Below are positions 1 through 56,824 of a DNA stretch of 56,824 nucleotides, in pieces. Under the pieces are notes generated by a model. That model saw nothing but the letters and a program-made list of their open reading frames with translations, made no database searches and was not told the DNA's origin. The stretch comes from Verrucomicrobiota bacterium (GTDB taxonomy: Bacteria > Verrucomicrobiota > Verrucomicrobiia > Chthoniobacterales > UBA10450). Positions within the stretch are counted from its first letter, which is position 1. Each line of letters opens with the position of its first letter. The stretch lies in NCBI GenBank assembly GCA_003218975.1, contig QHPD01000110.1:1-56824 (forward strand), read 5' to 3'. The position numbers and the translations under genes are program-made.

Positions 1-29
1 CTGAAATCTCCGGTTATGTCGATATCGGC

Positions 30-824
30 ATGAAGGGAGAGGCGCTCCGATTGACGCGGAAGCTGTTGCAGAAACGGAGCATTCTGCCAGACGAATTTAG
101 CGAAGCACTACGGACGATCGGCGTCTATGCAAGCTTCAAAAGTTTCAAAAAATGGAAGCCGAAGTTCGAAGCGGCGTACGAGCGACAGTCTCGGCAATTC
201 AAGCGCAAAGTTCGCTCTGACATGCTTAGCATGTACGTATCCCTCCAAGAGTGGAAAACCGCGTTGCAATTCGTGTCGATCCAGAGGCCGTCAAGCGCCA
301 GCGACTTCCTGTTCGGTATGGATGTTCTGCTGGAGTTGGGAAAAGTCGAGGAAGCGCACGAATTAGCAATGCGCTGTAGGAAAGCACTGCGGTTCGTTAG
401 GAGCGAATTCGAGCAGAGTCTCCTCTCCTGCGCACTGGGACAATTCTTCGCGCACACACATCAGTGGGAGTGCGCATTGGCCGCATGGCAGGAAACGCGG
501 CCCGATTCAAGCATTGCGCGCAACGTGCTTAGCGGAATCGTCGAAATACATCTGGCACGAGCATTTGAAGCCGTCGAGGCCGGAATTCGGCTTTTGGCAG
601 AGCGGAAAGAACGGCGCGGGAGCGATATTGATCTGTGCTTGCCAGGGCTTGAGTTCGACCTCGCTGTCGATGCCGAAAAAGAACTGCTGAGATTGAAGCG
701 CGGAATCGAGAAGCTTTTACCCGAAGACGCGCGCAAAGACCTTGGAATTCCGATACAAACCGATCAACGAAACTCCGAATCGACGCCGAGCGCCGAAAAG
801 CATGAACCGAATCCACGGCTATGA
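30..824 (+). CDS. Helical-repeat (TPR-like) protein, possibly 5'-truncated by the window
   Basis: I do not recognise a named family. The 264 residues are rich in alternating short amphipathic helices (for example around LFGMDVLLELGKVEEAHELA, and again near residues 125-160), as in TPR/SEL1-type scaffolds. The C-terminal 30 residues are polar and probably disordered. The reading frame is open from base 3 through the ATG at 30, so the true start may lie outside the window; no convincing ribosome-binding site precedes the ATG. The stop codon overlaps the next start as ATGA, so the protein is probably translationally coupled to the clamp-like protein that follows. That suggests the two act together, but the function is unknown. 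Confidence 0.6.
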   Translation: MKGEALRLTRKLLQKRSILPDEFSEALRTIGVYASFKSFKKWKPKFEAAYERQSRQFKRKVRSDMLSMYVSLQEWKTALQFVSIQRPSSASDFLFGMDVLLELGKVEEAHELAMRCRKALRFVRSEFEQSLLSCALGQFFAHTHQWECALAAWQETRPDSSIARNVLSGIVEIHLARAFEAVEAGIRLLAERKERRGSDIDLCLPGLEFDLAVDAEKELLRLKRGIEKLLPEDARKDLGIPIQTDQRNSESTPSAEKHEPNPRL

Positions 825-1165
825 AACTCACGATTGGGCGCCGTGCCCTTCAAAAGTTACTCAAAGCCGTAGCATCACGCCCGGGTGAAGCGGACCGGAT
901 CAACGAAGAGGACACGGTCACATTGTGGGCTTGCGCGGGGCGGGTGTTTGTCGAGTGCAAAGATGATAACGCCGGCATTGAGGCACTCGTCTTTGAGAAT
1001 GGCGCGGTGACCTTCCCGGCGAAAAAATTCCGAACTCTTCTCAACACTTACAAAGGCACGCACTTGTTAACTTTCGAGGCAAACGCTGACGGCCTGCGCG
1101 TCCAAACTTTCTGGATGCCAGTCCTCAGCTACGATCCCCACCCGAAGCCACCGGCGAAGTCTTAG
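821..1165 (+). CDS. Single-domain DNA sliding-clamp-like protein
   Basis: At 114 residues this is about one third of a DnaN beta clamp (roughly 366). The N-terminus (MKLTIGRRALQKLLKAV) resembles the MKFTVxRxxLxKxLxxV opening of DnaN. The middle (ENGAVTFPAKKFRTLL, residues about 67-82) resembles the DnaN stretch GAxTVPARKFFDI, and residues 88-105 follow the next strand pattern (xLxFEANADGLRVQTFW). It therefore looks like clamp domain 1 alone, followed by a proline-rich tail; domains 2 and 3 with the usual peptide-binding pocket are absent. It starts within the stop of the upstream gene (ATGA). Role is unknown: it could assemble as a multimeric ring, mimic or block the host clamp, or be a remnant. 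The family call rests on motif recognition only. Confidence 0.55.
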   Translation: MKLTIGRRALQKLLKAVASRPGEADRINEEDTVTLWACAGRVFVECKDDNAGIEALVFENGAVTFPAKKFRTLLNTYKGTHLLTFEANADGLRVQTFWMPVLSYDPHPKPPAKS

Positions 1166-1183
1166 ATTCGTGCTTGCGGCAGC

Positions 1184-1777
1184 TCACTTCCTCGTGAGTT
1201 CAGCCGTTCGCCGTATCGCGTCCCCGTCCTTCGTCACCCAGTCGATGAGCAAGTTTAGCGGCTCACGGAAATATTTCGTGAGCGCTTGGGGATTGCAGAA
1301 ATCTTCAATAGACAGCTCATCAAGCTCTTTGGTGAATAGATATCCTCGCTGCTTCGCTGCCACGAATCCTTGTGGCGACCGCAGCTTCCGGCGAAGCTGA
1401 TCTATAGCCGTATCGTTGTTTATGGACCAATAATAGCGCGAGTACACGAAAGCCCGACACTGGTCGACCGCACTCGATCCGACGATCGCACCGAGTCCCT
1501 GCTCGAATCCTTCTAGTCCGATCGATACCAGCGCGTCATTCGTACCTTTCCAGGCCTGAATGTCCGCGGCTTCAAGATAGCCCTTCGGTATTGTTTTCTC
1601 GTCAAACTTCTCGTCAAACTTCAGGAGGGATGATTGCTGGTTTAGATCCCGTGCCAACTCCTGCAGCACACCATTGACATAGCCGCGGATTTCCTCGTAG
1701 CTGGTCATCATCTTGCGAAATGTTTCGAGATGCTGCAACAAGCAGCGGTGACTAGTGTCTAGTTCTTTTATTCTCAT
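1184..1777 (-). CDS. Unknown partner protein of a PD-(D/E)XK nuclease
   Basis: A 197-residue soluble, largely helical protein with no family I recognise. Its ATG overlaps the stop of the upstream nuclease gene (ATGA on the minus strand), so the two form one translational unit. A short internal duplication, FDEKFDEK, comes from a direct repeat of about 10 bp near 1605-1622. The central part (about residues 85-150) contains aromatic and arginine-rich segments such as RAFVYSRYYWSI. It could be a specificity, immunity or accessory subunit of the nuclease; the sequence does not decide. It converges on the clamp-like gene with only 18 bp between the stops. Confidence 0.6.
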   Translation of the reverse strand: MRIKELDTSHRCLLQHLETFRKMMTSYEEIRGYVNGVLQELARDLNQQSSLLKFDEKFDEKTIPKGYLEAADIQAWKGTNDALVSIGLEGFEQGLGAIVGSSAVDQCRAFVYSRYYWSINNDTAIDQLRRKLRSPQGFVAAKQRGYLFTKELDELSIEDFCNPQALTKYFREPLNLLIDWVTKDGDAIRRTAELTRK

Positions 1778-2499
1778 AGCGTTCGTAGCTGATCGATTGC
1801 GTTTCGGTAGCAGAAGAGCAGGTTTGTCAATAGCCGGCTTGCCGTGCGCTGGCTCAAGGCTCGGTAGAACGCATCAAAAACTTCGACGCGACTTAAGGCC
1901 TTGAGATTATGCGGCTCAAATCCTGAGACATCCTTGGATGGTTTTGTTGTCGGCTCCCGGCCGTCATCGGTGAGAAATACTGCGAATCGGCACGACACCG
2001 GGATTCGCTGCGCATCCGCCAACGTCACCAGTGAATTAATCATGTCTTTAACTTGATCGGTGCGCTCGGAGGCACGCACCTTGTTTTCAATAAATACCGC
2101 GAATCGCCGTCGCTGATATATGGAGACGTCCGTACGGCTATGTTTTTCACGTTCAACAATGTAGTGCTCACCATCGAGGATTTCAGGCGCTTGCTCGCCA
2201 GCAACGAGTCGTAACAATGCTTGCGCAAAGAGGACGCCTTGTTCGTGCTCCGCATCCAAGAACCAAGAGAGCACGCGCGAGTGCCGCAGCTCGTCCATAC
2301 CAAGCCCGAAAACCTGGAGGACATCGAGGTGTGGTGTCGAGTCAACTCGTTGAGTCCGCGATTCCTTGAATGCAGCATCGAACTCTCGAAATAACTTTTC
2401 GAACTGAGGCCCGGAAGCCTGCTCGAGAGTTTCGTGGAATTCGCGAAAAAACTGCGAGAATAAGTCGCTGTCGGATCTGGGCGCGCTCCTCACAACCAT
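1774..2499 (-). CDS. PD-(D/E)XK nuclease superfamily protein (PDDEXK_4-like)
   Basis: This 241-residue protein has the layout of the PF14281-type nucleases. First comes an N-terminal segment with EL-RHSRVLSWFLD (about residues 73-85), then the nuclease core: a glutamate-containing strand (YIVEREKHSRTDVSIY, about 115-130), where the Asp of TDVSI is a likely metal ligand, and the hallmark FIENKVRASERTDQV (about 136-150), where E and K of IENK complete the (D/E)XK pair. Such proteins are common singletons in accessory regions and some act in defence. It starts at an ATG and is followed by a tightly coupled partner gene. The substrate is unknown. The upstream clamp-like gene is on the opposite strand, so co-function is only inferred from proximity. 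Confidence 0.75.
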   Translation of the reverse strand: MVVRSAPRSDSDLFSQFFREFHETLEQASGPQFEKLFREFDAAFKESRTQRVDSTPHLDVLQVFGLGMDELRHSRVLSWFLDAEHEQGVLFAQALLRLVAGEQAPEILDGEHYIVEREKHSRTDVSIYQRRRFAVFIENKVRASERTDQVKDMINSLVTLADAQRIPVSCRFAVFLTDDGREPTTKPSKDVSGFEPHNLKALSRVEVFDAFYRALSQRTASRLLTNLLFCYRNAIDQLRTL

Positions 2500-2574
2500 T
2501 CGTTTCCAACTAAAGGAGCGACCATTGTTTGTCCAGACAGTTTCCGTATCTGACGACGGCAGGTTGTAATGCTA

Positions 2575-2943
2575 TCACGATTTCATCGTCGGTAGTCCGG
2601 CGGCTTTCCAAGCTTTGAAGCCGCCAGCCATGTTCCGAACGTTTTTGTAGCCCATCTTTTGCAGGCTCTCCGTCGCGAGTGCGCCACGACCGCCTCCGCC
2701 ACAATGGCAAATGATCATTGCGTTGGAATCGGGAGCTTTTTCTTCGATGTCCAGCTCGATTGTGCCGCGGCTCATGTGCATCGCGCCGGGAATATGCTCC
2801 TCGTCCCATTCGTCTTTCTCGCGAACATCAACGATCAGCGCTTCACCGCTCTTCACATTGGCGGCTGCTTCAGTTGGAGAAGTCTCCGTGATCTTCTTCT
2901 TCGCCTCTGCGACGAGTTTTTGGAAACGCGCGTGCTCAGCCAT
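2575..2943 (-). CDS. Rhodanese-like sulfurtransferase domain protein
   Basis: A single rhodanese domain of about 122 residues, likely cytoplasmic. The CDC25/rhodanese-type strand LIVDVREKDEWDEEHIPGA is followed by the active-site loop CHCGGGGR, in which the second Cys gives a C-x4-R cradle. The C-terminal GGFKAWKAAGLP is typical of single-domain rhodaneses of the PspE/GlpE size. The frame is open to a TTG at 2949, but the ATG at 2943 is the more likely start. It appears to be transcribed alone. The sulfur donor and acceptor cannot be told from sequence. Confidence 0.85.
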   Translation of the reverse strand: MAEHARFQKLVAEAKKKITETSPTEAAANVKSGEALIVDVREKDEWDEEHIPGAMHMSRGTIELDIEEKAPDSNAMIICHCGGGGRGALATESLQKMGYKNVRNMAGGFKAWKAAGLPTMKS

Positions 2944-2952
2944 ACCCAAATC

Positions 2953-3027
2953 TAACCACGGATTACGCGGATGGCACGGATGATTAATTGTAAGGACTAT
3001 CCGTTTTATCCGTGTGATCCGCGGTTA
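2953..3027. repeat. Long imperfect inverted repeat (CACGGAT family)
   Basis: The left arm at 2953-2981 (TAACCACGGATTACGCGGAT, then GGCACGGAT) pairs with the right arm at 2999-3027, whose reverse complement begins TAACCGCGGATCACACGGAT. The two arms match at most positions around a loop of about 17 bp. It fills the gap between the rhodanese start and the end of the macB-like gene. A related, shorter element lies at about 26222-26275. The arms are built of a roughly 9-bp CACGGATTA-like word, as in the dispersed repeats found in many soil bacterial genomes. Confidence 0.7.
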
Positions 3028-3038
3028 CATAATTGCGT

Positions 3039-4256
3039 TTATTCGTAGCGCAGCGCTTCGATGGGATCGAGCGCGGCGGCTTTGCGCGCCGGGTAAAAGC
3101 CAAAGAAAATTCCAACTGCGGCGCTGAACAAAAACGCGATGGCTATTGAGCTGATCGAGATCAGCGTGGGCCAATGCGCGTATATCGAGAGCACGCGGGA
3201 TGCGGCAATGCCGCAGATGATCCCAATGACGCCGCCAATGGAACTAAGCGTCACGGCTTCGATCAGAAATTGGGTGAGAATGTCGTTCCCATGCGCACCG
3301 ACGGCCATGCGCACACCTATTTCGCGCGTCCGCTCGGTCACGCTCACCAGCATGATATTCATGATGCCGATGCCCCCAACGAGCAGTGACACGCCGGCGA
3401 TTGCGCCAAGGAGCACCGTCATTACGCGCGACGTCGCCGTCGCGGCTTCGGCGATCTCCTGTTGGGTCCGGACGGTGAAATCGTCGTCGCGCCCGGCGCG
3501 AATATTATGCCGTTGCCGAAGCAACGACATGATTTGTTGCTGAGCGGCTTCGACCTGGCGAGCATCGCCGATTTGCACGTTGATGTTGCGCAACGTGGTG
3601 CCGCCGATGACGCGTTTCATCGCACTGGTGTACGGCATGACAACGATATCGTCCTGGTCCACGCCCTGCGGGCTTAAGCCTTTCGGCGTGAGCACGCCGG
3701 TAATTGTGAACGGCACATTTTTGATCCGCAAAATCTGGCCGATTGGATTTTCGTTGCCGTAAATCTGCGTCGCTGTTGTGCGACCAATGACGCAAACCTT
3801 ATTCGCGCTGCGCACGTCCTGCGGCGTGAACGGTGCACCGTCGGCCAGCGGCCACTGGCGAATATCGAAATAATCCGCCGATTCGCCGAAAATCCGGGTA
3901 AACCAATTTTGATTTCCGGCTGCAACTTGGGTGGTTGAGACAACTTCTTCGCTCACGCCGATGACACCGGGCACTTCGCGCCGGATCGCTTCGGCATCTT
4001 CAATTTTGAGAGTGCCAGCGCCACCCCAACCGGTGCGAATGCCACTCGAGGTGGTGCTGCCGGAAAAAATCAGGATCACATTTTGTCCCAGGCTGGCGAT
4101 CTGCGCTTCCACTTGCGCCTTGGCCCCGTTGCCTATCCCGACCATCGCAATAACCGCGCCGACGCCGATGATGATGCCGAGCGCAGTCAGCACCGAACGC
4201 ATCTTGTTTCGCCGCAAGGCGCGATACGCGACGTTAAATGTGGGCGCGATTCGCAT
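3039..4256 (-). CDS. MacB/FtsX-type ABC transporter permease
   Basis: Inner-membrane permease of a tripartite efflux system (405 residues). It shows the MacB topology: an N-terminal helix (MRSVLTALGIIIGVGAVIAM), a large periplasmic domain (about residues 45-265), and three C-terminal helices starting near LLGAIAGVSLLVGGIGIMNI, with the FtsX signature VTERTREIGVRMAVGA between helices. It ends in the usual ALDPIEALRYE. In MacB itself the ATPase is fused to the permease; here the ATPase is the separate gene 8 bp upstream. With the adaptor gene further upstream it would form an efflux pump for macrolide-like compounds, peptides or lipoproteins. No outer-membrane TolC-like partner is visible nearby. 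Confidence 0.9.
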   Translation of the reverse strand: MRIAPTFNVAYRALRRNKMRSVLTALGIIIGVGAVIAMVGIGNGAKAQVEAQIASLGQNVILIFSGSTTSSGIRTGWGGAGTLKIEDAEAIRREVPGVIGVSEEVVSTTQVAAGNQNWFTRIFGESADYFDIRQWPLADGAPFTPQDVRSANKVCVIGRTTATQIYGNENPIGQILRIKNVPFTITGVLTPKGLSPQGVDQDDIVVMPYTSAMKRVIGGTTLRNINVQIGDARQVEAAQQQIMSLLRQRHNIRAGRDDDFTVRTQQEIAEAATATSRVMTVLLGAIAGVSLLVGGIGIMNIMLVSVTERTREIGVRMAVGAHGNDILTQFLIEAVTLSSIGGVIGIICGIAASRVLSIYAHWPTLISISSIAIAFLFSAAVGIFFGFYPARKAAALDPIEALRYE

Positions 4257-4264
4257 GTTATTCG

Positions 4265-5059
4265 TTAGAGCGTTGCCTCCTTCGCCAAGGCTCCGGCGGC
4301 CAAGGAAGCCTTAAGCTGTGCTGTCGCGTCCGCGCGTTGTGAAACCGCACGATCATCCAGAATCATCCCATCACGCATGATGACGTTGCGCCGCGCGTAA
4401 GCGGCGATGTCCTGCTCGTGCGTCACCATGACGATCGTAATTCCGCGCTCGTTGAGTTGCTGAAAAATTGCCATGATCTCGACACTGGTGCGGCTGTCGA
4501 GATTGCCGGTCGGCTCATCGGCGAGCAACATCTCGGGCTCGTTGATCAACGCCCGGGCAATTGCTACCCGCTGTTGCTGGCCGCCGGAGAGCTGGCTGGG
4601 ATGATGATCTTCGCGCCCTCCGAGACCGACTGAATTAAGAACTCGATCTGCTCTTTCGCGGAGTTGCGTATTCGACAAGCGCTGGGCGCTGTAAATCAGC
4701 GGCAACTCGGCATTCTCACGCGCCGACGTGCGCGGGAGGAGATTAAAATTCTGAAACACGAAACCGATTTTGCGATTGCGAATATCGGCGAGCTGATCGC
4801 GATCCAGTCCTGAAACGTCTGCCTCATCCAGCAAGTAATGGCCCGAGGTTGGCCGATCGAGGCAACCCAGGATGTTCATCAATGTTGATTTTCCCGAGCC
4901 GCTCGCACCCATGAGCGCGACGAATTCGCCGCGTTTGATTTCAAGCGACACGCCGCGCACTGCGGGCACTTCCATTTCGCCCGTGTGATAAACCTTGTGT
5001 ACGTCAATCAGCCTAACGAGCGCGCCGTTTTTCATGCTGATGTTTTTTTCGTGCCTCAT
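4265..5059 (-). CDS. ABC transporter ATP-binding protein (MacB/LolD type)
   Basis: Nucleotide-binding subunit of the efflux system. The Walker A is GASGSGKS (about residues 49-56), the signature is [15 protein letters not shown], the Walker B is [13 protein letters not shown] and the switch histidine lies in VMVTHEQD. The EPTGNLD form and the length point to the LolD/MacB subfamily. A C-terminal extension of about 30 residues after the ATPase core is not usual for LolD. The ATG at 5059 follows a purine-rich GGAGACAAGG; an internal ATG eight codons downstream is an alternative start. It lies between the adaptor and permease genes, all on the minus strand. Confidence 0.92.
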
Positions 5060-5080
5060 AGGTACCTTGTCTCCCTAGGT

Positions 5081-5121
5081 GTCGTCGGCAAGTTGCCGAC
5101 GACGGCAGGCTGGCAGCCTGC
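5081..5121. repeat. Two adjacent perfect short palindromes (REP-like)
   Basis: GTCGTCGGCAA (5081-5091) and TTGCCGACGAC (5093-5103) form an 11-bp perfect inverted repeat around one base. GCAGGCT (5105-5111) and AGCCTGC (5115-5121) form a second, 7-bp repeat around GGC. The element lies between the adaptor and ATPase genes, where it could form stable RNA hairpins that change the ratio of the two products. No U-tract follows, so it is not a classic terminator. Confidence 0.7.
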
Positions 5122-5140
5122 GCTCCCCAGAATCTAATCG

Positions 5141-6331
5141 TCATGGAAACCGTCGCGGCCCGCCGGAGAATGGATTCGCTGGCGTGGACGCCGCTGGGGA
5201 TTTCGATGTCAACTCTGCCGTCACAACGCGATCGTCTCCTTTTAATCCTTCCATGACTTCGGTCACTACGCCGTCGCTGATTCCCGTTTTAATCTGCACC
5301 GGCTTCGGTTGGCCGCCCGACAAGAGATAGACTGTCCGTCCGCTCGTTCGCCGCTCGCGCCCGCCACTGCCTCGCGCGCCCATGGGCCCGGGCGATCTCG
5401 ATCCTAATTCCGCCGGTGTGGCTTCCGCCGGTCGATAACGCAGCGCAGCATTCTTGATTTGAAGCACGTTGTCCTTATGCGCGACAATAATTGAAACGTT
5501 CGCCGTCATTCCCGGTTTCAATTTCAAATCTGGATTGCTTACGCCGATGAGCGTGTCGTAGGTCACAACGTTTTGCACTGTGATCGGCGCGTTTCGCACC
5601 TGCACAACCTTGCCGTGAAAGATGCGCATCGGGAACGCGTCCACGGTGAAATCGACGTCCTGTCCCACCTGTACGACACCCACGTCGGCTTCAGCGACAT
5701 TCGAGTCGATCTGCATTTTGGTGAGATCATTCGCGATTTGGAAAATGACCGGCGCCTGCAAGCTGGCGGCGACGGTCTGGCCGACATCGACGTTGCGCGA
5801 GATCACGACGCCATCGATCGGCGACGTGATCGTGCAATGCTCAAGATCCGCCTTCGCTTTATCCAGCGCCCCTTGTTTGATTTTCACATTGGCTTCCGCC
5901 TGGTGAAGATTTGCCATTGCCTGATCAAGATCTGCCTGTGAAGATGTTTTCCGAGCAAAGAGGTCCTGCGTGCGCTTCGCGTTCACCCTTGCCAACTCGA
6001 GCGCGGCCTGTGCATTGGCCAGGTCACCCTCTGCTTGCGTGACCGTGGCCTGAAAAAGCGCTGGATCGATCTGCGCCACTACTTGGCCGGCTTTCACCTG
6101 AGAGTTAAAATCCGCGAACAATTTCGCTATATTCCCGGAGACCTGGCTTCCCACCTGCACGTTGACCACGGGATTAAGCGTGCCCGTGGCGGTAACCGCC
6201 TGCGTAATGGGGCCGCGCGTCACGGTTGCAGTTTGATAATTTGCAGCGCCGCGCGTGTGGCACTGCCGCACCACGAACGCGATAAGTAACAGCCCGACAA
6301 TAACGACGAGCCAGGGGACGAAACGTTTCAT
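5141..6331 (-). CDS. MacA-type periplasmic adaptor (HlyD/RND adaptor family)
   Basis: Membrane-fusion subunit of the MacAB-type pump (396 residues). It has an N-terminal signal/anchor (MKRFVPWLVVIVGLLLIAFVV), then a lipoyl half-motif and beta-barrel start (VTATGTLNPVVNVQVGSQVSG), then a long alpha-helical hairpin (about residues 85-165, rich in A, Q, E and K with LANAQAALELARVNAKRTQD). The second lipoyl half (TITSPIDGVVISRNVDVGQTV) and a beta-barrel/MP domain follow. The Arg/Gly-rich stretch near residue 320 (GARGSGGRERRTSGR) is unusual and may be a flexible linker. It is the first gene of the three-gene minus-strand unit. The start ATG at 6331 is 46 bp from the divergent permease gene. Confidence 0.9.
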   Translation of the reverse strand: MKRFVPWLVVIVGLLLIAFVVRQCHTRGAANYQTATVTRGPITQAVTATGTLNPVVNVQVGSQVSGNIAKLFADFNSQVKAGQVVAQIDPALFQATVTQAEGDLANAQAALELARVNAKRTQDLFARKTSSQADLDQAMANLHQAEANVKIKQGALDKAKADLEHCTITSPIDGVVISRNVDVGQTVAASLQAPVIFQIANDLTKMQIDSNVAEADVGVVQVGQDVDFTVDAFPMRIFHGKVVQVRNAPITVQNVVTYDTLIGVSNPDLKLKPGMTANVSIIVAHKDNVLQIKNAALRYRPAEATPAELGSRSPGPMGARGSGGRERRTSGRTVYLLSGGQPKPVQIKTGISDGVVTEVMEGLKGDDRVVTAELTSKSPAASTPANPFSGGPRRFP

Positions 6332-6377
6332 TTAAGCAGTGGTTGACTGCGCTATAAGTAAGAGACAGGAAGAAGTG

Positions 6378-7172
6378 ATGCGCCGTTACATCGAAATCTA
6401 CTCCATCATGCTGCGCAACTCGCTGATTCGCGAGATGAGTTTCAAGGCAAATTTTCTGCTTTGGATGGTGGTTGAGATTCTTTGGTTCTGCGGGCAAATC
6501 GTTTTTTTCAGCATCATCTTTGGGAATGTCGATCACATTGGGGATTGGACGAAGTGGGAAGTGGTGCTGCTCATCGGCACGCACCAAATTATCGCGCAAC
6601 TGTTCCAAGCATTCTTTTTTGTCAACGTTGCAAACATCCCTGAACTGGTGCGCACAGGAAAACTCGACTCGTTGCTTGTTTTGCCGATCGACAGCCAATT
6701 CGCTGTCTCCACCAAACAATTCGCTCTCGACAGTATTGTGAACGCCGCGCTCGGTGGCCTGGTAGTCTGCGTTTCGCTATCGCAGCTTGGGATGGTGCCC
6801 ACTCCGATGTCCATCTTGCTTTATCTGACGGCGCTCGGATTTGGCGTGGCGGTGCATTACTCCATCATGCTCGCGCTGGCGGCGGTGAGTTTCTGGATCG
6901 TACGCGCACAGGGACTTGTTTATGGCTATTTTAATTTCCTCAACATCGCGCGGTATCCTGACGTCATTTTCCCGCGGATCTTCCGGATGATTTTTGGCTG
7001 GGTCATTCCGGTGGTGATCATTGCGAATATTCCCGCCCGGCTACTCATCAAATCGTTTGGACAACCATTTCCATTGATGCTCCATCTTGTGGTTGCCTCG
7101 ACAATTATTTTCTGGTTGTCCCGCGTCTTCTGGAGGTTTGCGCTGCGCCATTACTCGAGCGCAAGCTCGTAA
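6378..7172 (+). CDS. ABC-2 family permease (PF06182-like)
   Basis: An integral membrane protein of about 264 residues with six predicted helices, among them FLLWMVVEILWFCGQIVFFS, ILLYLTALGFGVAVHYSIML and LMLHLVVASTIIFWLSRVF. The conserved loop ELVRTGKLDSLLVLPIDSQF matches the signature of ABC-2 permeases that usually come as permease-permease-ATPase triplets. Here neither the paired permease nor an ATPase is adjacent. The frame runs back to a GTG at 6339, but the ATG at 6378 is preceded by AGGAAGAAG and gives the usual N-terminus MRRYIEIYSIMLRN. It is divergent from macA. The substrate is unknown. Confidence 0.8.
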   Translation: MRRYIEIYSIMLRNSLIREMSFKANFLLWMVVEILWFCGQIVFFSIIFGNVDHIGDWTKWEVVLLIGTHQIIAQLFQAFFFVNVANIPELVRTGKLDSLLVLPIDSQFAVSTKQFALDSIVNAALGGLVVCVSLSQLGMVPTPMSILLYLTALGFGVAVHYSIMLALAAVSFWIVRAQGLVYGYFNFLNIARYPDVIFPRIFRMIFGWVIPVVIIANIPARLLIKSFGQPFPLMLHLVVASTIIFWLSRVFWRFALRHYSSASS

Positions 7173-7318
7173 ATAAATTGGCAACGGTTGGCGCAGCGCG
7201 CCGATCTTCCCAAAAGCGTTGGCGGAATTTTTCGGGCAAATCCGCTTGCGCCATCGCGGAAATGTTCTTAATTAAGCGTCCATTTTCCGGCGCTTAGATA
7301 AAAGGCGCCTTTCACGCT

Positions 7319-8011
7319 ATGGCCAAACCAAAGAAAAAGAAGAGTTTCACAAGAAAATCTGCTGCGCGGAGGCCGCGATCGGCGCGCAAGATTTCCAAGC
7401 CAGCCCGCAAGGTCCACACCAAAAGGCCAGTCTCGAAGAAAGCGACGAAGCGTTCGCCGAAGCCATCGAAATCGAAAAGAGAAACAGCCACGCGCTCGCC
7501 CGCCGCACTGCTGGGCTTGAACCATCGCGAAAAAAGACTCGATCCGTTCACGCGCAAGCAGAAAGAAAAACTTCTCCAGCTTCGCGACGCTATGGTCGAT
7601 TCCATGGCCGGTGTTGCCCAAGACACGCTGCGTTCCCGCGCAGAAGGCAGCGAAGCGTCGGCATTTGGCATGCATCAGGCCGATGCCGGATCGGACGCTT
7701 ACGACCGTGATTTCGCGTTGAGCTTGCTTTCGCAGGAACAGGACGCACTCTATGAAATCGATCAGGCGCTCAAACGCATCGAGCTAGGCACCTATGGAAT
7801 TTGCGAAATGTCGGGCAAACCGATTCCGCATGCGCGTCTGGAAGCGATTCCGTTCGCGCGTTTCACCGTCGAATGCCAATGGCAGCTTGAAAAACAAAAT
7901 AAAGCGTCTCGCGTCCGGCAATCGGTCACGTCTCTCTTTGGCCTGACTGAAGAGGAGGGCGGCGAAGCCGAGGAAGAGGAAGCCGCCCCCGCAGCCGAAG
8001 TGAAGGAGTAA
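7319..8011 (+). CDS. DksA/TraR-family protein with a degenerate zinc finger
   Basis: 230 residues: a basic Lys/Arg-rich N-terminal tail (1-65), a coiled-coil region (about 75-150) with the acidic segment [16 protein letters not shown], and a DksA-type C-terminal knuckle ([20 protein letters not shown]). Of the four zinc-binding cysteines expected, only the first (C162) and last (C186) remain; the second is Ser165 and the third Thr183, so zinc binding is doubtful. The tail is highly acidic ([12 protein letters not shown]). DksA proteins act on RNA polymerase with ppGpp; whether this one does is unproven. It lies 5 bp upstream of rpmG, which suggests co-expression with ribosomal proteins. Confidence 0.85.
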
Positions 8012-8016
8012 TCCGA

Positions 8017-8190
8017 ATGGCGCAGGAGATCGTCATTCTTGAATGCACCGAAGCAAAGTCGCTCGGTAAACCGGCTTCGCGTTACATGACCACGCGAAAC
8101 AAGAAAAGTCCGCGCACGCCAAATCGGCTCGAAAAAAAGAAGTACAATCCATTTCTGCGCCGGCACACGCTCCATCGCGAAACGAAGTAA
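8017..8190 (+). CDS. rpmG: Ribosomal protein bL33
   Basis: A 57-residue protein below the usual ORF size cutoff. The sequence [14 protein letters not shown], then RYMTTRNKK, then [20 protein letters not shown] is the bL33 pattern; the C-terminal [13 protein letters not shown] block is diagnostic. The zinc-binding cysteine pairs of C+ forms are absent apart from a single Cys10, so it is a C-minus form. AAGGAG at 8003-8008 is a good ribosome-binding site eight bases before the ATG. It sits 5 bp after the DksA-like gene and 6 bp before rpsR. Confidence 0.95.
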
Positions 8191-8196
8191 TTACCG

Positions 8197-8436
8197 ATGC
8201 AACCGAAGACCGCCAAACGTCGTTCTGCGTTCCGCAGGGCTAACCGCCCGATGCCGCGCCGCCGGATCGACATCGCCATTGAAGCGATCGATTACAAGAA
8301 TCCCGATCTCCTGAAAAAGTTCGTAACTGAGAGCGGCAAAATTCTACCCCGTCGCGTCACCGGAATGCCCGCGCATCTGCACCGCAGAATCACCCGCGAA
8401 ATCAAGCGCAGCCGCTCGGTGCTCTTAATGAAATAG
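8197..8436 (+). CDS. rpsR: Ribosomal protein bS18
   Basis: A 79-residue small-subunit protein that binds 16S rRNA together with bS6. The signature [20 protein letters not shown] followed by [20 protein letters not shown] matches bS18 across its length; the usual C-terminal [10 protein letters not shown] is intact. The N-terminus is a short basic extension ([18 protein letters not shown]). It is last in the DksA-like/rpmG/rpsR cluster; the usual partners rpsF, ssb and rplI are not next to it in this window. Confidence 0.96.
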
Positions 8437-8700
8437 CAAGGCCATCACCGCTGATTGCAATGGAATCGGCGTCAAGGCTTGTTTTCGTGCGCGCACGAAA
8501 GGCAAACCGAAAAAGCGACTTTCGCGTCGGCCCCTTGTTAGAGTTTTAGCGTTACTCCTATCATTGCCGGCAATCAGCATGGGCGTATTGGCACTGATCG
8601 AGCAATCAGCCCTCTCTAGGAAATTTGGAATTGCATCGCTGGGATTAGGAAACGTGTTTCTCGCGGTCGGGCTGCGAGGATATCTTTTCAAGTAACGCGT
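8437..8700 (+). other. Intergenic stretch with a weak hydrophobic open frame
   Basis: A gap of about 380 bp between rpsR and the RelE-like gene. On the plus strand a frame ending in TAA at 8693-8695 encodes a basic stretch (GKPKKRLSRRP) followed by a hydrophobic tail (VLALLLSLPAISMGVLALIE and onward) with only one ATG (8579), which would give 38 residues. It could be a small membrane protein with a non-ATG start or the remains of one. No ribosome-binding site supports it. The rest of the gap is occupied by repeats (8715-8815). Confidence 0.25.
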
Positions 8701-8714
8701 CGCTGTTGTGGCAG

Positions 8715-8815
8715 GTGTAGAGTCACTTGTGCCAAGCGCCTATTTATAAATTCGGCGTTTGACACAAACGCCGCTACAACTCTTGTCATCCCGAGCGAAG
8801 TCGAGAGATCTCTTG
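8715..8815. repeat. Composite intergenic repeat: two opposed GGCGYTTG palindromes plus a GTCATCCCGAGCG element
   Basis: GGCGTTTG (8754-8761) and CAAACGCC (8765-8772) form a perfect 8-bp inverted repeat around ACA, followed by GCTACAAC. A second copy of the same family runs in the opposite direction at about 8716-8742; its complement contains AGGCGCTTGGCACAAG and then CTCTACA. Directly downstream (8785-8811) is GTCATCCCGAGCGAAGTCGA-GAGATCT, found inverted at 51515-51545. Relatives of the palindrome occur at 29416, 45530 and 48420. Confidence 0.75.
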
Positions 8816-8817
8816 CC

Positions 8818-9180
8818 CTACGCCTTCCGCGTCCGCTCGCCTTGCTCGATGAGTTCCCAAAACTCAGGTTTTTCGCGCAGTTGCGCGTCTTCTGAAACCG
8901 GCAGTTTGGTGCGGAAAAGAAAATCTCGAAACGTGTTCTTGTGCAGGACGCGATGGACTTTGATGCCCTCGTCGGTCTTTGCGAAATAAATCCGGTAATC
9001 CTTCGCGCGATAACGATACAACTTTTTCCCCTCGCGCTGGATCACGCCAAAGCGCTCCGAGTCGAGATGATCCAAATCCTCAGGCAAAATTTGGAACTGG
9101 GCCAGCAGCTCGAGCTGCAATTTTTTCGGCAGCGCCGAGATCTCGGCCGCGCTCAGCTCATTGAAGATGATTTGGAACAT
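8818..9180 (-). CDS. RelE/ParE-fold toxin-like protein without a visible antitoxin
   Basis: 120 residues. The core (RYRAKDYRIYFAKTDEGIKV, about residues 56-75, then HRVLHKNTFRDFLFR) matches the beta-sheet of RelE/ParE toxins, where R-x-x-DYR-x-x-Y is the conserved strand. It also has an N-terminal helix-rich segment (LSAAEISALPKKLQLELLAQ) and a C-terminal tail of about 30 residues not seen in typical toxins. No antitoxin-like small gene lies up- or downstream: alr ends 7 bp upstream and repeats lie downstream. It may be a domesticated member coupled to alr rather than a toxin. A housekeeping role is inferred from its placement, not shown. Confidence 0.6.
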   Translation of the reverse strand: MFQIIFNELSAAEISALPKKLQLELLAQFQILPEDLDHLDSERFGVIQREGKKLYRYRAKDYRIYFAKTDEGIKVHRVLHKNTFRDFLFRTKLPVSEDAQLREKPEFWELIEQGERTRKA

Positions 9181-9186
9181 CGGCGA

Positions 9187-10284
9187 TCAAACATAAACGC
9201 GTCGGACGCGCGCGCCAATCCGTGTCGTGATCTCCCATGTGATCGTGCCCGCCTTCTCGGCCAGCTCCGCGCAGGGAATTTCCTCGTTACCATCGCGTCC
9301 CATTAGAACAACCTCGTCGCCTACCTGTACGTTAGCGATCTTGCTCACGTCGATCATCATCAAATCCATCGTCACCCGGCCGAGCAGGGGGCAGCGCTGA
9401 CCATGAACCAGGACGGCAGCGTCACGATTGGAAAGGCCTCGCGGATATCCATCGGCATACCCGCAGGTCAGCGTGGCGATCCGCATTTTGCGCGGAGCAA
9501 TAAAAGTGCGGCCGTAGCTGATTGAGCTCCCTTTTGGCATGTCGCGGATCAGACCAATTCGCGTTTTCCATGTCATCACCGGTTTAAAAAGTTGTTGGAA
9601 CTCCGGTAGGGGCGAAATGCCGTAAAGCATGATGCCGGCGCGCACCATGTCGAAAATCTCCTGGTTGAACGCCAACGTGCCTGCGCTTTGTAAGACATGC
9701 ACTTTGTAATCTCCCGGAACACCGTCGCGGAACTGCCTCACGATTTTGCCAAAGCGCGCAAGCTGATCACGCGTGTATTCGGCGTCTTCATTTGAAACCG
9801 GCAGATGCGTCGAGACGCTGTGAATCTGGATTTGACGCAATGCCGAAACTTTTTTGAAAAGCTCCAAGGCTTCGTTCTCGGGAACGCCCATGCGCCCCAT
9901 TCCGGTATCGACTTTAAAATTGACGGCCACGGGCTCGTTGCCCGCCATGCGATTGAAATCCTGCGCTTCTTCAAAAGTGGAAATAGAAGGGATGAAACCG
10001 CGATGAACGATTGTCGATCTTTCTCCCGGCAACGCGGGACCAAGAATCATGATCGGATGCGGAAGCGTCCGGCGCAGTTGTATTGCTTCCTCCAGATTTG
10101 CAACGCCGAATAACTGCGCGTCATCGGCCAGCGCCTGCGCCACGCCAACTATGCCGTGCCCGTAACCGTCCGCTTTGACTACCGCCAGCATCTGGGCCGG
10201 CCCAATCCGCTCGCGCACAACTTTCGCGTTGTGGCGCAACGCGCTCCGATCAATTTCAGCCCAACACCGGTAGGTCTCTTTCAT
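9187..10284 (-). CDS. alr: Alanine racemase
   Basis: Converts L-alanine to D-alanine for peptidoglycan; PLP enzyme, cytoplasmic, 365 residues. The PLP lysine is K37 in VVKADGYGHG, and the catalytic tyrosine segment is SYGRTF in the C-terminal domain, followed by TCGYADGYPRGLSN and LGRVTMDLMMID. The frame is open a further 56 codons upstream, but that part overlaps tsaB; the ATG at 10284 overlaps the tsaB stop (ATGA) and gives the standard N-terminus (MKETYRCWAEIDRSAL). It is the fifth gene of an overlapping minus-strand series. Confidence 0.95.
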   Translation of the reverse strand: MKETYRCWAEIDRSALRHNAKVVRERIGPAQMLAVVKADGYGHGIVGVAQALADDAQLFGVANLEEAIQLRRTLPHPIMILGPALPGERSTIVHRGFIPSISTFEEAQDFNRMAGNEPVAVNFKVDTGMGRMGVPENEALELFKKVSALRQIQIHSVSTHLPVSNEDAEYTRDQLARFGKIVRQFRDGVPGDYKVHVLQSAGTLAFNQEIFDMVRAGIMLYGISPLPEFQQLFKPVMTWKTRIGLIRDMPKGSSISYGRTFIAPRKMRIATLTCGYADGYPRGLSNRDAAVLVHGQRCPLLGRVTMDLMMIDVSKIANVQVGDEVVLMGRDGNEEIPCAELAEKAGTITWEITTRIGARVRRVYV

Positions 10285-10895
10285 TTTGACGAGGCGGCTT
10301 TCGGAAGAGTGACATGCGGTTCGCGTAAATAGATCGGCTCGAGCGGTGGCAAAGAAAAGCTGCGCTGCGGGTTTTGCGCAAGTCGTGCCAGAATAGTAGC
10401 CGAAGGATACCCGATCACGGCGCGTTCGAACCGCGGTAGCGATTCGGAGCAAAAGATCGGCACGTCATCTTCAAGTACGGCAAGTTTGCTTTTTAACTCT
10501 CCTTCACTGTGCAAGCTCGGTCCTTCAACCAATTCATGCGCGCAGATCCGGGCGAAGAAAAACGATTTCCGGCGCGCATCTCCAATCACACAGTATTCCT
10601 GCCCATCGCATTCCATCGCGCAAATCGATGGGTAACCGATCAGACGCGCGCCAGATGAAACTTGCAACCCAATTGCGGCTGAAATCGCGATGCGCGTCCC
10701 AGCATACGAACCTGGACCAAGCCCTACTATAATGATCTCCGGTGGACCGAATTTCTTCGCGGCCACGCTCAGGTTCTCAAAAAAGGCCGCGGAATTTTTC
10801 CGATCGTTCGGCCATTCACCCGCGAGTTCGACATCGTCGTTTAGCCAAGCCAGACTGCCGCGTGCAGTGGAAAGTTCGAGCGCAAGAATTTTCAT
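10281..10895 (-). CDS. tsaB: tRNA threonylcarbamoyladenosine biosynthesis protein TsaB
   Basis: An ASKHA-fold, non-catalytic partner of TsaD in making t6A37 of ANN-decoding tRNAs. The sequence opens MKILALELSTARGSLAW and carries the TsaB hallmark VGLGPGSYAGTRIAIS (about residues 57-72). Length (204) is at the lower end of the family. Its start overlaps the end of tsaE (10892-10895) and its stop overlaps the alr start. tsaD is not in the window. Confidence 0.93.
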   Translation of the reverse strand: MKILALELSTARGSLAWLNDDVELAGEWPNDRKNSAAFFENLSVAAKKFGPPEIIIVGLGPGSYAGTRIAISAAIGLQVSSGARLIGYPSICAMECDGQEYCVIGDARRKSFFFARICAHELVEGPSLHSEGELKSKLAVLEDDVPIFCSESLPRFERAVIGYPSATILARLAQNPQRSFSLPPLEPIYLREPHVTLPKAASSK

Positions 10896-11305
10896 TTTAG
10901 ACTAATCGCTCGCGTGTTTTCTGATTTTATCTCGAACAGAATCCACCGCGCGTGTCCGGGCACGAATTCGGGAAAGCGATCAGCCCATTCAATCACCGAA
11001 ACGCCGTCGCCGAAAAAATAATCATCGAGCCCAAGCCGCGCGACCGATTGTGGATCTTCTAAACGAAAAAAATCGAAATGATAAACCGGCAATCGCCCGC
11101 AGGGATACTCGTGCACAATGGTGAATGTCGGGCTGGTGACAGCGGCGTTACTTCCCAATCCGGCGACGAGACCTTTGGTGAATAAAGTCTTTCCACTGCC
11201 CAGTTCGCCTTTGAGTGCCAAAATCGATCCCACCTCGACATCCTGCGCGAACCGCTGCCCGATTGCCTCAGTTTCAGCCGGGCTGTTGGAAATGAACGTA
11301 GCCAC
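10892..11305 (-). CDS. tsaE: tRNA threonylcarbamoyladenosine biosynthesis ATPase TsaE
   Basis: P-loop ATPase that drives the TsaBDE t6A complex. The Walker A is GELGSGKT, followed by TSPTFTIVHEY and the VYHFDFFRLEDPQ block diagnostic of TsaE; VIEWADRFPE is the usual C-terminal motif. I place the start at the GTG at 11305 (VATFISNSPAETEAIG), giving about 137 residues. The longer frame to 11353 would begin in a heptamer repeat (reads NRESKIEN) and is unlikely. The gene begins within the last codons of thiL (32-bp overlap). Confidence 0.92.
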   Translation of the reverse strand: MATFISNSPAETEAIGQRFAQDVEVGSILALKGELGSGKTLFTKGLVAGLGSNAAVTSPTFTIVHEYPCGRLPVYHFDFFRLEDPQSVARLGLDDYFFGDGVSVIEWADRFPEFVPGHARWILFEIKSENTRAISLK

Positions 11306-12182
11306 GAGGCAATTTTCGATTTTCGATTCTCGATTTCCGATTGAGCGAGCCAATTCGAGTCAGTGACAAATTGGGGAATTTTTTCTTCCAGCCTCGCTGC
11401 AATCGAGAACGATCGCCCGGCGAAACGGCGAAGAGCAATTCGTAATCTTCGCCCTCGGAAATTGCATTGTCGATCTTGGCGCCGCGGCTAAGCGGCAAGT
11501 TCTCCAGCTCAATCTTGAATCCGACTTTGCTGGCGCGGACGAGGCGCGGAAGATCGACACCGAGTCCATCGCTCAAATCCATCATGGCGTGAATGGAGAA
11601 ATTTTTGGTGAGCCAGCGCGACTCGGCGATTCGCGGGGCGAATTGCAAATGTCTTCGTTTAGTGGCGCCGCCAAGCCGGCCGGTGACAAAAAGATCGTCG
11701 CCAGCTTTGCCGCCTCGGCGCAACACGCATCGGTTTTTCTCCACAAATCCAACCACGCTAACGGAAATGACAATTGGACCTCGTGTGCTGCTCGTTTCTC
11801 CGCCGACGATGCTAACTTTGAACCGCTCTGCGGCACGACGCAGACCGCGATAAAGTTTTTTAATCCAAGCGACCTCGGTTTCCTTCGGGGCGACGAGCGT
11901 TACGAGCGCGAACTGCGGCACCGCTGAGGTCGCGGCAAAATCGCTAAGCGGTCGCATCATGGCTTTCCAGCCTATATCGAGCGCGTCCGCCTCGGACATG
12001 AAATGGACCTCCTCGACGACGCAATCGGTTTTGAGCACAAGAAAATTCCGGCCCGTAGGGGTTTTCACTACAGCGCAGTCGTCGCCCGCGCCAGCCTCGA
12101 ATGCCTTCAGGGTTTTCCCGAGCGGAAGATGAGGCAAAAGTTGATCGAGCAGCCTGTCTTCGCCGAGGTCGCGCAGTTTCAT
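11274..12182 (-). CDS. thiL: Thiamine-monophosphate kinase
   Basis: Phosphorylates thiamine monophosphate to the pyrophosphate cofactor. Motifs are AGAGDDCAVV (Mg-ATP binding, about residues 28-37), VGGETSS, MMDLSDGLGVDL and ISEGEDYELLF, with the end LPRGYVHF typical of ThiL. The ATG at 12182 overlaps the stop of the CPBP gene (ATGA). Between IGSL and LPRGYVHF a stretch of about ten residues (NRKSRIENRK) is encoded by a heptamer DNA repeat. This replaces the variable surface loop before the last strand, and the conserved end is retained, so the enzyme is probably functional. Confidence 0.93.
   Translation of the reverse strand: MKLRDLGEDRLLDQLLPHLPLGKTLKAFEAGAGDDCAVVKTPTGRNFLVLKTDCVVEEVHFMSEADALDIGWKAMMRPLSDFAATSAVPQFALVTLVAPKETEVAWIKKLYRGLRRAAERFKVSIVGGETSSTRGPIVISVSVVGFVEKNRCVLRRGGKAGDDLFVTGRLGGATKRRHLQFAPRIAESRWLTKNFSIHAMMDLSDGLGVDLPRLVRASKVGFKIELENLPLSRGAKIDNAISEGEDYELLFAVSPGDRSRLQRGWKKKFPNLSLTRIGSLNRKSRIENRKLPRGYVHFQQPG
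11313..11342. repeat. Heptamer tandem repeat (TTTTCGA)x4 inside the thiL 3' end
   Basis: Four consecutive, slightly diverged copies of TTTTCGA (TTTTCGA, TTTTCGA, TTCTCGA, TTTCCGA) on the plus strand. It lies within the coding sequence of thiL, where it encodes the NRKSRIENRK segment, and just upstream of the tsaE start. The unit of seven is not a multiple of three, so each copy is read in a different frame. Confidence 0.75.
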
Positions 12183-13003
12183 TGCGGCACCATCTCTGGA
12201 AATGCCAGCACGGTGAGCGTGACGGCATTGAAGAGCGAATGCATGGCCATGGCGACGAGAATCGAACGGCTCCATTCGTAGGCAAGCGTGAAACAACTTC
12301 CCAAGACAAACAGCGCCGCGAAGGAGGGAAGATGTGTATGCGCGGCGGCGAACAGCATCGCGTTCCCTACGATTCCGATAAAACGACCGAAATAGCGTTT
12401 GAACACGCCGTAAAGAAAAAAGCGGAAAAGAAATTCCTCGACTACCGGCGCGATTGCCACGGCGAAAACAATGATCATGATGCGCTGCATGATGGTGGGT
12501 GAGGCGCTGAAAAGCTCGACAATATTCTGCTTGCTCGAACCGGCTCCGAAAAGGCGCTGGGTAATGATTTCGGTCAGCCCAATCAGCGGATACGCAAAGA
12601 AAAGCAAGACGGCGCCGGTGGCAACGGCGCGAATAAAACTCATTTTGAAAAAACCGCCTAACGAGCTCAGGTCAAATCCGCGAAGCTGCAGAAAAGTCAT
12701 AATGACCAGCACTACTAAGACGGTAACAAGCAGATTTGGCAGGAGATTGCGTGCATCCAGCTGGACCGAAGGATGTGCAAACGACGCATTGATATTGAGC
12801 AAAAGAAAGCTGATCAACACTGCCGCGAGTATCGCCTCCGGCAGTCCGAACGTCCTGGCCGGTCCATTGGCCGACGCGGGCGTGCGCGCGTTGATCTGAA
12901 CAATCAGCGCAACGTAAACGCAGGCGCTGGCACCAAGATAGAAAAGGAAAAAGACAAAGCTCGGGGCGGCTCCGAATGCCGTGAGGAGGCTGTCGGGTCC
13001 CAT
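12179..13003 (-). CDS. CPBP-family intramembrane glutamic protease
   Basis: An integral membrane protein of 274 residues with about seven helices. The CPBP/ABI (Rce1-like) motifs are present: EEFLFRFFLYG (the EExxxR pair), AAAHTHL (first histidine) and AMHSLFNAV (HxxxN). These are the catalytic residues of CAAX-type prenyl-protein proteases, but in bacteria the substrates are mostly unknown. It stands between sppA, also a membrane protease, 12 bp upstream, and thiL, with which it overlaps by ATGA. Confidence 0.88.
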   Translation of the reverse strand: MGPDSLLTAFGAAPSFVFFLFYLGASACVYVALIVQINARTPASANGPARTFGLPEAILAAVLISFLLLNINASFAHPSVQLDARNLLPNLLVTVLVVLVIMTFLQLRGFDLSSLGGFFKMSFIRAVATGAVLLFFAYPLIGLTEIITQRLFGAGSSKQNIVELFSASPTIMQRIMIIVFAVAIAPVVEEFLFRFFLYGVFKRYFGRFIGIVGNAMLFAAAHTHLPSFAALFVLGSCFTLAYEWSRSILVAMAMHSLFNAVTLTVLAFPEMVPQ

Positions 13004-13015
13004 GCGTGCCGCAGC

Positions 13016-14020
13016 CTACGGCGCGTAATAGCTGGGCAGGAAATACGCGCGGCCCGTTTCCAGTTGTGGGATGAGCTGCTTGGGAAGCTGAAGCTCGATC
13101 TTTGAATCAGCCTGCCCAAATAGCCGGAAAAATCGGCTCAGAGTGAAGGGCGGGCCGTACTTCACAATTTTCGCTTCTGGCGCATTTCCCAGTTGCTTCG
13201 CTTTGGCAAACGCATCCTCCAATTCACCAAGGCCATCAATTAGTTTGTTCTCGAATGCGTCTTTGCCCGAGAGAATGCGTCCGTCGGCAATCTTGTTGCG
13301 CAGAAGATCCGCCGGCAGATTCCTTTCCTTCGCCACAATGCTGAGGAATTTATCGTAAGTTTTCATGATGAAACTCTGCACCAGCTCGCGTTCCTCTGGC
13401 GTGATCGGTCGCGCGCCGTTAAGCATGTCCTTGAACTTGCCGCTTTTGAACACGACGGAGGCGAGTCCGACTTTATTAAACAGCTGCTCGTAATTGAGCG
13501 TTTGAATGATGACGCCGATGCTGCCAGTGATCGTCGTGTCACTGGCCATCAAAAATTTGCCGCCGCAGGAAACGTAGTAACCGCCTGAAGCCGCAAGCGA
13601 ATCCATATAAACCACCACCGGCTTCCTCGCGCGCGCTTTCACCAAGGCGCTGTAGATCGCATCGGAGGCCGTGACTTCGCCGCCGGGCGAATCGATTTCC
13701 AGCACGATGGCTCTGACGCGATCGTCGTCGCGCGCTTGCTGCAGCGCCGTGCGCATGTCATCGACCATCGAGTCGGTGACGCTGCCCGGAATCGAAGAGC
13801 TAATTAGCCCGCGCATCGTGATGAGAACCACTTTGTCGGTGATCCCGCGGCCACCTTTCTGAACTAGGACTTCGCGAAATCGCGGGATCGGTTCGATCTC
13901 CCGCACGCCGCCAAACCGCTGCAGCGCGGTCATCAGCAGCATAAAGTTAACGAACAGACTGACGCAAAGCGCGACGAACAAAAAAATGCTGAGACAACCG
14001 AGCTTGCGGTCTGCTGCCAT
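13016..14020 (-). CDS. sppA: Signal peptide peptidase SppA (S49 family, short form)
   Basis: Membrane-anchored serine protease that degrades cleaved signal peptides. It has one N-terminal helix (LSIFLFVALCVSLFVNFMLL) and then the S49 domain. The nucleophile lies in DSLAASGGYYVSC and the general-base lysine in SGKFKDML, the Ser/Lys dyad of the single-domain (Bacillus-like) enzyme. VLEIDSPGGEV and TITGSIGVI are further family motifs. I prefer the ATG at 14020 (MAADRKLG); the frame is open 12 codons further upstream. It is the first gene of the minus-strand series and is divergent from the SCP2 gene. Confidence 0.92.
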   Translation of the reverse strand: MAADRKLGCLSIFLFVALCVSLFVNFMLLMTALQRFGGVREIEPIPRFREVLVQKGGRGITDKVVLITMRGLISSSIPGSVTDSMVDDMRTALQQARDDDRVRAIVLEIDSPGGEVTASDAIYSALVKARARKPVVVYMDSLAASGGYYVSCGGKFLMASDTTITGSIGVIIQTLNYEQLFNKVGLASVVFKSGKFKDMLNGARPITPEERELVQSFIMKTYDKFLSIVAKERNLPADLLRNKIADGRILSGKDAFENKLIDGLGELEDAFAKAKQLGNAPEAKIVKYGPPFTLSRFFRLFGQADSKIELQLPKQLIPQLETGRAYFLPSYYAP

Positions 14021-14152
14021 GTTGCAACGAAACTGCCGGAGAACCGCCGCGCGCACAAGCGCTTTTCACATACTGTAGACGCGGTCGGCGGGCATCTCTA
14101 GCGATGAGACAGCCGATTTGACTCGGAGGATCGATTTTTGATTTAGAAATAA

Positions 14153-14566
14153 ATGATGAAAGAACGTATGCGCTTCTGTCTAACAACGGTGACTGTCCTC
14201 CTGGCGGTAAGTCTAAGCGCTGGCAATGCGGCGTCGAACGAGGGCGATGCCTCGACGCCGCAACAGGTGTTCGACGGGATGCGCGAGAGTTTCAAGGCTG
14301 ACAAGGCAAAGGGAGTGCATGCGCGCTATCAATGGGAGCTCAGCGGGACGCAGGGGGGCGAATGGTGGATCGACGTCAATGATGGGACATTCAAGATGGG
14401 AAAAGGGAAGATCGACAATCCGAGCGTGACCTTTATCACCAGCGATAAAGATTGGGTCGCGATGTCGAACGGCAAACTTAAAGGGACGTGGGCTTATATG
14501 ACCGGGCGATTAAAAGTTCGCGGCCCGCAATCAATCGCGCGAAAGCTCGACGAAATCTTCCCTTAA
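14153..14566 (+). CDS. Secreted SCP2 sterol-binding-domain protein
   Basis: 137 residues: an N-terminal signal peptide (LTTVTVLLAVSLSAGNAAS) and one SCP2 domain. The fold markers are GGEWWIDVNDGTFKMGKGKI, then NPSVTFITSDKDWVAMSNGK and a final GRLKVRGPQSIARKLDEIF, where the lipid-binding helices close the cavity. SCP2 domains bind sterols or other lipids; a periplasmic copy is less usual than the cytoplasmic one and suggests lipid handling in the envelope. Two adjacent ATGs (14153, 14156) are possible starts. The 3' end overlaps that of the convergent outer-membrane gene by 4 bp. Confidence 0.82.
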   Translation: MMKERMRFCLTTVTVLLAVSLSAGNAASNEGDASTPQQVFDGMRESFKADKAKGVHARYQWELSGTQGGEWWIDVNDGTFKMGKGKIDNPSVTFITSDKDWVAMSNGKLKGTWAYMTGRLKVRGPQSIARKLDEIFP

Positions 14567-15468
14567 AATTTCGCTTCGACCTCGAACTTGACGAACGGTG
14601 CAGGCCTCGTTTTGGCACTCGCTTCAGCCCGAAAGAAATCGAAGTCGCGTCTAACGGTGACGCCGCCTCCTAGCGAGACGTCAAACGGCTTGAGGCCAGA
14701 ATAGGTCGCCTGTATCCCAGCACGATCCTCGCTGTACTGAACCCATGCGTCGTGTACTTGCAGCTTCCTTTCTGGCGTTATGACATCCTCGGTGCGATAA
14801 CTTTCGTAAAACAAATTTCCAAAGATGCGAAATTCCCAATTATCATTGGGATTATAAACCAAAGCAGGTTTTGGGAAGACGCCTTCCAGACGCAAGTGGT
14901 CTGTGAAAAGCCAGATGATACCACCGCCGGGAGCGACGATCGGATTCTGGTTAATCGCGAAGCCCACGCCGACCACGGCAAAGATTTTGTCTTTTATTAG
15001 CGGAAACGTGACGAACGCCTTGGCTGGTATATCGAACGCATTGTCGGGGTTATTTTGGAAATAGACTCCTGGATCAATCTCGATACCCGCGCCCGCATGA
15101 TCGTGCACCACATATTCAAACGCCAGTAGAGCGTGCGCGGTTTGGAGATGATCGGGCAAACCATTATCGGTGCCGCCGAAATCAAATCGCTCGTATTCAA
15201 CTCCTGCCCGGAAATACCACTTACCGGTGACGAGGAAGCGATGCGAGTAACTAAAATCATTATAGAGCGAGCTGCCGTTACCAAAATCGCCGTGGACGTC
15301 GTAGAAATTGCTCTTGAACGTGTAGTCCATCTCATAATCGAACAGATTAAGGTGATTTTCTTCCGCTGGCGTTGGCGCGGGTTGCGCCTCGATGGTCGGC
15401 GGCCCGGCGAAAGCTGAGGTTACCGCAGCAAGGAACAGAAAGACGAAAAACGCTTGGATGTTTTTCAT
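14563..15468 (-). CDS. Outer-membrane beta-barrel protein of unknown function
   Basis: 301 residues with a clear signal peptide (MKNIQAFFVFLFLAAVTSAFA) and then alternating aromatic/polar beta-strands through to a terminal VKFEVEAKF, which ends in the C-terminal Phe typical of outer-membrane barrels. Strand-like segments include RFLVTGKWYFRAGVEYERFD, HAGAGIEIDPGVYF and NWEFRIFGNLFYESYR. It resembles barrels of the DUF6268 kind, but I cannot assign a substrate. It is divergent from the PAP2 gene with a regulatory-looking 190-bp gap. Confidence 0.75.
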   Translation of the reverse strand: MKNIQAFFVFLFLAAVTSAFAGPPTIEAQPAPTPAEENHLNLFDYEMDYTFKSNFYDVHGDFGNGSSLYNDFSYSHRFLVTGKWYFRAGVEYERFDFGGTDNGLPDHLQTAHALLAFEYVVHDHAGAGIEIDPGVYFQNNPDNAFDIPAKAFVTFPLIKDKIFAVVGVGFAINQNPIVAPGGGIIWLFTDHLRLEGVFPKPALVYNPNDNWEFRIFGNLFYESYRTEDVITPERKLQVHDAWVQYSEDRAGIQATYSGLKPFDVSLGGGVTVRRDFDFFRAEASAKTRPAPFVKFEVEAKF

Positions 15469-15529
15469 AGGTTAAGGCGATTCGGACATGAACTAATCGG
15501 ATGAGCGGGCGATATCCGTGTATCGGAGG

Positions 15530-15556
15530 GAAAATATTTTAGCAAGGAATATTTTC
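15530..15556. promoter_or_regulatory. Perfect 9-bp inverted repeat, candidate operator
   Basis: GAAAATATT (15530-15538) and AATATTTTC (15548-15556) are exact complements around a 9-base loop. The site lies in the divergent gap between the beta-barrel gene and the PAP2 gene, 62 bp from the former and upstream of a promoter-like pair of hexamers. An AT-rich dyad here is more like a protein-binding site than a terminator. Confidence 0.35.
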
Positions 15557-15621
15557 GGAATAGCCGATTCGCGGCGATTAGCCGGTCATTCAAGGGTCAA
15601 ATTTTTTGGAAAAAATAGAGA

Positions 15622-15649
15622 TTGACTGACGGGCGATCCGGGATACACT
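15622..15649 (+). promoter_or_regulatory. Candidate sigma-70-type promoter of the PAP2 gene
   Basis: TTGACT (15622-15627) and TACACT (15644-15649) with a 16-bp spacer match five and four of six consensus positions. The expected transcription start, near 15656, is only a few bases before the TTG at 15660, which favours the GTG at 15708 as the start codon, or a leaderless message. Confidence 0.4.
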
Positions 15650-15707
15650 GCCGCCTATATTGTGTCCAATCCTATTGGACCTTGGTCTTACATCGCCAAC
15701 CAATTCC

Positions 15708-16370
15708 GTGATCTTCGCCATAGTCAATCCCCTTGCGGAAACCGATCACGGGCTCGCGACATGGTTCCACGCGCACCTGACCCGCACATTTGTGACCGTC
15801 CTGCGGGCGTTCACCGATTTTGGTTCGAGCGAGTGGATCGGTATTATTCTGTTTTTCGTGGTATTGTTTTTCGTCTGGAAACGATCGTGGCCTTCTCTCG
15901 TCACTCTGATTGTGGCTGTTCCAGGCGGCATGCTGCTTAATGAGCTGGTGAAGGTGCTTGTTCATCGGCATCGCCCGTTCGTTGACGGCCCGTTTGTGGA
16001 TTGGTCGGGTTACAGTTTTGCCAGTGGCCACACGATTGGAGCGACTCTGCTTTATGGGCAACTCCTGCTTTTTATCCTGCCCGGGATGAAAGTACGGCAC
16101 TGGCGGAGACTGACCGTTTTCAGCGCAGTATTGCTGGTTGCCTTGGTAGGATTCAGCCGGATTGCTTTGGGCGCACATTTTTTGACCGACGTTCTCGCGG
16201 CGATCGTCTTTGGAATTACTTGGTTAGCTTTGTGCTTAATCGCGAGCAAGCCTATTCGGCGAAAGAGCGTGCGCTCTCAGGTCGTTATCCCGCTGCCCAA
16301 TGGTGGTGAGGCCGTCCTTGTGCCCGTGGAGCAAACCGCGCAACCGGTGCGAATCTCTCAGGGTAGCTAA
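15708..16370 (+). CDS. PAP2-superfamily membrane phosphatase
   Basis: Polytopic acid phosphatase of the lipid-phosphatase type (about 220 residues, five to six helices). The three catalytic motifs are visible: KVLVHRHRP (K-x6-RP), SFASGH (the PSGH motif with Ala for Pro) and SRIALGAHFLTDV (SR-x5-H-x3-D). Likely substrates are undecaprenyl pyrophosphate or phosphatidic-type lipids in the periplasmic leaflet. The frame is open to a TTG at 15660, which would add 16 residues. It is followed 86 bp later by the flippase-like gene, so the two may form a unit. Confidence 0.88.
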   Translation: MIFAIVNPLAETDHGLATWFHAHLTRTFVTVLRAFTDFGSSEWIGIILFFVVLFFVWKRSWPSLVTLIVAVPGGMLLNELVKVLVHRHRPFVDGPFVDWSGYSFASGHTIGATLLYGQLLLFILPGMKVRHWRRLTVFSAVLLVALVGFSRIALGAHFLTDVLAAIVFGITWLALCLIASKPIRRKSVRSQVVIPLPNGGEAVLVPVEQTAQPVRISQGS

Positions 16371-16456
16371 GGTTCGCTCGCGACACGTCGGCGATTTGCT
16401 ATTCGTGCTGACGTAGGCGCATTTTCTCGCGTGCGTTCGAATTGCTCTCGAACACA

Positions 16457-17467
16457 ATGAAAGCGCCGGGCAAGGTTCAGATAACTGTATGGTCGCTCGG
16501 CCTTGCCGGGGCCGCACTCTTTACTTTCCTGTTGATTCGCCAGGGTGCCTCGCAGGTTGTCATGGCTTTCGCTGCTGCGGGCTGGGCTATTGCCGCAGTA
16601 GTGATTTATCACTTCGTAGTGCCAGTCGTCCTCGATGCAATTGCGTGGCAGGTTCTTTTCCCAAAACCCGATCGCCTACCTTTACGGAAGCTGCTTTGGA
16701 TACGTTGGATCGGTGAGTCGGTCAGCACACTCGTTCCTTCTGCCGCGGTTGGCGGAGACATCATCCGAGCGCGGTTGGCTGCAATCAATGGTGCGCCGAT
16801 GCCGGTCGCGGCCGGGACTGTGCTCGTGGACATCACTCTGGGAGTTTTGACGCAGGCCGGATTTACCGTGCTCGGTGTGGCGCTACTTGTCGATGTAACT
16901 GGACAGAAAAATTTCGTTCGTCCAACCTTAGTGGGAACATTAATCGGCGTTCTTGGTGTTGCGGGTTTCTATTTCGTGCAACGGCTAGGAATGTTCCGTT
17001 TTCTCGCCCGCACAATAGCACGTTTGGCGAATTCGCCGGAATGGCACTCTCTGGTGCAGAGCGGCGAGACGCTCGATCGTACGGTTCGCACGCTTTACGC
17101 TCGGCGGCATGCACTCGTAATGTGTTGCGTGTGGACATCTATTTCGCTGATCGGTGGTTCAGGCGAAATTTGGATCGCACTTTATGCGCTCAACCTTCAC
17201 GCAACGTTCGTTAACGCGCTGATTTTGCAAAGCATGGTCCTGACGATTCGTTCGGCCGCCTTTGCGGTTCCCGGGGGGTTGGGCGTGCAGGAAGGCGGTT
17301 ATCTCTTTGTTGGCAACCTCCTGGGGATTCCGGGGGATGCGGCTTTTGCGATCTCGCTGATCGCGAGAGTGCGGGAACTCGCGCTTGGCATTCCGGGGCT
17401 TATTTCCTGGCAGGTGATTGAAGCGCGCCGCCTCTTGCGTGCGCGCGTGGCAGCAATGGCTCGATGA
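16457..17467 (+). CDS. Flippase-like integral membrane protein (UPF0104 / lysylphosphatidylglycerol synthase TM family)
   Basis: 336 residues with about eight helices, of the PF03706/HpnL type. Typical elements are the opening ITVWSLGLAGAALFTFLLIR, the segment GESVSTLVPSAAVGGDIIRA and the closing PGGLGVQEGGYLFVGNLLG, where the VPGGLGxxEG motif is the family signature. Members are linked to lipid-glycan or hopanoid transport. The ATG at 16457 is preferred over the TTG at 16442. The last 169 bp are overlapped on the other strand by the tail of the convergent kinase-like gene. Confidence 0.85.
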   Translation: MKAPGKVQITVWSLGLAGAALFTFLLIRQGASQVVMAFAAAGWAIAAVVIYHFVVPVVLDAIAWQVLFPKPDRLPLRKLLWIRWIGESVSTLVPSAAVGGDIIRARLAAINGAPMPVAAGTVLVDITLGVLTQAGFTVLGVALLVDVTGQKNFVRPTLVGTLIGVLGVAGFYFVQRLGMFRFLARTIARLANSPEWHSLVQSGETLDRTVRTLYARRHALVMCCVWTSISLIGGSGEIWIALYALNLHATFVNALILQSMVLTIRSAAFAVPGGLGVQEGGYLFVGNLLGIPGDAAFAISLIARVRELALGIPGLISWQVIEARRLLRARVAAMAR

Positions 17468-18297
17468 TGCGCCAGGTTGGCGATTACGTGCCGGAGTTTT
17501 GCCAGACGCCTCTTTACTCTTGCAGGATTGGCGAAGCTAGTGCGGACACCCCACCAAATCCAGGCCATGCCATTGGGAAGCGCCAATTGATTTTCCAAAG
17601 CGGCAATCACGCCCGCATTCTCGTAAGCGTTCAAAAAGTAAAGCGCGAAAGGCAGCCATTGCCGGGTCGGAACTACGCTAATGAGGTCCAACAGGAACAC
17701 GAGCAAATCGTCAGCTTGCCGTGATTTCGTCGGTAACGAGTTCTCATGGATAAGTTCAAAGTCGATCAGCCGCGCGCGGCCAGTCTTCTCGTTGTACATA
17801 ACGTTCGCCATGCTCGCGTCGCCGTGAGACCACCCCCCAGCAAACTCATCGCTCCAGAGTTGATGAGCCCGACAATATTCGCGGGCCGCTGCTTCCAGCA
17901 TCCGCCGAGTCAGTGTGCCACGATTCATGTGATCCCACAGCCTTTGACCCGGCAACTTGTCGATACAAACTGTCTTTGCGCCTGAATTGAAAGCGCGAAA
18001 TCGATCGCCGTTCAGCTTTCTAAAACACTTCACTTCCCAGCGCTGCCAGTCTTTGGTCTTACTCCAAAAACGGACCGGTATGCTTGACATGCGAAAGTAT
18101 AAATTTGCTAGCTCTGCCAATTGCTCGCTGTAAACGTGGCGGCGCTTGATCACGACTCTTCGTCCGCGACGGACCTTCTCGGAGGTAGAGCTGATCTTTA
18201 AAGAATCGACGAATGTCGCCGCGGCGTTGGTGAGAGCCTGCGGTACAAGCGGTATAAGTCGCTCTGCCAAACTTGTTCCATCTTCCCGAATTGGCAT
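17299..18297 (-). CDS. Protein-kinase-fold (lipopolysaccharide/aminoglycoside kinase-like) protein
   Basis: 332 residues with a small-kinase core. A lysine in RRVVIKRRHVY (about residues 46-56) fits the ATP-binding lysine. The catalytic loop is GWSHGDASMANVMYNE (HGD plus Asn), followed by the metal-binding RLIDFELIHEN. Such folds phosphorylate sugars of the lipid A core, small molecules or proteins; the target is not evident. The last 56 or so residues, from about 277 on (basic, RARKRRR), are encoded by DNA antisense to the flippase-like gene and are probably not part of the conserved domain. Confidence 0.7.
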   Translation of the reverse strand: MPIREDGTSLAERLIPLVPQALTNAAATFVDSLKISSTSEKVRRGRRVVIKRRHVYSEQLAELANLYFRMSSIPVRFWSKTKDWQRWEVKCFRKLNGDRFRAFNSGAKTVCIDKLPGQRLWDHMNRGTLTRRMLEAAAREYCRAHQLWSDEFAGGWSHGDASMANVMYNEKTGRARLIDFELIHENSLPTKSRQADDLLVFLLDLISVVPTRQWLPFALYFLNAYENAGVIAALENQLALPNGMAWIWWGVRTSFANPARVKRRLAKLRHVIANLAHHRAIAATRARKRRRASITCQEISPGMPSASSRTLAISEIAKAASPGIPRRLPTKR

Positions 18298-18355
18298 TGT
18301 TCCCCTCTATTCGACTTCCTTGCTGATGATGGCCGTATTGCCGTCGTGGAGCGCG

Positions 18356-19105
18356 TCAGCGCGGGAGCGCGATTGCCTGACCGATATTCATGACCCGCAG
18401 TTTGGCTTTCACTTTCCGCTGTTTAAGCTCGTGATCGAACGCTTCGGGGGTTCCAGTTAGCACCGGAAATGTTCCGTAGTGCATCGGGATCACTGTTGTT
18501 GGCTTAACCAGTTTCACCGCTTCAGCGGCGCGGGCTGGTCCCATGGTAAAATGGTCGCCTATGCAGACGAGCATGATGTCGATCTTGTTAAATCGACGCA
18601 CCAGCGCCATGTCGGAAAACAAATCTGTGTCGCCGGTGTGATAACTCGTCGGGCCATCGCGCAGCGCGACGATCAATCCGGTAGGGGTGCCGGCATAAAC
18701 CGGGGGCGCATTCTCCTCCCTTTGAATCGACGAACCGTGCCACGCTGGGACGAACGTCACTGTCACTTCACCATCGAGCAGCGAGAGATGGCCGCCGATA
18801 TGTCCCGTTGTCTCGTTGCCGGCCTGCGCTTGTGGGTAACCGAGCGACGAAACCATCGCTGCGCTCAGATCGAAGTTCGCAACAAGGTTCGCGCCCGTGC
18901 GCTTCCCGATCTCCACTGCATCGCCGACGTGATCGGAATGCCCGTGCGTAAGCAAAATAAGATCGACACGATCAAGCGCGGCCAGCTCCTCTTTGCCGCG
19001 CGCGAAAACCGGATTTGTTAGCCACGGATCGATTAGCAATACCTTGCCACTCGAAGTGGTAATCTTAAATGCCGCGTGGCCGAACCATGTGAGTTGGATT
19101 TCCAT
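18356..19105 (-). CDS. UPF0173-type metal-dependent hydrolase (metallo-beta-lactamase fold)
   Basis: About 249 residues. The metal site is LLTHGHSDHVGDAVEIG (HxHxDH), with further ligands in VPAWHGSS, YHTGDTDLFSDM and IPMHYGTFP. The N-terminus MEIQLTWFGHAAFKI matches the UPF0173 opening (xxWxGHAxF), where the histidine is also conserved. The fold hydrolyses esters or phosphodiesters in related families, but the substrate of UPF0173 is unsettled. The ATG at 19105 is chosen over one three codons upstream. Confidence 0.9.
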   Translation of the reverse strand: MEIQLTWFGHAAFKITTSSGKVLLIDPWLTNPVFARGKEELAALDRVDLILLTHGHSDHVGDAVEIGKRTGANLVANFDLSAAMVSSLGYPQAQAGNETTGHIGGHLSLLDGEVTVTFVPAWHGSSIQREENAPPVYAGTPTGLIVALRDGPTSYHTGDTDLFSDMALVRRFNKIDIMLVCIGDHFTMGPARAAEAVKLVKPTTVIPMHYGTFPVLTGTPEAFDHELKQRKVKAKLRVMNIGQAIALPR

Positions 19106-19164
19106 GCTAATCATGAAATCAAAAAGCTTGGGTCGAGCAAGATCATTGAAGTTAATGCGAGGTT

Positions 19165-19268
19165 CGTAATGACGAATGCCAAACGGATGAATGACGAAGC
19201 AATGACAAAGCTCGAATGATAAAGGCTATTTACACGCTCAGCTAGTCGTCATTCATGCTTCGTCATTT
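19165..19268. repeat. Inverted repeat built on ATGACGAAGCA
   Basis: GAATGACGAAGCAATGAC (19189-19206) and the opposed ATGCTTCGTCATTTC (19254-19268) share an 11-bp complementary core; several degenerate words of the type AATGACGAATG precede the left arm (19168-19178). It fills the gap between the UPF0173 gene and the end of pyrD. The loop of about 45 bp is too long for a terminator. It looks like a dispersed intergenic element. Confidence 0.55.
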
Positions 19269-19269
19269 C

Positions 19270-20289
19270 TTATGGAATAGCTTCCATGATTTCGCGAAGT
19301 AGTCGCGGGCCGCGATAGATGTAACCTGTGTAAACCTGAAGAAGGCGCGCCCCCGCCTCAAATTTTTCGAGCGCGGATTTTGCATCGCAAATGCCGCCGG
19401 AAGCGATCACGGCAATGGTGGATATTGCGGCGATACTGCGGATGAGCGCAGTGGATTTTTCCCGCAACGGCGCGCCGCTCAAACCACCGTCGCGATCCAC
19501 GGCAGGCGGAATTGAGGAATGATCGAGCGTTGTGTTCGTAGCGATAATCCCCGCAACTTCATTCTGTTCGCAGGTCGCTATGATTGCTTCGAGTTGAGTA
19601 GAGGAAAGGTCTGGCGCAATTTTCACGAGCACCGGCGTCGGCCCGTGCCTGCCGGAGTTCTCGTCTCGAATTGCGCGCAGCAGCTTTGCCAGCGCCGCGG
19701 GTTCCTGCAACTCGCGCAAGCCGGGCGTGTTTGGTGAGCTGACATTGAGCGTGATGTAATCAGCAAATTCGCGAAGCAATCGAAACGAATAGAGATAATC
19801 CTGTGTCGCTTCTTCCAGCGGCGTGACCCTCGATTTGCCAATGTTGATCCCAATCGGAACCGTCGGCCAACGCCCGCTCTTTCGCAGTCTGCGCAGTCGC
19901 TCGGCAATCGCATCAGTGCCGTCGTTGTTAAAACCGAGACGATTAATCAGGGCTTGTTGCTTCGGCAGACGAAAGATGCGCGGCTTGGGATTTCCTGGTT
20001 GCCTTTTGGCGGTGACGGTTCCGATCTCGATGAAACCAAATCCGAGCGCTTCCCACGCCCGGAGTGCGACGCCGTTTTTGTCGAATCCGGCCGCAAGACC
20101 TATCGGGTTCGGAAAATTTAACCCAAACAAAGTTCTTGGCTTCGGCGGTGGCTGAAAAACTTTCAGCGCGTGCAGCGCAGGATTGACATACGATGCGCCA
20201 CGGAGCAGAGCGGTCGTCAGATCGTGCGCCGCCTCCGGTTCGAGCGAAAAGAGAAACGGCCTCACGAATCGCTCGTAGCCGTTCTTCAT
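19270..20289 (-). CDS. pyrD: Dihydroorotate dehydrogenase (quinone), class 2
   Basis: Oxidises dihydroorotate to orotate using membrane quinone in pyrimidine synthesis. The 339 residues include the class-2 N-terminal extension (YERFVRPFLFSLEPEAAHDL), FMN-binding NPIGLAAGFDKNG, GFIEIGTVTAKRQPGNPKPR, the catalytic-serine segment TLNVSSPNTPGLRELQ, VLVKIAPDL and GGLSGAPL. The end (LLQVYTGYIYRGPRLLREI) is also standard. It is on the minus strand with mnmE upstream, separated by a 126-bp gap filled with a repeat. Confidence 0.96.
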   Translation of the reverse strand: MKNGYERFVRPFLFSLEPEAAHDLTTALLRGASYVNPALHALKVFQPPPKPRTLFGLNFPNPIGLAAGFDKNGVALRAWEALGFGFIEIGTVTAKRQPGNPKPRIFRLPKQQALINRLGFNNDGTDAIAERLRRLRKSGRWPTVPIGINIGKSRVTPLEEATQDYLYSFRLLREFADYITLNVSSPNTPGLRELQEPAALAKLLRAIRDENSGRHGPTPVLVKIAPDLSSTQLEAIIATCEQNEVAGIIATNTTLDHSSIPPAVDRDGGLSGAPLREKSTALIRSIAAISTIAVIASGGICDAKSALEKFEAGARLLQVYTGYIYRGPRLLREIMEAIP

Positions 20290-20308
20290 CGTTGTTTCCT
20301 CGTACTCA

Positions 20309-20410
20309 TGCTCGTGCTCGGTAGTAGCATTGGCTCCCAGCCAGTGTCTCCATCGGTAGGATGCCGATGCGACTCCAGCGCGCCCGTCCGACCGAGCCGG
20401 ACGCCCTAAC
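20309..20410. repeat. Intergenic repeat with two small palindromes
   Basis: CATCGG-TAGGATG-CCGATG and GTCCG-ACCGAGC-CGGAC are perfect short inverted repeats close together, in the gap between mnmE and pyrD. GC-rich paired palindromes of this kind also occur at 5081-5121 and 21777-21795. They probably belong to one class of REP-like intergenic elements. Confidence 0.5.
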
Positions 20411-20415
20411 AGCTT

Positions 20416-21759
20416 TCATTTGCCGATGCAAAATTGGCTGAAAACCGAATCGAGAATTTGCTCCACGTCCACTCCTCCGATCACCTCTCCGACTGCGCGC
20501 AATGCCTCGTTCAGATCGACCGCGATATATTCGGACGATAGCCCCTGGTCCATTCCGGCCCGCGCCTGATCGCACGATTCCAGCGCGCGACGCAAGCAAT
20601 CGCGATGGCGTGTATTAATGGCAACTGGACTTTCCGGTCGCAGATTTTGTTCGGTTATGCGCGCCAGAATTTGCTTTTGCAATTCCAGCAGACCTTCCCC
20701 AGTGAGACATGAAATCCGCAGGGCATCGAAATTTTTCCAGTCATCGTTTTCACGCAGATCGCTTTTGTTTAAGATGACAATTTCATTGGCGTCGACGATC
20801 CACTCCTCGAAGTACGGTGGCTTCGGTGCGTTGCGATCTGCTATGTGAAGACGCAGGTCAGCTAGTTGCAATGATTTTTCGGTACGCGCCATTCCTTCGC
20901 GTTCGATGCCATTCGCCAAGGGTCGCAGACCGGCGGTATCAAGTAACCGGATTGGCACACCGTCCAGGTTGACTGTCTCTTCGATAGTGTCGCGAGTAGT
21001 GCCGTGCGTATCGCTGACGATCACCCGGTCGTAGCCGAGAAGCCGATTGAGCAAGCTCGATTTGCCCGCATTCGTCGCTCCGTAAATCACCACGCGCACA
21101 CCTTCGCGCAGGATCCGGCCCTGGTCGGCGGTGGCCAGTAATGAGTCGATTTCCTCGCGAATAAAATCGTGCCGCGCACGCAACCTTTCGCCTTCATCCG
21201 GCGCGATTCCTTCCTCGGGAAAATCGATGGATGCTTGGATGTGTGCGAGTAATGCAACCAGTTCGTCGCAGATTTTCCTGATCTTTTCGCCGAGCCTGCC
21301 TTCGAGTTGTTCGGTGGCCGAGCGCAATGCGAGATCGGTCTTGGCTCGGATCAGATCGATGACGGCTTCGGCTTGAGTGAGATCCATTTTGCCGTTGAGA
21401 AATGCGCGCTCCGTGAACTCGCCCGGCCGCGCCGCGCGCGCCCCCGCACGCAGGCAAGCTTCAAGCACTTTTGCCGACACCAGCGTCCCGCCGTGGCAAC
21501 TGATCTCAACCAAATCTTCTCCAGTGTAACTGGAGGGCGCACGATGCACCGAAAGCACCACTTGATCGATCAATCGGTGTGCTCCATCGAAAATTTCTCC
21601 GAAATGCTGAACATGCGACGCAAAACGCGACGGCTTTTCTTTGCCGCGGAAAATTTTGCCGGCGACACCAATCGCATTCGCGCCGGATACGCGCACGAGC
21701 GCGATCGCGCCTTCGCCCGGAGGCGTGGAAATCGCGGCAATAGTGTCCGAGGCCGTCAT
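20416..21759 (-). CDS. mnmE: tRNA modification GTPase MnmE
   Basis: Works with MnmG to install cmnm5U34 at the wobble base of several tRNAs. The order is: N-terminal folate-binding domain (SDTIAAISTPPGEGAIALVRVSG, cut here to its ends SDTIA and LVRVSG), helical domain and an inserted G domain. G motifs are YGATNAGKSSLLN (P-loop), HGTTRDTI (switch), LLDTAGLR and LNKSD. The protein ends in QFCIGK, the essential C-terminal Cys of the CxGK motif. At 447 residues it is full length. mnmG lies about 18 kb away on the same strand. Confidence 0.96.
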   Translation of the reverse strand: MTASDTIAAISTPPGEGAIALVRVSGANAIGVAGKIFRGKEKPSRFASHVQHFGEIFDGAHRLIDQVVLSVHRAPSSYTGEDLVEISCHGGTLVSAKVLEACLRAGARAARPGEFTERAFLNGKMDLTQAEAVIDLIRAKTDLALRSATEQLEGRLGEKIRKICDELVALLAHIQASIDFPEEGIAPDEGERLRARHDFIREEIDSLLATADQGRILREGVRVVIYGATNAGKSSLLNRLLGYDRVIVSDTHGTTRDTIEETVNLDGVPIRLLDTAGLRPLANGIEREGMARTEKSLQLADLRLHIADRNAPKPPYFEEWIVDANEIVILNKSDLRENDDWKNFDALRISCLTGEGLLELQKQILARITEQNLRPESPVAINTRHRDCLRRALESCDQARAGMDQGLSSEYIAVDLNEALRAVGEVIGGVDVEQILDSVFSQFCIGK

Positions 21760-21776
21760 ATCAACGTCAATTGTAG

Positions 21777-21795
21777 GGCAACCACTTCGGTTGCC
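21777..21795. repeat. Short palindrome GGCAACC / GGTTGCC
   Basis: A perfect 7-bp inverted repeat around ACTTC, preceded by TTGTAG, in the 77-bp gap between the hisC stop and the mnmE start. Similar to the REP-like elements at 5081 and 20309. It has no T-run, so termination is uncertain. Confidence 0.5.
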
Positions 21796-21836
21796 AAATT
21801 CGGCTGCGCCGCTTTCCGACCGAGGTTTCCTGGTGC

Positions 21837-22937
21837 TTATTGATCGGGTTTCGCATCACGCAGCGCCGCGATGCATTTCTCATTTCCCTCCATCGTGCCC
21901 ACCGATATGCGGACCCATTCGGGTAATCCGTAGCCGTTCAGCTGACGCACGATGATCTTCCGTTTCAGCAGTTCCTCGAAAACCGCAGGCCCATCGCCGA
22001 CATTCACCATCACAAAATTTGCCACGCCGGCTACGAACTGGATTTTCATTTCGGCGAATTTCTCCTGTAAATAAGCGCGGCCTTGATCCACAACGCGTTT
22101 CGTCTCGCGCTGATGCGCCTCGTCATTCAAGGCCGCCAGCGCGCCAGCGTGAGCGATACTGTTCACATTGAATGGTTGCCGAGTTTTATGAAGGACTTCG
22201 ACCAAATCGGGCGGCGCGACACCATAGCCAATGCGCAGACCGGCGAGTCCATGAATTTTCGAAAACGTACGTAGCACCACGACGTGCCGGCCTTCGCGAA
22301 CGTATCGCAGCGTGTCGGGCGGATCATCGAGGAATTCAAAATACGCTTCGTCGAAAACCACGATAATGTTTTCAGGGACGCGCGACATGAAGCTGTCGAT
22401 CTTGCGCTGCGAGATCAGCGTGCCGGTCGGATTATTCGGATTGGGGACGAAAATCAGCCGCGTTTTCGGCGTAATTGCATGCAGCATCCCGTCGAGGTCC
22501 TGTTGATAATCGGGGCTCGGCACTTCGATGGTGCGCGTGCCGAAACAGGTCGCGAGCAGTTTATAAACAATAAACGCATACTGCGAGGTGACCACGTCAC
22601 CACCTGGATTCAGAAACGCGTGGCCGAGAAATTCGATCACCTCATTTGAGCCGTTGCCGAGAATAATGTTCTCCGGAGCGAGACCGAGCTTCGCCGCAAC
22701 GGCTTTGCGCAAGTAAAATCCGCCGCCATCCGGATAGAGGTGCGCATTTTCCAAAGCAACGCGCATCGCTTGAATTGCTTTGGCCGAAGGCCCCAACGGA
22801 TTCTCGTTTGAGGCCAGCTTGACGATTGCGCCTGGTTCGACACCGAGTTCGCGCGCTGTTTCTTCGATCGGTTTTCCTGGCTCGTAAACGTTGAGATCGC
22901 GCAATTGTGCGTTCGCCAGCTGCCAGATCGAAGTCAT
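21837..22937 (-). CDS. hisC: Histidinol-phosphate aminotransferase
   Basis: PLP-dependent fold-type I aminotransferase of 366 residues. Visible motifs are KLASNENPLGPS (N-terminal), NPNNPTGTLI, VVFDEAYFEF and the PLP-lysine segment RTFSKIHGLAGLRIGYG, ending with ELLKRKIIVRQLNGYGLPEWVRI. The last arginine-containing strand binds the substrate. No other his genes lie nearby, which is common where the pathway is scattered. A role in aromatic amino-acid transamination cannot be excluded. Confidence 0.93.
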   Translation of the reverse strand: MTSIWQLANAQLRDLNVYEPGKPIEETARELGVEPGAIVKLASNENPLGPSAKAIQAMRVALENAHLYPDGGGFYLRKAVAAKLGLAPENIILGNGSNEVIEFLGHAFLNPGGDVVTSQYAFIVYKLLATCFGTRTIEVPSPDYQQDLDGMLHAITPKTRLIFVPNPNNPTGTLISQRKIDSFMSRVPENIIVVFDEAYFEFLDDPPDTLRYVREGRHVVVLRTFSKIHGLAGLRIGYGVAPPDLVEVLHKTRQPFNVNSIAHAGALAALNDEAHQRETKRVVDQGRAYLQEKFAEMKIQFVAGVANFVMVNVGDGPAVFEELLKRKIIVRQLNGYGLPEWVRISVGTMEGNEKCIAALRDAKPDQ

Positions 22938-23081
22938 GCGCGAGAGATTAGCTGGAAGTGTTCCAATTCGCCACGATGAATCCGCGATGTGGAATATCAG
23001 CTGGTCACGCTCACAGAGCTTAGGCGTGGTGTGTCTTCTTCCACGTTGCAGCGCTCGTAAAGACGACTGCGATCAGAATGG

Positions 23082-23116
23082 CCCAACTCTAACCCGCTTT
23101 GCTGAGATTGTCAGCG
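23082..23116 (-). pseudogene. Fragment of the ADNLSKAGxSWG small-protein family
   Basis: On the minus strand this 35-bp segment reads ADNLSKAG-stop-SW and is nearly identical to part of the ORF at 23111-23431 (about 31 of 35 bases). Homology stops on both sides, and a TAG interrupts the frame where the other copy has Trp. It is a degenerate second copy of the same sequence, about 295 bp away. Confidence 0.5.
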
Positions 23117-23431
23117 TACCGCGAAACGGTTCGACACCGTGTCTAATCTGTGCTTAGGATTTTCAGTAGCAATCCGAAGCAAATAATTACGTGTTAAAAA
23201 TCCAAACTTAGCGATCTTTCGAGAGTATGAAATTGGATATTGCGCAGAAGTTCGCTCTTGGGCCAGCGACTTTCTTCGTAGTCGCTTTATGTATGATAGC
23301 GGGATCACGTATACAGCGGCGCAAGAGGCATCGAGGAACATTGTTCGCCCGTTACAATCCACGGTTGAGACGCAGCCCCAACTCCAACCGGCTTTGCTGA
23401 GATTGTCGGCGATTATTTCCCGATACTTCAT
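23111..23431 (-). pseudogene. Truncated copy of a short conserved protein (MKYREIIADNLSKAG family)
   Basis: The first 32 residues or so (MKYREIIADNLSKAGWSWG and then CVSTVDCNGRT) are, from memory, those of a widespread family of about 65 to 75 residues of unknown function in soil bacteria. In that family the text continues into a conserved ADAHR-containing segment. Here the similarity ends abruptly after GRTMF, and the rest of the 106-codon frame (LDASCAAVYVIPLS and onward) looks random. It is therefore probably a broken gene read out into intergenic sequence. The surrounding 518-bp gap contains a second fragment and nothing else I recognise. Confidence 0.5.
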
Positions 23432-23455
23432 GCGCGGCGGGCCGTTAGCGCGGCT

Positions 23456-23896
23456 TTACGGCGTAAGAAAAATCTTGCCTGTGTAAGGATCTTTTACTTC
23501 GGTTCCAGGCGGAAAACCGCGGACATCGATGTAACCGGTGTCTCGTGAGAACGGGCTGGTAACTAAGCCTTGTTTGCCCGGCACGGGAATTCCATAGGGG
23601 AGATCGCTCTTTCCTTGTTTCGCCTCCGCGGTTGACTTCGCCACACGGACATTATGCTCATCCGGAGGCGCAGTGACTGGGCTGCCCGAAGTCTCACTAT
23701 TCGAAGCATCGCTCGGCGGAGCTTCATTATGCTTACGACTGCTCCGGTGCGATCGCTGCTTCTGGCCTGGATGCGCGGTCGCGCTACGTAGCGCTCTAAA
23801 AAAGTCTCGGAAGGGCCCGGCTTCCGCCACATCAGTCGCGGTAAACAGAGTGAAGATCGACAACCAGATGACAATTGTGTGCGGCGACCGTTTCAC
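23456..23896 (-). CDS. Secreted hypothetical protein with a conserved C-terminal block
   Basis: 146 residues: a signal peptide (IVIWLSIFTLFTATDVAEA), a low-complexity, basic then polar middle (RSHRSSRKHNEAPPSDASNS) and a sharply conserved-looking end, LPYGIPVPGKQGLVTSPFS followed by GYIDVRGFPPGTEVKDPYTG and KIFLTP. This end looks like a small folded module that carries whatever function there is. I know no assigned role. Its neighbours are decayed small ORFs, so it may be on its own transcription unit. Confidence 0.65.
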   Translation of the reverse strand: MKRSPHTIVIWLSIFTLFTATDVAEAGPFRDFFRALRSATAHPGQKQRSHRSSRKHNEAPPSDASNSETSGSPVTAPPDEHNVRVAKSTAEAKQGKSDLPYGIPVPGKQGLVTSPFSRDTGYIDVRGFPPGTEVKDPYTGKIFLTP

Positions 23897-23962
23897 AATC
23901 CGAGAATAATATCGAACCAGCCGATGGCCATGCGCGTCCTTTGATCGGAAAACAACAATGCG

Positions 23963-24064
23963 ATCAACTACGCAAAGCTTCGCAGTCGCTCACACAATGC
24001 CGTGATTCGCATTTACGATGAAACGGGCAACGTGATCGAGAAATATTACTACGACGCGATCTAG
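23963..24064 (+). pseudogene. Remnant of a YAKLRSRSHxAVIRxYDExGNVIE small-protein family
   Basis: The frame encodes INYAKLRSRSHNAVIRIYDE, then TGNVIEKYYYDAI and a stop. From memory it matches a family of roughly 38-residue proteins in soil bacteria whose usual start is an ATG two codons before Tyr. Here that position is ATC, no ATG, GTG or TTG start is in frame after the preceding TGA, and the usual end (THEHxGDFKE) is replaced. It lies about 530 bp from the MKYREII remnant, a family it often accompanies in my recollection. Confidence 0.45.
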
Positions 24065-24140
24065 ACAGAATTAGTAGTCGCCAAAATGATGTTCTCTGCG
24101 AACGCGGAGATTGCAGCGGGCGGCGCTGTCTCTACAATTG

Positions 24141-25373
24141 ATGGTCATGACTGACAGCGAAATCATTTATCTCGATAACAATGCGACCACGCCGCTCGAC
24201 CCGGCGGTGATCGAGGAAATGCTCCCGTTTTTGAGGGAATGTTACGGCAACCCTTCGAGCGGCTACGCCTTTGCCGCGAAAGCGCGAGAAGCTGTCGATC
24301 TTGCCCGGGAGCGACTGGCGGCGTTGCTGGGATGCGAGCCGCCGGAAATTGTGTTCACCAGCTGTGGGACGGAATCGAATAACGCGGTCATCAACTCGGT
24401 GCTGCAATTTGAACCGCACGGCAAATTCGCCACTGGACGAATCCGCCATGGTGGACATATCGTGACCAGCGCCGTCGAACACAGCGCCGTGCTGCGACCG
24501 TGCCAAGATCTCTTGAAAAAAGGGTGCGACGTGACATTTCTCGGCGTGGATCAAGATGGCCGTGTCGATCTTGGCGAATTGGAAGCGGCCATTCGCCCGG
24601 AAACGGCACTGGTCTCGATGATGTGGGCAAATAACGAGACCGGCGTGCTATTTCCGGTGGAGAAAATCGCTGAACTCTGCCGGGACAAAGGCGTGCTCTT
24701 TCACACAGACGCCGTGCAAGCCGTCGGGAAAATCCCGATTGGTGTTCGCGATACCGCGATCAATTTTCTTTCCCTTTCCGCGCACAAATTTCATGGACCG
24801 AAGGGCGTCGGCGCGCTTTATGTCCGTCGCGGAACACGTTTTCACCCATTGATCGCCGGCGGCGGCCAGGAAGACGGACGCCGGGGCGGAACGGAAAATG
24901 TCGCGTCGATTGTCGGGCTGGGAAAAGCAGCCGAGCGCGCTCTCGAATATCTGACAGAAGGCAAAACGCATATTCGTTCGATGCGCGACCGATTTGAGAA
25001 AGCGATTCTCGAAAGGGTAAGCGGCGCGTCTGTCAACGGCGCGCGGGCAGCGCGAGTTCCAAACACGTCGAGCTTTTCATTCGAGGGAATCGAGTCGCCG
25101 GCGGCGCTTCTCCTGCTAGATCGACATCGTATTTGTTGCTCAGCGGGATCGGCGTGTCGCACCGGTTCGCAGGAGGCGTCGCATGTGCTCCGGGCAATGG
25201 ACTCGATCGGAGACCGCGCGCGGCGCAGCCTGCGGTTTTCGTTCAGCCGATTCAACACCGACGCGCAAATCGATCGCGCGATCGAAATGGTTCCGAAAGT
25301 TATCGCGAAGCTTCGGGAGATGACGACACCAACTCAGGCAAGCGCGGTCTCTGCTGCAGTCACGGCTCAGTGA
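24141..25373 (+). CDS. Cysteine desulfurase (NifS/IscS class)
   Basis: PLP enzyme that takes sulfur from cysteine for Fe-S clusters or tRNA thiolation, about 410 residues. Motifs are YLDNNATTPLDP at the N-terminus, TSCGTESNN, VSMMWANNETG, HTDAVQAVGK, the PLP lysine in LSAHKFHGPKGVGALY, and the sulfur-carrying cysteine loop CCSAGSACRTGSQEASHVL, which has the class I SSACTSxxxxPS-type layout. ATGs at 24141 and 24147 are both possible starts. No iscU or sufBCD genes are adjacent. Confidence 0.94.
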   Translation: MVMTDSEIIYLDNNATTPLDPAVIEEMLPFLRECYGNPSSGYAFAAKAREAVDLARERLAALLGCEPPEIVFTSCGTESNNAVINSVLQFEPHGKFATGRIRHGGHIVTSAVEHSAVLRPCQDLLKKGCDVTFLGVDQDGRVDLGELEAAIRPETALVSMMWANNETGVLFPVEKIAELCRDKGVLFHTDAVQAVGKIPIGVRDTAINFLSLSAHKFHGPKGVGALYVRRGTRFHPLIAGGGQEDGRRGGTENVASIVGLGKAAERALEYLTEGKTHIRSMRDRFEKAILERVSGASVNGARAARVPNTSSFSFEGIESPAALLLLDRHRICCSAGSACRTGSQEASHVLRAMDSIGDRARRSLRFSFSRFNTDAQIDRAIEMVPKVIAKLREMTTPTQASAVSAAVTAQ

Positions 25374-25398
25374 GCCCCGCCAAAGACGAAAGCCAATG

Positions 25399-26220
25399 CT
25401 AATGGCGCTGCACGAATTCTTGGAAAAGATCGACGAGCCAGTTCGAAAAATTGCTCAGATTGGTCAGCAAATTCGCGCCGAAGCCCGCGAACGTGATTTG
25501 TGGTGAGGCGAGGATGAGCATCACGCTGAGCAACAGGAAGTTCATGAGGTAGATCACGATCAACGAAAAAAATGTGCCTTGCTCGCTCAGATCAGTCTGA
25601 TTTTTCGGGATCATCCAGCAGGTGAACGTGAAATGGAATGCCCAGGTCGCGCCGATCACGGCATAAAGCAGTCGGCCATACGGCTGCACGTTTAGAAAAA
25701 AGCTGAGCACGCCGTACGCGGCGATCGCCAGAATGCTGTAGAGCGGGAAAAAATAGGGTGCCAGCCCGATCCAAAAATTGTTCCGGTTCGTGACGACGTG
25801 GCCGCCGTCGCGACCGACGCGAAACCCGCTGACGCGTCCGCCCATTAGCCAAACCCAAAGCGCATGTGTGAGCTCGTGTCCGAGGACATAAATGACGATT
25901 GGGCGCGGCAGGCCGAAGAAGGCGATGAGCCACAGCACCGCTCCCAACGAGAAGAACCAAAATTCTTCGCCTGCCCACAGTCGTTGCGTCATGGTTGCGC
26001 GCGCAAAGACAGTGAAAAATGTCTGAGTAAGAACGGCGCAGATCGGCAGCAGAAAAATCGCGACGATAAATTTCACCCAGCGAGTAGGTACAGTGAGCGA
26101 CTCGAGCGGAGCGACGAAGCTTCTCGCTGTCCCGCGCGCAACACTTTGGACAACTTTCCGGCCGCGTTCGGATTTGCGCTTTGCGCGATTGCTTTTCGAT
26201 CTTCGCTTCGTTGCAGCCAA
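25399..26220 (-). CDS. M50-like zinc metalloprotease membrane protein
   Basis: 273 residues with a basic N-terminal tail (KRRSKSNRAKRKSERGRK) and about six membrane helices. The HExxH motif HELTHALWVWLMGG lies in a helix around residues 115-128, as in site-2-protease-like and M50-type enzymes. The second-site NxxPxxxx(D/E)-type motif is not obvious, although PYFFPLYSILAIAAYG could be a counterpart. It may act in intramembrane proteolysis or be a structural member of the family. It converges on the cysteine desulfurase, 25 bp away. Confidence 0.65.
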   Translation of the reverse strand: MAATKRRSKSNRAKRKSERGRKVVQSVARGTARSFVAPLESLTVPTRWVKFIVAIFLLPICAVLTQTFFTVFARATMTQRLWAGEEFWFFSLGAVLWLIAFFGLPRPIVIYVLGHELTHALWVWLMGGRVSGFRVGRDGGHVVTNRNNFWIGLAPYFFPLYSILAIAAYGVLSFFLNVQPYGRLLYAVIGATWAFHFTFTCWMIPKNQTDLSEQGTFFSLIVIYLMNFLLLSVMLILASPQITFAGFGANLLTNLSNFSNWLVDLFQEFVQRH

Positions 26221-26221
26221 G

Positions 26222-26275
26222 GTTGCCGCAGATTACGCAGATTTACACAGACAAAAGCAAGGCAGAACTGCGGAT
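26222..26275. repeat. Degenerate CGCAGATTACGCAGATT element
   Basis: AGGTTGCCGCAGATTACGCAG and the following ATTTACACAGA are built of the same roughly 9-bp word as the inverted repeat at 2953-3027, with a partial inverse (AACTGCGGATTAAGC) at its right end. It is located between efp and the M50-like gene. Confidence 0.5.
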
Positions 26276-26313
26276 TAAGCGAATATGGCGCGGATCTCCC
26301 CAGAGTTACAGAA

Positions 26314-26871
26314 TCATGCGCGCCCCATGTAAGCGCCGGTGCGGGTGTCGATCTTGATCGTTTCGCCTTCCTTAATGAAGAGAGGGACGTTGATTTTCTT
26401 TCCAGTCTCGAGCGTGGCCGGTTTCGTGACGTTGCTGGCGGTGTCGCCGCGAACGCCTTCCGGAGATTCGGTCACTTTCAGGCTGACGGACGCCGGCAAC
26501 TCAACCTGCACCGGTCTGCCCTCGGCGTAGATCACCTGGACAGCGAGATTTTCGACCAGGTAATCGCTGGCGCCGCCGATCAAATTTTCCTGCAACGTGA
26601 TCGTGTCGTACGTGTCCGGGTCCATGAAATGATATCCGTTCCGGTCTTTGTAACTGAACTCGAGCGTTTTTCGCTCGATCTGGACCAACTCCACTTTGTC
26701 CGTCGATCCGAAACGGACATCAGCGCTTTTGCCTGTGTTGATGTAACGAATGATTGCCTGGACAAACGCGCGCAAGTTCCCCGGCGTACGATGATGCACC
26801 TCGAGCACAATGGCGGGGTTGCCATTGTATTTGATGGCCATTCCTCTGCGAAGATCGTTAGCTGGGATCAT
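26314..26871 (-). CDS. efp: Elongation factor P with an unusual tip loop
   Basis: Relieves ribosome stalling at proline stretches. All three OB/KOW domains are present (185 residues): KOW (MIPANDLRRGMAIKYNGNP), middle (KTLEFSYKDRNGYHFMDPDT) and C-terminal (KVTESPEGVRGDTASNVTKP) with GAYMGRA at the end. The tip loop, which normally carries the modifiable residue (Lys34 in PGKG in E. coli), reads HRTPGNLRAF: position 34 is Asn (N32 here) and an Arg lies two residues later. None of the known modifying enzymes (EpmAB, EarP) is near. Start is ATG; the kdsD gene lies upstream on the same strand. Confidence 0.95.
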   Translation of the reverse strand: MIPANDLRRGMAIKYNGNPAIVLEVHHRTPGNLRAFVQAIIRYINTGKSADVRFGSTDKVELVQIERKTLEFSYKDRNGYHFMDPDTYDTITLQENLIGGASDYLVENLAVQVIYAEGRPVQVELPASVSLKVTESPEGVRGDTASNVTKPATLETGKKINVPLFIKEGETIKIDTRTGAYMGRA

Positions 26872-26894
26872 GGGAGCGCGGACGTTACACGCGG

Positions 26895-27866
26895 TTAGAG
26901 CAACTTCAAGCGCGTGAGGTCCTGCGAATCGACGACGCCCACAGGCACATTGTCATCATCGATCACGACAAGGTCGTCGATGCGATGGCGATCCAGCAGA
27001 TTCAAAACCTCGACCGCCAGTTTGTCTTTGTGCACGGTCACGGGATTTAATGTCATCAGGTCTGCTACGAGTCGTTCGCCGATTTTGGAATCGGTTTGAA
27101 AATGCCGGACGAAATCGCCATGCGTGAATATGCCGACTAATTGTCGATCTTCGCCGATAACGACCGCCGCGCCAGCGCGAACGCTAGTCATGACCCTGAG
27201 CACGTCGCGGATCGGTGTATTGGTGGAGACGATGGCCATCGCTTCCCGGGGTCGCATGATTTGATGCACCCGCATGAGCAGGCTACGGCCAATCGTTCCG
27301 CCGGGATGAAACTTCGCAAAATCTTCCTTGTTAAACCCGCGCGCCTCTAGGAGAACCATGGCTAACGCGTCGCCCAGGGCCAGCATCACCGTCGTGCTCG
27401 AGGTCGGGGCCAGATTCAGCGGACAAGCTTCCTGTTCGACGTTTACATCCAGAAAGAGATGAGCGTTTTGAGCGAGGGTCGATTTCGGATTGCCGCACAT
27501 CGCGATGATCCTTACTTGGAACCGCGCGATAGCCGGCAGAACCCGGAGCAATTCCTCCGTTTCGCCGCTCGCGCTTAACGCAAGCACGACGTCGCCGTCG
27601 GCGATCATGCCGAGATCGCCGTGCAACGCGTTGGAAGAATCGAGCACCACGGCCGGCGAGCCGGTGCTGGTAAGCGTGGCGGCGATTTTCGCGCCGATGT
27701 GCCCGGATTTTCCCACGCCGAGCACGACCACTTTTCCGCGCGCGTCCACAGTTTCCCGGATCAGTTCGACAGCACGCGAGAAATTTTCGCCCAACCGCTC
27801 CCGGAACCGCTTGAGCTCAAAAATTTCTATCTCCAGGACACGTCTGGCCTTTTCAAGGTAGTCCAT
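26895..27866 (-). CDS. kdsD: Arabinose-5-phosphate isomerase (KpsF/GutQ family)
   Basis: Interconverts ribulose-5-phosphate and arabinose-5-phosphate, the first step to Kdo of lipopolysaccharide. It comprises a SIS domain (KVVVLGVGKSGHIGAKIAAT, then SSNALHGDLGM and LSASGETEELL) and two C-terminal CBS domains (VHQIMRPREAM to FTHGDFVRHF, and LMTLNPVTVHKD to VVDSQDLTRL). The frame is open for 23 more codons upstream; MDYLEKARRVLEIEIFEL is the usual start. It is divergent from a small secreted protein gene. The presence of Kdo precursors here supports an LPS-containing outer membrane. Confidence 0.93.
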   Translation of the reverse strand: MDYLEKARRVLEIEIFELKRFRERLGENFSRAVELIRETVDARGKVVVLGVGKSGHIGAKIAATLTSTGSPAVVLDSSNALHGDLGMIADGDVVLALSASGETEELLRVLPAIARFQVRIIAMCGNPKSTLAQNAHLFLDVNVEQEACPLNLAPTSSTTVMLALGDALAMVLLEARGFNKEDFAKFHPGGTIGRSLLMRVHQIMRPREAMAIVSTNTPIRDVLRVMTSVRAGAAVVIGEDRQLVGIFTHGDFVRHFQTDSKIGERLVADLMTLNPVTVHKDKLAVEVLNLLDRHRIDDLVVIDDDNVPVGVVDSQDLTRLKLL

Positions 27867-27879
27867 CGAACTATATAAT
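27850..27879 (+). promoter_or_regulatory. Candidate promoter of the small secreted protein gene
   Basis: TTTTCA (27850-27855) and TATAAT (27874-27879) with an 18-bp spacer. The perfect -10 hexamer sits in the divergent gap between kdsD and the ATG at 27934. A start near 27886 would leave a leader of about 48 bases with GGAAAGGAAA just before the ATG. Confidence 0.45.
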
Positions 27880-27933
27880 GTGGGCAGGCGTGATGAGGGG
27901 CAAGAATTTGCACGCCCGTTGGAAAGGAAAAAC

Positions 27934-28233
27934 ATGAAGACATTAATGATCGCGATCCTGGCCGCGCTGGTTACAACTGCTTCGGCTCAAACATTCCGGG
28001 CGCCGATCGGCCCGCAGCAACCGGTAAGACCAATGCCTACGCCGCCGCCGATGATAGCGCACCCCGAAGTGCAGGGAGTAATTCCGCGCGCATTTAGCGA
28101 CGCGCGTAACCCGTTACAGATGATCAATCCGTGGGCACCGCCACGATATGGCACCTGGGTGGAAAGCACAGCATTCGATCCCGACAACCCCGGGAAATGG
28201 AAGGGCATTAAATTTTTCGAAATCATCTTCTGA
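27934..28233 (+). CDS. Small secreted hypothetical protein
   Basis: 99 residues: a signal peptide (MKTLMIAILAALVTTASA) and a proline-rich mature part (PQQPVRPMPTPPPMIAHPE) ending in FDPDNPGKWKGIKFFEIIF. I know no family. A purine-rich site GGAAAGGAAA precedes the ATG by three to four bases, and the upstream frame (to 27880) is not used. The stop TGA (28231-28233) immediately precedes, and may overlap, the start of the glycosyltransferase gene. Confidence 0.65.
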   Translation: MKTLMIAILAALVTTASAQTFRAPIGPQQPVRPMPTPPPMIAHPEVQGVIPRAFSDARNPLQMINPWAPPRYGTWVESTAFDPDNPGKWKGIKFFEIIF

Positions 28234-28295
28234 TAAATCCGAAATCCGATAGCCCGGTCGTCGCATGCTATTGCGCGACGTTTCTGAAACCGGAG

Positions 28296-29387
28296 ATGTT
28301 GCACATCTACCGGCAAATCACCGCACTTGAGCGCGTCTCGCCTGTGGTCGTTGCGCAGAAACGCGAAAACGCGGACCGGTTTCCATTCGATAAGATCGAT
28401 ATCGTTCCAAAACCGGCGCTGCATTTTCTGCGGCGCTTCTGGTTTCGTCAGTTGCGCGATAAGCCATGGCAGATTTCACCAGGGGAATTAAGCGCGCTAA
28501 CAAGCATGCTGAAAAAAAGAAACGCCCGGCTCTTGCATATCTATTTTGGTCAAATCGCTGTCCATCTTCTGCCGCTGATTCGTGCGTGGCAGCCTTCGAT
28601 TGTTTCCTTCCACGGCGCAGATGTGATCGTGGACATGCACAAGCCGGCGTATCAAGAAGCCACGCGACAGATGCTCGATGCGGTCAAGCTTGTTCTTGTG
28701 CGCTCGGAATCGTTGCGCCGCGCAGTTGTCGATCTTGGTGGCAACCAAAACAAGATCGAAACCCAGCGCACCGGTATTCCGCTGGAGGAATTTCCCTTTC
28801 GCGAACGCAATTTCGTCGCCGCGGCGAGCGAATGGAAATTTGTGCAAGCGGGCCGTTTGGTCGAGAAGAAGGGGTTGCCGGTCACGCTTCGCGCTTTCGC
28901 AAGTTTTCAGAAGCGGTATCCGAACGCTAAGCTAACAATCGCCGGTGAAGGGCTGTTGCTCGATCGACTTCGGGACTTGGCGCGCGAACTCAAGGTCGAG
29001 CACCATGTTTCGTTTCCTGGTTTCATTTCGCAGGTGCAATTGCGCGATCTCTATCATGCGTCGCACATTTTTCTGCATCCGAGCGAGACCGGCCCCGACG
29101 GAAATCAAGAAGGCATTCCAAATTCAATGTTGGAAGCAATGGCGACCGGGATGCCGGTGTTCGCCACGCAGCATGGCGGGATCCCCGAAGCGATCGAGAA
29201 CGGCGTGAGCGGCGTGCTCGTGCCAGAGCATAGTCATGAACAGCTGGCCCGCGCGTTGCTCGACGCGGCGCAAGATCCCGATTTTCTATCGCGAATCGCT
29301 CGTAACGGGGCCGAATTCGTCCACAAAAATTTCAATCTCAATGAGCAAGCACGCCAGCTGGAAAATGTTTATCTCAGATTGTTATAG
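28296..29387 (+). CDS. GT-B glycosyltransferase (family 4-like)
   Basis: At least 363 residues. The C-terminal Rossmann half is clear: KFVQAGRLVEKKGLPVTLRA, AKLTIAGEGLLLDRLRDLA, HIFLHPSETGPDGNQEGIPN and then SMLEAMATGMPVFATQHGGI-PEAIENG, the E-x7-E donor-binding motif. The N-terminal domain has SFHGADVIVD. Only the ATG at 28296 is a canonical start, but the frame is open further upstream and reads SPVVACYCATFLKPEMLHIY, which looks like the real first strand of the fold; a CTG at 28230 could be the start. The sugar and acceptor are unknown, probably envelope glycans. Confidence 0.88.
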   Translation: MLHIYRQITALERVSPVVVAQKRENADRFPFDKIDIVPKPALHFLRRFWFRQLRDKPWQISPGELSALTSMLKKRNARLLHIYFGQIAVHLLPLIRAWQPSIVSFHGADVIVDMHKPAYQEATRQMLDAVKLVLVRSESLRRAVVDLGGNQNKIETQRTGIPLEEFPFRERNFVAAASEWKFVQAGRLVEKKGLPVTLRAFASFQKRYPNAKLTIAGEGLLLDRLRDLARELKVEHHVSFPGFISQVQLRDLYHASHIFLHPSETGPDGNQEGIPNSMLEAMATGMPVFATQHGGIPEAIENGVSGVLVPEHSHEQLARALLDAAQDPDFLSRIARNGAEFVHKNFNLNEQARQLENVYLRLL

Positions 29388-29415
29388 CGGTGCTTATGCC
29401 AACTACCGAACCATT

Positions 29416-29446
29416 GATCAGGCATTTGACACCAACGCCTCTACCA
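29416..29446. repeat. Diverged copy of the GGCGYTTG palindrome repeat
   Basis: GATCAGGCATTTGACACCAA followed by CGCCTCTACC. It matches the element at 48420 (GATCAGGCGCTTGGCACAAG, CGCCTCTACA) at most positions, with a broken right arm. Located just after the glycosyltransferase stop codon. Confidence 0.6.
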
Positions 29447-29514
29447 ATCGCGGCTTTACTGATTGTTACTCACCATCCGCGCCGCAGCTCCGGACGCAGC
29501 CGGGGATGGCCGCG

Positions 29515-30564
29515 CTACTTCCGCACAAAGCGGGCGAAAAATTCTGCCAATTGTGAACGGATTGCTTGAAAGGAGAGCCGCTCCAGTGCGATTCCTTGCG
29601 ATTGGGCGACGATCGCGCCACGCGATTCCGCATTTTTCAACAAATTGAGCGCGACGGAAGCGATCTCACTAAAGCTCCGCCCCTCGCCACAAGTTTTTGG
29701 GAATGCAGTTCTCTCAATCGCGCCATCGCCGCCGACGCAAACAGTGCGGGCGAGTAGTGCATCGCCCGCGACCTGGCCGGGCACGTGACTTCGGTCCAGT
29801 TGCAAAATGATCTTGTGCCTGGCCACCATGCGCACGTAATCCGGATACGATTTTTCGTCCTCGATAACGCGAAATTTTCCCTCCGGAAATTTTAGCTCCC
29901 AAAGCAGTCGCCGCGCTTTGTATCCATCCAGATTGAGGACGGTGACCGGCTCGCCCGTTGCTTCACAGAGTTGCCGCGCGACCAATAGCGCCGCGAAATG
30001 GTTGCGGGAAGGCACATCCCATTCGCGCGTCCCCACGAAAATCCCCGATCGCTCATCGGGCGGCACCGAAAAGTCCCATCGCGAGTCTTCCACTGGGTAA
30101 GGCGTTGGGACAAACGCAACGGTGGCTGGATCATGGTTCCAACGGGCGCGCTGATAGATTTCCGCGGCTTCTGGCGTCGTGGCGATGCATCCATCAGCTT
30201 GTCCCAGAATGTTCATGAAACGAGACAGCTTCGCGCGATCGCATAACTGCTGGGCGATCTGATGCAGACCGGTTTCCTTTAAAGAAACGGCGACAATGCG
30301 ACCGTGTTTTTTTAGTTGGCCTAACGCGCGCTCTGAAGCTCTGAACTCTCCGCGCAACAGAAGAAGAACCGGTGTTCCTTCCGCGATCGCGCGTCGGACA
30401 TCGTAATGGAAAGCGCCGCGCGTGCATGCCGCGTAAGCGTGAAAATTGATCGGCGGATGTTCTCCTGCGCCCGGCTCGATTGTTTCGCTGAAATGCTGTT
30501 CCGGATCGCGACCGCTCGGATTAAGAACAGTTAACTTAAAATCGCTCGCGACTTCCAACGCCAT
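29515..30564 (-). CDS. Probable GT-B-like glycosyltransferase, unassigned
   Basis: 349 residues with alternating strand/helix segments of a two-domain nucleotide-sugar transferase: GTPVLLLLRGEFR, ADGCIATTPEAAEIYQRA, TVAFVPTPYPVEDS, SGIFVGTREWDVPSRNHFAA, HKIILQLDRSHVPGQVAGDA. The GT-B plan (a first domain ending in a VPTPYP-like linker, then a second with the GxRxWD-like loop) is suggestive rather than certain. The gene follows the PBP gene by only 3 bp on the minus strand, which suggests co-transcription and a role in the envelope. Confidence 0.55.
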   Translation of the reverse strand: MALEVASDFKLTVLNPSGRDPEQHFSETIEPGAGEHPPINFHAYAACTRGAFHYDVRRAIAEGTPVLLLLRGEFRASERALGQLKKHGRIVAVSLKETGLHQIAQQLCDRAKLSRFMNILGQADGCIATTPEAAEIYQRARWNHDPATVAFVPTPYPVEDSRWDFSVPPDERSGIFVGTREWDVPSRNHFAALLVARQLCEATGEPVTVLNLDGYKARRLLWELKFPEGKFRVIEDEKSYPDYVRMVARHKIILQLDRSHVPGQVAGDALLARTVCVGGDGAIERTAFPKTCGEGRSFSEIASVALNLLKNAESRGAIVAQSQGIALERLSFQAIRSQLAEFFARFVRK

Positions 30565-30567
30565 CGC

Positions 30568-33222
30568 TTAGTTGCTAGGATCACCTGGACGCGGCGTTGC
30601 CGATTTCAAAAGCGTTTCGTCTACACTTTCTTGGTCGAGCGGTTTAACGGGTATCGCCCGGGGAACCGCGCGTCGAATCTCGACGGGTTTTTCCTGCGGC
30701 TGGACCGAGATCGCTTTCCTGATCGGAATGACCTCTGTTGTTTGATTGGATGACTCGCCTCCGGATTTCGTAATAGTTGCAGGCGGGCGATTAAGGTCAG
30801 CCGCTCCTCCCGAAGTCGGTGTTGCCCGGCTGGCGTCTATCGCATTGTCGATCTTTTCGTTTTCGGCTGTCTCCTTTTTTGCTTCCGGCGTCGGCTCCGG
30901 TTTCAAGGTTGGTTTGAGTGAGTTGTATGGGTCTTTGTCAGCCAACAACGTCGGGCCTTTCAGGACGACTGGCGTGACTCTACTCAGATCGACAGCCAAT
31001 TCCGCACGCGGCAAATCGCTAGCCGGAAGGTCACGCGCGAGACGAGCACGCGGTTCGCCATGGACGTTGCACGGCTCAGTGGGCATCTGCGCAGCTGTGG
31101 CGATCTCCATGTAAGTCGTACGTCGTTGAAAAGTATCGCCGTTACCCGTTTTCACGACGTCATAACATTTGTCGGTCGCGAGCAAGCCGGATCGCGAACA
31201 AATTTCCACCTGCTTCAGGCTTACCGACTGTCTAATTTCGCGCGGCGGATAATGCTGTGCTGCGGCGTTCATGATATCGATCCACACCGGCAGGGCGAGA
31301 TCGCGCCCAAACGCCCCACGATAAATTTTCTGCGGCTTGTCAAAGCCTGTCCAAACTGCGCAGGTAAAGTTGGAATCGTATCCGGCGAAAAGCGCGTCGG
31401 TAAAATCGTAGGCCGTGCCGGTTTTCCCTGCCGCTGGGATTTTTCGTAGCCCAAATTGCGTGTAAGCGGCTCTCCCCGTTCCCGATTGCAGTGCATCGAC
31501 AAGACAGGAATGCACTTCGTACGCGGTTTCAGGTTTGATCACGTTTTTGCGCGTGCGATCGCGCTTCGCATCCCAGACGAGTGTTCCGTCTTTTTCCTCT
31601 ATCCGCTCCAAAACGTGCGATGCATTCGGACGCCAGCCGCCATTTGGGAAAATCGTGTAGGCGAGCGCGAGCTCGGCCAGCGTGATCTCGCTGCTGCCAA
31701 GAAATGTTGCAGGATAAGGACGAAGCAGAGACTGAATGCCCGCCGCAGAGCAAAGCTGCAGCACGGGATCGATGCCAGCGTCCATGCCGAGACGGACGGT
31801 TGCGCCATTTTTGGATTTCGTCAGTGCTTGCCTAGCGGTTATTGGACCTTCGTAGCGATTCTCTGCGCTTTCTGGGCCCCACTCACCAAGGATACCAGTC
31901 GTGCCGCCAATCATCACTGCGCGATTATCGAGGGGCGAATCTTCCACAAGCGATCCCGGGAACATCCCTTTCTCAAAAGCAGCCGCATAAACGAGCGGCA
32001 ACATCGCTGTGCCAACTGGCCGTTTCGCTTGCAGCGCGCGGTCGTACTGGTTGTGCTCGAAATCGCGCCCACCGACAAGGACCAAAATGTCGCCCGTCTC
32101 ATTATCCAGTCCGATCACCGCGCCCTGAAGATACTCGGGCGCAGGCTGGTCAGACATCGCTCCGTTCGCTTTCGCTTTTCGAAAAGTGGCTGCGTATTCG
32201 GCATAAGTCTGATGATTGTACTCAGGATTCTTCTCGATCCGCTCGAGGTTCGCGCGGAGAGAATCCTCGGCTACCTTCTGAAGATCCACGTCGATTGTGG
32301 TGTGAATGCGAAAGCCTTCGTTCTTCGCCCGGTCCCACCCGACGGCGGCGATGACCTGCTGGCGGATGTAATCGACAGCGTAGCTTTGCCCCTGCGCATT
32401 CTGCCGGCTACCAACGACGATTTTTTCCGCTCGCGCGCTCGCACATCTTTCACGACTGATGAAGTCAAGATCGCGCATGCGATCGAGCACATAATTGCGC
32501 GCTTCGCGTGAAGCGGCGCCATCGCTCCAGGGAGATAATTTATTTGGGCTCTTGATTAAACCGGCAAGTGTCGCGCACTCCGTCAGCGACATTTCGCGCG
32601 CAGATTTGCCGAAGTAACCTCGCGCCGCCGCTTCCGCGCCGTAGAGCCCGCCGCCGAAATAAATCCGGTTCAGGTAAAGTTCCATGATTTTCTGTTTGCC
32701 GAAGTTCTCTTCGATCCGGCGGGCTAGAAAAATTTCGAGCAGCTTTCGGCGAAGCGTTTTTTCCTTGAGCGAAAAACTGTTGCGCGCCAGTTGCTGCGTA
32801 ATAGTGCTGCCGCCCTGCCGGACATGACCGGCCGTCAAATTCTTCAAAGCCGCGCGGATGATTCCGAGTAAATCGTACCCATGATGTTGATAAAATTTGG
32901 CGTCTTCCACTGCGACAACGGCGTTGATAAGGTCCCGGGGCAATTGATCGTACGGTACTGTCTCCCGGTTTTCGACGTAGATTTGGCCGAAGATTTTTCC
33001 GTTGCGATCGAGAATCACACTCGCTGATTCCATTTGTTCGAGTTTGTTCAGATTGAACCTCGCCGCCTGGGCTTCGAGATTCGCGACCACAATGGAAATG
33101 TAAACAGCAAAGGCAACGCCGAGCGCCGCAATCAACGCGATCGGAACATAAAATTCGGGCCGCGAATGCCAGGGGCGACGGAAACGGTAGCCTGGCGTCA
33201 GATATGTCGTGGACGGTCTCAA
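30568..33222 (-). CDS. Class A penicillin-binding protein (PBP1A type) with an altered transpeptidase active site
   Basis: Bifunctional cell-wall synthase layout, 884 residues: one N-terminal helix (PIALIAALGVAFAVYISIVV), a GT51 glycosyltransferase domain (VAVEDAKFYQHHGYD, RQGGSTITQQLARN, YLNRIYFGGGLYGAEAAAR) and a transpeptidase domain with SKN (470-472) and KTGT (600-603). The SxxK box, expected as GSxFKP, here reads GTAMLP: T405 in place of the serine and L408 in place of the lysine. Without these the transpeptidase should be unable to acylate or cross-link, so this may work as a glycosyltransferase only. A long proline- and basic-rich C-terminal tail (about 720-884) is likely disordered. 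It is the first gene of a pair with the glycosyltransferase-like gene. Confidence 0.92.
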   Translation of the reverse strand: MRPSTTYLTPGYRFRRPWHSRPEFYVPIALIAALGVAFAVYISIVVANLEAQAARFNLNKLEQMESASVILDRNGKIFGQIYVENRETVPYDQLPRDLINAVVAVEDAKFYQHHGYDLLGIIRAALKNLTAGHVRQGGSTITQQLARNSFSLKEKTLRRKLLEIFLARRIEENFGKQKIMELYLNRIYFGGGLYGAEAAARGYFGKSAREMSLTECATLAGLIKSPNKLSPWSDGAASREARNYVLDRMRDLDFISRERCASARAEKIVVGSRQNAQGQSYAVDYIRQQVIAAVGWDRAKNEGFRIHTTIDVDLQKVAEDSLRANLERIEKNPEYNHQTYAEYAATFRKAKANGAMSDQPAPEYLQGAVIGLDNETGDILVLVGGRDFEHNQYDRALQAKRPVGTAMLPLVYAAAFEKGMFPGSLVEDSPLDNRAVMIGGTTGILGEWGPESAENRYEGPITARQALTKSKNGATVRLGMDAGIDPVLQLCSAAGIQSLLRPYPATFLGSSEITLAELALAYTIFPNGGWRPNASHVLERIEEKDGTLVWDAKRDRTRKNVIKPETAYEVHSCLVDALQSGTGRAAYTQFGLRKIPAAGKTGTAYDFTDALFAGYDSNFTCAVWTGFDKPQKIYRGAFGRDLALPVWIDIMNAAAQHYPPREIRQSVSLKQVEICSRSGLLATDKCYDVVKTGNGDTFQRRTTYMEIATAAQMPTEPCNVHGEPRARLARDLPASDLPRAELAVDLSRVTPVVLKGPTLLADKDPYNSLKPTLKPEPTPEAKKETAENEKIDNAIDASRATPTSGGAADLNRPPATITKSGGESSNQTTEVIPIRKAISVQPQEKPVEIRRAVPRAIPVKPLDQESVDETLLKSATPRPGDPSN

Positions 33223-33244
33223 GAGCCGGAGAATTTAAGAGCGA

Positions 33245-33335
33245 AACGCTCAACCCTCAATGCCCAACATCCAACGTCAATTCAGAGCACAGAAGTTGAA
33301 CATTGAGCATTAAACGTTGAGCCTTGGACGTTGAA
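33245..33335. repeat. Inverted repeat of AACGTTGAGC-like words upstream of midA
   Basis: The left part (33245-33282, AACGCTCAACCCTCAATGCC and onward) is roughly the reverse complement of the right part (33295-33335: TTGAACATTGAGCATTAAAC, then GTTGAGCCTTGGACGTTGAA). The words vary around CAACGTTCAAC/GTTGAACGTTG. The right end contains the TTG used as the probable midA start. A related block is at 35950-35986. Confidence 0.65.
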
Positions 33336-34431
33336 CACGCAGGACGGAAATCTCGCGCTAATCAGAGTGATTCGCGCTGAAATTGAAAAACATGGGCCGG
33401 TCTCATTTGCCTGGTTCATGCAACAGGCGCTCTATCATCCTGAGCACGGATATTATTCCTCTGGCCGTTGCGCCATTGGCCGGCACGGCGACTACTTCAC
33501 CAACGTAAGCGTCGGGCCACTGTTCGGGCAATTGCTGGCTGCGCAATTAGCCGAGATATGGGGACGGCTCGGCAATCCGGATAAGTTTGTTGTTGTCGAG
33601 CAAGGCGCGCATCACGGCGAATTTGCACGCGATGTTCTCGAATCGGCGCGCAAACAGTGGCCGAATTTCTTTGCGGCTTTGCGCTACCGGATCGTCGAGC
33701 CGTTTTCAATCTTACAAGATCGACAATCGCAAACTCTCCAATCGCTTGCCGACAAGGTCGAATGGTACGATTCAATCGAGGCGCTGGGACCATTTATAGG
33801 AGTTCATTTCTCCAACGAATTACTGGATGCCATGCCGGTGCGACTGATCGCCGGCGGCACGGAAAAATTGGTCGATTGTGATGGCAAGAACTTTGTGTTT
33901 GTCGAGAAACCGCTCCGCGAGTCGGGAAAGTTCAACCAAGCGGCCCTGGATTGGGTCGAGAACGTAGCGGCGAAATTGGACCGTGGTTATGTGGTCACGG
34001 TCGATTACGGGCGCGCGCAGTCCAGATCTCAAGTGACCGTTCAGGTGCGCGCGCGACATCGGCATCTTGATTCACCATTCGATTGGATCGGCTACGCGGA
34101 CATCACCGCGCATGTGAACTGGACGAGCATCGCCCAATGCGCCGAAACGCATGGATTGCGCCTAGTCGGCTTCACCGACCAGCATCATTTCCTTACCGGG
34201 ATCATCTCAGAAATTGGGGGGGGCGGTTCACCTAAACTATCCGCGGACGATTGGGGTAAATCGCCTCTATCTGATTCGCCCAAATCAAAACGTGAATTGC
34301 AAACGCTGCTGCATCCAGAAATGCTCGGTCGAACTTTTCAGGTACTCGCGCTCGCAAAAAAAGTCGATCCCGCTGCACCTGTCGTCGGCTTCAAATTTGC
34401 GCGTGATCCGCATCAGACGCTCGGTGTTTGA
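33331..34431 (+). CDS. MidA-family SAM-dependent methyltransferase (NDUFAF7-like)
   Basis: 366 residues of the DUF185 type. Conserved points are GPVSFAWFMQQALYHPEHGYY, GRHGDYFTNVSVGPLFGQLLA, VVVEQGAHHGEFARDVL (SAM-binding GxGxGxxA with H in place of one Gly), FSNELLDAMPVRL and ADITAHVNWTSI, with LHPEMLGRTFQVLAL at the end. Eukaryotic relatives methylate an arginine of complex I; the bacterial target is unknown. The only start upstream of the conserved domain is a TTG at 33331, lying in a dispersed repeat and without a recognisable ribosome-binding site. A G8 run at about 34216-34223 keeps the frame. Confidence 0.88.
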   Translation: MNTQDGNLALIRVIRAEIEKHGPVSFAWFMQQALYHPEHGYYSSGRCAIGRHGDYFTNVSVGPLFGQLLAAQLAEIWGRLGNPDKFVVVEQGAHHGEFARDVLESARKQWPNFFAALRYRIVEPFSILQDRQSQTLQSLADKVEWYDSIEALGPFIGVHFSNELLDAMPVRLIAGGTEKLVDCDGKNFVFVEKPLRESGKFNQAALDWVENVAAKLDRGYVVTVDYGRAQSRSQVTVQVRARHRHLDSPFDWIGYADITAHVNWTSIAQCAETHGLRLVGFTDQHHFLTGIISEIGGGGSPKLSADDWGKSPLSDSPKSKRELQTLLHPEMLGRTFQVLALAKKVDPAAPVVGFKFARDPHQTLGV

Positions 34432-34503
34432 AGAGCTGACTAAAAGAACCTCTTGCCAGCATCCTCAGCTTGTTCGATATGTTCACCGCTGTCTCCTGCT
34501 GCG

Positions 34504-35313
34504 ATGAGATCGATCTGGCGTCTTTTATTTTTGCTGCATGCATCATCGATCTTTGCTTTGGCCTCGAACAGCGTCGTCAACCTCTCGCATTACGACCTAG
34601 TCCAGCCGGATTTTGTCGCTATGAAGAGCGAAGGAATTCTTGGAGTCATCCATGAAGCAACGTATCCGCGGTTCGACATCGACTCGAAATATTTCGAGCG
34701 GCAGCAGGCCGCCACGCGGGCTGGGTTGCTCTGGGGTGCATATCATTACGGCAATGCAAGCGACCCTATCCGCCAAGCCGATCATTTCCTGAGCGTGGTC
34801 TCGAACGCCTGGACGCAGGCAGACCCACTCTCGCGGCCGTCACGTATGTTGCTGGTGCTCGATTTCGAGAAGAATGGCCATTACCCCGGCGGCACGATGC
34901 GTGTCGACCAAGCCGTCGCGTTCGTCGAGCGGATTCGTGAACGGACTGGGAAATACCCGGGCATCTATTCTGGCGAATATTATATGCATCAGAATATGAA
35001 CAGTCTGAGGTTGGGTACAGCGCAGGCAAGTGTGCTGGGGAATTGCTGGCTATGGCTGGCGAACTACAGCAACCAGCCGCGGGCCACCTCGCCATGGAAT
35101 GCCTGGCATATGTGGCAGTACTGCGGTGACGGCAGGTGCAAACTTCCGACATCAGCGTACCCGAAAAGTATCGCGAACGTTACCAAAGCCGAACGCAACA
35201 TCTTCAATGGCACGTCGACTGCGCTGCAAATCTTCTGGCGGGAACATGCCTGGCAGCCAAGCGAAAAACCTCGCCGCGAACCGGAGCGAATGGTCACGGC
35301 GTCGGATCTGTAG
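34504..35313 (+). CDS. Secreted GH25 lysozyme-like protein
   Basis: 269 residues: a signal peptide (SIWRLLFLLHASSIFALA) and a GH25 catalytic domain (NLSHYDLVQPDFVAMKSEGI, HEATYPRFDIDSKYFER, GAYHYGNASDPIRQADHFL, LVLDFEKNG, IYSGEYYMHQN, WLANYSNQPRATSPWNAWHM and the WQY signature). The DFE of LVLDFEKN holds the expected catalytic acid residues. It would cleave peptidoglycan, so an autolysin, a spent-wall recycling role or an attack on competitors are all possible. The frame is open to 34453, but the ATG at 34504 gives the correct signal peptide. Confidence 0.85.
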   Translation: MRSIWRLLFLLHASSIFALASNSVVNLSHYDLVQPDFVAMKSEGILGVIHEATYPRFDIDSKYFERQQAATRAGLLWGAYHYGNASDPIRQADHFLSVVSNAWTQADPLSRPSRMLLVLDFEKNGHYPGGTMRVDQAVAFVERIRERTGKYPGIYSGEYYMHQNMNSLRLGTAQASVLGNCWLWLANYSNQPRATSPWNAWHMWQYCGDGRCKLPTSAYPKSIANVTKAERNIFNGTSTALQIFWREHAWQPSEKPRREPERMVTASDL

Positions 35314-35416
35314 CTCCTCGCCCAAAGGGCGCAAACGCTAAAACTGATTCCGGTAACTGGCCGCCGCGAAATCTTTTTTTCTGGTCCGCCAATAACTACT
35401 CGCGTTCGCGGCGGGA

Positions 35417-35557
35417 TCACCAAAGCGGATAGATGTTCGGATCGTCGGCTTTCTGTCTTTTCAGCTGCCGGCGCCGTTTCACCTTGTAATCGAACAACGA
35501 AACTGCTGCCCGTATTTGATGCACGACGTGTTGAAAAAAACTACATAGCCGACTCAT
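35417..35557 (-). CDS. Small basic protein ending in DDPNIYPLW
   Basis: A 46-residue frame, too short for the usual cutoff, with ATG at 35557 and TGA at 35417. It reads MSRLCSFFQHVVHQIRAAVS, LFDYKVKRRRQLKRQKADDP and NIYPLW: an amphipathic start, a strongly basic middle and an aromatic end. The amino-acid make-up is unlike random translation of GC-rich DNA, and the 390-bp gap between GH25 and the small membrane protein has no other gene. No obvious ribosome-binding site is seen. Function unknown. Confidence 0.5.
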   Translation of the reverse strand: MSRLCSFFQHVVHQIRAAVSLFDYKVKRRRQLKRQKADDPNIYPLW

Positions 35558-35703
35558 TGTTTCCGCACACCGCGTTTGGGAAAACAATCATGCCACAGCA
35601 CCCAGTGAAAATTGTTTAGGGCATACCGCTAGTGCACTCCGTGAATTTCCACTTTTCCCGCGCTTGACCGGCTGATGTTCTCAGCAGCAATATGGGTGGG
35701 ACC

Positions 35704-35925
35704 TTAATTATTTCGCCGTCGCACGAGTTCTGCTAGCGCGGCCGCGACAAACATCACACCGGCGACCGCAACAAATCCGCGACGCGTCGTCGTCCAGAGC
35801 TGCGGGCTCAAACGCTGGGCTCGCGCATCGAAATCACCGTGTGCGCCGTGATCGCCGGTTTGTACTGGCATTTTGTGGACATTGCTTGGGTTTTCCTCTG
35901 TCCGTTGCTGTATTTGATTGGACAC
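35704..35925 (-). CDS. Small single-helix membrane protein
   Basis: 73 residues beginning at a GTG (35923-35925). A hydrophilic N-terminal part ([20 protein letters not shown]) is followed by one C-terminal membrane helix ([19 protein letters not shown]) and a basic end (RRRNN), as in small tail-anchored proteins. No family was recognised. It lies in a region of small ORFs and repeats upstream of the DUF4912 gene. Confidence 0.45.
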
Positions 35926-35949
35926 CGCTGATGAGACGCATGCATGAAT

Positions 35950-35986
35950 TGGACGCTAGACGTTGGGCGTTAAGCGTTGGGCGTTT
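35950..35986. repeat. GTTGGGCGTTAAGCGTTGGGCG repeat (related to 33245-33335)
   Basis: ATTGGACGCTAGACGTTGGG then CGTTAAGCGTTGGGCG: tandem words around GCGTTGGGC, the same word class as the block upstream of midA, here as a single run rather than an inverted pair. Located between the small membrane protein and the DUF4912 gene. Confidence 0.5.
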
Positions 35987-36006
35987 GTGCCACTTTCCCA
36001 AGCGCT

Positions 36007-36789
36007 CTACCAACTGCTTGGGCTGAACCCGCTTGAGGGGGAGGTTGATGCGAAGCTGAGAATTACTTCGGTGAGTCTTTCTAGTGCCGCGCTGTTCATG
36101 CCTCTCATAAACGCGCGACGCGCGGCAGCGATCTCGTCAAGGGATAGATTCATTGCCTGCAGAATTTCGCTGTCGTCAGCGCTCAGTGATTTGCGCGGTC
36201 TGCAAGCCAATGCGCGAGTCTGGAATCGTGAGATGATTTCGGCGAACGCGTGACCGTTAGCTGCCCCAACCAAATCGAGAAGACGTTGAAACTTGAGATG
36301 AAATGGAATCGTAGCAAGATCGATATTGCGATTAACTACGAAATCGTCTCGCGGCATCGCCACCTCATTGGAGGTAGTGATGGAATGCCAAACGTCTGCG
36401 GGCTGATAGTATCCCATCTCGATGCGATACGGGCCACTCCGCAGCGGAACCGTAACGTAGCAACTGCCGGCCATCGGTTCGACGGCGGTGCTTTGCTGTT
36501 CGCCACTGTCCGCCTGATATACGCGAAGATGAACCTCCCGATCCACGGGCACGGTGTCGGCGAAGAGCGTAGGCCAATCGATACTCCAGTGGAGGAAAAT
36601 CGTCCGCGGATCACGCGCGATCGCAACCAAAACCGGTGCACCACAAACTGGCGGCAGCGTAACATGATCAAGTCCTCGAACGACCTTATCAGGCTCGACT
36701 TCCGAGCGGACAACCGGTCTCACCGAAATGCGAAAGTCATTCGCGGATTTCGACGTGCGCCGGCGTCGTTTGGGTTTTTTTCTCGACAT
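36007..36789 (-). CDS. DUF4912-domain protein
   Basis: 260 residues. The basic N-terminal tail (RKKPKRRRRTSKSANDF) is followed by the DUF4912 core: LVAIARDPRTIFLHWSIDW, VHLRVYQADSG, CYVTVPLRSGPYRIEMGYYQ. The domain resembles a carbohydrate-binding or immunoglobulin-like fold in having a (V/A)xxRDPxxxFxYW strand. Function is not established; DUF4912 often occurs beside 4-alpha-glucanotransferase or GT4 genes in other genomes, neither of which is here. It is divergent from rfaE2. Confidence 0.82.
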   Translation of the reverse strand: MSRKKPKRRRRTSKSANDFRISVRPVVRSEVEPDKVVRGLDHVTLPPVCGAPVLVAIARDPRTIFLHWSIDWPTLFADTVPVDREVHLRVYQADSGEQQSTAVEPMAGSCYVTVPLRSGPYRIEMGYYQPADVWHSITTSNEVAMPRDDFVVNRNIDLATIPFHLKFQRLLDLVGAANGHAFAEIISRFQTRALACRPRKSLSADDSEILQAMNLSLDEIAAARRAFMRGMNSAALERLTEVILSFASTSPSSGFSPSSW

Positions 36790-36914
36790 CGCGTCCCAGA
36801 TTCACAAGTTGGCGCAAACTACGTAAAGGCCAACTGCAAAGAGTGGCGTAATTTCATGAGTTGCGGTTTTCAGGTAGCCAGATGCAAACTCAACTGAGCT
36901 TCATCAAGAAAAAT

Positions 36915-37400
36915 ATGAACTGCAAGATCCTCGATATGGAGGAACTGGCCGCGCGTGCTAAGGAATTGCGCGCCGCCGGGAAGAAACTGGTCGCCACGAA
37001 TGGCTGTTTTGATTTGCTGCATGTAGGCCACGTCCGTTACCTGCAAGCCGCGCGCGCGCTCGGCGATGTGCTGGCTGTCGGTTTAAACGGCGACCGTTCA
37101 GTCCTCGAACTCAAGGGCGGGGGACGTCCGATTAATAATGAGAGAGATCGCGCCGAAGTGCTCGCGGCGCTGGAATGCGTCGATTTGGTCACGATTTTTC
37201 AGCAAATGCGGGCGACGCAGTTCATCTCCGCAAGTGTGCCCGCCATCTATGTCAAAGGCGGCGATTACACCTCTGATACGCTGAATGAAGAGGAGCGCGC
37301 GGTTCTGAAAAAAATCGGCTCCGAAATTCGCATCCTTCCGCTTGAAAAAGGTTACTCCACATCTCTCTTGGTTGACCGGCTGCGAAAGATTGGAAAATGA
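36915..37400 (+). CDS. rfaE2: D-glycero-beta-D-manno-heptose 1-phosphate adenylyltransferase
   Basis: Makes ADP-D-beta-D-heptose for the LPS inner core. About 161 residues, a stand-alone HldE C-terminal domain: KKLVATNGCFDLLHVGHVRY with the HxGH nucleotidyltransferase motif, VGLNGDRSV, KGGGRPINNERDRAEVLAAL, YVKGGDYTSDTLNEEE, and the end LEKGYSTSLLVDRLR, in which GYSTS is the usual ISxSTTxI-type site. The start is MNCKILDMEELAARAKEL (ATG at 36915); an ATG at 36882 is in the same frame. Its stop overlaps the purN start (ATGA). Confidence 0.93.
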   Translation: MNCKILDMEELAARAKELRAAGKKLVATNGCFDLLHVGHVRYLQAARALGDVLAVGLNGDRSVLELKGGGRPINNERDRAEVLAALECVDLVTIFQQMRATQFISASVPAIYVKGGDYTSDTLNEEERAVLKKIGSEIRILPLEKGYSTSLLVDRLRKIGK

Positions 37401-37987
37401 AACCAATCCCTCTCGGCATTCTCGGCTCAGGAAAAGGAAGCAACTGCCGCGCGATTCTTGAAAGCATTAGAAGCGGCTCGCTGATGGCCGAGGTTCGCAT
37501 CGTCATATCAGATGTATTTGACGCACCGATTCTTGACATCGCCCGGGAATTTTCGGCCCCAAATGCTTATTTGCCGCCGGGCAGATTCCACACGCGCTTG
37601 GAACCGCAAGCTGAGGCCGAGCTCGTTCGAATGCTTCGCGAGGCCGGCGTTGAACTGGTCGTGCTCGCCGGTTTCATGCGCGTTCTGAAATCGCTCATGC
37701 TCGAGGCGTTTCCCCGCCGCATCGTGAACATTCATCCATCCCTGCTACCGAAATTTCCCGGACTCGAAGCTTGGAAACAGGCGCTGGCAGCCCGCGAAGA
37801 AGTGACCGGTTGCACAGTTCACTACCTCGATGAGCAAATCGACCACGGCGAGATCATTGCCCAGCGCGAGGTGCCGATCTTGCCTAATGACACGCCGGAA
37901 ACCCTCCACGCACGCATTCAAATCGCCGAGCACGAATTATATCCAGCCGTGATCGCTGAGTTCGCCCGGAAATATCAGGAAAGCTAG
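37397..37987 (+). CDS. purN: Phosphoribosylglycinamide formyltransferase
   Basis: Transfers a formyl group from 10-formyl-THF to GAR in purine synthesis; 196 residues. Motifs are LGILGSGKGSNCRAIL (GAR-phosphate site), LAGFMRVLK, and the catalytic NIHPSLLPKFPG (Asn and His) followed by GCTVHYLDEQIDHGEIIAQ with its Asp. The Cys in the P-loop region (SNCRAI), where Phe/Leu is more common, is a minor difference. It overlaps rfaE2 and converges on gpsA with a 2-bp gap. Confidence 0.94.
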   Translation: MKPIPLGILGSGKGSNCRAILESIRSGSLMAEVRIVISDVFDAPILDIAREFSAPNAYLPPGRFHTRLEPQAEAELVRMLREAGVELVVLAGFMRVLKSLMLEAFPRRIVNIHPSLLPKFPGLEAWKQALAAREEVTGCTVHYLDEQIDHGEIIAQREVPILPNDTPETLHARIQIAEHELYPAVIAEFARKYQES

Positions 37988-37989
37988 GC

Positions 37990-38985
37990 TTACTCCGCTT
38001 TCTGTTCCCGCTGTAGTAATTCTTCCAGTGCCATCGTCGGCCTTTTCTGCTCGTAGAGCATCGCGTACACCTGATCGATGATTGGCGTATCAACGTTCAA
38101 CCGCCGCGCGCATTCGTAAGCGCTGCGCGTGGTAGAAATTCCTTCGGCTACCATCCTCATCGATGTAGTAATCTGCTCGAGCGTTTCGCCGCGGCCTAGC
38201 CGCTTTCCCACTGTGTGATTGCGGCTCTGTTCGCTGTAACAGGTCAAAACAAGATCGCCTGCGCCGCTCAACCCATAAAACGCATGGACATTTCCTCCCA
38301 TGGCAACGCCGAGCCGGATCAACTCCGCCAGGGATCGTGTAACCAGCGCGGCCTTCGAATTATCACCCAGTCCAAGGCCGTCACTGATTCCCGCCGCAAT
38401 GGCGAAAACATTCTTGAGCGCCCCGCCGAGTTCGATGCTGGTGACCTCCTGGCTCGTGTAAATCCGAAAGCGGGGGCTGCCTAAAAACTTTTGAAGGCTC
38501 GTCGCGCAATCGGGATCGTGGCAGCCGACAACGGTGGCAGTAGGTAAGTTTTTCGCTACTTCTGCGGCGAGATTTGGCCCCGACAACACGCTAATTTTCC
38601 GGCCAGGAAAGATCTCGCAAAGAATTTGACTCATTCGCATCCCCGTGCCGTATTCGAGACCTTTCGTGCAACTGAGGAACCCTGCTTGGGCATTGGGGAG
38701 CGCTTCTCCCAGACGCGTGGCGATCCCGCGCAAGGCCGTCGATGGCGTGACAAAAACTATCAAGTCCGCGTCCGCGCAATCGAGGAGTTCGGAGGTGACG
38801 CGAACCGACTTTGGCAACGTGAGTCCTGGCACGTAATCGCTGTTCTGCCGCGTTTTTTGAATGCGCGCGACACGCTCGGGCGAATTGCCCCAGAGAGAAA
38901 TTTTTCGCCCATCCTTTCCCCAGAGCCACGCGAGGGCCGTCCCCCAGCTGCCTGCTCCTAGGATTGCAAGTTTGTCGATCTTCAC
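37990..38985 (-). CDS. gpsA: Glycerol-3-phosphate dehydrogenase (NAD(P)+)
   Basis: Reduces dihydroxyacetone phosphate to sn-glycerol-3-phosphate for phospholipids. The NAD-binding LAILGAGSWGTALAWLW is at the N-terminus; further motifs are LSGPNLAAEVAK, the catalytic-lysine region IELGGALKNVFAIAAGISDGL and FYGLSGAGDLVLTC. The frame is open upstream into plsY, but the GTG at 38985 (VKIDKLAILG) overlaps the plsY stop as GTGA and is the likely start. Adjacent plsY uses the product, so the two form a lipid-synthesis pair. Confidence 0.95.
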   Translation of the reverse strand: MKIDKLAILGAGSWGTALAWLWGKDGRKISLWGNSPERVARIQKTRQNSDYVPGLTLPKSVRVTSELLDCADADLIVFVTPSTALRGIATRLGEALPNAQAGFLSCTKGLEYGTGMRMSQILCEIFPGRKISVLSGPNLAAEVAKNLPTATVVGCHDPDCATSLQKFLGSPRFRIYTSQEVTSIELGGALKNVFAIAAGISDGLGLGDNSKAALVTRSLAELIRLGVAMGGNVHAFYGLSGAGDLVLTCYSEQSRNHTVGKRLGRGETLEQITTSMRMVAEGISTTRSAYECARRLNVDTPIIDQVYAMLYEQKRPTMALEELLQREQKAE

Positions 38986-39611
38986 TTCCGCTTCTGAAAA
39001 CGTGGCTCGGTACCGTGCACGAGGCGGACCAGATTGGAGCGATGGCGCAAAACTACAAGGCCAGCAAGGCAAATTGAGAAGTAGAACAGTACTTCCCGGT
39101 GCGCTTCGCCTCGGCGGGTCAGGACGAAAATGACCATCGGCAACGCTATCGCGGCTGTAATCGATGCAACCGACACATAGCGCGTTAACCTGAACGTGAT
39201 GAACCAAATCAGAGCACCAACTAACGCCGCCAGCGGCATCAACCCAAAAAGTGCTCCGGCTGAGGTGGCAACACCTTTGCCTCCCTTAAATTGCAGCCAC
39301 GCGGGAAATGCATGGCCCATCACGCAAGCCACGCCGGCAATGATTGCGAGTAGTTCGATGGATGCTCCTGGAAATTGCGTCAGTTGCGCGATCAAGAACG
39401 ACAGACGCACGGCAGCCAAACCCTTCAGGAAATCGACGGCGAAGACCGGATATCCGTAGCGCCCCCCAAGAACTCGGGTAACGTTGGTCGCACCGATATT
39501 GCCACTGCCCACCTTCCGGATATCGATTCTTGCGATCCGGCCAGCCAGATAACCAGCGGGAAGAGACCCAAGCAGGTAACTGGCAATTAGGACACTGGCT
39601 AATGTGAGCAT
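38982..39611 (-). CDS. plsY: Acyl-phosphate:glycerol-3-phosphate acyltransferase
   Basis: First acylation step in phospholipid synthesis; inner-membrane protein, 209 residues with about five helices. Conserved blocks are SYLLGSLPAGYLAGRI, KVGSGNIGATNVTRVLG and GHAFPAWLQFKGGKGVATSAG, with SGNxGATNxxR and HxFPxxxxFKGGKGVAT intact. The stop overlaps the gpsA start, consistent with paired expression. It lies 25 bp downstream of the mnmG stop on the same strand. Confidence 0.95.
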   Translation of the reverse strand: MLTLASVLIASYLLGSLPAGYLAGRIARIDIRKVGSGNIGATNVTRVLGGRYGYPVFAVDFLKGLAAVRLSFLIAQLTQFPGASIELLAIIAGVACVMGHAFPAWLQFKGGKGVATSAGALFGLMPLAALVGALIWFITFRLTRYVSVASITAAIALPMVIFVLTRRGEAHREVLFYFSICLAGLVVLRHRSNLVRLVHGTEPRFQKRK

Positions 39612-39636
39612 CTATCCGAAAAGGCGCCCGGGTTGC

Positions 39637-41514
39637 CTAACCTGCCAGTCTGTGCTGCAAGTTGCTCTTAGAAAGCCAGATAGAAATAATCGAAATGTCC
39701 GCCGGCGTGATCCCGCTGAGTCTCGCAGCTTGCCCCAACGACGACGGGCGGCGAGCTGCCAGTTTCTGACGAGTTTCCAGACGTAGCCCTGGGATCTGGT
39801 TATAGTCCAACCCATCGGGGATCAGCTGGTGCTGCCGACGTTCTATCTGCCGGTTTTGCTCCGACTGCCGCACGGCATATCCTTCGTATTTGAAATCGGT
39901 CTCGACCAATTCCCAGATGCAACATGGTGCAAGCGAAGCAATCTCACTAGGGAGATCCTTTACGGTGAAATCTGGTCGCTTAAAGAGCTGCGAGATTGGG
40001 ATACCCCTTAACCAAGTCTCCATTGCGATCTTCCGGGCTTCTCGGAGAAGGCGGATCTTCCCCTGAAATCGAAGCCAGCGCATCTGGGTCATTAGCCCTA
40101 CGTCGAACGCCCGTTGAGTCAAGCGTTGATCGGCATTGTCGTGTCGAAGAAACAATCGATCCTCGGCCCTGCTTGTAAACATGCGATAAGGCTCTTCGGT
40201 GCCCTTCGTGACCAGGTCGTCGACAAGGACTCCGATGTAAGCTTCACTTCTATCTAGTATCAAGGGCGACTCGCCCTTAACTTTCAGAGCCGCGTTGGCA
40301 CCAGCTATTAATCCCTGCGCGGCAGCCTCTTCGTATCCTGATGTTCCATTCACCTGACCGGCGAAGTATAACCCGCTGATGAGCCTCGTCTCCAGCGTAG
40401 GAAGCAGCTGTGTCGGCGGAAAGTAATCATACTCAACGGCATAACCAGGGCGCATGATTTCTGCTTCTTCTAATGCCGGGATCGAGTGGAGAAATTCGAG
40501 CTGGACCTCGTAAGGTAAGCTTGTCGAAATCCCGTTTACGTAGTACTCCTCGGTATGACGTCCCTCCGGTTCTAGAAAGAGTTGGTGAGAAGTTTTATTG
40601 GAGAATTTAACTACCTTGTCCTCGATCGAGGGGCAGTAACGCGGACCGATGCCTTTTATCCGGCCGGCATAGAGCGGAGAACGGTGAATGTTCGCGCGAA
40701 TGATTTCGTGCGTCTTCGGGGTGGTGGCCGTGATCCAGCAAGGAATTTGTTCCACATGGAACTTTCCGTTCCGCACGTAATTGAGGGTGAAGGTCTCGCG
40801 CCCGCTTCTTGCTTGTTCATCATCATAAAATGCAAATCTTGGAGGCGGCTCATCACCTGGCTGGATCTCGCAGCGCGAGAAATCGATAGAACGCGCGTTA
40901 AGTCGGCATGGTGTACCTGTCTTAAATCGTCCCACTGCAAAACCGAGCTTCCGAAGGCTTTCGCTCAGACTCGAATGAGTATCCGCCATTCGGCCGCCCG
41001 GTTTAGTATTCTCGCCAACGTGCAAGAGACCGCGCAAAAATGTCCCAGATGTAACGACCGTGCTCTTTGCACTGATCCGTAATCCCAGATCAGTCTCCAC
41101 TCCAAGTGCCCGTCCACAATCCGCGAGAACGGCAGAGACCGTGGCCTGCTTTAAATCAAGGTTCTCTGTCGCCTCCAAAATCGCCTTCATCCGAAACTGA
41201 TAGGCCTTTTTGTCGCATTGAACACGCGGGGCGCGGACAGAGGGACCCTTCGCTCGGTTAAGCATCCGGAATTGAATGCCCGTGGCGTCGGCATTCAATC
41301 CCATGGCACCGCCCATTGCATCGATCTCGCGAACAATATGCCCCTTGGCCAGGCCACCGACGGCCGGATTGCACGACATCTGGCCAATCGTATCCAAGTT
41401 TTGCGTCAGCATCAGTGTCCGGCATCCGATTCGGGCGGCAGCCAGTGCTGCTTCGATACCAGCATGGCCGCTCCCAACGACCAGCACGTCATATTCTGTC
41501 GGTAGTTTAAACAT
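39637..41514 (-). CDS. mnmG: tRNA uridine-5-carboxymethylaminomethyl modification enzyme MnmG
   Basis: FAD enzyme that, with MnmE, modifies U34 of tRNAs; 625 residues. The FAD-binding opening is [20 protein letters not shown]. Further on are [40 protein letters not shown] (with the conserved Cys), [36 protein letters not shown] and the C-terminal [20 protein letters not shown]. The end [14 protein letters not shown] is normal. No gap in the sequence is seen. It may be transcribed with plsY and gpsA. Confidence 0.96.
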
Positions 41515-41702
41515 CTCGAATCGATCCGAATTTTTCCCTTACGGGAGAACGAAAGCAATCTGAAAATGCGGTACCTTTGATCGCGCCAAGGTAGCTCGAT
41601 TATATCCCCCTGGGCGGACTCGATAAGTCATAATTTATAAGTGCCTTATAACAAGTCGCTTGAGATCACGATACTCAACAAGCCTCGATTGAAATCTCTT
41701 CG

Positions 41703-42422
41703 CTAGCCTGGCTCGTTGCCAAAGCCCTGCGATGCCTGTATTGCCCGATGGGCAATCCGACCCAAGACCGCTAATAGTAACGCTGTTGTGACAAAGGCGC
41801 CTCCCCATATCCAGTACTCGATGACCCGCGGATAACTTTTCCCACGAACAATTTTGAGCCCTAATTGACCCAGTGTTCCACCATACACATACAAAAATAA
41901 CCCGGGCACCCGCCCGATCGAGGCCCAAAGCATGTAAGTCCCAAAACGCACCCGCGTCAGGCCATAAATATAGTTTAGAAGACTGGTTGGAAAAAGCGGA
42001 TGCAGCTGACTCAGAAGAATGATCTTCCACCCTTCCCGTTTCACAGCGGGCTCCAATGCGCGCAGCGCGGTATCCCGCGAAAACTTTCGCCTGAACCATC
42101 GAGTGGCCACCCAGCGGCTCAAGGCAAATGAAACCCCAGTGGCAACAACGTTGCCCACGAAGACGATGAAAAACCCCCTCCATAAGCCGAAAAAGAAACC
42201 TCCACCTACCGCCAGCACGCCTCCGGGAAGCAGAAGGATGTTACAAAGCGCAAAAAGCAGAGGATAGCAAATCGCGCCCCATGCGCCCCAACTCATCACA
42301 TGCTGTTGCAGCGTCTCGGTAAAATCGACGATCGGGAAAAAGCGTGAAAGTACGGAAGTCAGCGCGATCGCGATCACTAGTGATGCGAGCTGCCAGTAGA
42401 TCGCACGCCGAACCTTGGACAT
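41703..42422 (-). CDS. TVP38/TMEM64-family membrane protein
   Basis: About 239 residues in the chosen form, with five to six helices (LASLVIAIALTSVLSRFFPI, GAWGAICYPLLFALCNILLL). The VTT signature region is present: LPGGVLAVGGGFFFGLWRGF, FVGNVVATGVSFALSRWVA and LHPLFPTSLLNYIYGLTRVRF. Members take part in membrane-lipid homeostasis; bacterial roles are poorly known. The ATG at 42422 is preferred over the longer frame to 42524. It lies downstream of metF. Confidence 0.85.
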   Translation of the reverse strand: MSKVRRAIYWQLASLVIAIALTSVLSRFFPIVDFTETLQQHVMSWGAWGAICYPLLFALCNILLLPGGVLAVGGGFFFGLWRGFFIVFVGNVVATGVSFALSRWVATRWFRRKFSRDTALRALEPAVKREGWKIILLSQLHPLFPTSLLNYIYGLTRVRFGTYMLWASIGRVPGLFLYVYGGTLGQLGLKIVRGKSYPRVIEYWIWGGAFVTTALLLAVLGRIAHRAIQASQGFGNEPG

Positions 42423-42584
42423 TTCGAGATTCTGCGCGTTTCGAAAGCTTCGCGCAAATTTCGCCAGCTCGGTTGTCGTTTCGTAATGGAGAAAATGGCG
42501 TGACCAGATAAGTCTCCGCGCCAACGCCCAAGCGCAGCGGCAACGATCGTCTTCGCAATCCGTATCCTACGGGCGCGCCTGCGT

Positions 42585-42601
42585 CGCTCACTTGGTGAGC
42601 G
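42585..42601. repeat. Perfect palindrome CGCTCAC / GTGAGCG
   Basis: CGCTCAC (42585-42591), TTG, GTGAGCG (42595-42601), just downstream of the metF stop on the minus strand. It might act as a terminator stem, but no T-run follows, so a REP-like element is just as likely. Confidence 0.4.
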
Positions 42602-42615
42602 GCTTGCGAACCTCG

Positions 42616-43548
42616 TCACTCGATGAAAATGGCAGCGGCCTGTGCGCTCCTCCGACGCGGAATACCGAGACTGTCAAAAATTAGCCGCGTGGCGTCCGAG
42701 CGATTAAGCGTGTAAAAGTGAATACCGGCAACATGGTTATCCAGGAGATCGTGACACTGTTCCAACGCGAAGTGAACGCCGACGCGCTTGACCATTTCAG
42801 GGTCGTTTTCGCATCGCTGTAAGGCGCGCAGAAGCTTGGCCGGGAAGCGCGTCCCGCCGGCGAGTTCGGCGATGCGTTTGAATCCACTCATAGATGTAAC
42901 GGGCATGATGCCGGCGATAATGGGGATGTGAATGCCGGCCAGCGCGCAACGTTCGCGGAAATCGTAGAAGTCGCGATTATCGAAAAATAGTTGCGTGACC
43001 ATGTAGTCGCCGCCGGCGTCGACCTTCGCTTTGAGGTGATCCATTTCGACTAATCGATTCGGCGTCGCGGGATGTCCTTCGGGGAAACCGGCCACTCCGA
43101 CCCCAAAACCGCGCCGGTCCGAATGCGCGCCGGAGTCGTTGAATCGGCGAATGAATTTGACCAAATCGACTGCATGTTGGAACGAGTCCCGCGATTTATC
43201 GTAAGCAATTCCAGCCGGTCTATCGCCGCCAAGCGCGAGGATGTTTCCAATGCCCGACTTGGCGTATCGAAGGAGAATCGCTTGGATCTCCTCTTCGTTG
43301 TGGCAGACGCAGGTTAGGTGAGGGATCGGGTCCAGCTTTGTTGTGTGTTGAATGCGCTCGACAAGATCGTGAGTTAAATCACGCGTTGAGCCGCCGGCAC
43401 CATAAGTCACGCTGACAAAGTGCGGCATGTACGATTCGAGATCGCGAATCGTTTGGTAGAGGGTCTCGGCCGCCTCCGGCGTTTTCGGAGGAAAGAACTC
43501 GAACGAAAACGTGGGAGAATTCCCCCGCATAATGTCGGTGATATGCAT
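42616..43548 (-). CDS. metF: Methylenetetrahydrofolate reductase
   Basis: FAD enzyme of one-carbon metabolism that makes 5-methyl-THF for methionine synthesis; 310 residues. Evidence: TFSFEFFPPKTPEAAETLY (catalytic Glu), FVSVTYGAGGSTRDLTHDLV, HLTCVCHNEEEI, NILALGGDRP, FGVGVAGFPEGHPA, DAGGDYMVTQLFFDNRDFYD and the terminal GVHFALEQC. It runs 92 bp from the downstream TVP38 frame. No methionine-synthase gene is nearby. Confidence 0.96.
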   Translation of the reverse strand: MHITDIMRGNSPTFSFEFFPPKTPEAAETLYQTIRDLESYMPHFVSVTYGAGGSTRDLTHDLVERIQHTTKLDPIPHLTCVCHNEEEIQAILLRYAKSGIGNILALGGDRPAGIAYDKSRDSFQHAVDLVKFIRRFNDSGAHSDRRGFGVGVAGFPEGHPATPNRLVEMDHLKAKVDAGGDYMVTQLFFDNRDFYDFRERCALAGIHIPIIAGIMPVTSMSGFKRIAELAGGTRFPAKLLRALQRCENDPEMVKRVGVHFALEQCHDLLDNHVAGIHFYTLNRSDATRLIFDSLGIPRRRSAQAAAIFIE

Positions 43549-43714
43549 GACTCAGCGCCTACCTTCGTTCCTGGCGGGACTTTCGGTCAACTCACCCAAG
43601 CAAATTTTGACTACGTAGTAGCTCGATTCTTGCACAGTCGCCACAGATTTGCGATTAACCTCAGAGCGGCTTACGGAGCTTCCAGCCTGGCTGTTCGCAC
43701 CACGAGCGGAGGTT

Positions 43715-44530
43715 TCAGGGCAGGATTGCAAAAACGCGCGCTGGGAATCCGGAGCCGCCTTTAGGTTTTGGAAAACTCACAACGACAATCGCGCCGGATT
43801 CGGGGACTTGATCCAGATTGGTGAGCAACTCGATCTGATAATGGTCCGTGCTCAAGATGTACGTTTCGAGCGAGTAATCCTCTTTTGTTGTGGCGATTCC
43901 TGGATCGGTATCGGTCGTTTCGTGGCCTGAAGCAGCGATCTTGCGATCCTCGTAAAGATACTTTAGCGCGGGCAAACTCCAGCCCGGGTAATGCGCGACG
44001 CCGTTCGTGTCTTTATTTTCCATTTTGGCCGCGTCTGGCCAGCGCTTCGACCAATCGGTGCGCATCGCGACGAACGCGCTTGCAGGAATCTGGCCATGAG
44101 CGTCTTCCCATTTTTTCAGGCGTTCGGTTGAGAGGATGTAATCCGGATTTTTCGCCACTTCTTCGTGCACATCAACGACGACGAGCGGCAAAATCATTTC
44201 CTTGAGATCGATTTGATCCACTGTGCGCAGCCCTTTGACGAAATGCGCCGGCGGATCGACGTGCGTTCCCCACTGGCCGACATGCGTGAACAGTTCCGAG
44301 AAAAAACCTACACCGATCGTGTCTGGACGCTTGTCGTACCAGTAAATGGTCTTGCGCGTTTCATCAGGAAAACCCGGCCAGCGCGGAATCCCGGGCGCGA
44401 ATTCATGCGTAAGATCGACATATTTCTTTTGGGTGAGTGCCTTCTGGATGGGCCAAAGAGAAGACTCACCTCCAGCAGCAAACAACCGTGCCGGCAACAA
44501 GATCAGAATAGCGAACAGAATTTGTTTCAT
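43715..44530 (-). CDS. Secreted cyclase-family (kynurenine-formamidase-like) metal hydrolase
   Basis: 271 residues with a signal peptide (MKQILFAILILLPARLFAAG). The PF04199 metal-binding signature HVGQWGTHVDPPAHF (HxGTHxDxPxHF) is at about residues 87-101; a second conserved histidine segment, KIAASGHETTDTDPG, lies in the C-terminal half. Homologues are arylformamidases and related cyclic-amide or ester hydrolases; a periplasmic member would act on an external substrate. The substrate is unknown. Confidence 0.85.
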   Translation of the reverse strand: MKQILFAILILLPARLFAAGGESSLWPIQKALTQKKYVDLTHEFAPGIPRWPGFPDETRKTIYWYDKRPDTIGVGFFSELFTHVGQWGTHVDPPAHFVKGLRTVDQIDLKEMILPLVVVDVHEEVAKNPDYILSTERLKKWEDAHGQIPASAFVAMRTDWSKRWPDAAKMENKDTNGVAHYPGWSLPALKYLYEDRKIAASGHETTDTDPGIATTKEDYSLETYILSTDHYQIELLTNLDQVPESGAIVVVSFPKPKGGSGFPARVFAILP

Positions 44531-44762
44531 TTCCCGGTGTTAATCGATCATTGAGCAACAAGCCAATAACTTTGAACAACTCCGAATAACCGCCGCTGCA
44601 CCGTGCCGGGCACCGTCCTTGTTCATTTTGTTCGTCTTCTTTTCACAGCATCAAAACCTTGATTTCGCCTTAGAACAGGCATAGCCCGCTTCAGTTTATT
44701 CGCATGCAGAAGGTGAAGATATTTGATTCCCAACGAAACTTGTTCTAACTCGCGGAGCCAAT

Positions 44763-45527
44763 ATGTCGTCGGGCACCGTTGTTGATCCTTCCGCTACAAC
44801 CCGAACATTTTTAAAACGATGTGTTCTTGCCATAATGACCAAAGCGCCGCGTGCCGGAGAGGTTAAGACGCGCCTTGTTCCGCCGCTTACTCCAGCCGAA
44901 GCCGCAGAACTCAACAGATGCTTTCTGCGTGATCTCGCGATGTCGATTTCACGTGCGTGTCTTGAGTCCGGGGCACGTGGGGGCGCAGTTTACACTCCTG
45001 CCGAAGCCGGACCGACTTACGAAGGAATCTTGCCGTCAGATTTCCTGCTTTTGCCGCAGCGCGGGGGAAAATTTGGAGAACGCCTTTTTTTCGCAGCCGA
45101 GGATTTGTTCAGGTGCGGCTTCGAATCCGTTTGCCTGATCAATTCCGACAGCCCGACAGTGCCGGCAGCTTGTTTTACTGAAGCCGCGAACGCGCTTGCA
45201 AAACGCGGTGATCGGATCGCGATCGGTCCATCTGATGATGGCGGATATTATTTGATCGGATTGAAACAGCTTCACCGGCGAATGTTTGAAGAGATCGATT
45301 GGAGTACGGATCGCGTTTTTGCTCAAGCAGTGGAACGCGCAGCGGAGATCGGTGTTGGAATAAAATTGTTGCCCAGGGGTTACGATGTCGATGATCCCGC
45401 AGCGCTGCGGCGGTTGTGTGCCGAATTACTGAGGCGGAGCCCGAACGTTAGCGTGGCGCCCGCCACGCAAAAGTTTCTCAGTGACCTTATCGAGCGCGAA
45501 GGTTCTACCCGAATTTGTCCGGTTTAG
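44763..45527 (+). CDS. DUF2064 / TIGR04282-type nucleotidyl- or glycosyltransferase
   Basis: 254 residues: a GT-A-like core with AIMTKAPRAGEVKTRLVPPL at the N-terminus (family signature KxPxPGxVKTRL), GKFGERLFFAAEDLFRCG, LINSDSPTVPAACF (the SDxPxL metal site) and GPSDDGGYYLIGLKQ. Some members are linked to arsenosugar synthesis, but most have no known substrate. A preceding 232-bp gap after the cyclase holds no gene I see. It leads the plus-strand series to 50019 and is separated from the epimerase by a palindromic repeat. Confidence 0.85.
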   Translation: MSSGTVVDPSATTRTFLKRCVLAIMTKAPRAGEVKTRLVPPLTPAEAAELNRCFLRDLAMSISRACLESGARGGAVYTPAEAGPTYEGILPSDFLLLPQRGGKFGERLFFAAEDLFRCGFESVCLINSDSPTVPAACFTEAANALAKRGDRIAIGPSDDGGYYLIGLKQLHRRMFEEIDWSTDRVFAQAVERAAEIGVGIKLLPRGYDVDDPAALRRLCAELLRRSPNVSVAPATQKFLSDLIEREGSTRICPV

Positions 45528-45529
45528 CG

Positions 45530-45572
45530 CAAGTGTGCCAGGCGCTTGCGCGTGAGGACACGTGCCTCTACA
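45530..45572. repeat. Diverged GGCGCTTG palindrome repeat
   Basis: GTGCCAGGCGCTTGCGCGTG followed by AGGACACGTGCCTCTACAG. It keeps the left arm (AGGCGCTTG) and the GCCTCTACA tail of the family at 48420, with a different centre. It sits in the gap before the epimerase start GTG (45581). Confidence 0.45.
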
Positions 45573-45580
45573 GCAAAAGC

Positions 45581-46702
45581 GTGGCGAAAAGGGCGCTGGT
45601 GACCGGTGGCGCGGGCTTAATCGGCTCGCACCTAACTGATTTCCTGCTCCGCGAGGGGTGGAAAGTGCGCGTGCTCGATAATCTAGAGCCGAACACCCAT
45701 AAGCGCGGCAAACCGGCGTGGATCAATGAGAGCGCAGAGTTTATCGAAGGCGATTTACGCGATCGCGATACGATTACGGCTGCGCTGGATAAGATCGACA
45801 TCATCTTTCACCAGGCTGCGTACGGCGGTTACATGCCCGAGATGACAAAATTTGTGCACGTGAACTCGCTCGGCACCGCACAAATGCTCGAAGTAATCCG
45901 GGAGAAAAAGCTGCCGATCAAAAAAATCGTGGCTGCGAGCTCGCAAGCTGTTTATAGCGAAGGCGCCGGCGAATGCCCGAAGCACGGACTGGTTTTCCCA
46001 CCGGTGAGACCGGTGGAGCAATTGCGCAAAGGCGATTGGGAAGTGCACTGCCCGCTGTGCGGCGCGATCACAAAGAGCGTTCCGACTCCGGAGAATGCGC
46101 CGGTCGGTGGCGAGACCGTTTATGGCCTGACGAAGGTTGATCAGGAAAAACTCGTGCTGCTCTGGGGCAAACAGACCGGTATCCCCACGGTAGCGCTGCG
46201 TTACTCCTGCACCTACGGACCGCGTCAATCGATCTTCAATCCCTACACCGGCGTGATTGCGATTTTTTGCACGCGCTTACTGAACAATTTGCCGCCGGTA
46301 CTTTACGAGGACGGTGAGCAAACACGTGATTTTTCATTCGTGGAAGACATTGCCCGCGCAAATCTGCTCGCGGCGGAAACAGACAAGCTCGATGGATCGC
46401 CAGTGAACGTCGGCTCCGGCAAAGGAACGCCAATTCGTCAGATCGCGGAGGAACTTTCCTCCGCCCTCAAGATCGAAATTGCACCCGCAATAAATGGCGA
46501 GTTTCGACCGGGCGAAATGCGGCATCTCACCAGTGACACAACTCGAATCCGTTCCATCGGCTACCGGCCGCGTGTCGATCTTGCCGAGGGAATCGCTTGT
46601 TACATCGATTGGATCCGCTCGCAATCGGACATTCACGATTATTTCAGCGAGGCAGCAGAGATTTTGCGAAGCAAAGGAATCGTACACAAAGTGCAGCGAT
46701 GA
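45581..46702 (+). CDS. NAD-dependent sugar epimerase/dehydratase with a Cys-rich insertion
   Basis: SDR-type enzyme, 373 residues from the GTG at 45581. The NAD site is ALVTGGAGLIGSHLTDFLL. The catalytic region is AASSQAVYSEGAG, then, after an insert, VYGLTKVDQEKL with the YxxxK pair; the C-terminal half has QTRDFSFVEDIARANLLA and GYRPRVDLAEGI. The insert (about 131-170) holds CPKHG and CPLCG, with C132, H135, C157 and C160 as possible zinc ligands. The longer frame from a TTG at 45515 runs through a repeat and is less likely. It overlaps the next gene by ATGA. Confidence 0.88.
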   Translation: MAKRALVTGGAGLIGSHLTDFLLREGWKVRVLDNLEPNTHKRGKPAWINESAEFIEGDLRDRDTITAALDKIDIIFHQAAYGGYMPEMTKFVHVNSLGTAQMLEVIREKKLPIKKIVAASSQAVYSEGAGECPKHGLVFPPVRPVEQLRKGDWEVHCPLCGAITKSVPTPENAPVGGETVYGLTKVDQEKLVLLWGKQTGIPTVALRYSCTYGPRQSIFNPYTGVIAIFCTRLLNNLPPVLYEDGEQTRDFSFVEDIARANLLAAETDKLDGSPVNVGSGKGTPIRQIAEELSSALKIEIAPAINGEFRPGEMRHLTSDTTRIRSIGYRPRVDLAEGIACYIDWIRSQSDIHDYFSEAAEILRSKGIVHKVQR

Positions 46703-47697
46703 GAATTTCCGGCGCGATCGATTTCAACGCGCCGGTTCTCAATTACGCGCGGAAAGATTTTCCGTTGCTCGAAGCGGACGCCAGCGTGGAGAAAGCGCTG
46801 GAAGCCATCCGGCGCGAAGGAATCGGCGAACGGGTCATTTACTTTTACGCGATCGATGAGCGAAAACATCTAGTCGGCGTTGTCCCGACGCGCCGATTGC
46901 TCACGGCCGCTCCGAACACTCTCTTGCGCGAGATCATGGTGCCGCGCGTCATCACGTTGCCGGCAGAAGCGACCGTTCTGGAGGCATGCGAATTTTTCGT
47001 GCTCTACAAATTTCTCGCATTTCCGGTTGTGGATGCTGGGCGTCGCCTGATTGGGATCGTGGACACGGACGTCTTCATGGACAGCGTTCTTGAGAGCGAG
47101 GAAGGCGAGCGCGAAGAAACGCGCAGTGACTTGTTCGAGGCGCTCGGGTTTCATCTCGCCCAAGTCCGCGACGTCTCGCCCTGGCGAGTTTTTCGTTATC
47201 GTTTTCCGTGGCTGCTGGTGACTGTAACTGGAGGCACTATCTGCGCGCTTCTCGCCGGCTTCTTTGAGACCACGCTCGCGCACAGTCTGGTGATCGCATT
47301 TTTTCTCATTATGGTGCTCGGGCTGAACGAAAGCGTGAGCGCGCAATCGATGAGCGTGACCACTCAGGCCCTGCGCTCTGCGCGCGTCACGTGGGCTTGG
47401 TTTAAGACAGCATTCCGGCGGGAAATTGCGACTGCGCTTCTGCTCGGGCTCGCTTGTGGCGCGCTGGTGGGAGCGATCGTCTGGAGCTGGCGTGGCGACG
47501 CGCCCAGCGCGTTTGTGATTGGCGGAAGCATTGCGCTTTCGTTGGTGAGCGCGTGTCTGATCGGCCTCGGCGTACCGTCGTTGCTGCACGCCGTTAAGCT
47601 CGATCCCAAAATCGCGGCCGGTCCCGTCACGCTCGCGCTCGCAGACATTTTTGCGCTCGTAATTTACTTCACGACCGCGTGGCTGGTTCTGCGATGA
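46699..47697 (+). CDS. MgtE-like divalent-cation transporter lacking the MgtE N-domain
   Basis: 332 residues: two CBS domains (about 18-130; ADASVEKALEAIRREGIG, LREIMVPRVITLPAEATVLE, FPVVDAGRRLIGIVDTD), then the plug-like helix and the MgtE pore domain (about 155-332) with five helices, FRYRFPWLLVTVTGGTICAL, LNESVSAQSMSVTTQALR and DIFALVIYFTTAWLVL. The last segment has the Asp of the MgtE selectivity region. The N-terminal superhelical domain that normally gates Mg2+ is missing. The ATG overlaps the stop of the epimerase and its own stop overlaps the GT2 start. Confidence 0.85.
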   Translation: MRISGAIDFNAPVLNYARKDFPLLEADASVEKALEAIRREGIGERVIYFYAIDERKHLVGVVPTRRLLTAAPNTLLREIMVPRVITLPAEATVLEACEFFVLYKFLAFPVVDAGRRLIGIVDTDVFMDSVLESEEGEREETRSDLFEALGFHLAQVRDVSPWRVFRYRFPWLLVTVTGGTICALLAGFFETTLAHSLVIAFFLIMVLGLNESVSAQSMSVTTQALRSARVTWAWFKTAFRREIATALLLGLACGALVGAIVWSWRGDAPSAFVIGGSIALSLVSACLIGLGVPSLLHAVKLDPKIAAGPVTLALADIFALVIYFTTAWLVLR

Positions 47698-48386
47698 ACA
47701 ACGTGTCAGTCATCATTCCGGCGCTCAACGAGGAAGAGCCGATTGCCGGGGTCGTGCGTGAAGTCGTGGCCACAAAAATCCTGACCGACATCATCGTGGT
47801 CGATAACGGCAGCACAGATAGAACCGCGGAACGCGCGCGCGAGGCTGGCGCGCGCGTCGTCAAAGCCCATCGCGGATACGGTCGTGCGTGCTCCGCCGGA
47901 GTGGCGGCGCTGCGGCCGGAATGCGACGTCATCGTATTCCTCGACGGCGACGGGAGCGATTGCCCCGAGTTTATGAATCAACTTATCGATCCAATTGCGC
48001 GTGGTACGCATGATTTCGTAATCGGCTCGCGCACCCGTGGCCGGCGCGAAGCCGGCAGCATGAATTTTCAGCAGATTCTTTCCGGGCGGATCGCCGGATT
48101 GATTCTGCGGCTCCTTTACGGCGTTCGTTACACCGATATGTGCCCGTTTCGCGCGATTCGTCGCGACTCACTGGAGCGGCTTGGTATGCGCGAGCAGACT
48201 TACGGCTGGAATCTGGAGATGCAGATGAAAGCGGCGCGCGCCGGGCTGCGCATCCTCGAAATTCCGGTAAACCATCGACGGCGCGCCGGCGGTGCGTCGA
48301 AAGTTTCCGGCACGGTTCGCGGGACGTTCGTGGCGGGCGTGCGCATCATGGCGACGCTGGTGCGAGTCGCGTTCACAAAGTCGTAG
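47694..48386 (+). CDS. GT2-family glycosyltransferase (dolichol-phosphate-mannose-synthase-like)
   Basis: About 230 residues of a GT-A fold. Motifs are VSVIIPALNEEEPIAGVVRE, IIVVDNGSTDRTAERAREAG, FLDGDGSDCPEF (DxD-like DGDGSD), IGSRTRGRREAGSM and YGWNLEMQMKAARAGLRILE, the last typical of DPM-like enzymes. There are no membrane helices, so it is a cytosolic or peripheral enzyme. ATGA overlaps join it to the MgtE-like gene. The sugar and lipid acceptor are unknown. Confidence 0.88.
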   Translation: MNNVSVIIPALNEEEPIAGVVREVVATKILTDIIVVDNGSTDRTAERAREAGARVVKAHRGYGRACSAGVAALRPECDVIVFLDGDGSDCPEFMNQLIDPIARGTHDFVIGSRTRGRREAGSMNFQQILSGRIAGLILRLLYGVRYTDMCPFRAIRRDSLERLGMREQTYGWNLEMQMKAARAGLRILEIPVNHRRRAGGASKVSGTVRGTFVAGVRIMATLVRVAFTKS

Positions 48387-48419
48387 CGTCGATCGCGTCG
48401 GCGAACAGTGGCCGGAATT

Positions 48420-48451
48420 GATCAGGCGCTTGGCACAAGCGCCTCTACAAG
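48420..48451. repeat. Perfect palindrome repeat AGGCGCTTG / CAAGCGCCT
   Basis: AGGCGCTTG (48424-48432), GCA, CAAGCGCCT (48436-48444), flanked by GATC on the left and CTACAAGG on the right. It is the best-preserved copy of the family seen at 8716, 8754, 29416 and 45530, and lies in the 82-bp gap between the GT2 and sulfite-oxidase-like genes. Confidence 0.75.
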
Positions 48452-48468
48452 GCATAATCGCCGCCATA

Positions 48469-50019
48469 ATGACCAGGGTTAAAGCGCTCTCTGCCGGTTT
48501 GCTGGCTGGTTCGGTCGCGGCAGCTGCCATGACCGTGACGATGCTGTTGCTGGCGTGTCTTGGCGTAGCGACGCCGCTGGTCATTATTGGCGATCGACTC
48601 TCGGTTTTTATTTCGCCGGGGCCATTTCTTTCGCTCATGGGCAAAGTGGGCGGCTACAATCATCTCAAAGAGCTCGGTGTTGGATCGACAATCGCCGGGC
48701 AGTTGCTGGTCGGCGCCATCGCCGGCGCGATTTTCGGTTTTGCTGCACGGCGAAATTTCCATAGGCCAGCGACAATTTGGACAATCTCGATCTTCGTCGT
48801 GCTTCCGATCGTGGCCATTGCGATTTTGTTGTGGCCGGTGCTTGGCACCAGTTACATCGGATTGCCGATCGATGCCGCGCGTCTCCTTACACTTGTGAGC
48901 TTCGCGCTGTGCGTTTTCGTTTTCGAGCGAACGCTCGTAGCGGGCTTTCAATTTCTCGCACGACCAAGGGTTGGAACCGAAGATCGAGAATTCACTCCCA
49001 CGGTCGGGCGACGCGCATTTGTCCTGAGCGCGATTGGAGTCGCGCTGGCTGGCGGTGGCGTGGCCTTGGCGCGCAAACTTTATCGCGCGGCGACATTCAG
49101 TTACGACGGCTTGCAATACAAAGGCCGCATCGTCCAGCCGATCACACCAAACGACCAGTTTTACTGCGTGACCAAAAACGTTGTCGATCCTCGCGTCAAC
49201 GTTCAGCTTTGGCATCTGGAAATAGACGGCCTGGTGGAGAATCCCCGCGTGTATCGGTTCGACGATTTGAAGATGATGAATTCCGTCGAACAACAGACGA
49301 CCTTGATGTGCATTAGTAACGGACTCGACGCCGGCCTGATCAGCAACGCAGTTTGGAAAGGCGTAACACTGCGCGATTTGCTCGAATCTGTAGTACCGCT
49401 TTCTCAAGCTGCACGCGTTCGTTTCTGGGGCGTGGACAATTACACCGACACAATTCCGCTGGAGAAAGCAATGGAGCCGACCACGCTAGTTGCTTACGAA
49501 ATGAACGGTGTGCCCTTGCCGCATCGGCACGGTTACCCGGCCCGCATAATTGTCCCTGGCTATTTCGGCGAGAAACACGTGAAATGGCTCACCCGGATTG
49601 AAGTCAGCCGCGAGAACGCAAAAGGATTTTACGAAACGCAAGGTTGGGGACCGGACTTCATCACACCGATACGCTCGCGCATCGACGCGCCCGATCACGA
49701 ATCGTGGTTTTCACTGGGCAAATTAAGCGGCCCCATCGAAGTCAAAGGCATCGCCTACGGCGGCGACCGCGGTATTTCGCGAGCGGAACTTAGTTTCGAT
49801 AACGGCAAATCCTGGCGGGACGCCGAGATCTATTACTCCGGCGGCGACCTTGCATGGTCGCTTTGGAAGACGGAGTGGCTGCCTTCTGCCGCAGGCGATT
49901 ACATCCTCGTTGTCCGAGCCACTGATGGCGAAGGCGACGTGCAAGAATGGGAAGCCGACCGCAGTCCATTTTCCGGCGTGACCGGCTTTCATAAAATTTT
50001 GGTGCACGTCACCGCGTGA
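48469..50019 (+). CDS. Membrane-fused sulfite-oxidase-like molybdenum-cofactor enzyme
   Basis: 516 residues. The first 200 hold four or more helices (LLAGSVAAAAMTVTMLLLAC, TIWTISIFVVLPIVAIAILL, LLTLVSFALCVFVFE and a Tat-like RRAFVLSAIGVALAGGG). Then comes the oxidoreductase Mo-cofactor domain: FYCVTKNVVDPRVNVQLW, WHLEIDGLVENP, LMCISNGLDAG with the Mo-ligand Cys, WKGVTLRDLLE, LVAYEMNGVPLPHRHGYPAR, and VPGYFGEKHVKWLTRIEVS. It ends in a dimerisation-type domain (IKVKGIAYGG-like, here IEVKGIAYGGDRGISRAELS). Substrate could be sulfite or another S/N-oxide; the electron partner is unknown. The frame extends further upstream; the ATG at 48469 lies just after the palindrome repeat. Confidence 0.85.
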   Translation: MTRVKALSAGLLAGSVAAAAMTVTMLLLACLGVATPLVIIGDRLSVFISPGPFLSLMGKVGGYNHLKELGVGSTIAGQLLVGAIAGAIFGFAARRNFHRPATIWTISIFVVLPIVAIAILLWPVLGTSYIGLPIDAARLLTLVSFALCVFVFERTLVAGFQFLARPRVGTEDREFTPTVGRRAFVLSAIGVALAGGGVALARKLYRAATFSYDGLQYKGRIVQPITPNDQFYCVTKNVVDPRVNVQLWHLEIDGLVENPRVYRFDDLKMMNSVEQQTTLMCISNGLDAGLISNAVWKGVTLRDLLESVVPLSQAARVRFWGVDNYTDTIPLEKAMEPTTLVAYEMNGVPLPHRHGYPARIIVPGYFGEKHVKWLTRIEVSRENAKGFYETQGWGPDFITPIRSRIDAPDHESWFSLGKLSGPIEVKGIAYGGDRGISRAELSFDNGKSWRDAEIYYSGGDLAWSLWKTEWLPSAAGDYILVVRATDGEGDVQEWEADRSPFSGVTGFHKILVHVTA

Positions 50020-50312
50020 ATGCAGACGAATTTCTTCGGGCTTGCGGAGCACATCTCCAGTAGCGAATTTGATCACTTCGCTGGCTGTGTCCTGAAGATT
50101 ACGATGGCGGGCGGAACAAGGCGCGTCGAGTTTTTCTGGCGAATAGACGCGAAAGCTAGGCATAGAATCTTGTCTCGCTTTTGGAAGGTCTGGCGTTCAG
50201 TTCTCAAGCGAGTTCCGTCTCCAAATCGGGACCAAGAAGCGGTGTGCTGGCTCCAGCAGGTTCGCCCTGACCTTGTTGGTGAACTTGTGCCAAGCGGCGA
50301 CTGATCCGACGG

Positions 50313-50492
50313 TTGTTGCGGAATGAAAAGATCAAAAAAAGGAAATCGCCCAAGCGGATTCGCATTGGGCCACAACCACTGGAGCTCAAACCTACGCATC
50401 ACAATATTAGTCTGAATCAGCTTTTCGATCAGCTGAAAGCGGAACGCACTGCTGCACAGGGAGCGTCGCGGTTGACTGAAAAATCGCGTTGA
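50313..50492 (+). CDS. Possible small basic protein (low confidence)
   Basis: A 59-residue frame with TTG start (50313, with a second TTG next to it) and TGA at 50490-50492. It reads NEKIKKRKSPKRIRIGPQPL, ELKPTHHNISLNQLFDQLK and AERTAAQGASRLTEKSR: a composition and spacing of charged and polar residues that look like protein. No family or ribosome-binding site was seen. It is the only protein-like signal in the 531-bp gap between the sulfite-oxidase-like gene and trxB. The alternative minus-strand frame ending at 50073 is less convincing. Confidence 0.25.
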   Translation: MLRNEKIKKRKSPKRIRIGPQPLELKPTHHNISLNQLFDQLKAERTAAQGASRLTEKSR

Positions 50493-50550
50493 GGACAACA
50501 CGATCCACCTTTGTGATCCTTGCTGCTTGCACCGTGTGCTAAATTTGTTC

Positions 50551-51480
50551 ATGGAGAAAGTGATCATCATCGGAAGCGGTTGCGCAGGTTTGACCGCCGC
50601 GATTTATGCGGCACGCGCGAACTTGAGTCCGCTGGTGCTGGAAGGCCGCCAGCCGGGCGGGCAGCTTTCAACGACGACGTTGGTGGAAAATTATCCCGGT
50701 TTTCCGGATGGAATCGATGGGCCTCAGCTCATCCTCAACATGCACAAGCAAGCCGAAACATTCGGCGCGCGGTTCGCTTATGCTGAGGTGACCGATTTCG
50801 ATGGGAGCAACAAGAATATCCGGATCCAAGCCGATGATGAATGGTTGGAGACGCAAACGCTCATCATCGCCAGCGGAGCGTCGGCGCGCTATTTGCGACT
50901 CGAGAACGAAGAGAAACTGATTGGTCACGGTTTAACTTCGTGCGCCACATGCGACGGCGCGTTTTACAAAAATGTACCGGTCTGCGTGGTCGGTGGCGGG
51001 GATTCCGCGGCGGAAGAATCGCTCTTTCTCACCCGGTTCGCTTCAAAGGTCTATCTGATTCATCGCCGCGACAAAATGCGCGCTTCCGTAATCATGCAGG
51101 ATCGCGTGTTCGCGAACAAGAAGATCGCGCCGATCTGGAACACCGTCGTGACGAAATATATTCCCGACGAAAAAGGCGAGATGCGCGCCGTCCGTTTGCG
51201 GAACGTGAAAACAAATGAGGAACGGGAGCTGCCGGTGGCGTGTGTCTTTATGGCAATTGGTCACGACCCGAACACGCAAGCGTATCGGGGCAAACTGGAC
51301 ATGGATGCAGATGGCTATTTGATCACGAAAAATCTGGCAGAGAGCAAGCACCCCGGCGTATTTGTGGCGGGCGACGTGGCAGATCGGGTTTACAAACAGG
51401 CGGTAACCGCAGCCGGCTCGGGCTGCGCGGCGGCTATGAAAGCCGAAAGGTATCTAAGCGAATTAGAATCACATTCTTGA
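50551..51480 (+). CDS. trxB: Thioredoxin reductase
   Basis: FAD/NADPH disulfide reductase, 309 residues. Evidence: VIIIGSGCAGLTAAIYAARA (FAD), RQPGGQLSTTTLVENYPGFP, the redox pair C131-A-T-C134 in TSCATCDGAFYKN, VCVVGGGDSAAEESLFLTRF (NADPH) and GVFVAGDVADRVYKQAVTAA. Note GSGCAG, where GSGPAG is usual: Cys in place of Pro in the first glycine loop. The ATG at 50551 is chosen over the GTG-type start at 50527. Thioredoxin itself is not in the window. Confidence 0.95.
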   Translation: MEKVIIIGSGCAGLTAAIYAARANLSPLVLEGRQPGGQLSTTTLVENYPGFPDGIDGPQLILNMHKQAETFGARFAYAEVTDFDGSNKNIRIQADDEWLETQTLIIASGASARYLRLENEEKLIGHGLTSCATCDGAFYKNVPVCVVGGGDSAAEESLFLTRFASKVYLIHRRDKMRASVIMQDRVFANKKIAPIWNTVVTKYIPDEKGEMRAVRLRNVKTNEERELPVACVFMAIGHDPNTQAYRGKLDMDADGYLITKNLAESKHPGVFVAGDVADRVYKQAVTAAGSGCAAAMKAERYLSELESHS

Positions 51481-51514
51481 TCTTGCCCCGCGAAACGGGA
51501 CAGAATCGAAAGAG

Positions 51515-51545
51515 CAAGAGATTCCTCGACTTCGCTCGGAATGAC
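51515..51545 (-). repeat. Inverted copy of the GTCATYCCGAGCGAAGTCGA element
   Basis: On the minus strand this reads GTCATTCCGAGCGAAGTCGA then GGAATCTCTTG, almost the same as 8785-8814. It lies between trxB and the next start codon. The same word family is widely seen as a dispersed element in bacterial genomes (from memory). Confidence 0.6.
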
Positions 51546-51554
51546 CAAACAAGC

Positions 51555-52787
51555 GTGAAAATCTGCGATCTGACCCAGTTTTATTCTCCGCTTAGCGGCG
51601 GCGTAAAGCGATATCTGCACGAGAAGATTGCATACATCGACCAGTACTCGCCGGAGATGGAACACGTCCTCATTGTGCCTGGGCCGAAGACGCAAATGAC
51701 CGCCGGCGCGCGGTCACGCATTTATACCATCCATTCCCCGTTGCTCTCGCGCGCGTCGCGTTATCGAGCGCTGTTGAATCTGCGCGCCGTTGAAGAAATT
51801 CTGGAACGCGAGCGGCCCGACATCATCGAATCAAGCGACCCGTACCAGATCGGTTGGAAAGCCATTTCGATCGGCCACTCGCTGAAAGTTCCCGTTGTCG
51901 GTTTTTATCATTCGCATTTCCCGGAAGCATATCTGCGTAGCAGCACGAAATTTTTGGGCAGAGGCGGGACGCGTCGGGCCATGAAGTGGACTCGCGCGTA
52001 CGTCCGCAAACTTTATAACCGTTTTCAGGCTACGCTTGTGCCCTCAGAAATTTTGGCCGAGGTCCTTTCAGGTTGGGGCGTGCGCAATGTGCGTGCGGTG
52101 CGCCTCGGCGTGAACACCGAGGTTTTCAGGCCGAGGCCGGACGACGCAAAATCTACACGCGCATCGTTAGGCGTTGCCACTGATCAAAAGCTGCTGCTTT
52201 ACGTTGGCCGGTTGGCGAGGGAAAAGAACACGCAGACATTGTTTCGCGCGTTCCAGCTTTTGCAGCAGCAGCGTCCGAACGAATTTCATCTGTTGATCAT
52301 CGGAGACGGACCGCAGCGGAAAGAACTTCGAGGGCTGCAGTCCCGCAATTGCAGCAAACACGTCTCGTGGATTCAATATTGCACCGACTCCGCCGATCTG
52401 GCCAGTTGCTATCGCGCAGCCGATCTATTCGTTCATCCAGGCGTTCAGGAAACATTTGGGCTTGTAGCGCTGGAGAGTCAGGCGTGCGGCACGCCGGTGG
52501 TAGGAATTCGTGGCAGTTACATGGACCGGGTTATTTGCCACGACCAGGAATCGTGGGCGCGAGAGAACAGCGCTGAGGCACTGGCGGACGCAATCGAAGG
52601 AGCGAGCACAGCGAAGTTGTCCGTCCTGGGTGAGTGCGCCGCCCGCGGAGCGGAGAATTTGTATAGCTGGCCACGCGTATTTGAAGAACTGTTTTGCATT
52701 TATCGCGAGGTGTGCGCAAACTATCGCCGTTTTAATGGAGAGGGACAACCGCAAGCCGTTCATCATTCGCAGCTACCGCAAATCTGA
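51555..52787 (+). CDS. GT-B glycosyltransferase (family 1/4-like)
   Basis: About 410 residues beginning at the GTG (VKICDLTQFYSPLSGGVKRY). The N-terminal domain has VVGFYHSHFPEAYLRSSTKF; the second has LLLYVGRLAREKNTQTLFRA, HLLIIGDGPQRKELRGLQ and the donor-binding GVQETFGLVALESQACGTPV-VGI (E-x7-E). No ATG occurs in frame near the conserved start; the frame runs through a repeat and trxB upstream. The 3' end overlaps the next gene by 53 bp, so expression is likely coupled. The acceptor is unknown; cell-surface glycan is likely. Confidence 0.86.
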   Translation: MKICDLTQFYSPLSGGVKRYLHEKIAYIDQYSPEMEHVLIVPGPKTQMTAGARSRIYTIHSPLLSRASRYRALLNLRAVEEILERERPDIIESSDPYQIGWKAISIGHSLKVPVVGFYHSHFPEAYLRSSTKFLGRGGTRRAMKWTRAYVRKLYNRFQATLVPSEILAEVLSGWGVRNVRAVRLGVNTEVFRPRPDDAKSTRASLGVATDQKLLLYVGRLAREKNTQTLFRAFQLLQQQRPNEFHLLIIGDGPQRKELRGLQSRNCSKHVSWIQYCTDSADLASCYRAADLFVHPGVQETFGLVALESQACGTPVVGIRGSYMDRVICHDQESWARENSAEALADAIEGASTAKLSVLGECAARGAENLYSWPRVFEELFCIYREVCANYRRFNGEGQPQAVHHSQLPQI

Positions 52788-53430
52788 CCGCGAAGCAGTG
52801 AGAAAGCTCTGCTGCGACACCGGCTTTCTTGGCGATCCTATTGATCCGGTTTACGAAGATCGCGAGTTGTTCGCCGATTTTCTCACCACCTACTACACCG
52901 ACCACGAACCGGAATCGTGTTTTCTCCTGGAGGTGGACGGCGAAATCCGCGGGTATCTTCTCGGTTCGCGCAAGCCGCTGCGCAATCAGCTTTACGCATT
53001 TTATCAAAACGTCTGGCTTTTTTTCCGCGCGCTGACCCGCTACTTCCGCTACAATGAACGTTCGCGCCGCTTTATTCGCTGGACGCTCGTGCACGGCTGG
53101 CGCGAAGTGCCGGCAGCGCCGCGGCGCACGCCGCATTTTCACATCAATCTGCTTCCCGAGGCTCGCAGGGTTTCCACAACGCGCGCCCTCATGAGCGCGT
53201 ATCTGAGTTATCTCTATCGCTCCGGTGAAAAGCGTGTTTACGGGCAGATCGTCACGTTCGAAAGCCGGCGCGGGGAGAAGATGTTCGAACGTTACGGATT
53301 CAAAGTATTGAACCGCGCCGAGATCACCAAGTACAAGGCATTTTATCCCGAGTCGGTGTATCTCAGCACAGTGATCAAAAATCTGGAAACAGCCGAACCG
53401 CTCTCGGCTTACTCGCGCGCACGCGAATAA
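52735..53430 (+). CDS. GNAT-family N-acetyltransferase
   Basis: 231 residues. The GNAT-like core begins FIIRSYRKSDREAVRKLCCD, has the beta-strand LLEVDGEIRGYLLGSRKPL, and a C-terminal RRGEKMFERYGFKVLNRAE where GxxxFERYGF matches GNAT motif B. The A motif (R/QxxGxG/A) is not clear, replaced perhaps by NLLPEARRVSTTRALMSAY. The ATG at 52735 is the only reasonable start. It is coupled to the glycosyltransferase and may acetylate an amino sugar or small molecule. The substrate is unknown. Confidence 0.7.
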   Translation: MERDNRKPFIIRSYRKSDREAVRKLCCDTGFLGDPIDPVYEDRELFADFLTTYYTDHEPESCFLLEVDGEIRGYLLGSRKPLRNQLYAFYQNVWLFFRALTRYFRYNERSRRFIRWTLVHGWREVPAAPRRTPHFHINLLPEARRVSTTRALMSAYLSYLYRSGEKRVYGQIVTFESRRGEKMFERYGFKVLNRAEITKYKAFYPESVYLSTVIKNLETAEPLSAYSRARE

Positions 53431-53557
53431 GTCAATGCTCGCATTCTAGCATAGGTCGGCGGAGTTCGGACACCTAATCCGGTCGCCGTCATAGCGAACT
53501 GTGTTCGGCGGCAGCTCTTTCAAGAGATTCAGGTAGTTGAAATATCAGACTTTTACC

Positions 53558-53578
53558 TACACCCGAGTAGTGTATAAT
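53558..53578 (+). promoter_or_regulatory. Candidate regulatory dyad with a -10-like TATAAT
   Basis: TACAC (53558-53562) and GTGTA (53570-53574) form a short dyad around CCGAGTA, and TATAAT follows at 53573-53578, 130 bp before the histidine kinase ATG. No good -35 hexamer lies 16-18 bp upstream, as in activator-dependent promoters. It may be an autoregulatory site for the response regulator that begins at 56806. Weak evidence. Confidence 0.3.
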
Positions 53579-53707
53579 CTGGTGTGCCGTGGCAAACCGT
53601 CTCTCCGCGTGATCTGGTGTCTTCCGTGATCGGAAGCGCGGCGATTCTGGCTGTTCGTTGGCGGGGTTTCGCCGCGTCGCAGTGAGGACTTCGCGAGGTT
53701 CGGCAAT

Positions 53708-56700
53708 ATGAACTGGGTCACCGTCATCTGGTCTATGGGCGGCGGAGCGTGCTTGACCCTGGCGCTAATGCAGCTTGTCCTCTGGTGGAAGGACCGAACG
53801 GCGCGAGCGAACCTGATTTGCTCCGTGATGGCCGTATCCGTGGCGGCCATTGCGGCGTTTGAGTTAGCAATGATGCGAGCGGAGACACCGGATCGATTCG
53901 GCACGTTGATGCGGTGGACGCACGTGCCCGTGTTTGTAGTGGTCGTTTGTCTGGTGATTTTCGTGCGGCTCTATTTCGGCACGGGCCGGCCCTGGCTCGG
54001 CCACGCCGCGTGGGGTATGCGGTTGGTTAGTCTGATTCTCAACCTTATCTTGTTGTTGAATCTGAACTATTCCCCGATCACGAGGCTGGGGCATGTCGAG
54101 TTTCTCGGCGAACGCGTTTCTGTGGCAGAGGGCGTGCATAGTCGGTTGTTAGAGATTGAGATTGGTAACCTTAGTTCAGTATTGCTATTGGCGTTCGTTG
54201 TCGATGCTTCCATCGCGCTGTGGCGACGGCGCAGTCGCGACGGACGGAGGCGCGCCTTAGTGGTGGGAGGGAGCATAGTGGTTTTCATTGTGATCGCGGC
54301 GGGATGCGCCGCGCTTATTCGTGTGGGAGTCATCCACGCCCCGTATATCATAAGTCTGCCGTTTCTCGCCATCGTGGCGGCGATGGCTTACGAGTTGAAC
54401 TGCGATGTGCTCCGCGTCCGGCGCGATCTCGACGAACGACTGCGCCTCGAAGGGCTTGTCGCCGCAGTGGGCGCGGCATTTGTGAACGTGACTCCGTACC
54501 GGGTGAATGAAGAGATCGAACGGTGGATGCAGCGCATGATTGTAACTTTGGATGTGGATCGAATCGTTTTGTTCGAGTTCACGACTGATCACACCCAGGC
54601 GCGCAATACTCACCAGGTCGCGCGCGAGGGAGTGCCGAGGCTGGCCCGGGAATTTTCTTATGACCAATTGCCCTGGTATCTGGGCGAACTTTGCGCAGGG
54701 CGATCTGTGGTGTTGTCGGATCTCACCAAAGAGCTGCCGGCGCAAGCGATCGCGGAACGGGAATTTGCCCGCGAACGCGGGACTCGGGCGGTGATGGGTT
54801 TTCCGTTGATGGTGAGCGGTGTCATTGTGCGCGGGATTAACTGTGTGAGGGTTCACAAAGCCCGTGTTTGGTCGGAAGCCGCACAGAACACCTTGCGCTT
54901 GATCGGCCAGATTTTCGCCCATGCATTGGCGGAACAACAGGCCGAAATGGCCTTGCGCGAAAGCGAGGAACGTTTCCGGGTGGTAGCTGACTCGGCGCCC
55001 GTCCTTATCTGGATGTCGGGCTTGGACAAACTCTGCACTTTCTTCAACAAGTCCTGGCTCGAGTTTACCGGCCGCACGATTGAGCAGGAAATGGGAAATG
55101 GCTGGTCCGAGGGCGTGCATCCGGACGATTTTCAGAGCTGCCTCAAAACCTACGCAGAAGCGTTTGACGCCCGGCAGCCGTTCGTCATGCGATACCGGCT
55201 GAGACGTCATGATGGCGAATATCGCTGGGTCTCTGACAGCGGGGTCCCGCGCTACGACGCTCAGAAAAACTTCGCTGGCTACATCGGTTCGTGTATGGAC
55301 ATCACTGAGTTGATAAAGAAGAAGCAGGATTTGAGCGAAAGCGAGGAGCGGATGAGTTTAGCGGCGGAGGCGGCCAATCTCGCATTGTGGGAGTGGAACC
55401 CGAACACCGATGAGCTCTGGGGCTCGAAAACGCGCCGTGCTCTTTTGGGGTTGCCTGCTTCTGGAAAGCTCACATTGCAAGACACTATTTCCCGAGTGGT
55501 GCATGTCGATGATCGCGATCGACTCCTGCAGACGCTGAAGGATGCGGCCGCGACCGGCAAAGATTACGAGTGCGAGTATCGGGTTATACTTCCGGACGGG
55601 AGGGTACGCTGGATGGAACAGCGTGGACGCTGCATGCCCGGGGCGGACGGCCAAACTGTCGTCACCCGGGGCGTTTCGATGGATGTGACGCAGCGGAAGC
55701 AGGCAGAAGATTTGTTTCGCCTGGCGACGGAAGCTTCGCCGAGCGGCATCGTCTTGGTGAATGATCGGGGCCGTATCGTCTTGGTGAACACTCATGCCGA
55801 AGAGCTTTTCGGCTATCGACGCGAGGAGCTTCTCGGAAAACTTGTGGAAATCCTCGTGCCGGAGCGGTTCGCTAGCCAGCATCCAGTTCATCGGGCGCAA
55901 TTCCTCGCTGCGCCAACGGCTCGGCCGATGGGTGCCGGTCGGGAATTATTCGGGCGGCGAAAAGATGGCAGTCAATTTCCAATCGAGATCGGACTAAATC
56001 CGATTCAAACCCCGGATGGCATGCTCGTTTTGGCCGCGGTGGTGGACATCTCTGCTCGCAAGTTCGCTGAAGCGGAAGCGCTGCAGCACCAGGCACAACT
56101 CGGCCATCTCAGCCGAGTGGCAGTGTTGGGTGAATTGGCGGCATCCATTGCCCATGAACTCAATCAGCCGCTCTCGGGAATCGTTACCAACGCTAGCGCG
56201 GGACAGCGCTTTATTGATCGCGGCGATTGCAACATTAGCGAACTTCGCGACCTGCTCACTGATATCGTGGCGGATGGACGCCGAGCCGGCGATGTGATTA
56301 GGACCTTCCGGGGCATGATAAAAAAAGGCGACCCGGCCTGGCAGCGGGTGAATCTGAACGATCTTGTAACGAATGTGGTGCGCATGTTAAACTCAGATGC
56401 AATGCTTCACTCCTGCGAGTTGAAGACTTTGCTGGACCCAAATTTGCCGGCGATTGGAGGCGATCCGACTCAGATGCAGCAAGTCCTGCTCAATCTTGTG
56501 GTCAATGCCTTCGATGCCATGCGCGATACGCCGCTGAGCCACCGCAAAGTCGTGATCGCCACGGAGCGGAATGGCGACGGCGCAATTTGCACGAGCGTGC
56601 GCGATTACGGGTGTGGTATTCCCGAGGAAGCGCGCAAGCGACTGTTCGACCACTTCTTCACGACGAAAGCGGAAGGTTTGGGGATGGGCCTCGGGATTGT

Positions 56701-56809
56701 GCGTTCGATCGTTGAGTCACATGGCGGCACAATCGTGGCCGAGAATGTTGAGGGCGGGGGCGCGCGGTTCTCCTTTTCTATTCCGGCAGAGAAAGGAGCT
56801 TCAACATGA
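53708..56809 (+). CDS. Hybrid-input histidine kinase (7TM, GAF, PAS x3, HisKA, HATPase)
   Basis: 1033 residues. The N-terminal part has about seven helices (VIWSMGGGACLTLALMQLVL, WTHVPVFVVVVCLVIFVRLY and so on, to about residue 235), a membrane sensor module. Next are a GAF-like domain (about 245-420; LDVDRIVLFEFTTD, IVRGINCVRV), three PAS domains (about 425-545, 550-675, 680-795) and the kinase core: H816 in SIAHELNQPLSGIV, the N-box QVLLNLVVNAFDAM, then DYGCGIPEEARKRLFDHFF and the G2 box GLGMGLGIVRSIV. The H-box is FixL/DctB-like. It overlaps the next ORF (ATGA), which is likely its response regulator. Confidence 0.92.
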   Translation: MNWVTVIWSMGGGACLTLALMQLVLWWKDRTARANLICSVMAVSVAAIAAFELAMMRAETPDRFGTLMRWTHVPVFVVVVCLVIFVRLYFGTGRPWLGHAAWGMRLVSLILNLILLLNLNYSPITRLGHVEFLGERVSVAEGVHSRLLEIEIGNLSSVLLLAFVVDASIALWRRRSRDGRRRALVVGGSIVVFIVIAAGCAALIRVGVIHAPYIISLPFLAIVAAMAYELNCDVLRVRRDLDERLRLEGLVAAVGAAFVNVTPYRVNEEIERWMQRMIVTLDVDRIVLFEFTTDHTQARNTHQVAREGVPRLAREFSYDQLPWYLGELCAGRSVVLSDLTKELPAQAIAEREFARERGTRAVMGFPLMVSGVIVRGINCVRVHKARVWSEAAQNTLRLIGQIFAHALAEQQAEMALRESEERFRVVADSAPVLIWMSGLDKLCTFFNKSWLEFTGRTIEQEMGNGWSEGVHPDDFQSCLKTYAEAFDARQPFVMRYRLRRHDGEYRWVSDSGVPRYDAQKNFAGYIGSCMDITELIKKKQDLSESEERMSLAAEAANLALWEWNPNTDELWGSKTRRALLGLPASGKLTLQDTISRVVHVDDRDRLLQTLKDAAATGKDYECEYRVILPDGRVRWMEQRGRCMPGADGQTVVTRGVSMDVTQRKQAEDLFRLATEASPSGIVLVNDRGRIVLVNTHAEELFGYRREELLGKLVEILVPERFASQHPVHRAQFLAAPTARPMGAGRELFGRRKDGSQFPIEIGLNPIQTPDGMLVLAAVVDISARKFAEAEALQHQAQLGHLSRVAVLGELAASIAHELNQPLSGIVTNASAGQRFIDRGDCNISELRDLLTDIVADGRRAGDVIRTFRGMIKKGDPAWQRVNLNDLVTNVVRMLNSDAMLHSCELKTLLDPNLPAIGGDPTQMQQVLLNLVVNAFDAMRDTPLSHRKVVIATERNGDGAICTSVRDYGCGIPEEARKRLFDHFFTTKAEGLGMGLGIVRSIVESHGGTIVAENVEGGGARFSFSIPAEKGAST

Positions 56810-56824
56810 TCCCTCCAAACAGCT
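56806..56824 (+). CDS. Start of a probable response regulator, cut by the window end
   Basis: ATG at 56806-56808 overlaps the kinase stop (ATGA), with AAAGGAGCT just upstream as ribosome-binding site. Only MIPPNS is visible. A FixJ/NarL-type regulator is expected from position and from the kinase type, but nothing in the six codons proves it. Confidence 0.4.

Follow-up and report, generated by a model that had tools for sequence, protein, structure and literature searches.

The class A penicillin-binding protein (PBP) encoded in the window, by which we mean the whole 56,824-nucleotide stretch of Udaeobacter DNA analysed here, has a threonine and a leucine in place of the serine and lysine of its SxxK acylation motif, while the residues of its glycosyltransferase domain are intact. 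Given this combination, the protein is most likely a pseudo-PBP that polymerises lipid II without cross-linking it. Class A PBPs are usually regarded as bifunctional enzymes and targets of beta-lactams, and the proteins described here are annotated as ordinary members of that class. They are not specific to the source genome, for PBPs with the same threonine are common to several lineages of Verrucomicrobiae. The extent to which nature uncouples polymerisation from cross-linking, the role of a penicillin-binding domain without catalysis and its possible replacement by L,D-transpeptidases can all be tested directly on a protein of this kind, in which the polymerase is maintained and the cross-linking domain dead, and which is fixed in several large lineages of the class and occurs in cultured Akkermansia muciniphila. 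A search of the open-access literature found no published natural class A PBP with a dead transpeptidase and no work on the Akkermansia or Udaeobacter protein, which counts as weak evidence.

Architecture and motifs of the Udaeobacter protein

The gene begins with a TTG codon, and the plus strand across the locus is interrupted by stops (table 1). Its product has the domain layout and the GT51 motifs that had been read from the sequence beforehand: Pfam gives 213 bits for Transgly (PF00912) and 59 bits for Transpeptidase (PF00905), the NCBIfam model PBP_1a_fam (TIGR02074) scores 523.8 bits against a curated cut-off of 508.75, and both catalytic glutamates are present. The C-terminal part is a proline-rich tail. 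The transpeptidase match that follows GT51 sets the protein apart from monofunctional glycosyltransferases, as does a mono_pep_trsgly score of 155.5, below the cut-off of 182.65. A beta-lactamase or a DD-carboxypeptidase was also considered and set aside, since the GT51 domain and the PBP1A score are decisive against both. A plasmid collection searched with the protein returned distant class A PBPs only.

Table 1. Features of the PBP locus in window coordinates, with the residues of the protein and the basis of each assignment
Feature	Residues	Position	Strand	Basis
Class A PBP (PBP1A family) with dead transpeptidase motif	884 aa	30568..33222	-	ORF; TIGR02074 above cut-off; PF00912 and PF00905
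Putative N-terminal hydrophobic membrane anchor	~25-50	33073..33150	-	By eye from sequence
GT51 transglycosylase domain, Glu106 and Glu163	75-249	32476..33000	-	PF00912; both Glu 58/58 in family
Predicted pseudo-transpeptidase domain	367-640	31303..32124	-	PF00905; predicted fold; match to 4oon
Degenerate motif 1, GTAMLP (Ser to Thr405, Lys to Leu408)	404-409	31996..32013	-	Codons, alignment
Motif 2, SKN	470-472	31807..31815	-	Kept here; GKN or SKI in other lineages
Motif 3, KTGT	600-603	31414..31425	-	Kept here; Lys600 invariant in family
GT-B-fold glycosyltransferase-like gene, 3 bp downstream of PBP stop	349 aa	29515..30564	-	AlphaFold, Foldseek
MidA-like methyltransferase (PF02636), divergently transcribed		33331..34431	+	Pfam; synteny across families

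Where class A PBPs are expected to read GSxxKP, the codons of motif 1 are GGC ACA GCG ATG TTG CCG, and alignment to solved PBP1A structures puts the columns of the SxxK serine and lysine exactly at Thr405 and Leu408. The codons and this alignment confirm the replacement from which the original prediction had started, and the protein has neither the active-site serine nor the general-base lysine of SxxK acyl-serine transferases. The SxN and KTG(T/S) motifs of these enzymes are both intact, again as first read, and their retention favours continued ligand binding by the Udaeobacter domain.

The protein thus resembles the PBP1A family (TIGR02074; structure 4oon; Acinetobacter baumannii PBP1a, 3udf) in domain order, GT51 motifs, transpeptidase fold and motifs 2 and 3, but differs in the missing serine and lysine of motif 1 and in having the sequence DNRxVMIGGTTGILGEWG, specific to its clade, between motifs 1 and 2. 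Its predicted net activity, glycan polymerisation only, is that of the MtgA-type monofunctional GT51 enzymes, from which it is distinguished by a full transpeptidase domain under strong selection. The intact PBP1A whose presence in the same genome had been proposed for checking does exist: this paralogue (C20, motif 1 GSAFKP) has the same architecture and about 37-39% identity to the pseudo-PBP, but carries complete SxxK, SxN and KTG motifs and belongs to a separate clade.

Distribution and origin of the threonine-type PBPs

Our survey covered Verrucomicrobiota, with one pattern-based scan beyond the phylum, and the genomes compared are mostly metagenome-assembled (MAGs). Within the phylum sample, strong matches to the pseudo-PBP are confined to the class Verrucomicrobiae. 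Closest are congeneric orthologues from about 25 MAGs, 75-88% identical to the Udaeobacter protein, and it is from congeneric matches that the source organism was assigned as a relative of Candidatus Udaeobacter (Chthoniobacterales); throughout its genus and family, the orthologues that cover the motif all have Thr405, with L, K, T, Q or S at position 408. In the remaining families of Chthoniobacterales the motif is mostly GT[AVL]F[TLVAIG]P, and elsewhere in the class GTAF[TLF]P or GTA[IVL]LP occurs in two families, f33 and f15; every surveyed orthologue outside one family, f6, has Thr405. Family f15 includes A. muciniphila ATCC BAA-835 (genome G140; PMC3048395), whose threonine-type PBP, at about 2,584,377-2,586,947, reads GTAILP, SKI and KTGT; the same genome additionally encodes an intact class A PBP with GSLFKP. 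In the wider set of threonine-type sequences, some of them partial, 106 of 121 lack both the serine and the lysine, the latter being replaced in most by L, T, F, V, A, Q, S, I or G.

Erosion extends in many relatives to the other motifs, SKN becoming GKN or SKI and KTGT becoming KSGT, KPGT or KGGT. We quantified this on 58 diverse Verrucomicrobiae sequences that had been chosen for threonine at position 405. Lysine occupies position 408 in only 8 of these, Ser470 is kept in 38 and Asn472 in 43, and Thr601 varies; Lys600 and the GT51 residues Glu106 and Glu163 are each present in all 58. A further group of residues is conserved in this lineage and atypical of the intact paralogues, namely Asn433 (57/58), Glu447, Gly449 and Glu451, and Tyr605 is likewise a clade-specific invariant. 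One genome of f33 also carries a third class A paralogue (L201, G114:C1:363495-365345) in which all three motifs are broken, as GTAFLP, GKT and WGGT.

How many times was the serine lost? In a tree of 52 rows computed under a mixture model with the motif columns left out, all threonine-type rows and one nested revertant lie on one side of a branch with support 80/70; this branch, which unites the two main threonine groups, also takes in a long-branch row. The threonine side splits into a Chthoniobacterales group (95/99) and a group of f33 and f15 (96/99), and the intact paralogues of these genomes group apart from both (90/78). Two changes between serine and threonine at position 405 suffice over the whole tree. 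Independent evidence of orthology comes from the conserved MidA-like neighbour, which adjoins the pseudo-PBP in Chthoniobacterales families, in f33 and in the members of f15 other than Akkermansia. From tree and synteny together, the simplest reading is that the threonine-type PBPs constitute one old paralogous lineage, which would have undergone a single Ser-to-Thr loss after duplication.

Family f6 adds a complication. One of its genera, g30 (L237-L248), has GS[AS]FKP, with GSAFLP in two basal members, and its sister genera mostly have GTAFKP; in another genus, a single sequence with GSAFKP (L253) is nested among GTAFKP relatives. Forcing the g30 representative outside the threonine group was rejected (AU p = 0.004). 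On the parsimonious reading, SxxK was apparently regained in g30 and, independently, in L253, so that some relatives of the Udaeobacter pseudo-PBP appear to have kept or regained the lysine, and one genus the serine too. Catalysis is consequently possible in some members, and the apparent regain provides a natural case, of a rare kind, in which the reversal of a pseudoenzyme can be tested.

Proposed function and competing explanations

We consider it likely that the Udaeobacter protein polymerises lipid II, that its penicillin-binding domain has no catalytic activity, and that the cross-links between its strands are made in trans by other enzymes, plausibly L,D-transpeptidases. At the base of the lineage, a single Ser-to-Thr change would have removed the usual nucleophile, after which the general-base lysine would have been free to vary. 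GT51 would continue to polymerise glycan strands, the penicillin-binding domain being kept as a folded, non-acylating module that most likely holds partner proteins or the peptide stems of nascent strands and thereby gates or positions GT51; stem-peptide binding, partner docking and allosteric gating are all roles that we infer for it. Judging from the motifs, such a domain should not bind beta-lactams covalently and would serve a regulatory or scaffolding role, as was first proposed. Cross-linking would fall to those class A and class B PBPs that are intact and, plausibly, to the many YkuD L,D-transpeptidases.

Enzymes suited to this task are present in the source genome, which encodes two further class A PBPs that both have SxxK (GSAFKP and GSTLKP), three more transpeptidase genes besides the GT51 PBPs, and 14 YkuD domains in 14 places; f33 genomes have 13-18 such domains. 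Among 188 sampled genomes of the class, with the revertant set aside, the median number of YkuD domains is 9 in the 66 genomes of pseudo-PBP clades and 2 in the other 122, an association that is no more than suggestive, since the genomes with the pseudo-PBP are concentrated in few clades and were assigned according to clade and strength of the match, with motif 1 read directly in some of them. In addition, 5-12 YkuD genes are found in certain families that lack the pseudo-PBP. The correlation was rejected as proof of a partnership, on account of its phylogenetic clustering in few independent clades. In a side observation, four f20 genomes of 2.3-2.5 Mb (G064, G071, G079 and G086) have no strong class A PBP match and 6-8 YkuD genes. 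That such a division of labour is feasible follows from E. coli, in which PBP1b S510A, dead as a transpeptidase, still acts as polymerase for 3-3 cross-linking by the L,D-transpeptidase YcbB (PMC5089857). Both proteins combine an intact polymerase with disabled acylation, but S510A is a laboratory mutant with alanine, whereas the pseudo-PBP is natural, old, selectively maintained and has threonine. The partnership with L,D-transpeptidases, though plausible, is the least certain part of our proposal. We advance more tentatively the extension that natural, transpeptidase-dead PBPs across the class might be dedicated polymerase partners of L,D-transpeptidases, with the domain turned into a stem-peptide sensor and the pseudoenzyme state reversible, as the regained SxxK of g30 would indicate.

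An unlikely alternative, though the best of those we weighed, is that the loss served chiefly as an adaptation to beta-lactams: a PBP blind to penicillin would keep polymerising under the beta-lactams of soil or gut while L,D-transpeptidases cross-link. The soil habitat of the lineage, the 14 YkuD genes with the association just described, and the beta-lactam resistance of E. coli carrying dead PBP1b plus YcbB (PMC5089857) all fit this explanation; yet the genome still encodes intact class A and class B PBPs, which are presumably sensitive to beta-lactams, and the lineage is fixed in Akkermansia as well.

Rather improbable in our judgement is a rewired active enzyme, in which Thr405 would act as nucleophile with another base in a slow or altered acyl transfer. 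Thr405 is strictly conserved outside f6, at a position where substitutions would be expected in a mere scaffold, and it is constant (58/58, in a set selected for it) while position 408 drifts. The lineage also has its clade-specific invariants, Asn433, Glu447, Gly449, Glu451 and Tyr605, besides the universal Lys600, and the Udaeobacter protein retains motifs 2 and 3; candidate bases would be Lys600, the near-invariant Lys471 and the clade-specific Glu447 or Glu451. Against this stands the lysine of motif 1, which is the base that SxxK enzymes require. Moreover, a working pocket is not expected to tolerate the loss of the motif 2 serine in 20 of 58 sequences and of its asparagine in 15, or the variation of Thr601. 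That motifs 2 and 3 are eroded in other lineages speaks against Thr-dependent chemistry, which we regard as improbable.

Simple decay of a redundant transpeptidase domain that lost its function after duplication might be suggested by the eroded motifs of several lineages, but it is very improbable in view of the selection acting on the domain. Among 23 congeneric sequences, dN/dS (Nei-Gojobori; approximate, because dS exceeds 1) is 0.052 for GT51, 0.050 for the pseudo-transpeptidase domain and 0.149 for the tail; the values of the intact paralogue are 0.053 for GT51 and 0.056 for the transpeptidase domain. The domain evolves, therefore, as slowly as GT51 and as its intact counterpart; it is also retained across several orders or families, with Thr405, Lys600 and the clade-specific residues invariant. 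The AlphaFold model has a mean pLDDT of 88.3, mostly 90-98 in the transpeptidase domain, and superposes on P. aeruginosa PBP1a (4oon) with Z 47.7 and an rmsd of 2.3 over 376 residues. Catalytic residues are lost while purifying selection and the predicted fold are retained, as in pseudoenzymes, and on these estimates and this model the domain is being kept, not decaying. The original idea, that an intact glycosyltransferase is here joined to a transpeptidase domain evolved into a pseudoenzyme, is therefore upheld, being backed also by the single threonine clade, the eroded motifs, the invariant GT51 residues and the intact paralogues in the genome.

Finally, a sequencing or assembly error or a misaligned motif 1, for which we found no favourable evidence, can be dismissed: the motif is conserved in the congeneric MAGs, Thr405 recurs in all orthologues of the family that cover the motif, as the proposed alignment with homologues revealed, MAGs obtained independently and the genome of an isolate (G140) show the same motif, and no other S..K tetrad exists within residues 360-660, which disposes of the two objections, error and a displaced intact SxxK, that the original prediction had named against itself.

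Neighbouring genes

The gene whose start lies 3 bp beyond the stop codon of the PBP was correctly placed from the beginning, and its description as glycosyltransferase-like has gained a structural basis while its linkage to the PBP has proved restricted. No Pfam family matches it, even at a loose E-value. Its AlphaFold model (pLDDT 91.9) finds sucrose-phosphate synthase, MshA and BshA, all of GT4 type, as best Foldseek matches (E ~1e-10 to 1e-8), so that a GT-B fold of GT4 type is predicted by structural similarity where sequence families are silent. The gene adjoins the PBP throughout the Udaeobacter family wherever the contig allows and was not found beside the pseudo-PBP in other families; its product may therefore be a local partner at most, and the notion of a universal partner of these PBPs was rejected.

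On the other side of the PBP, the occurrence of the divergent MidA-like gene beside pseudo-PBPs of distant families suggests a shared promoter region or a functional link. Close to the PBP there is also a GH25-type lysozyme-like gene (window positions 34453-35313), which lies near it in some relatives only.
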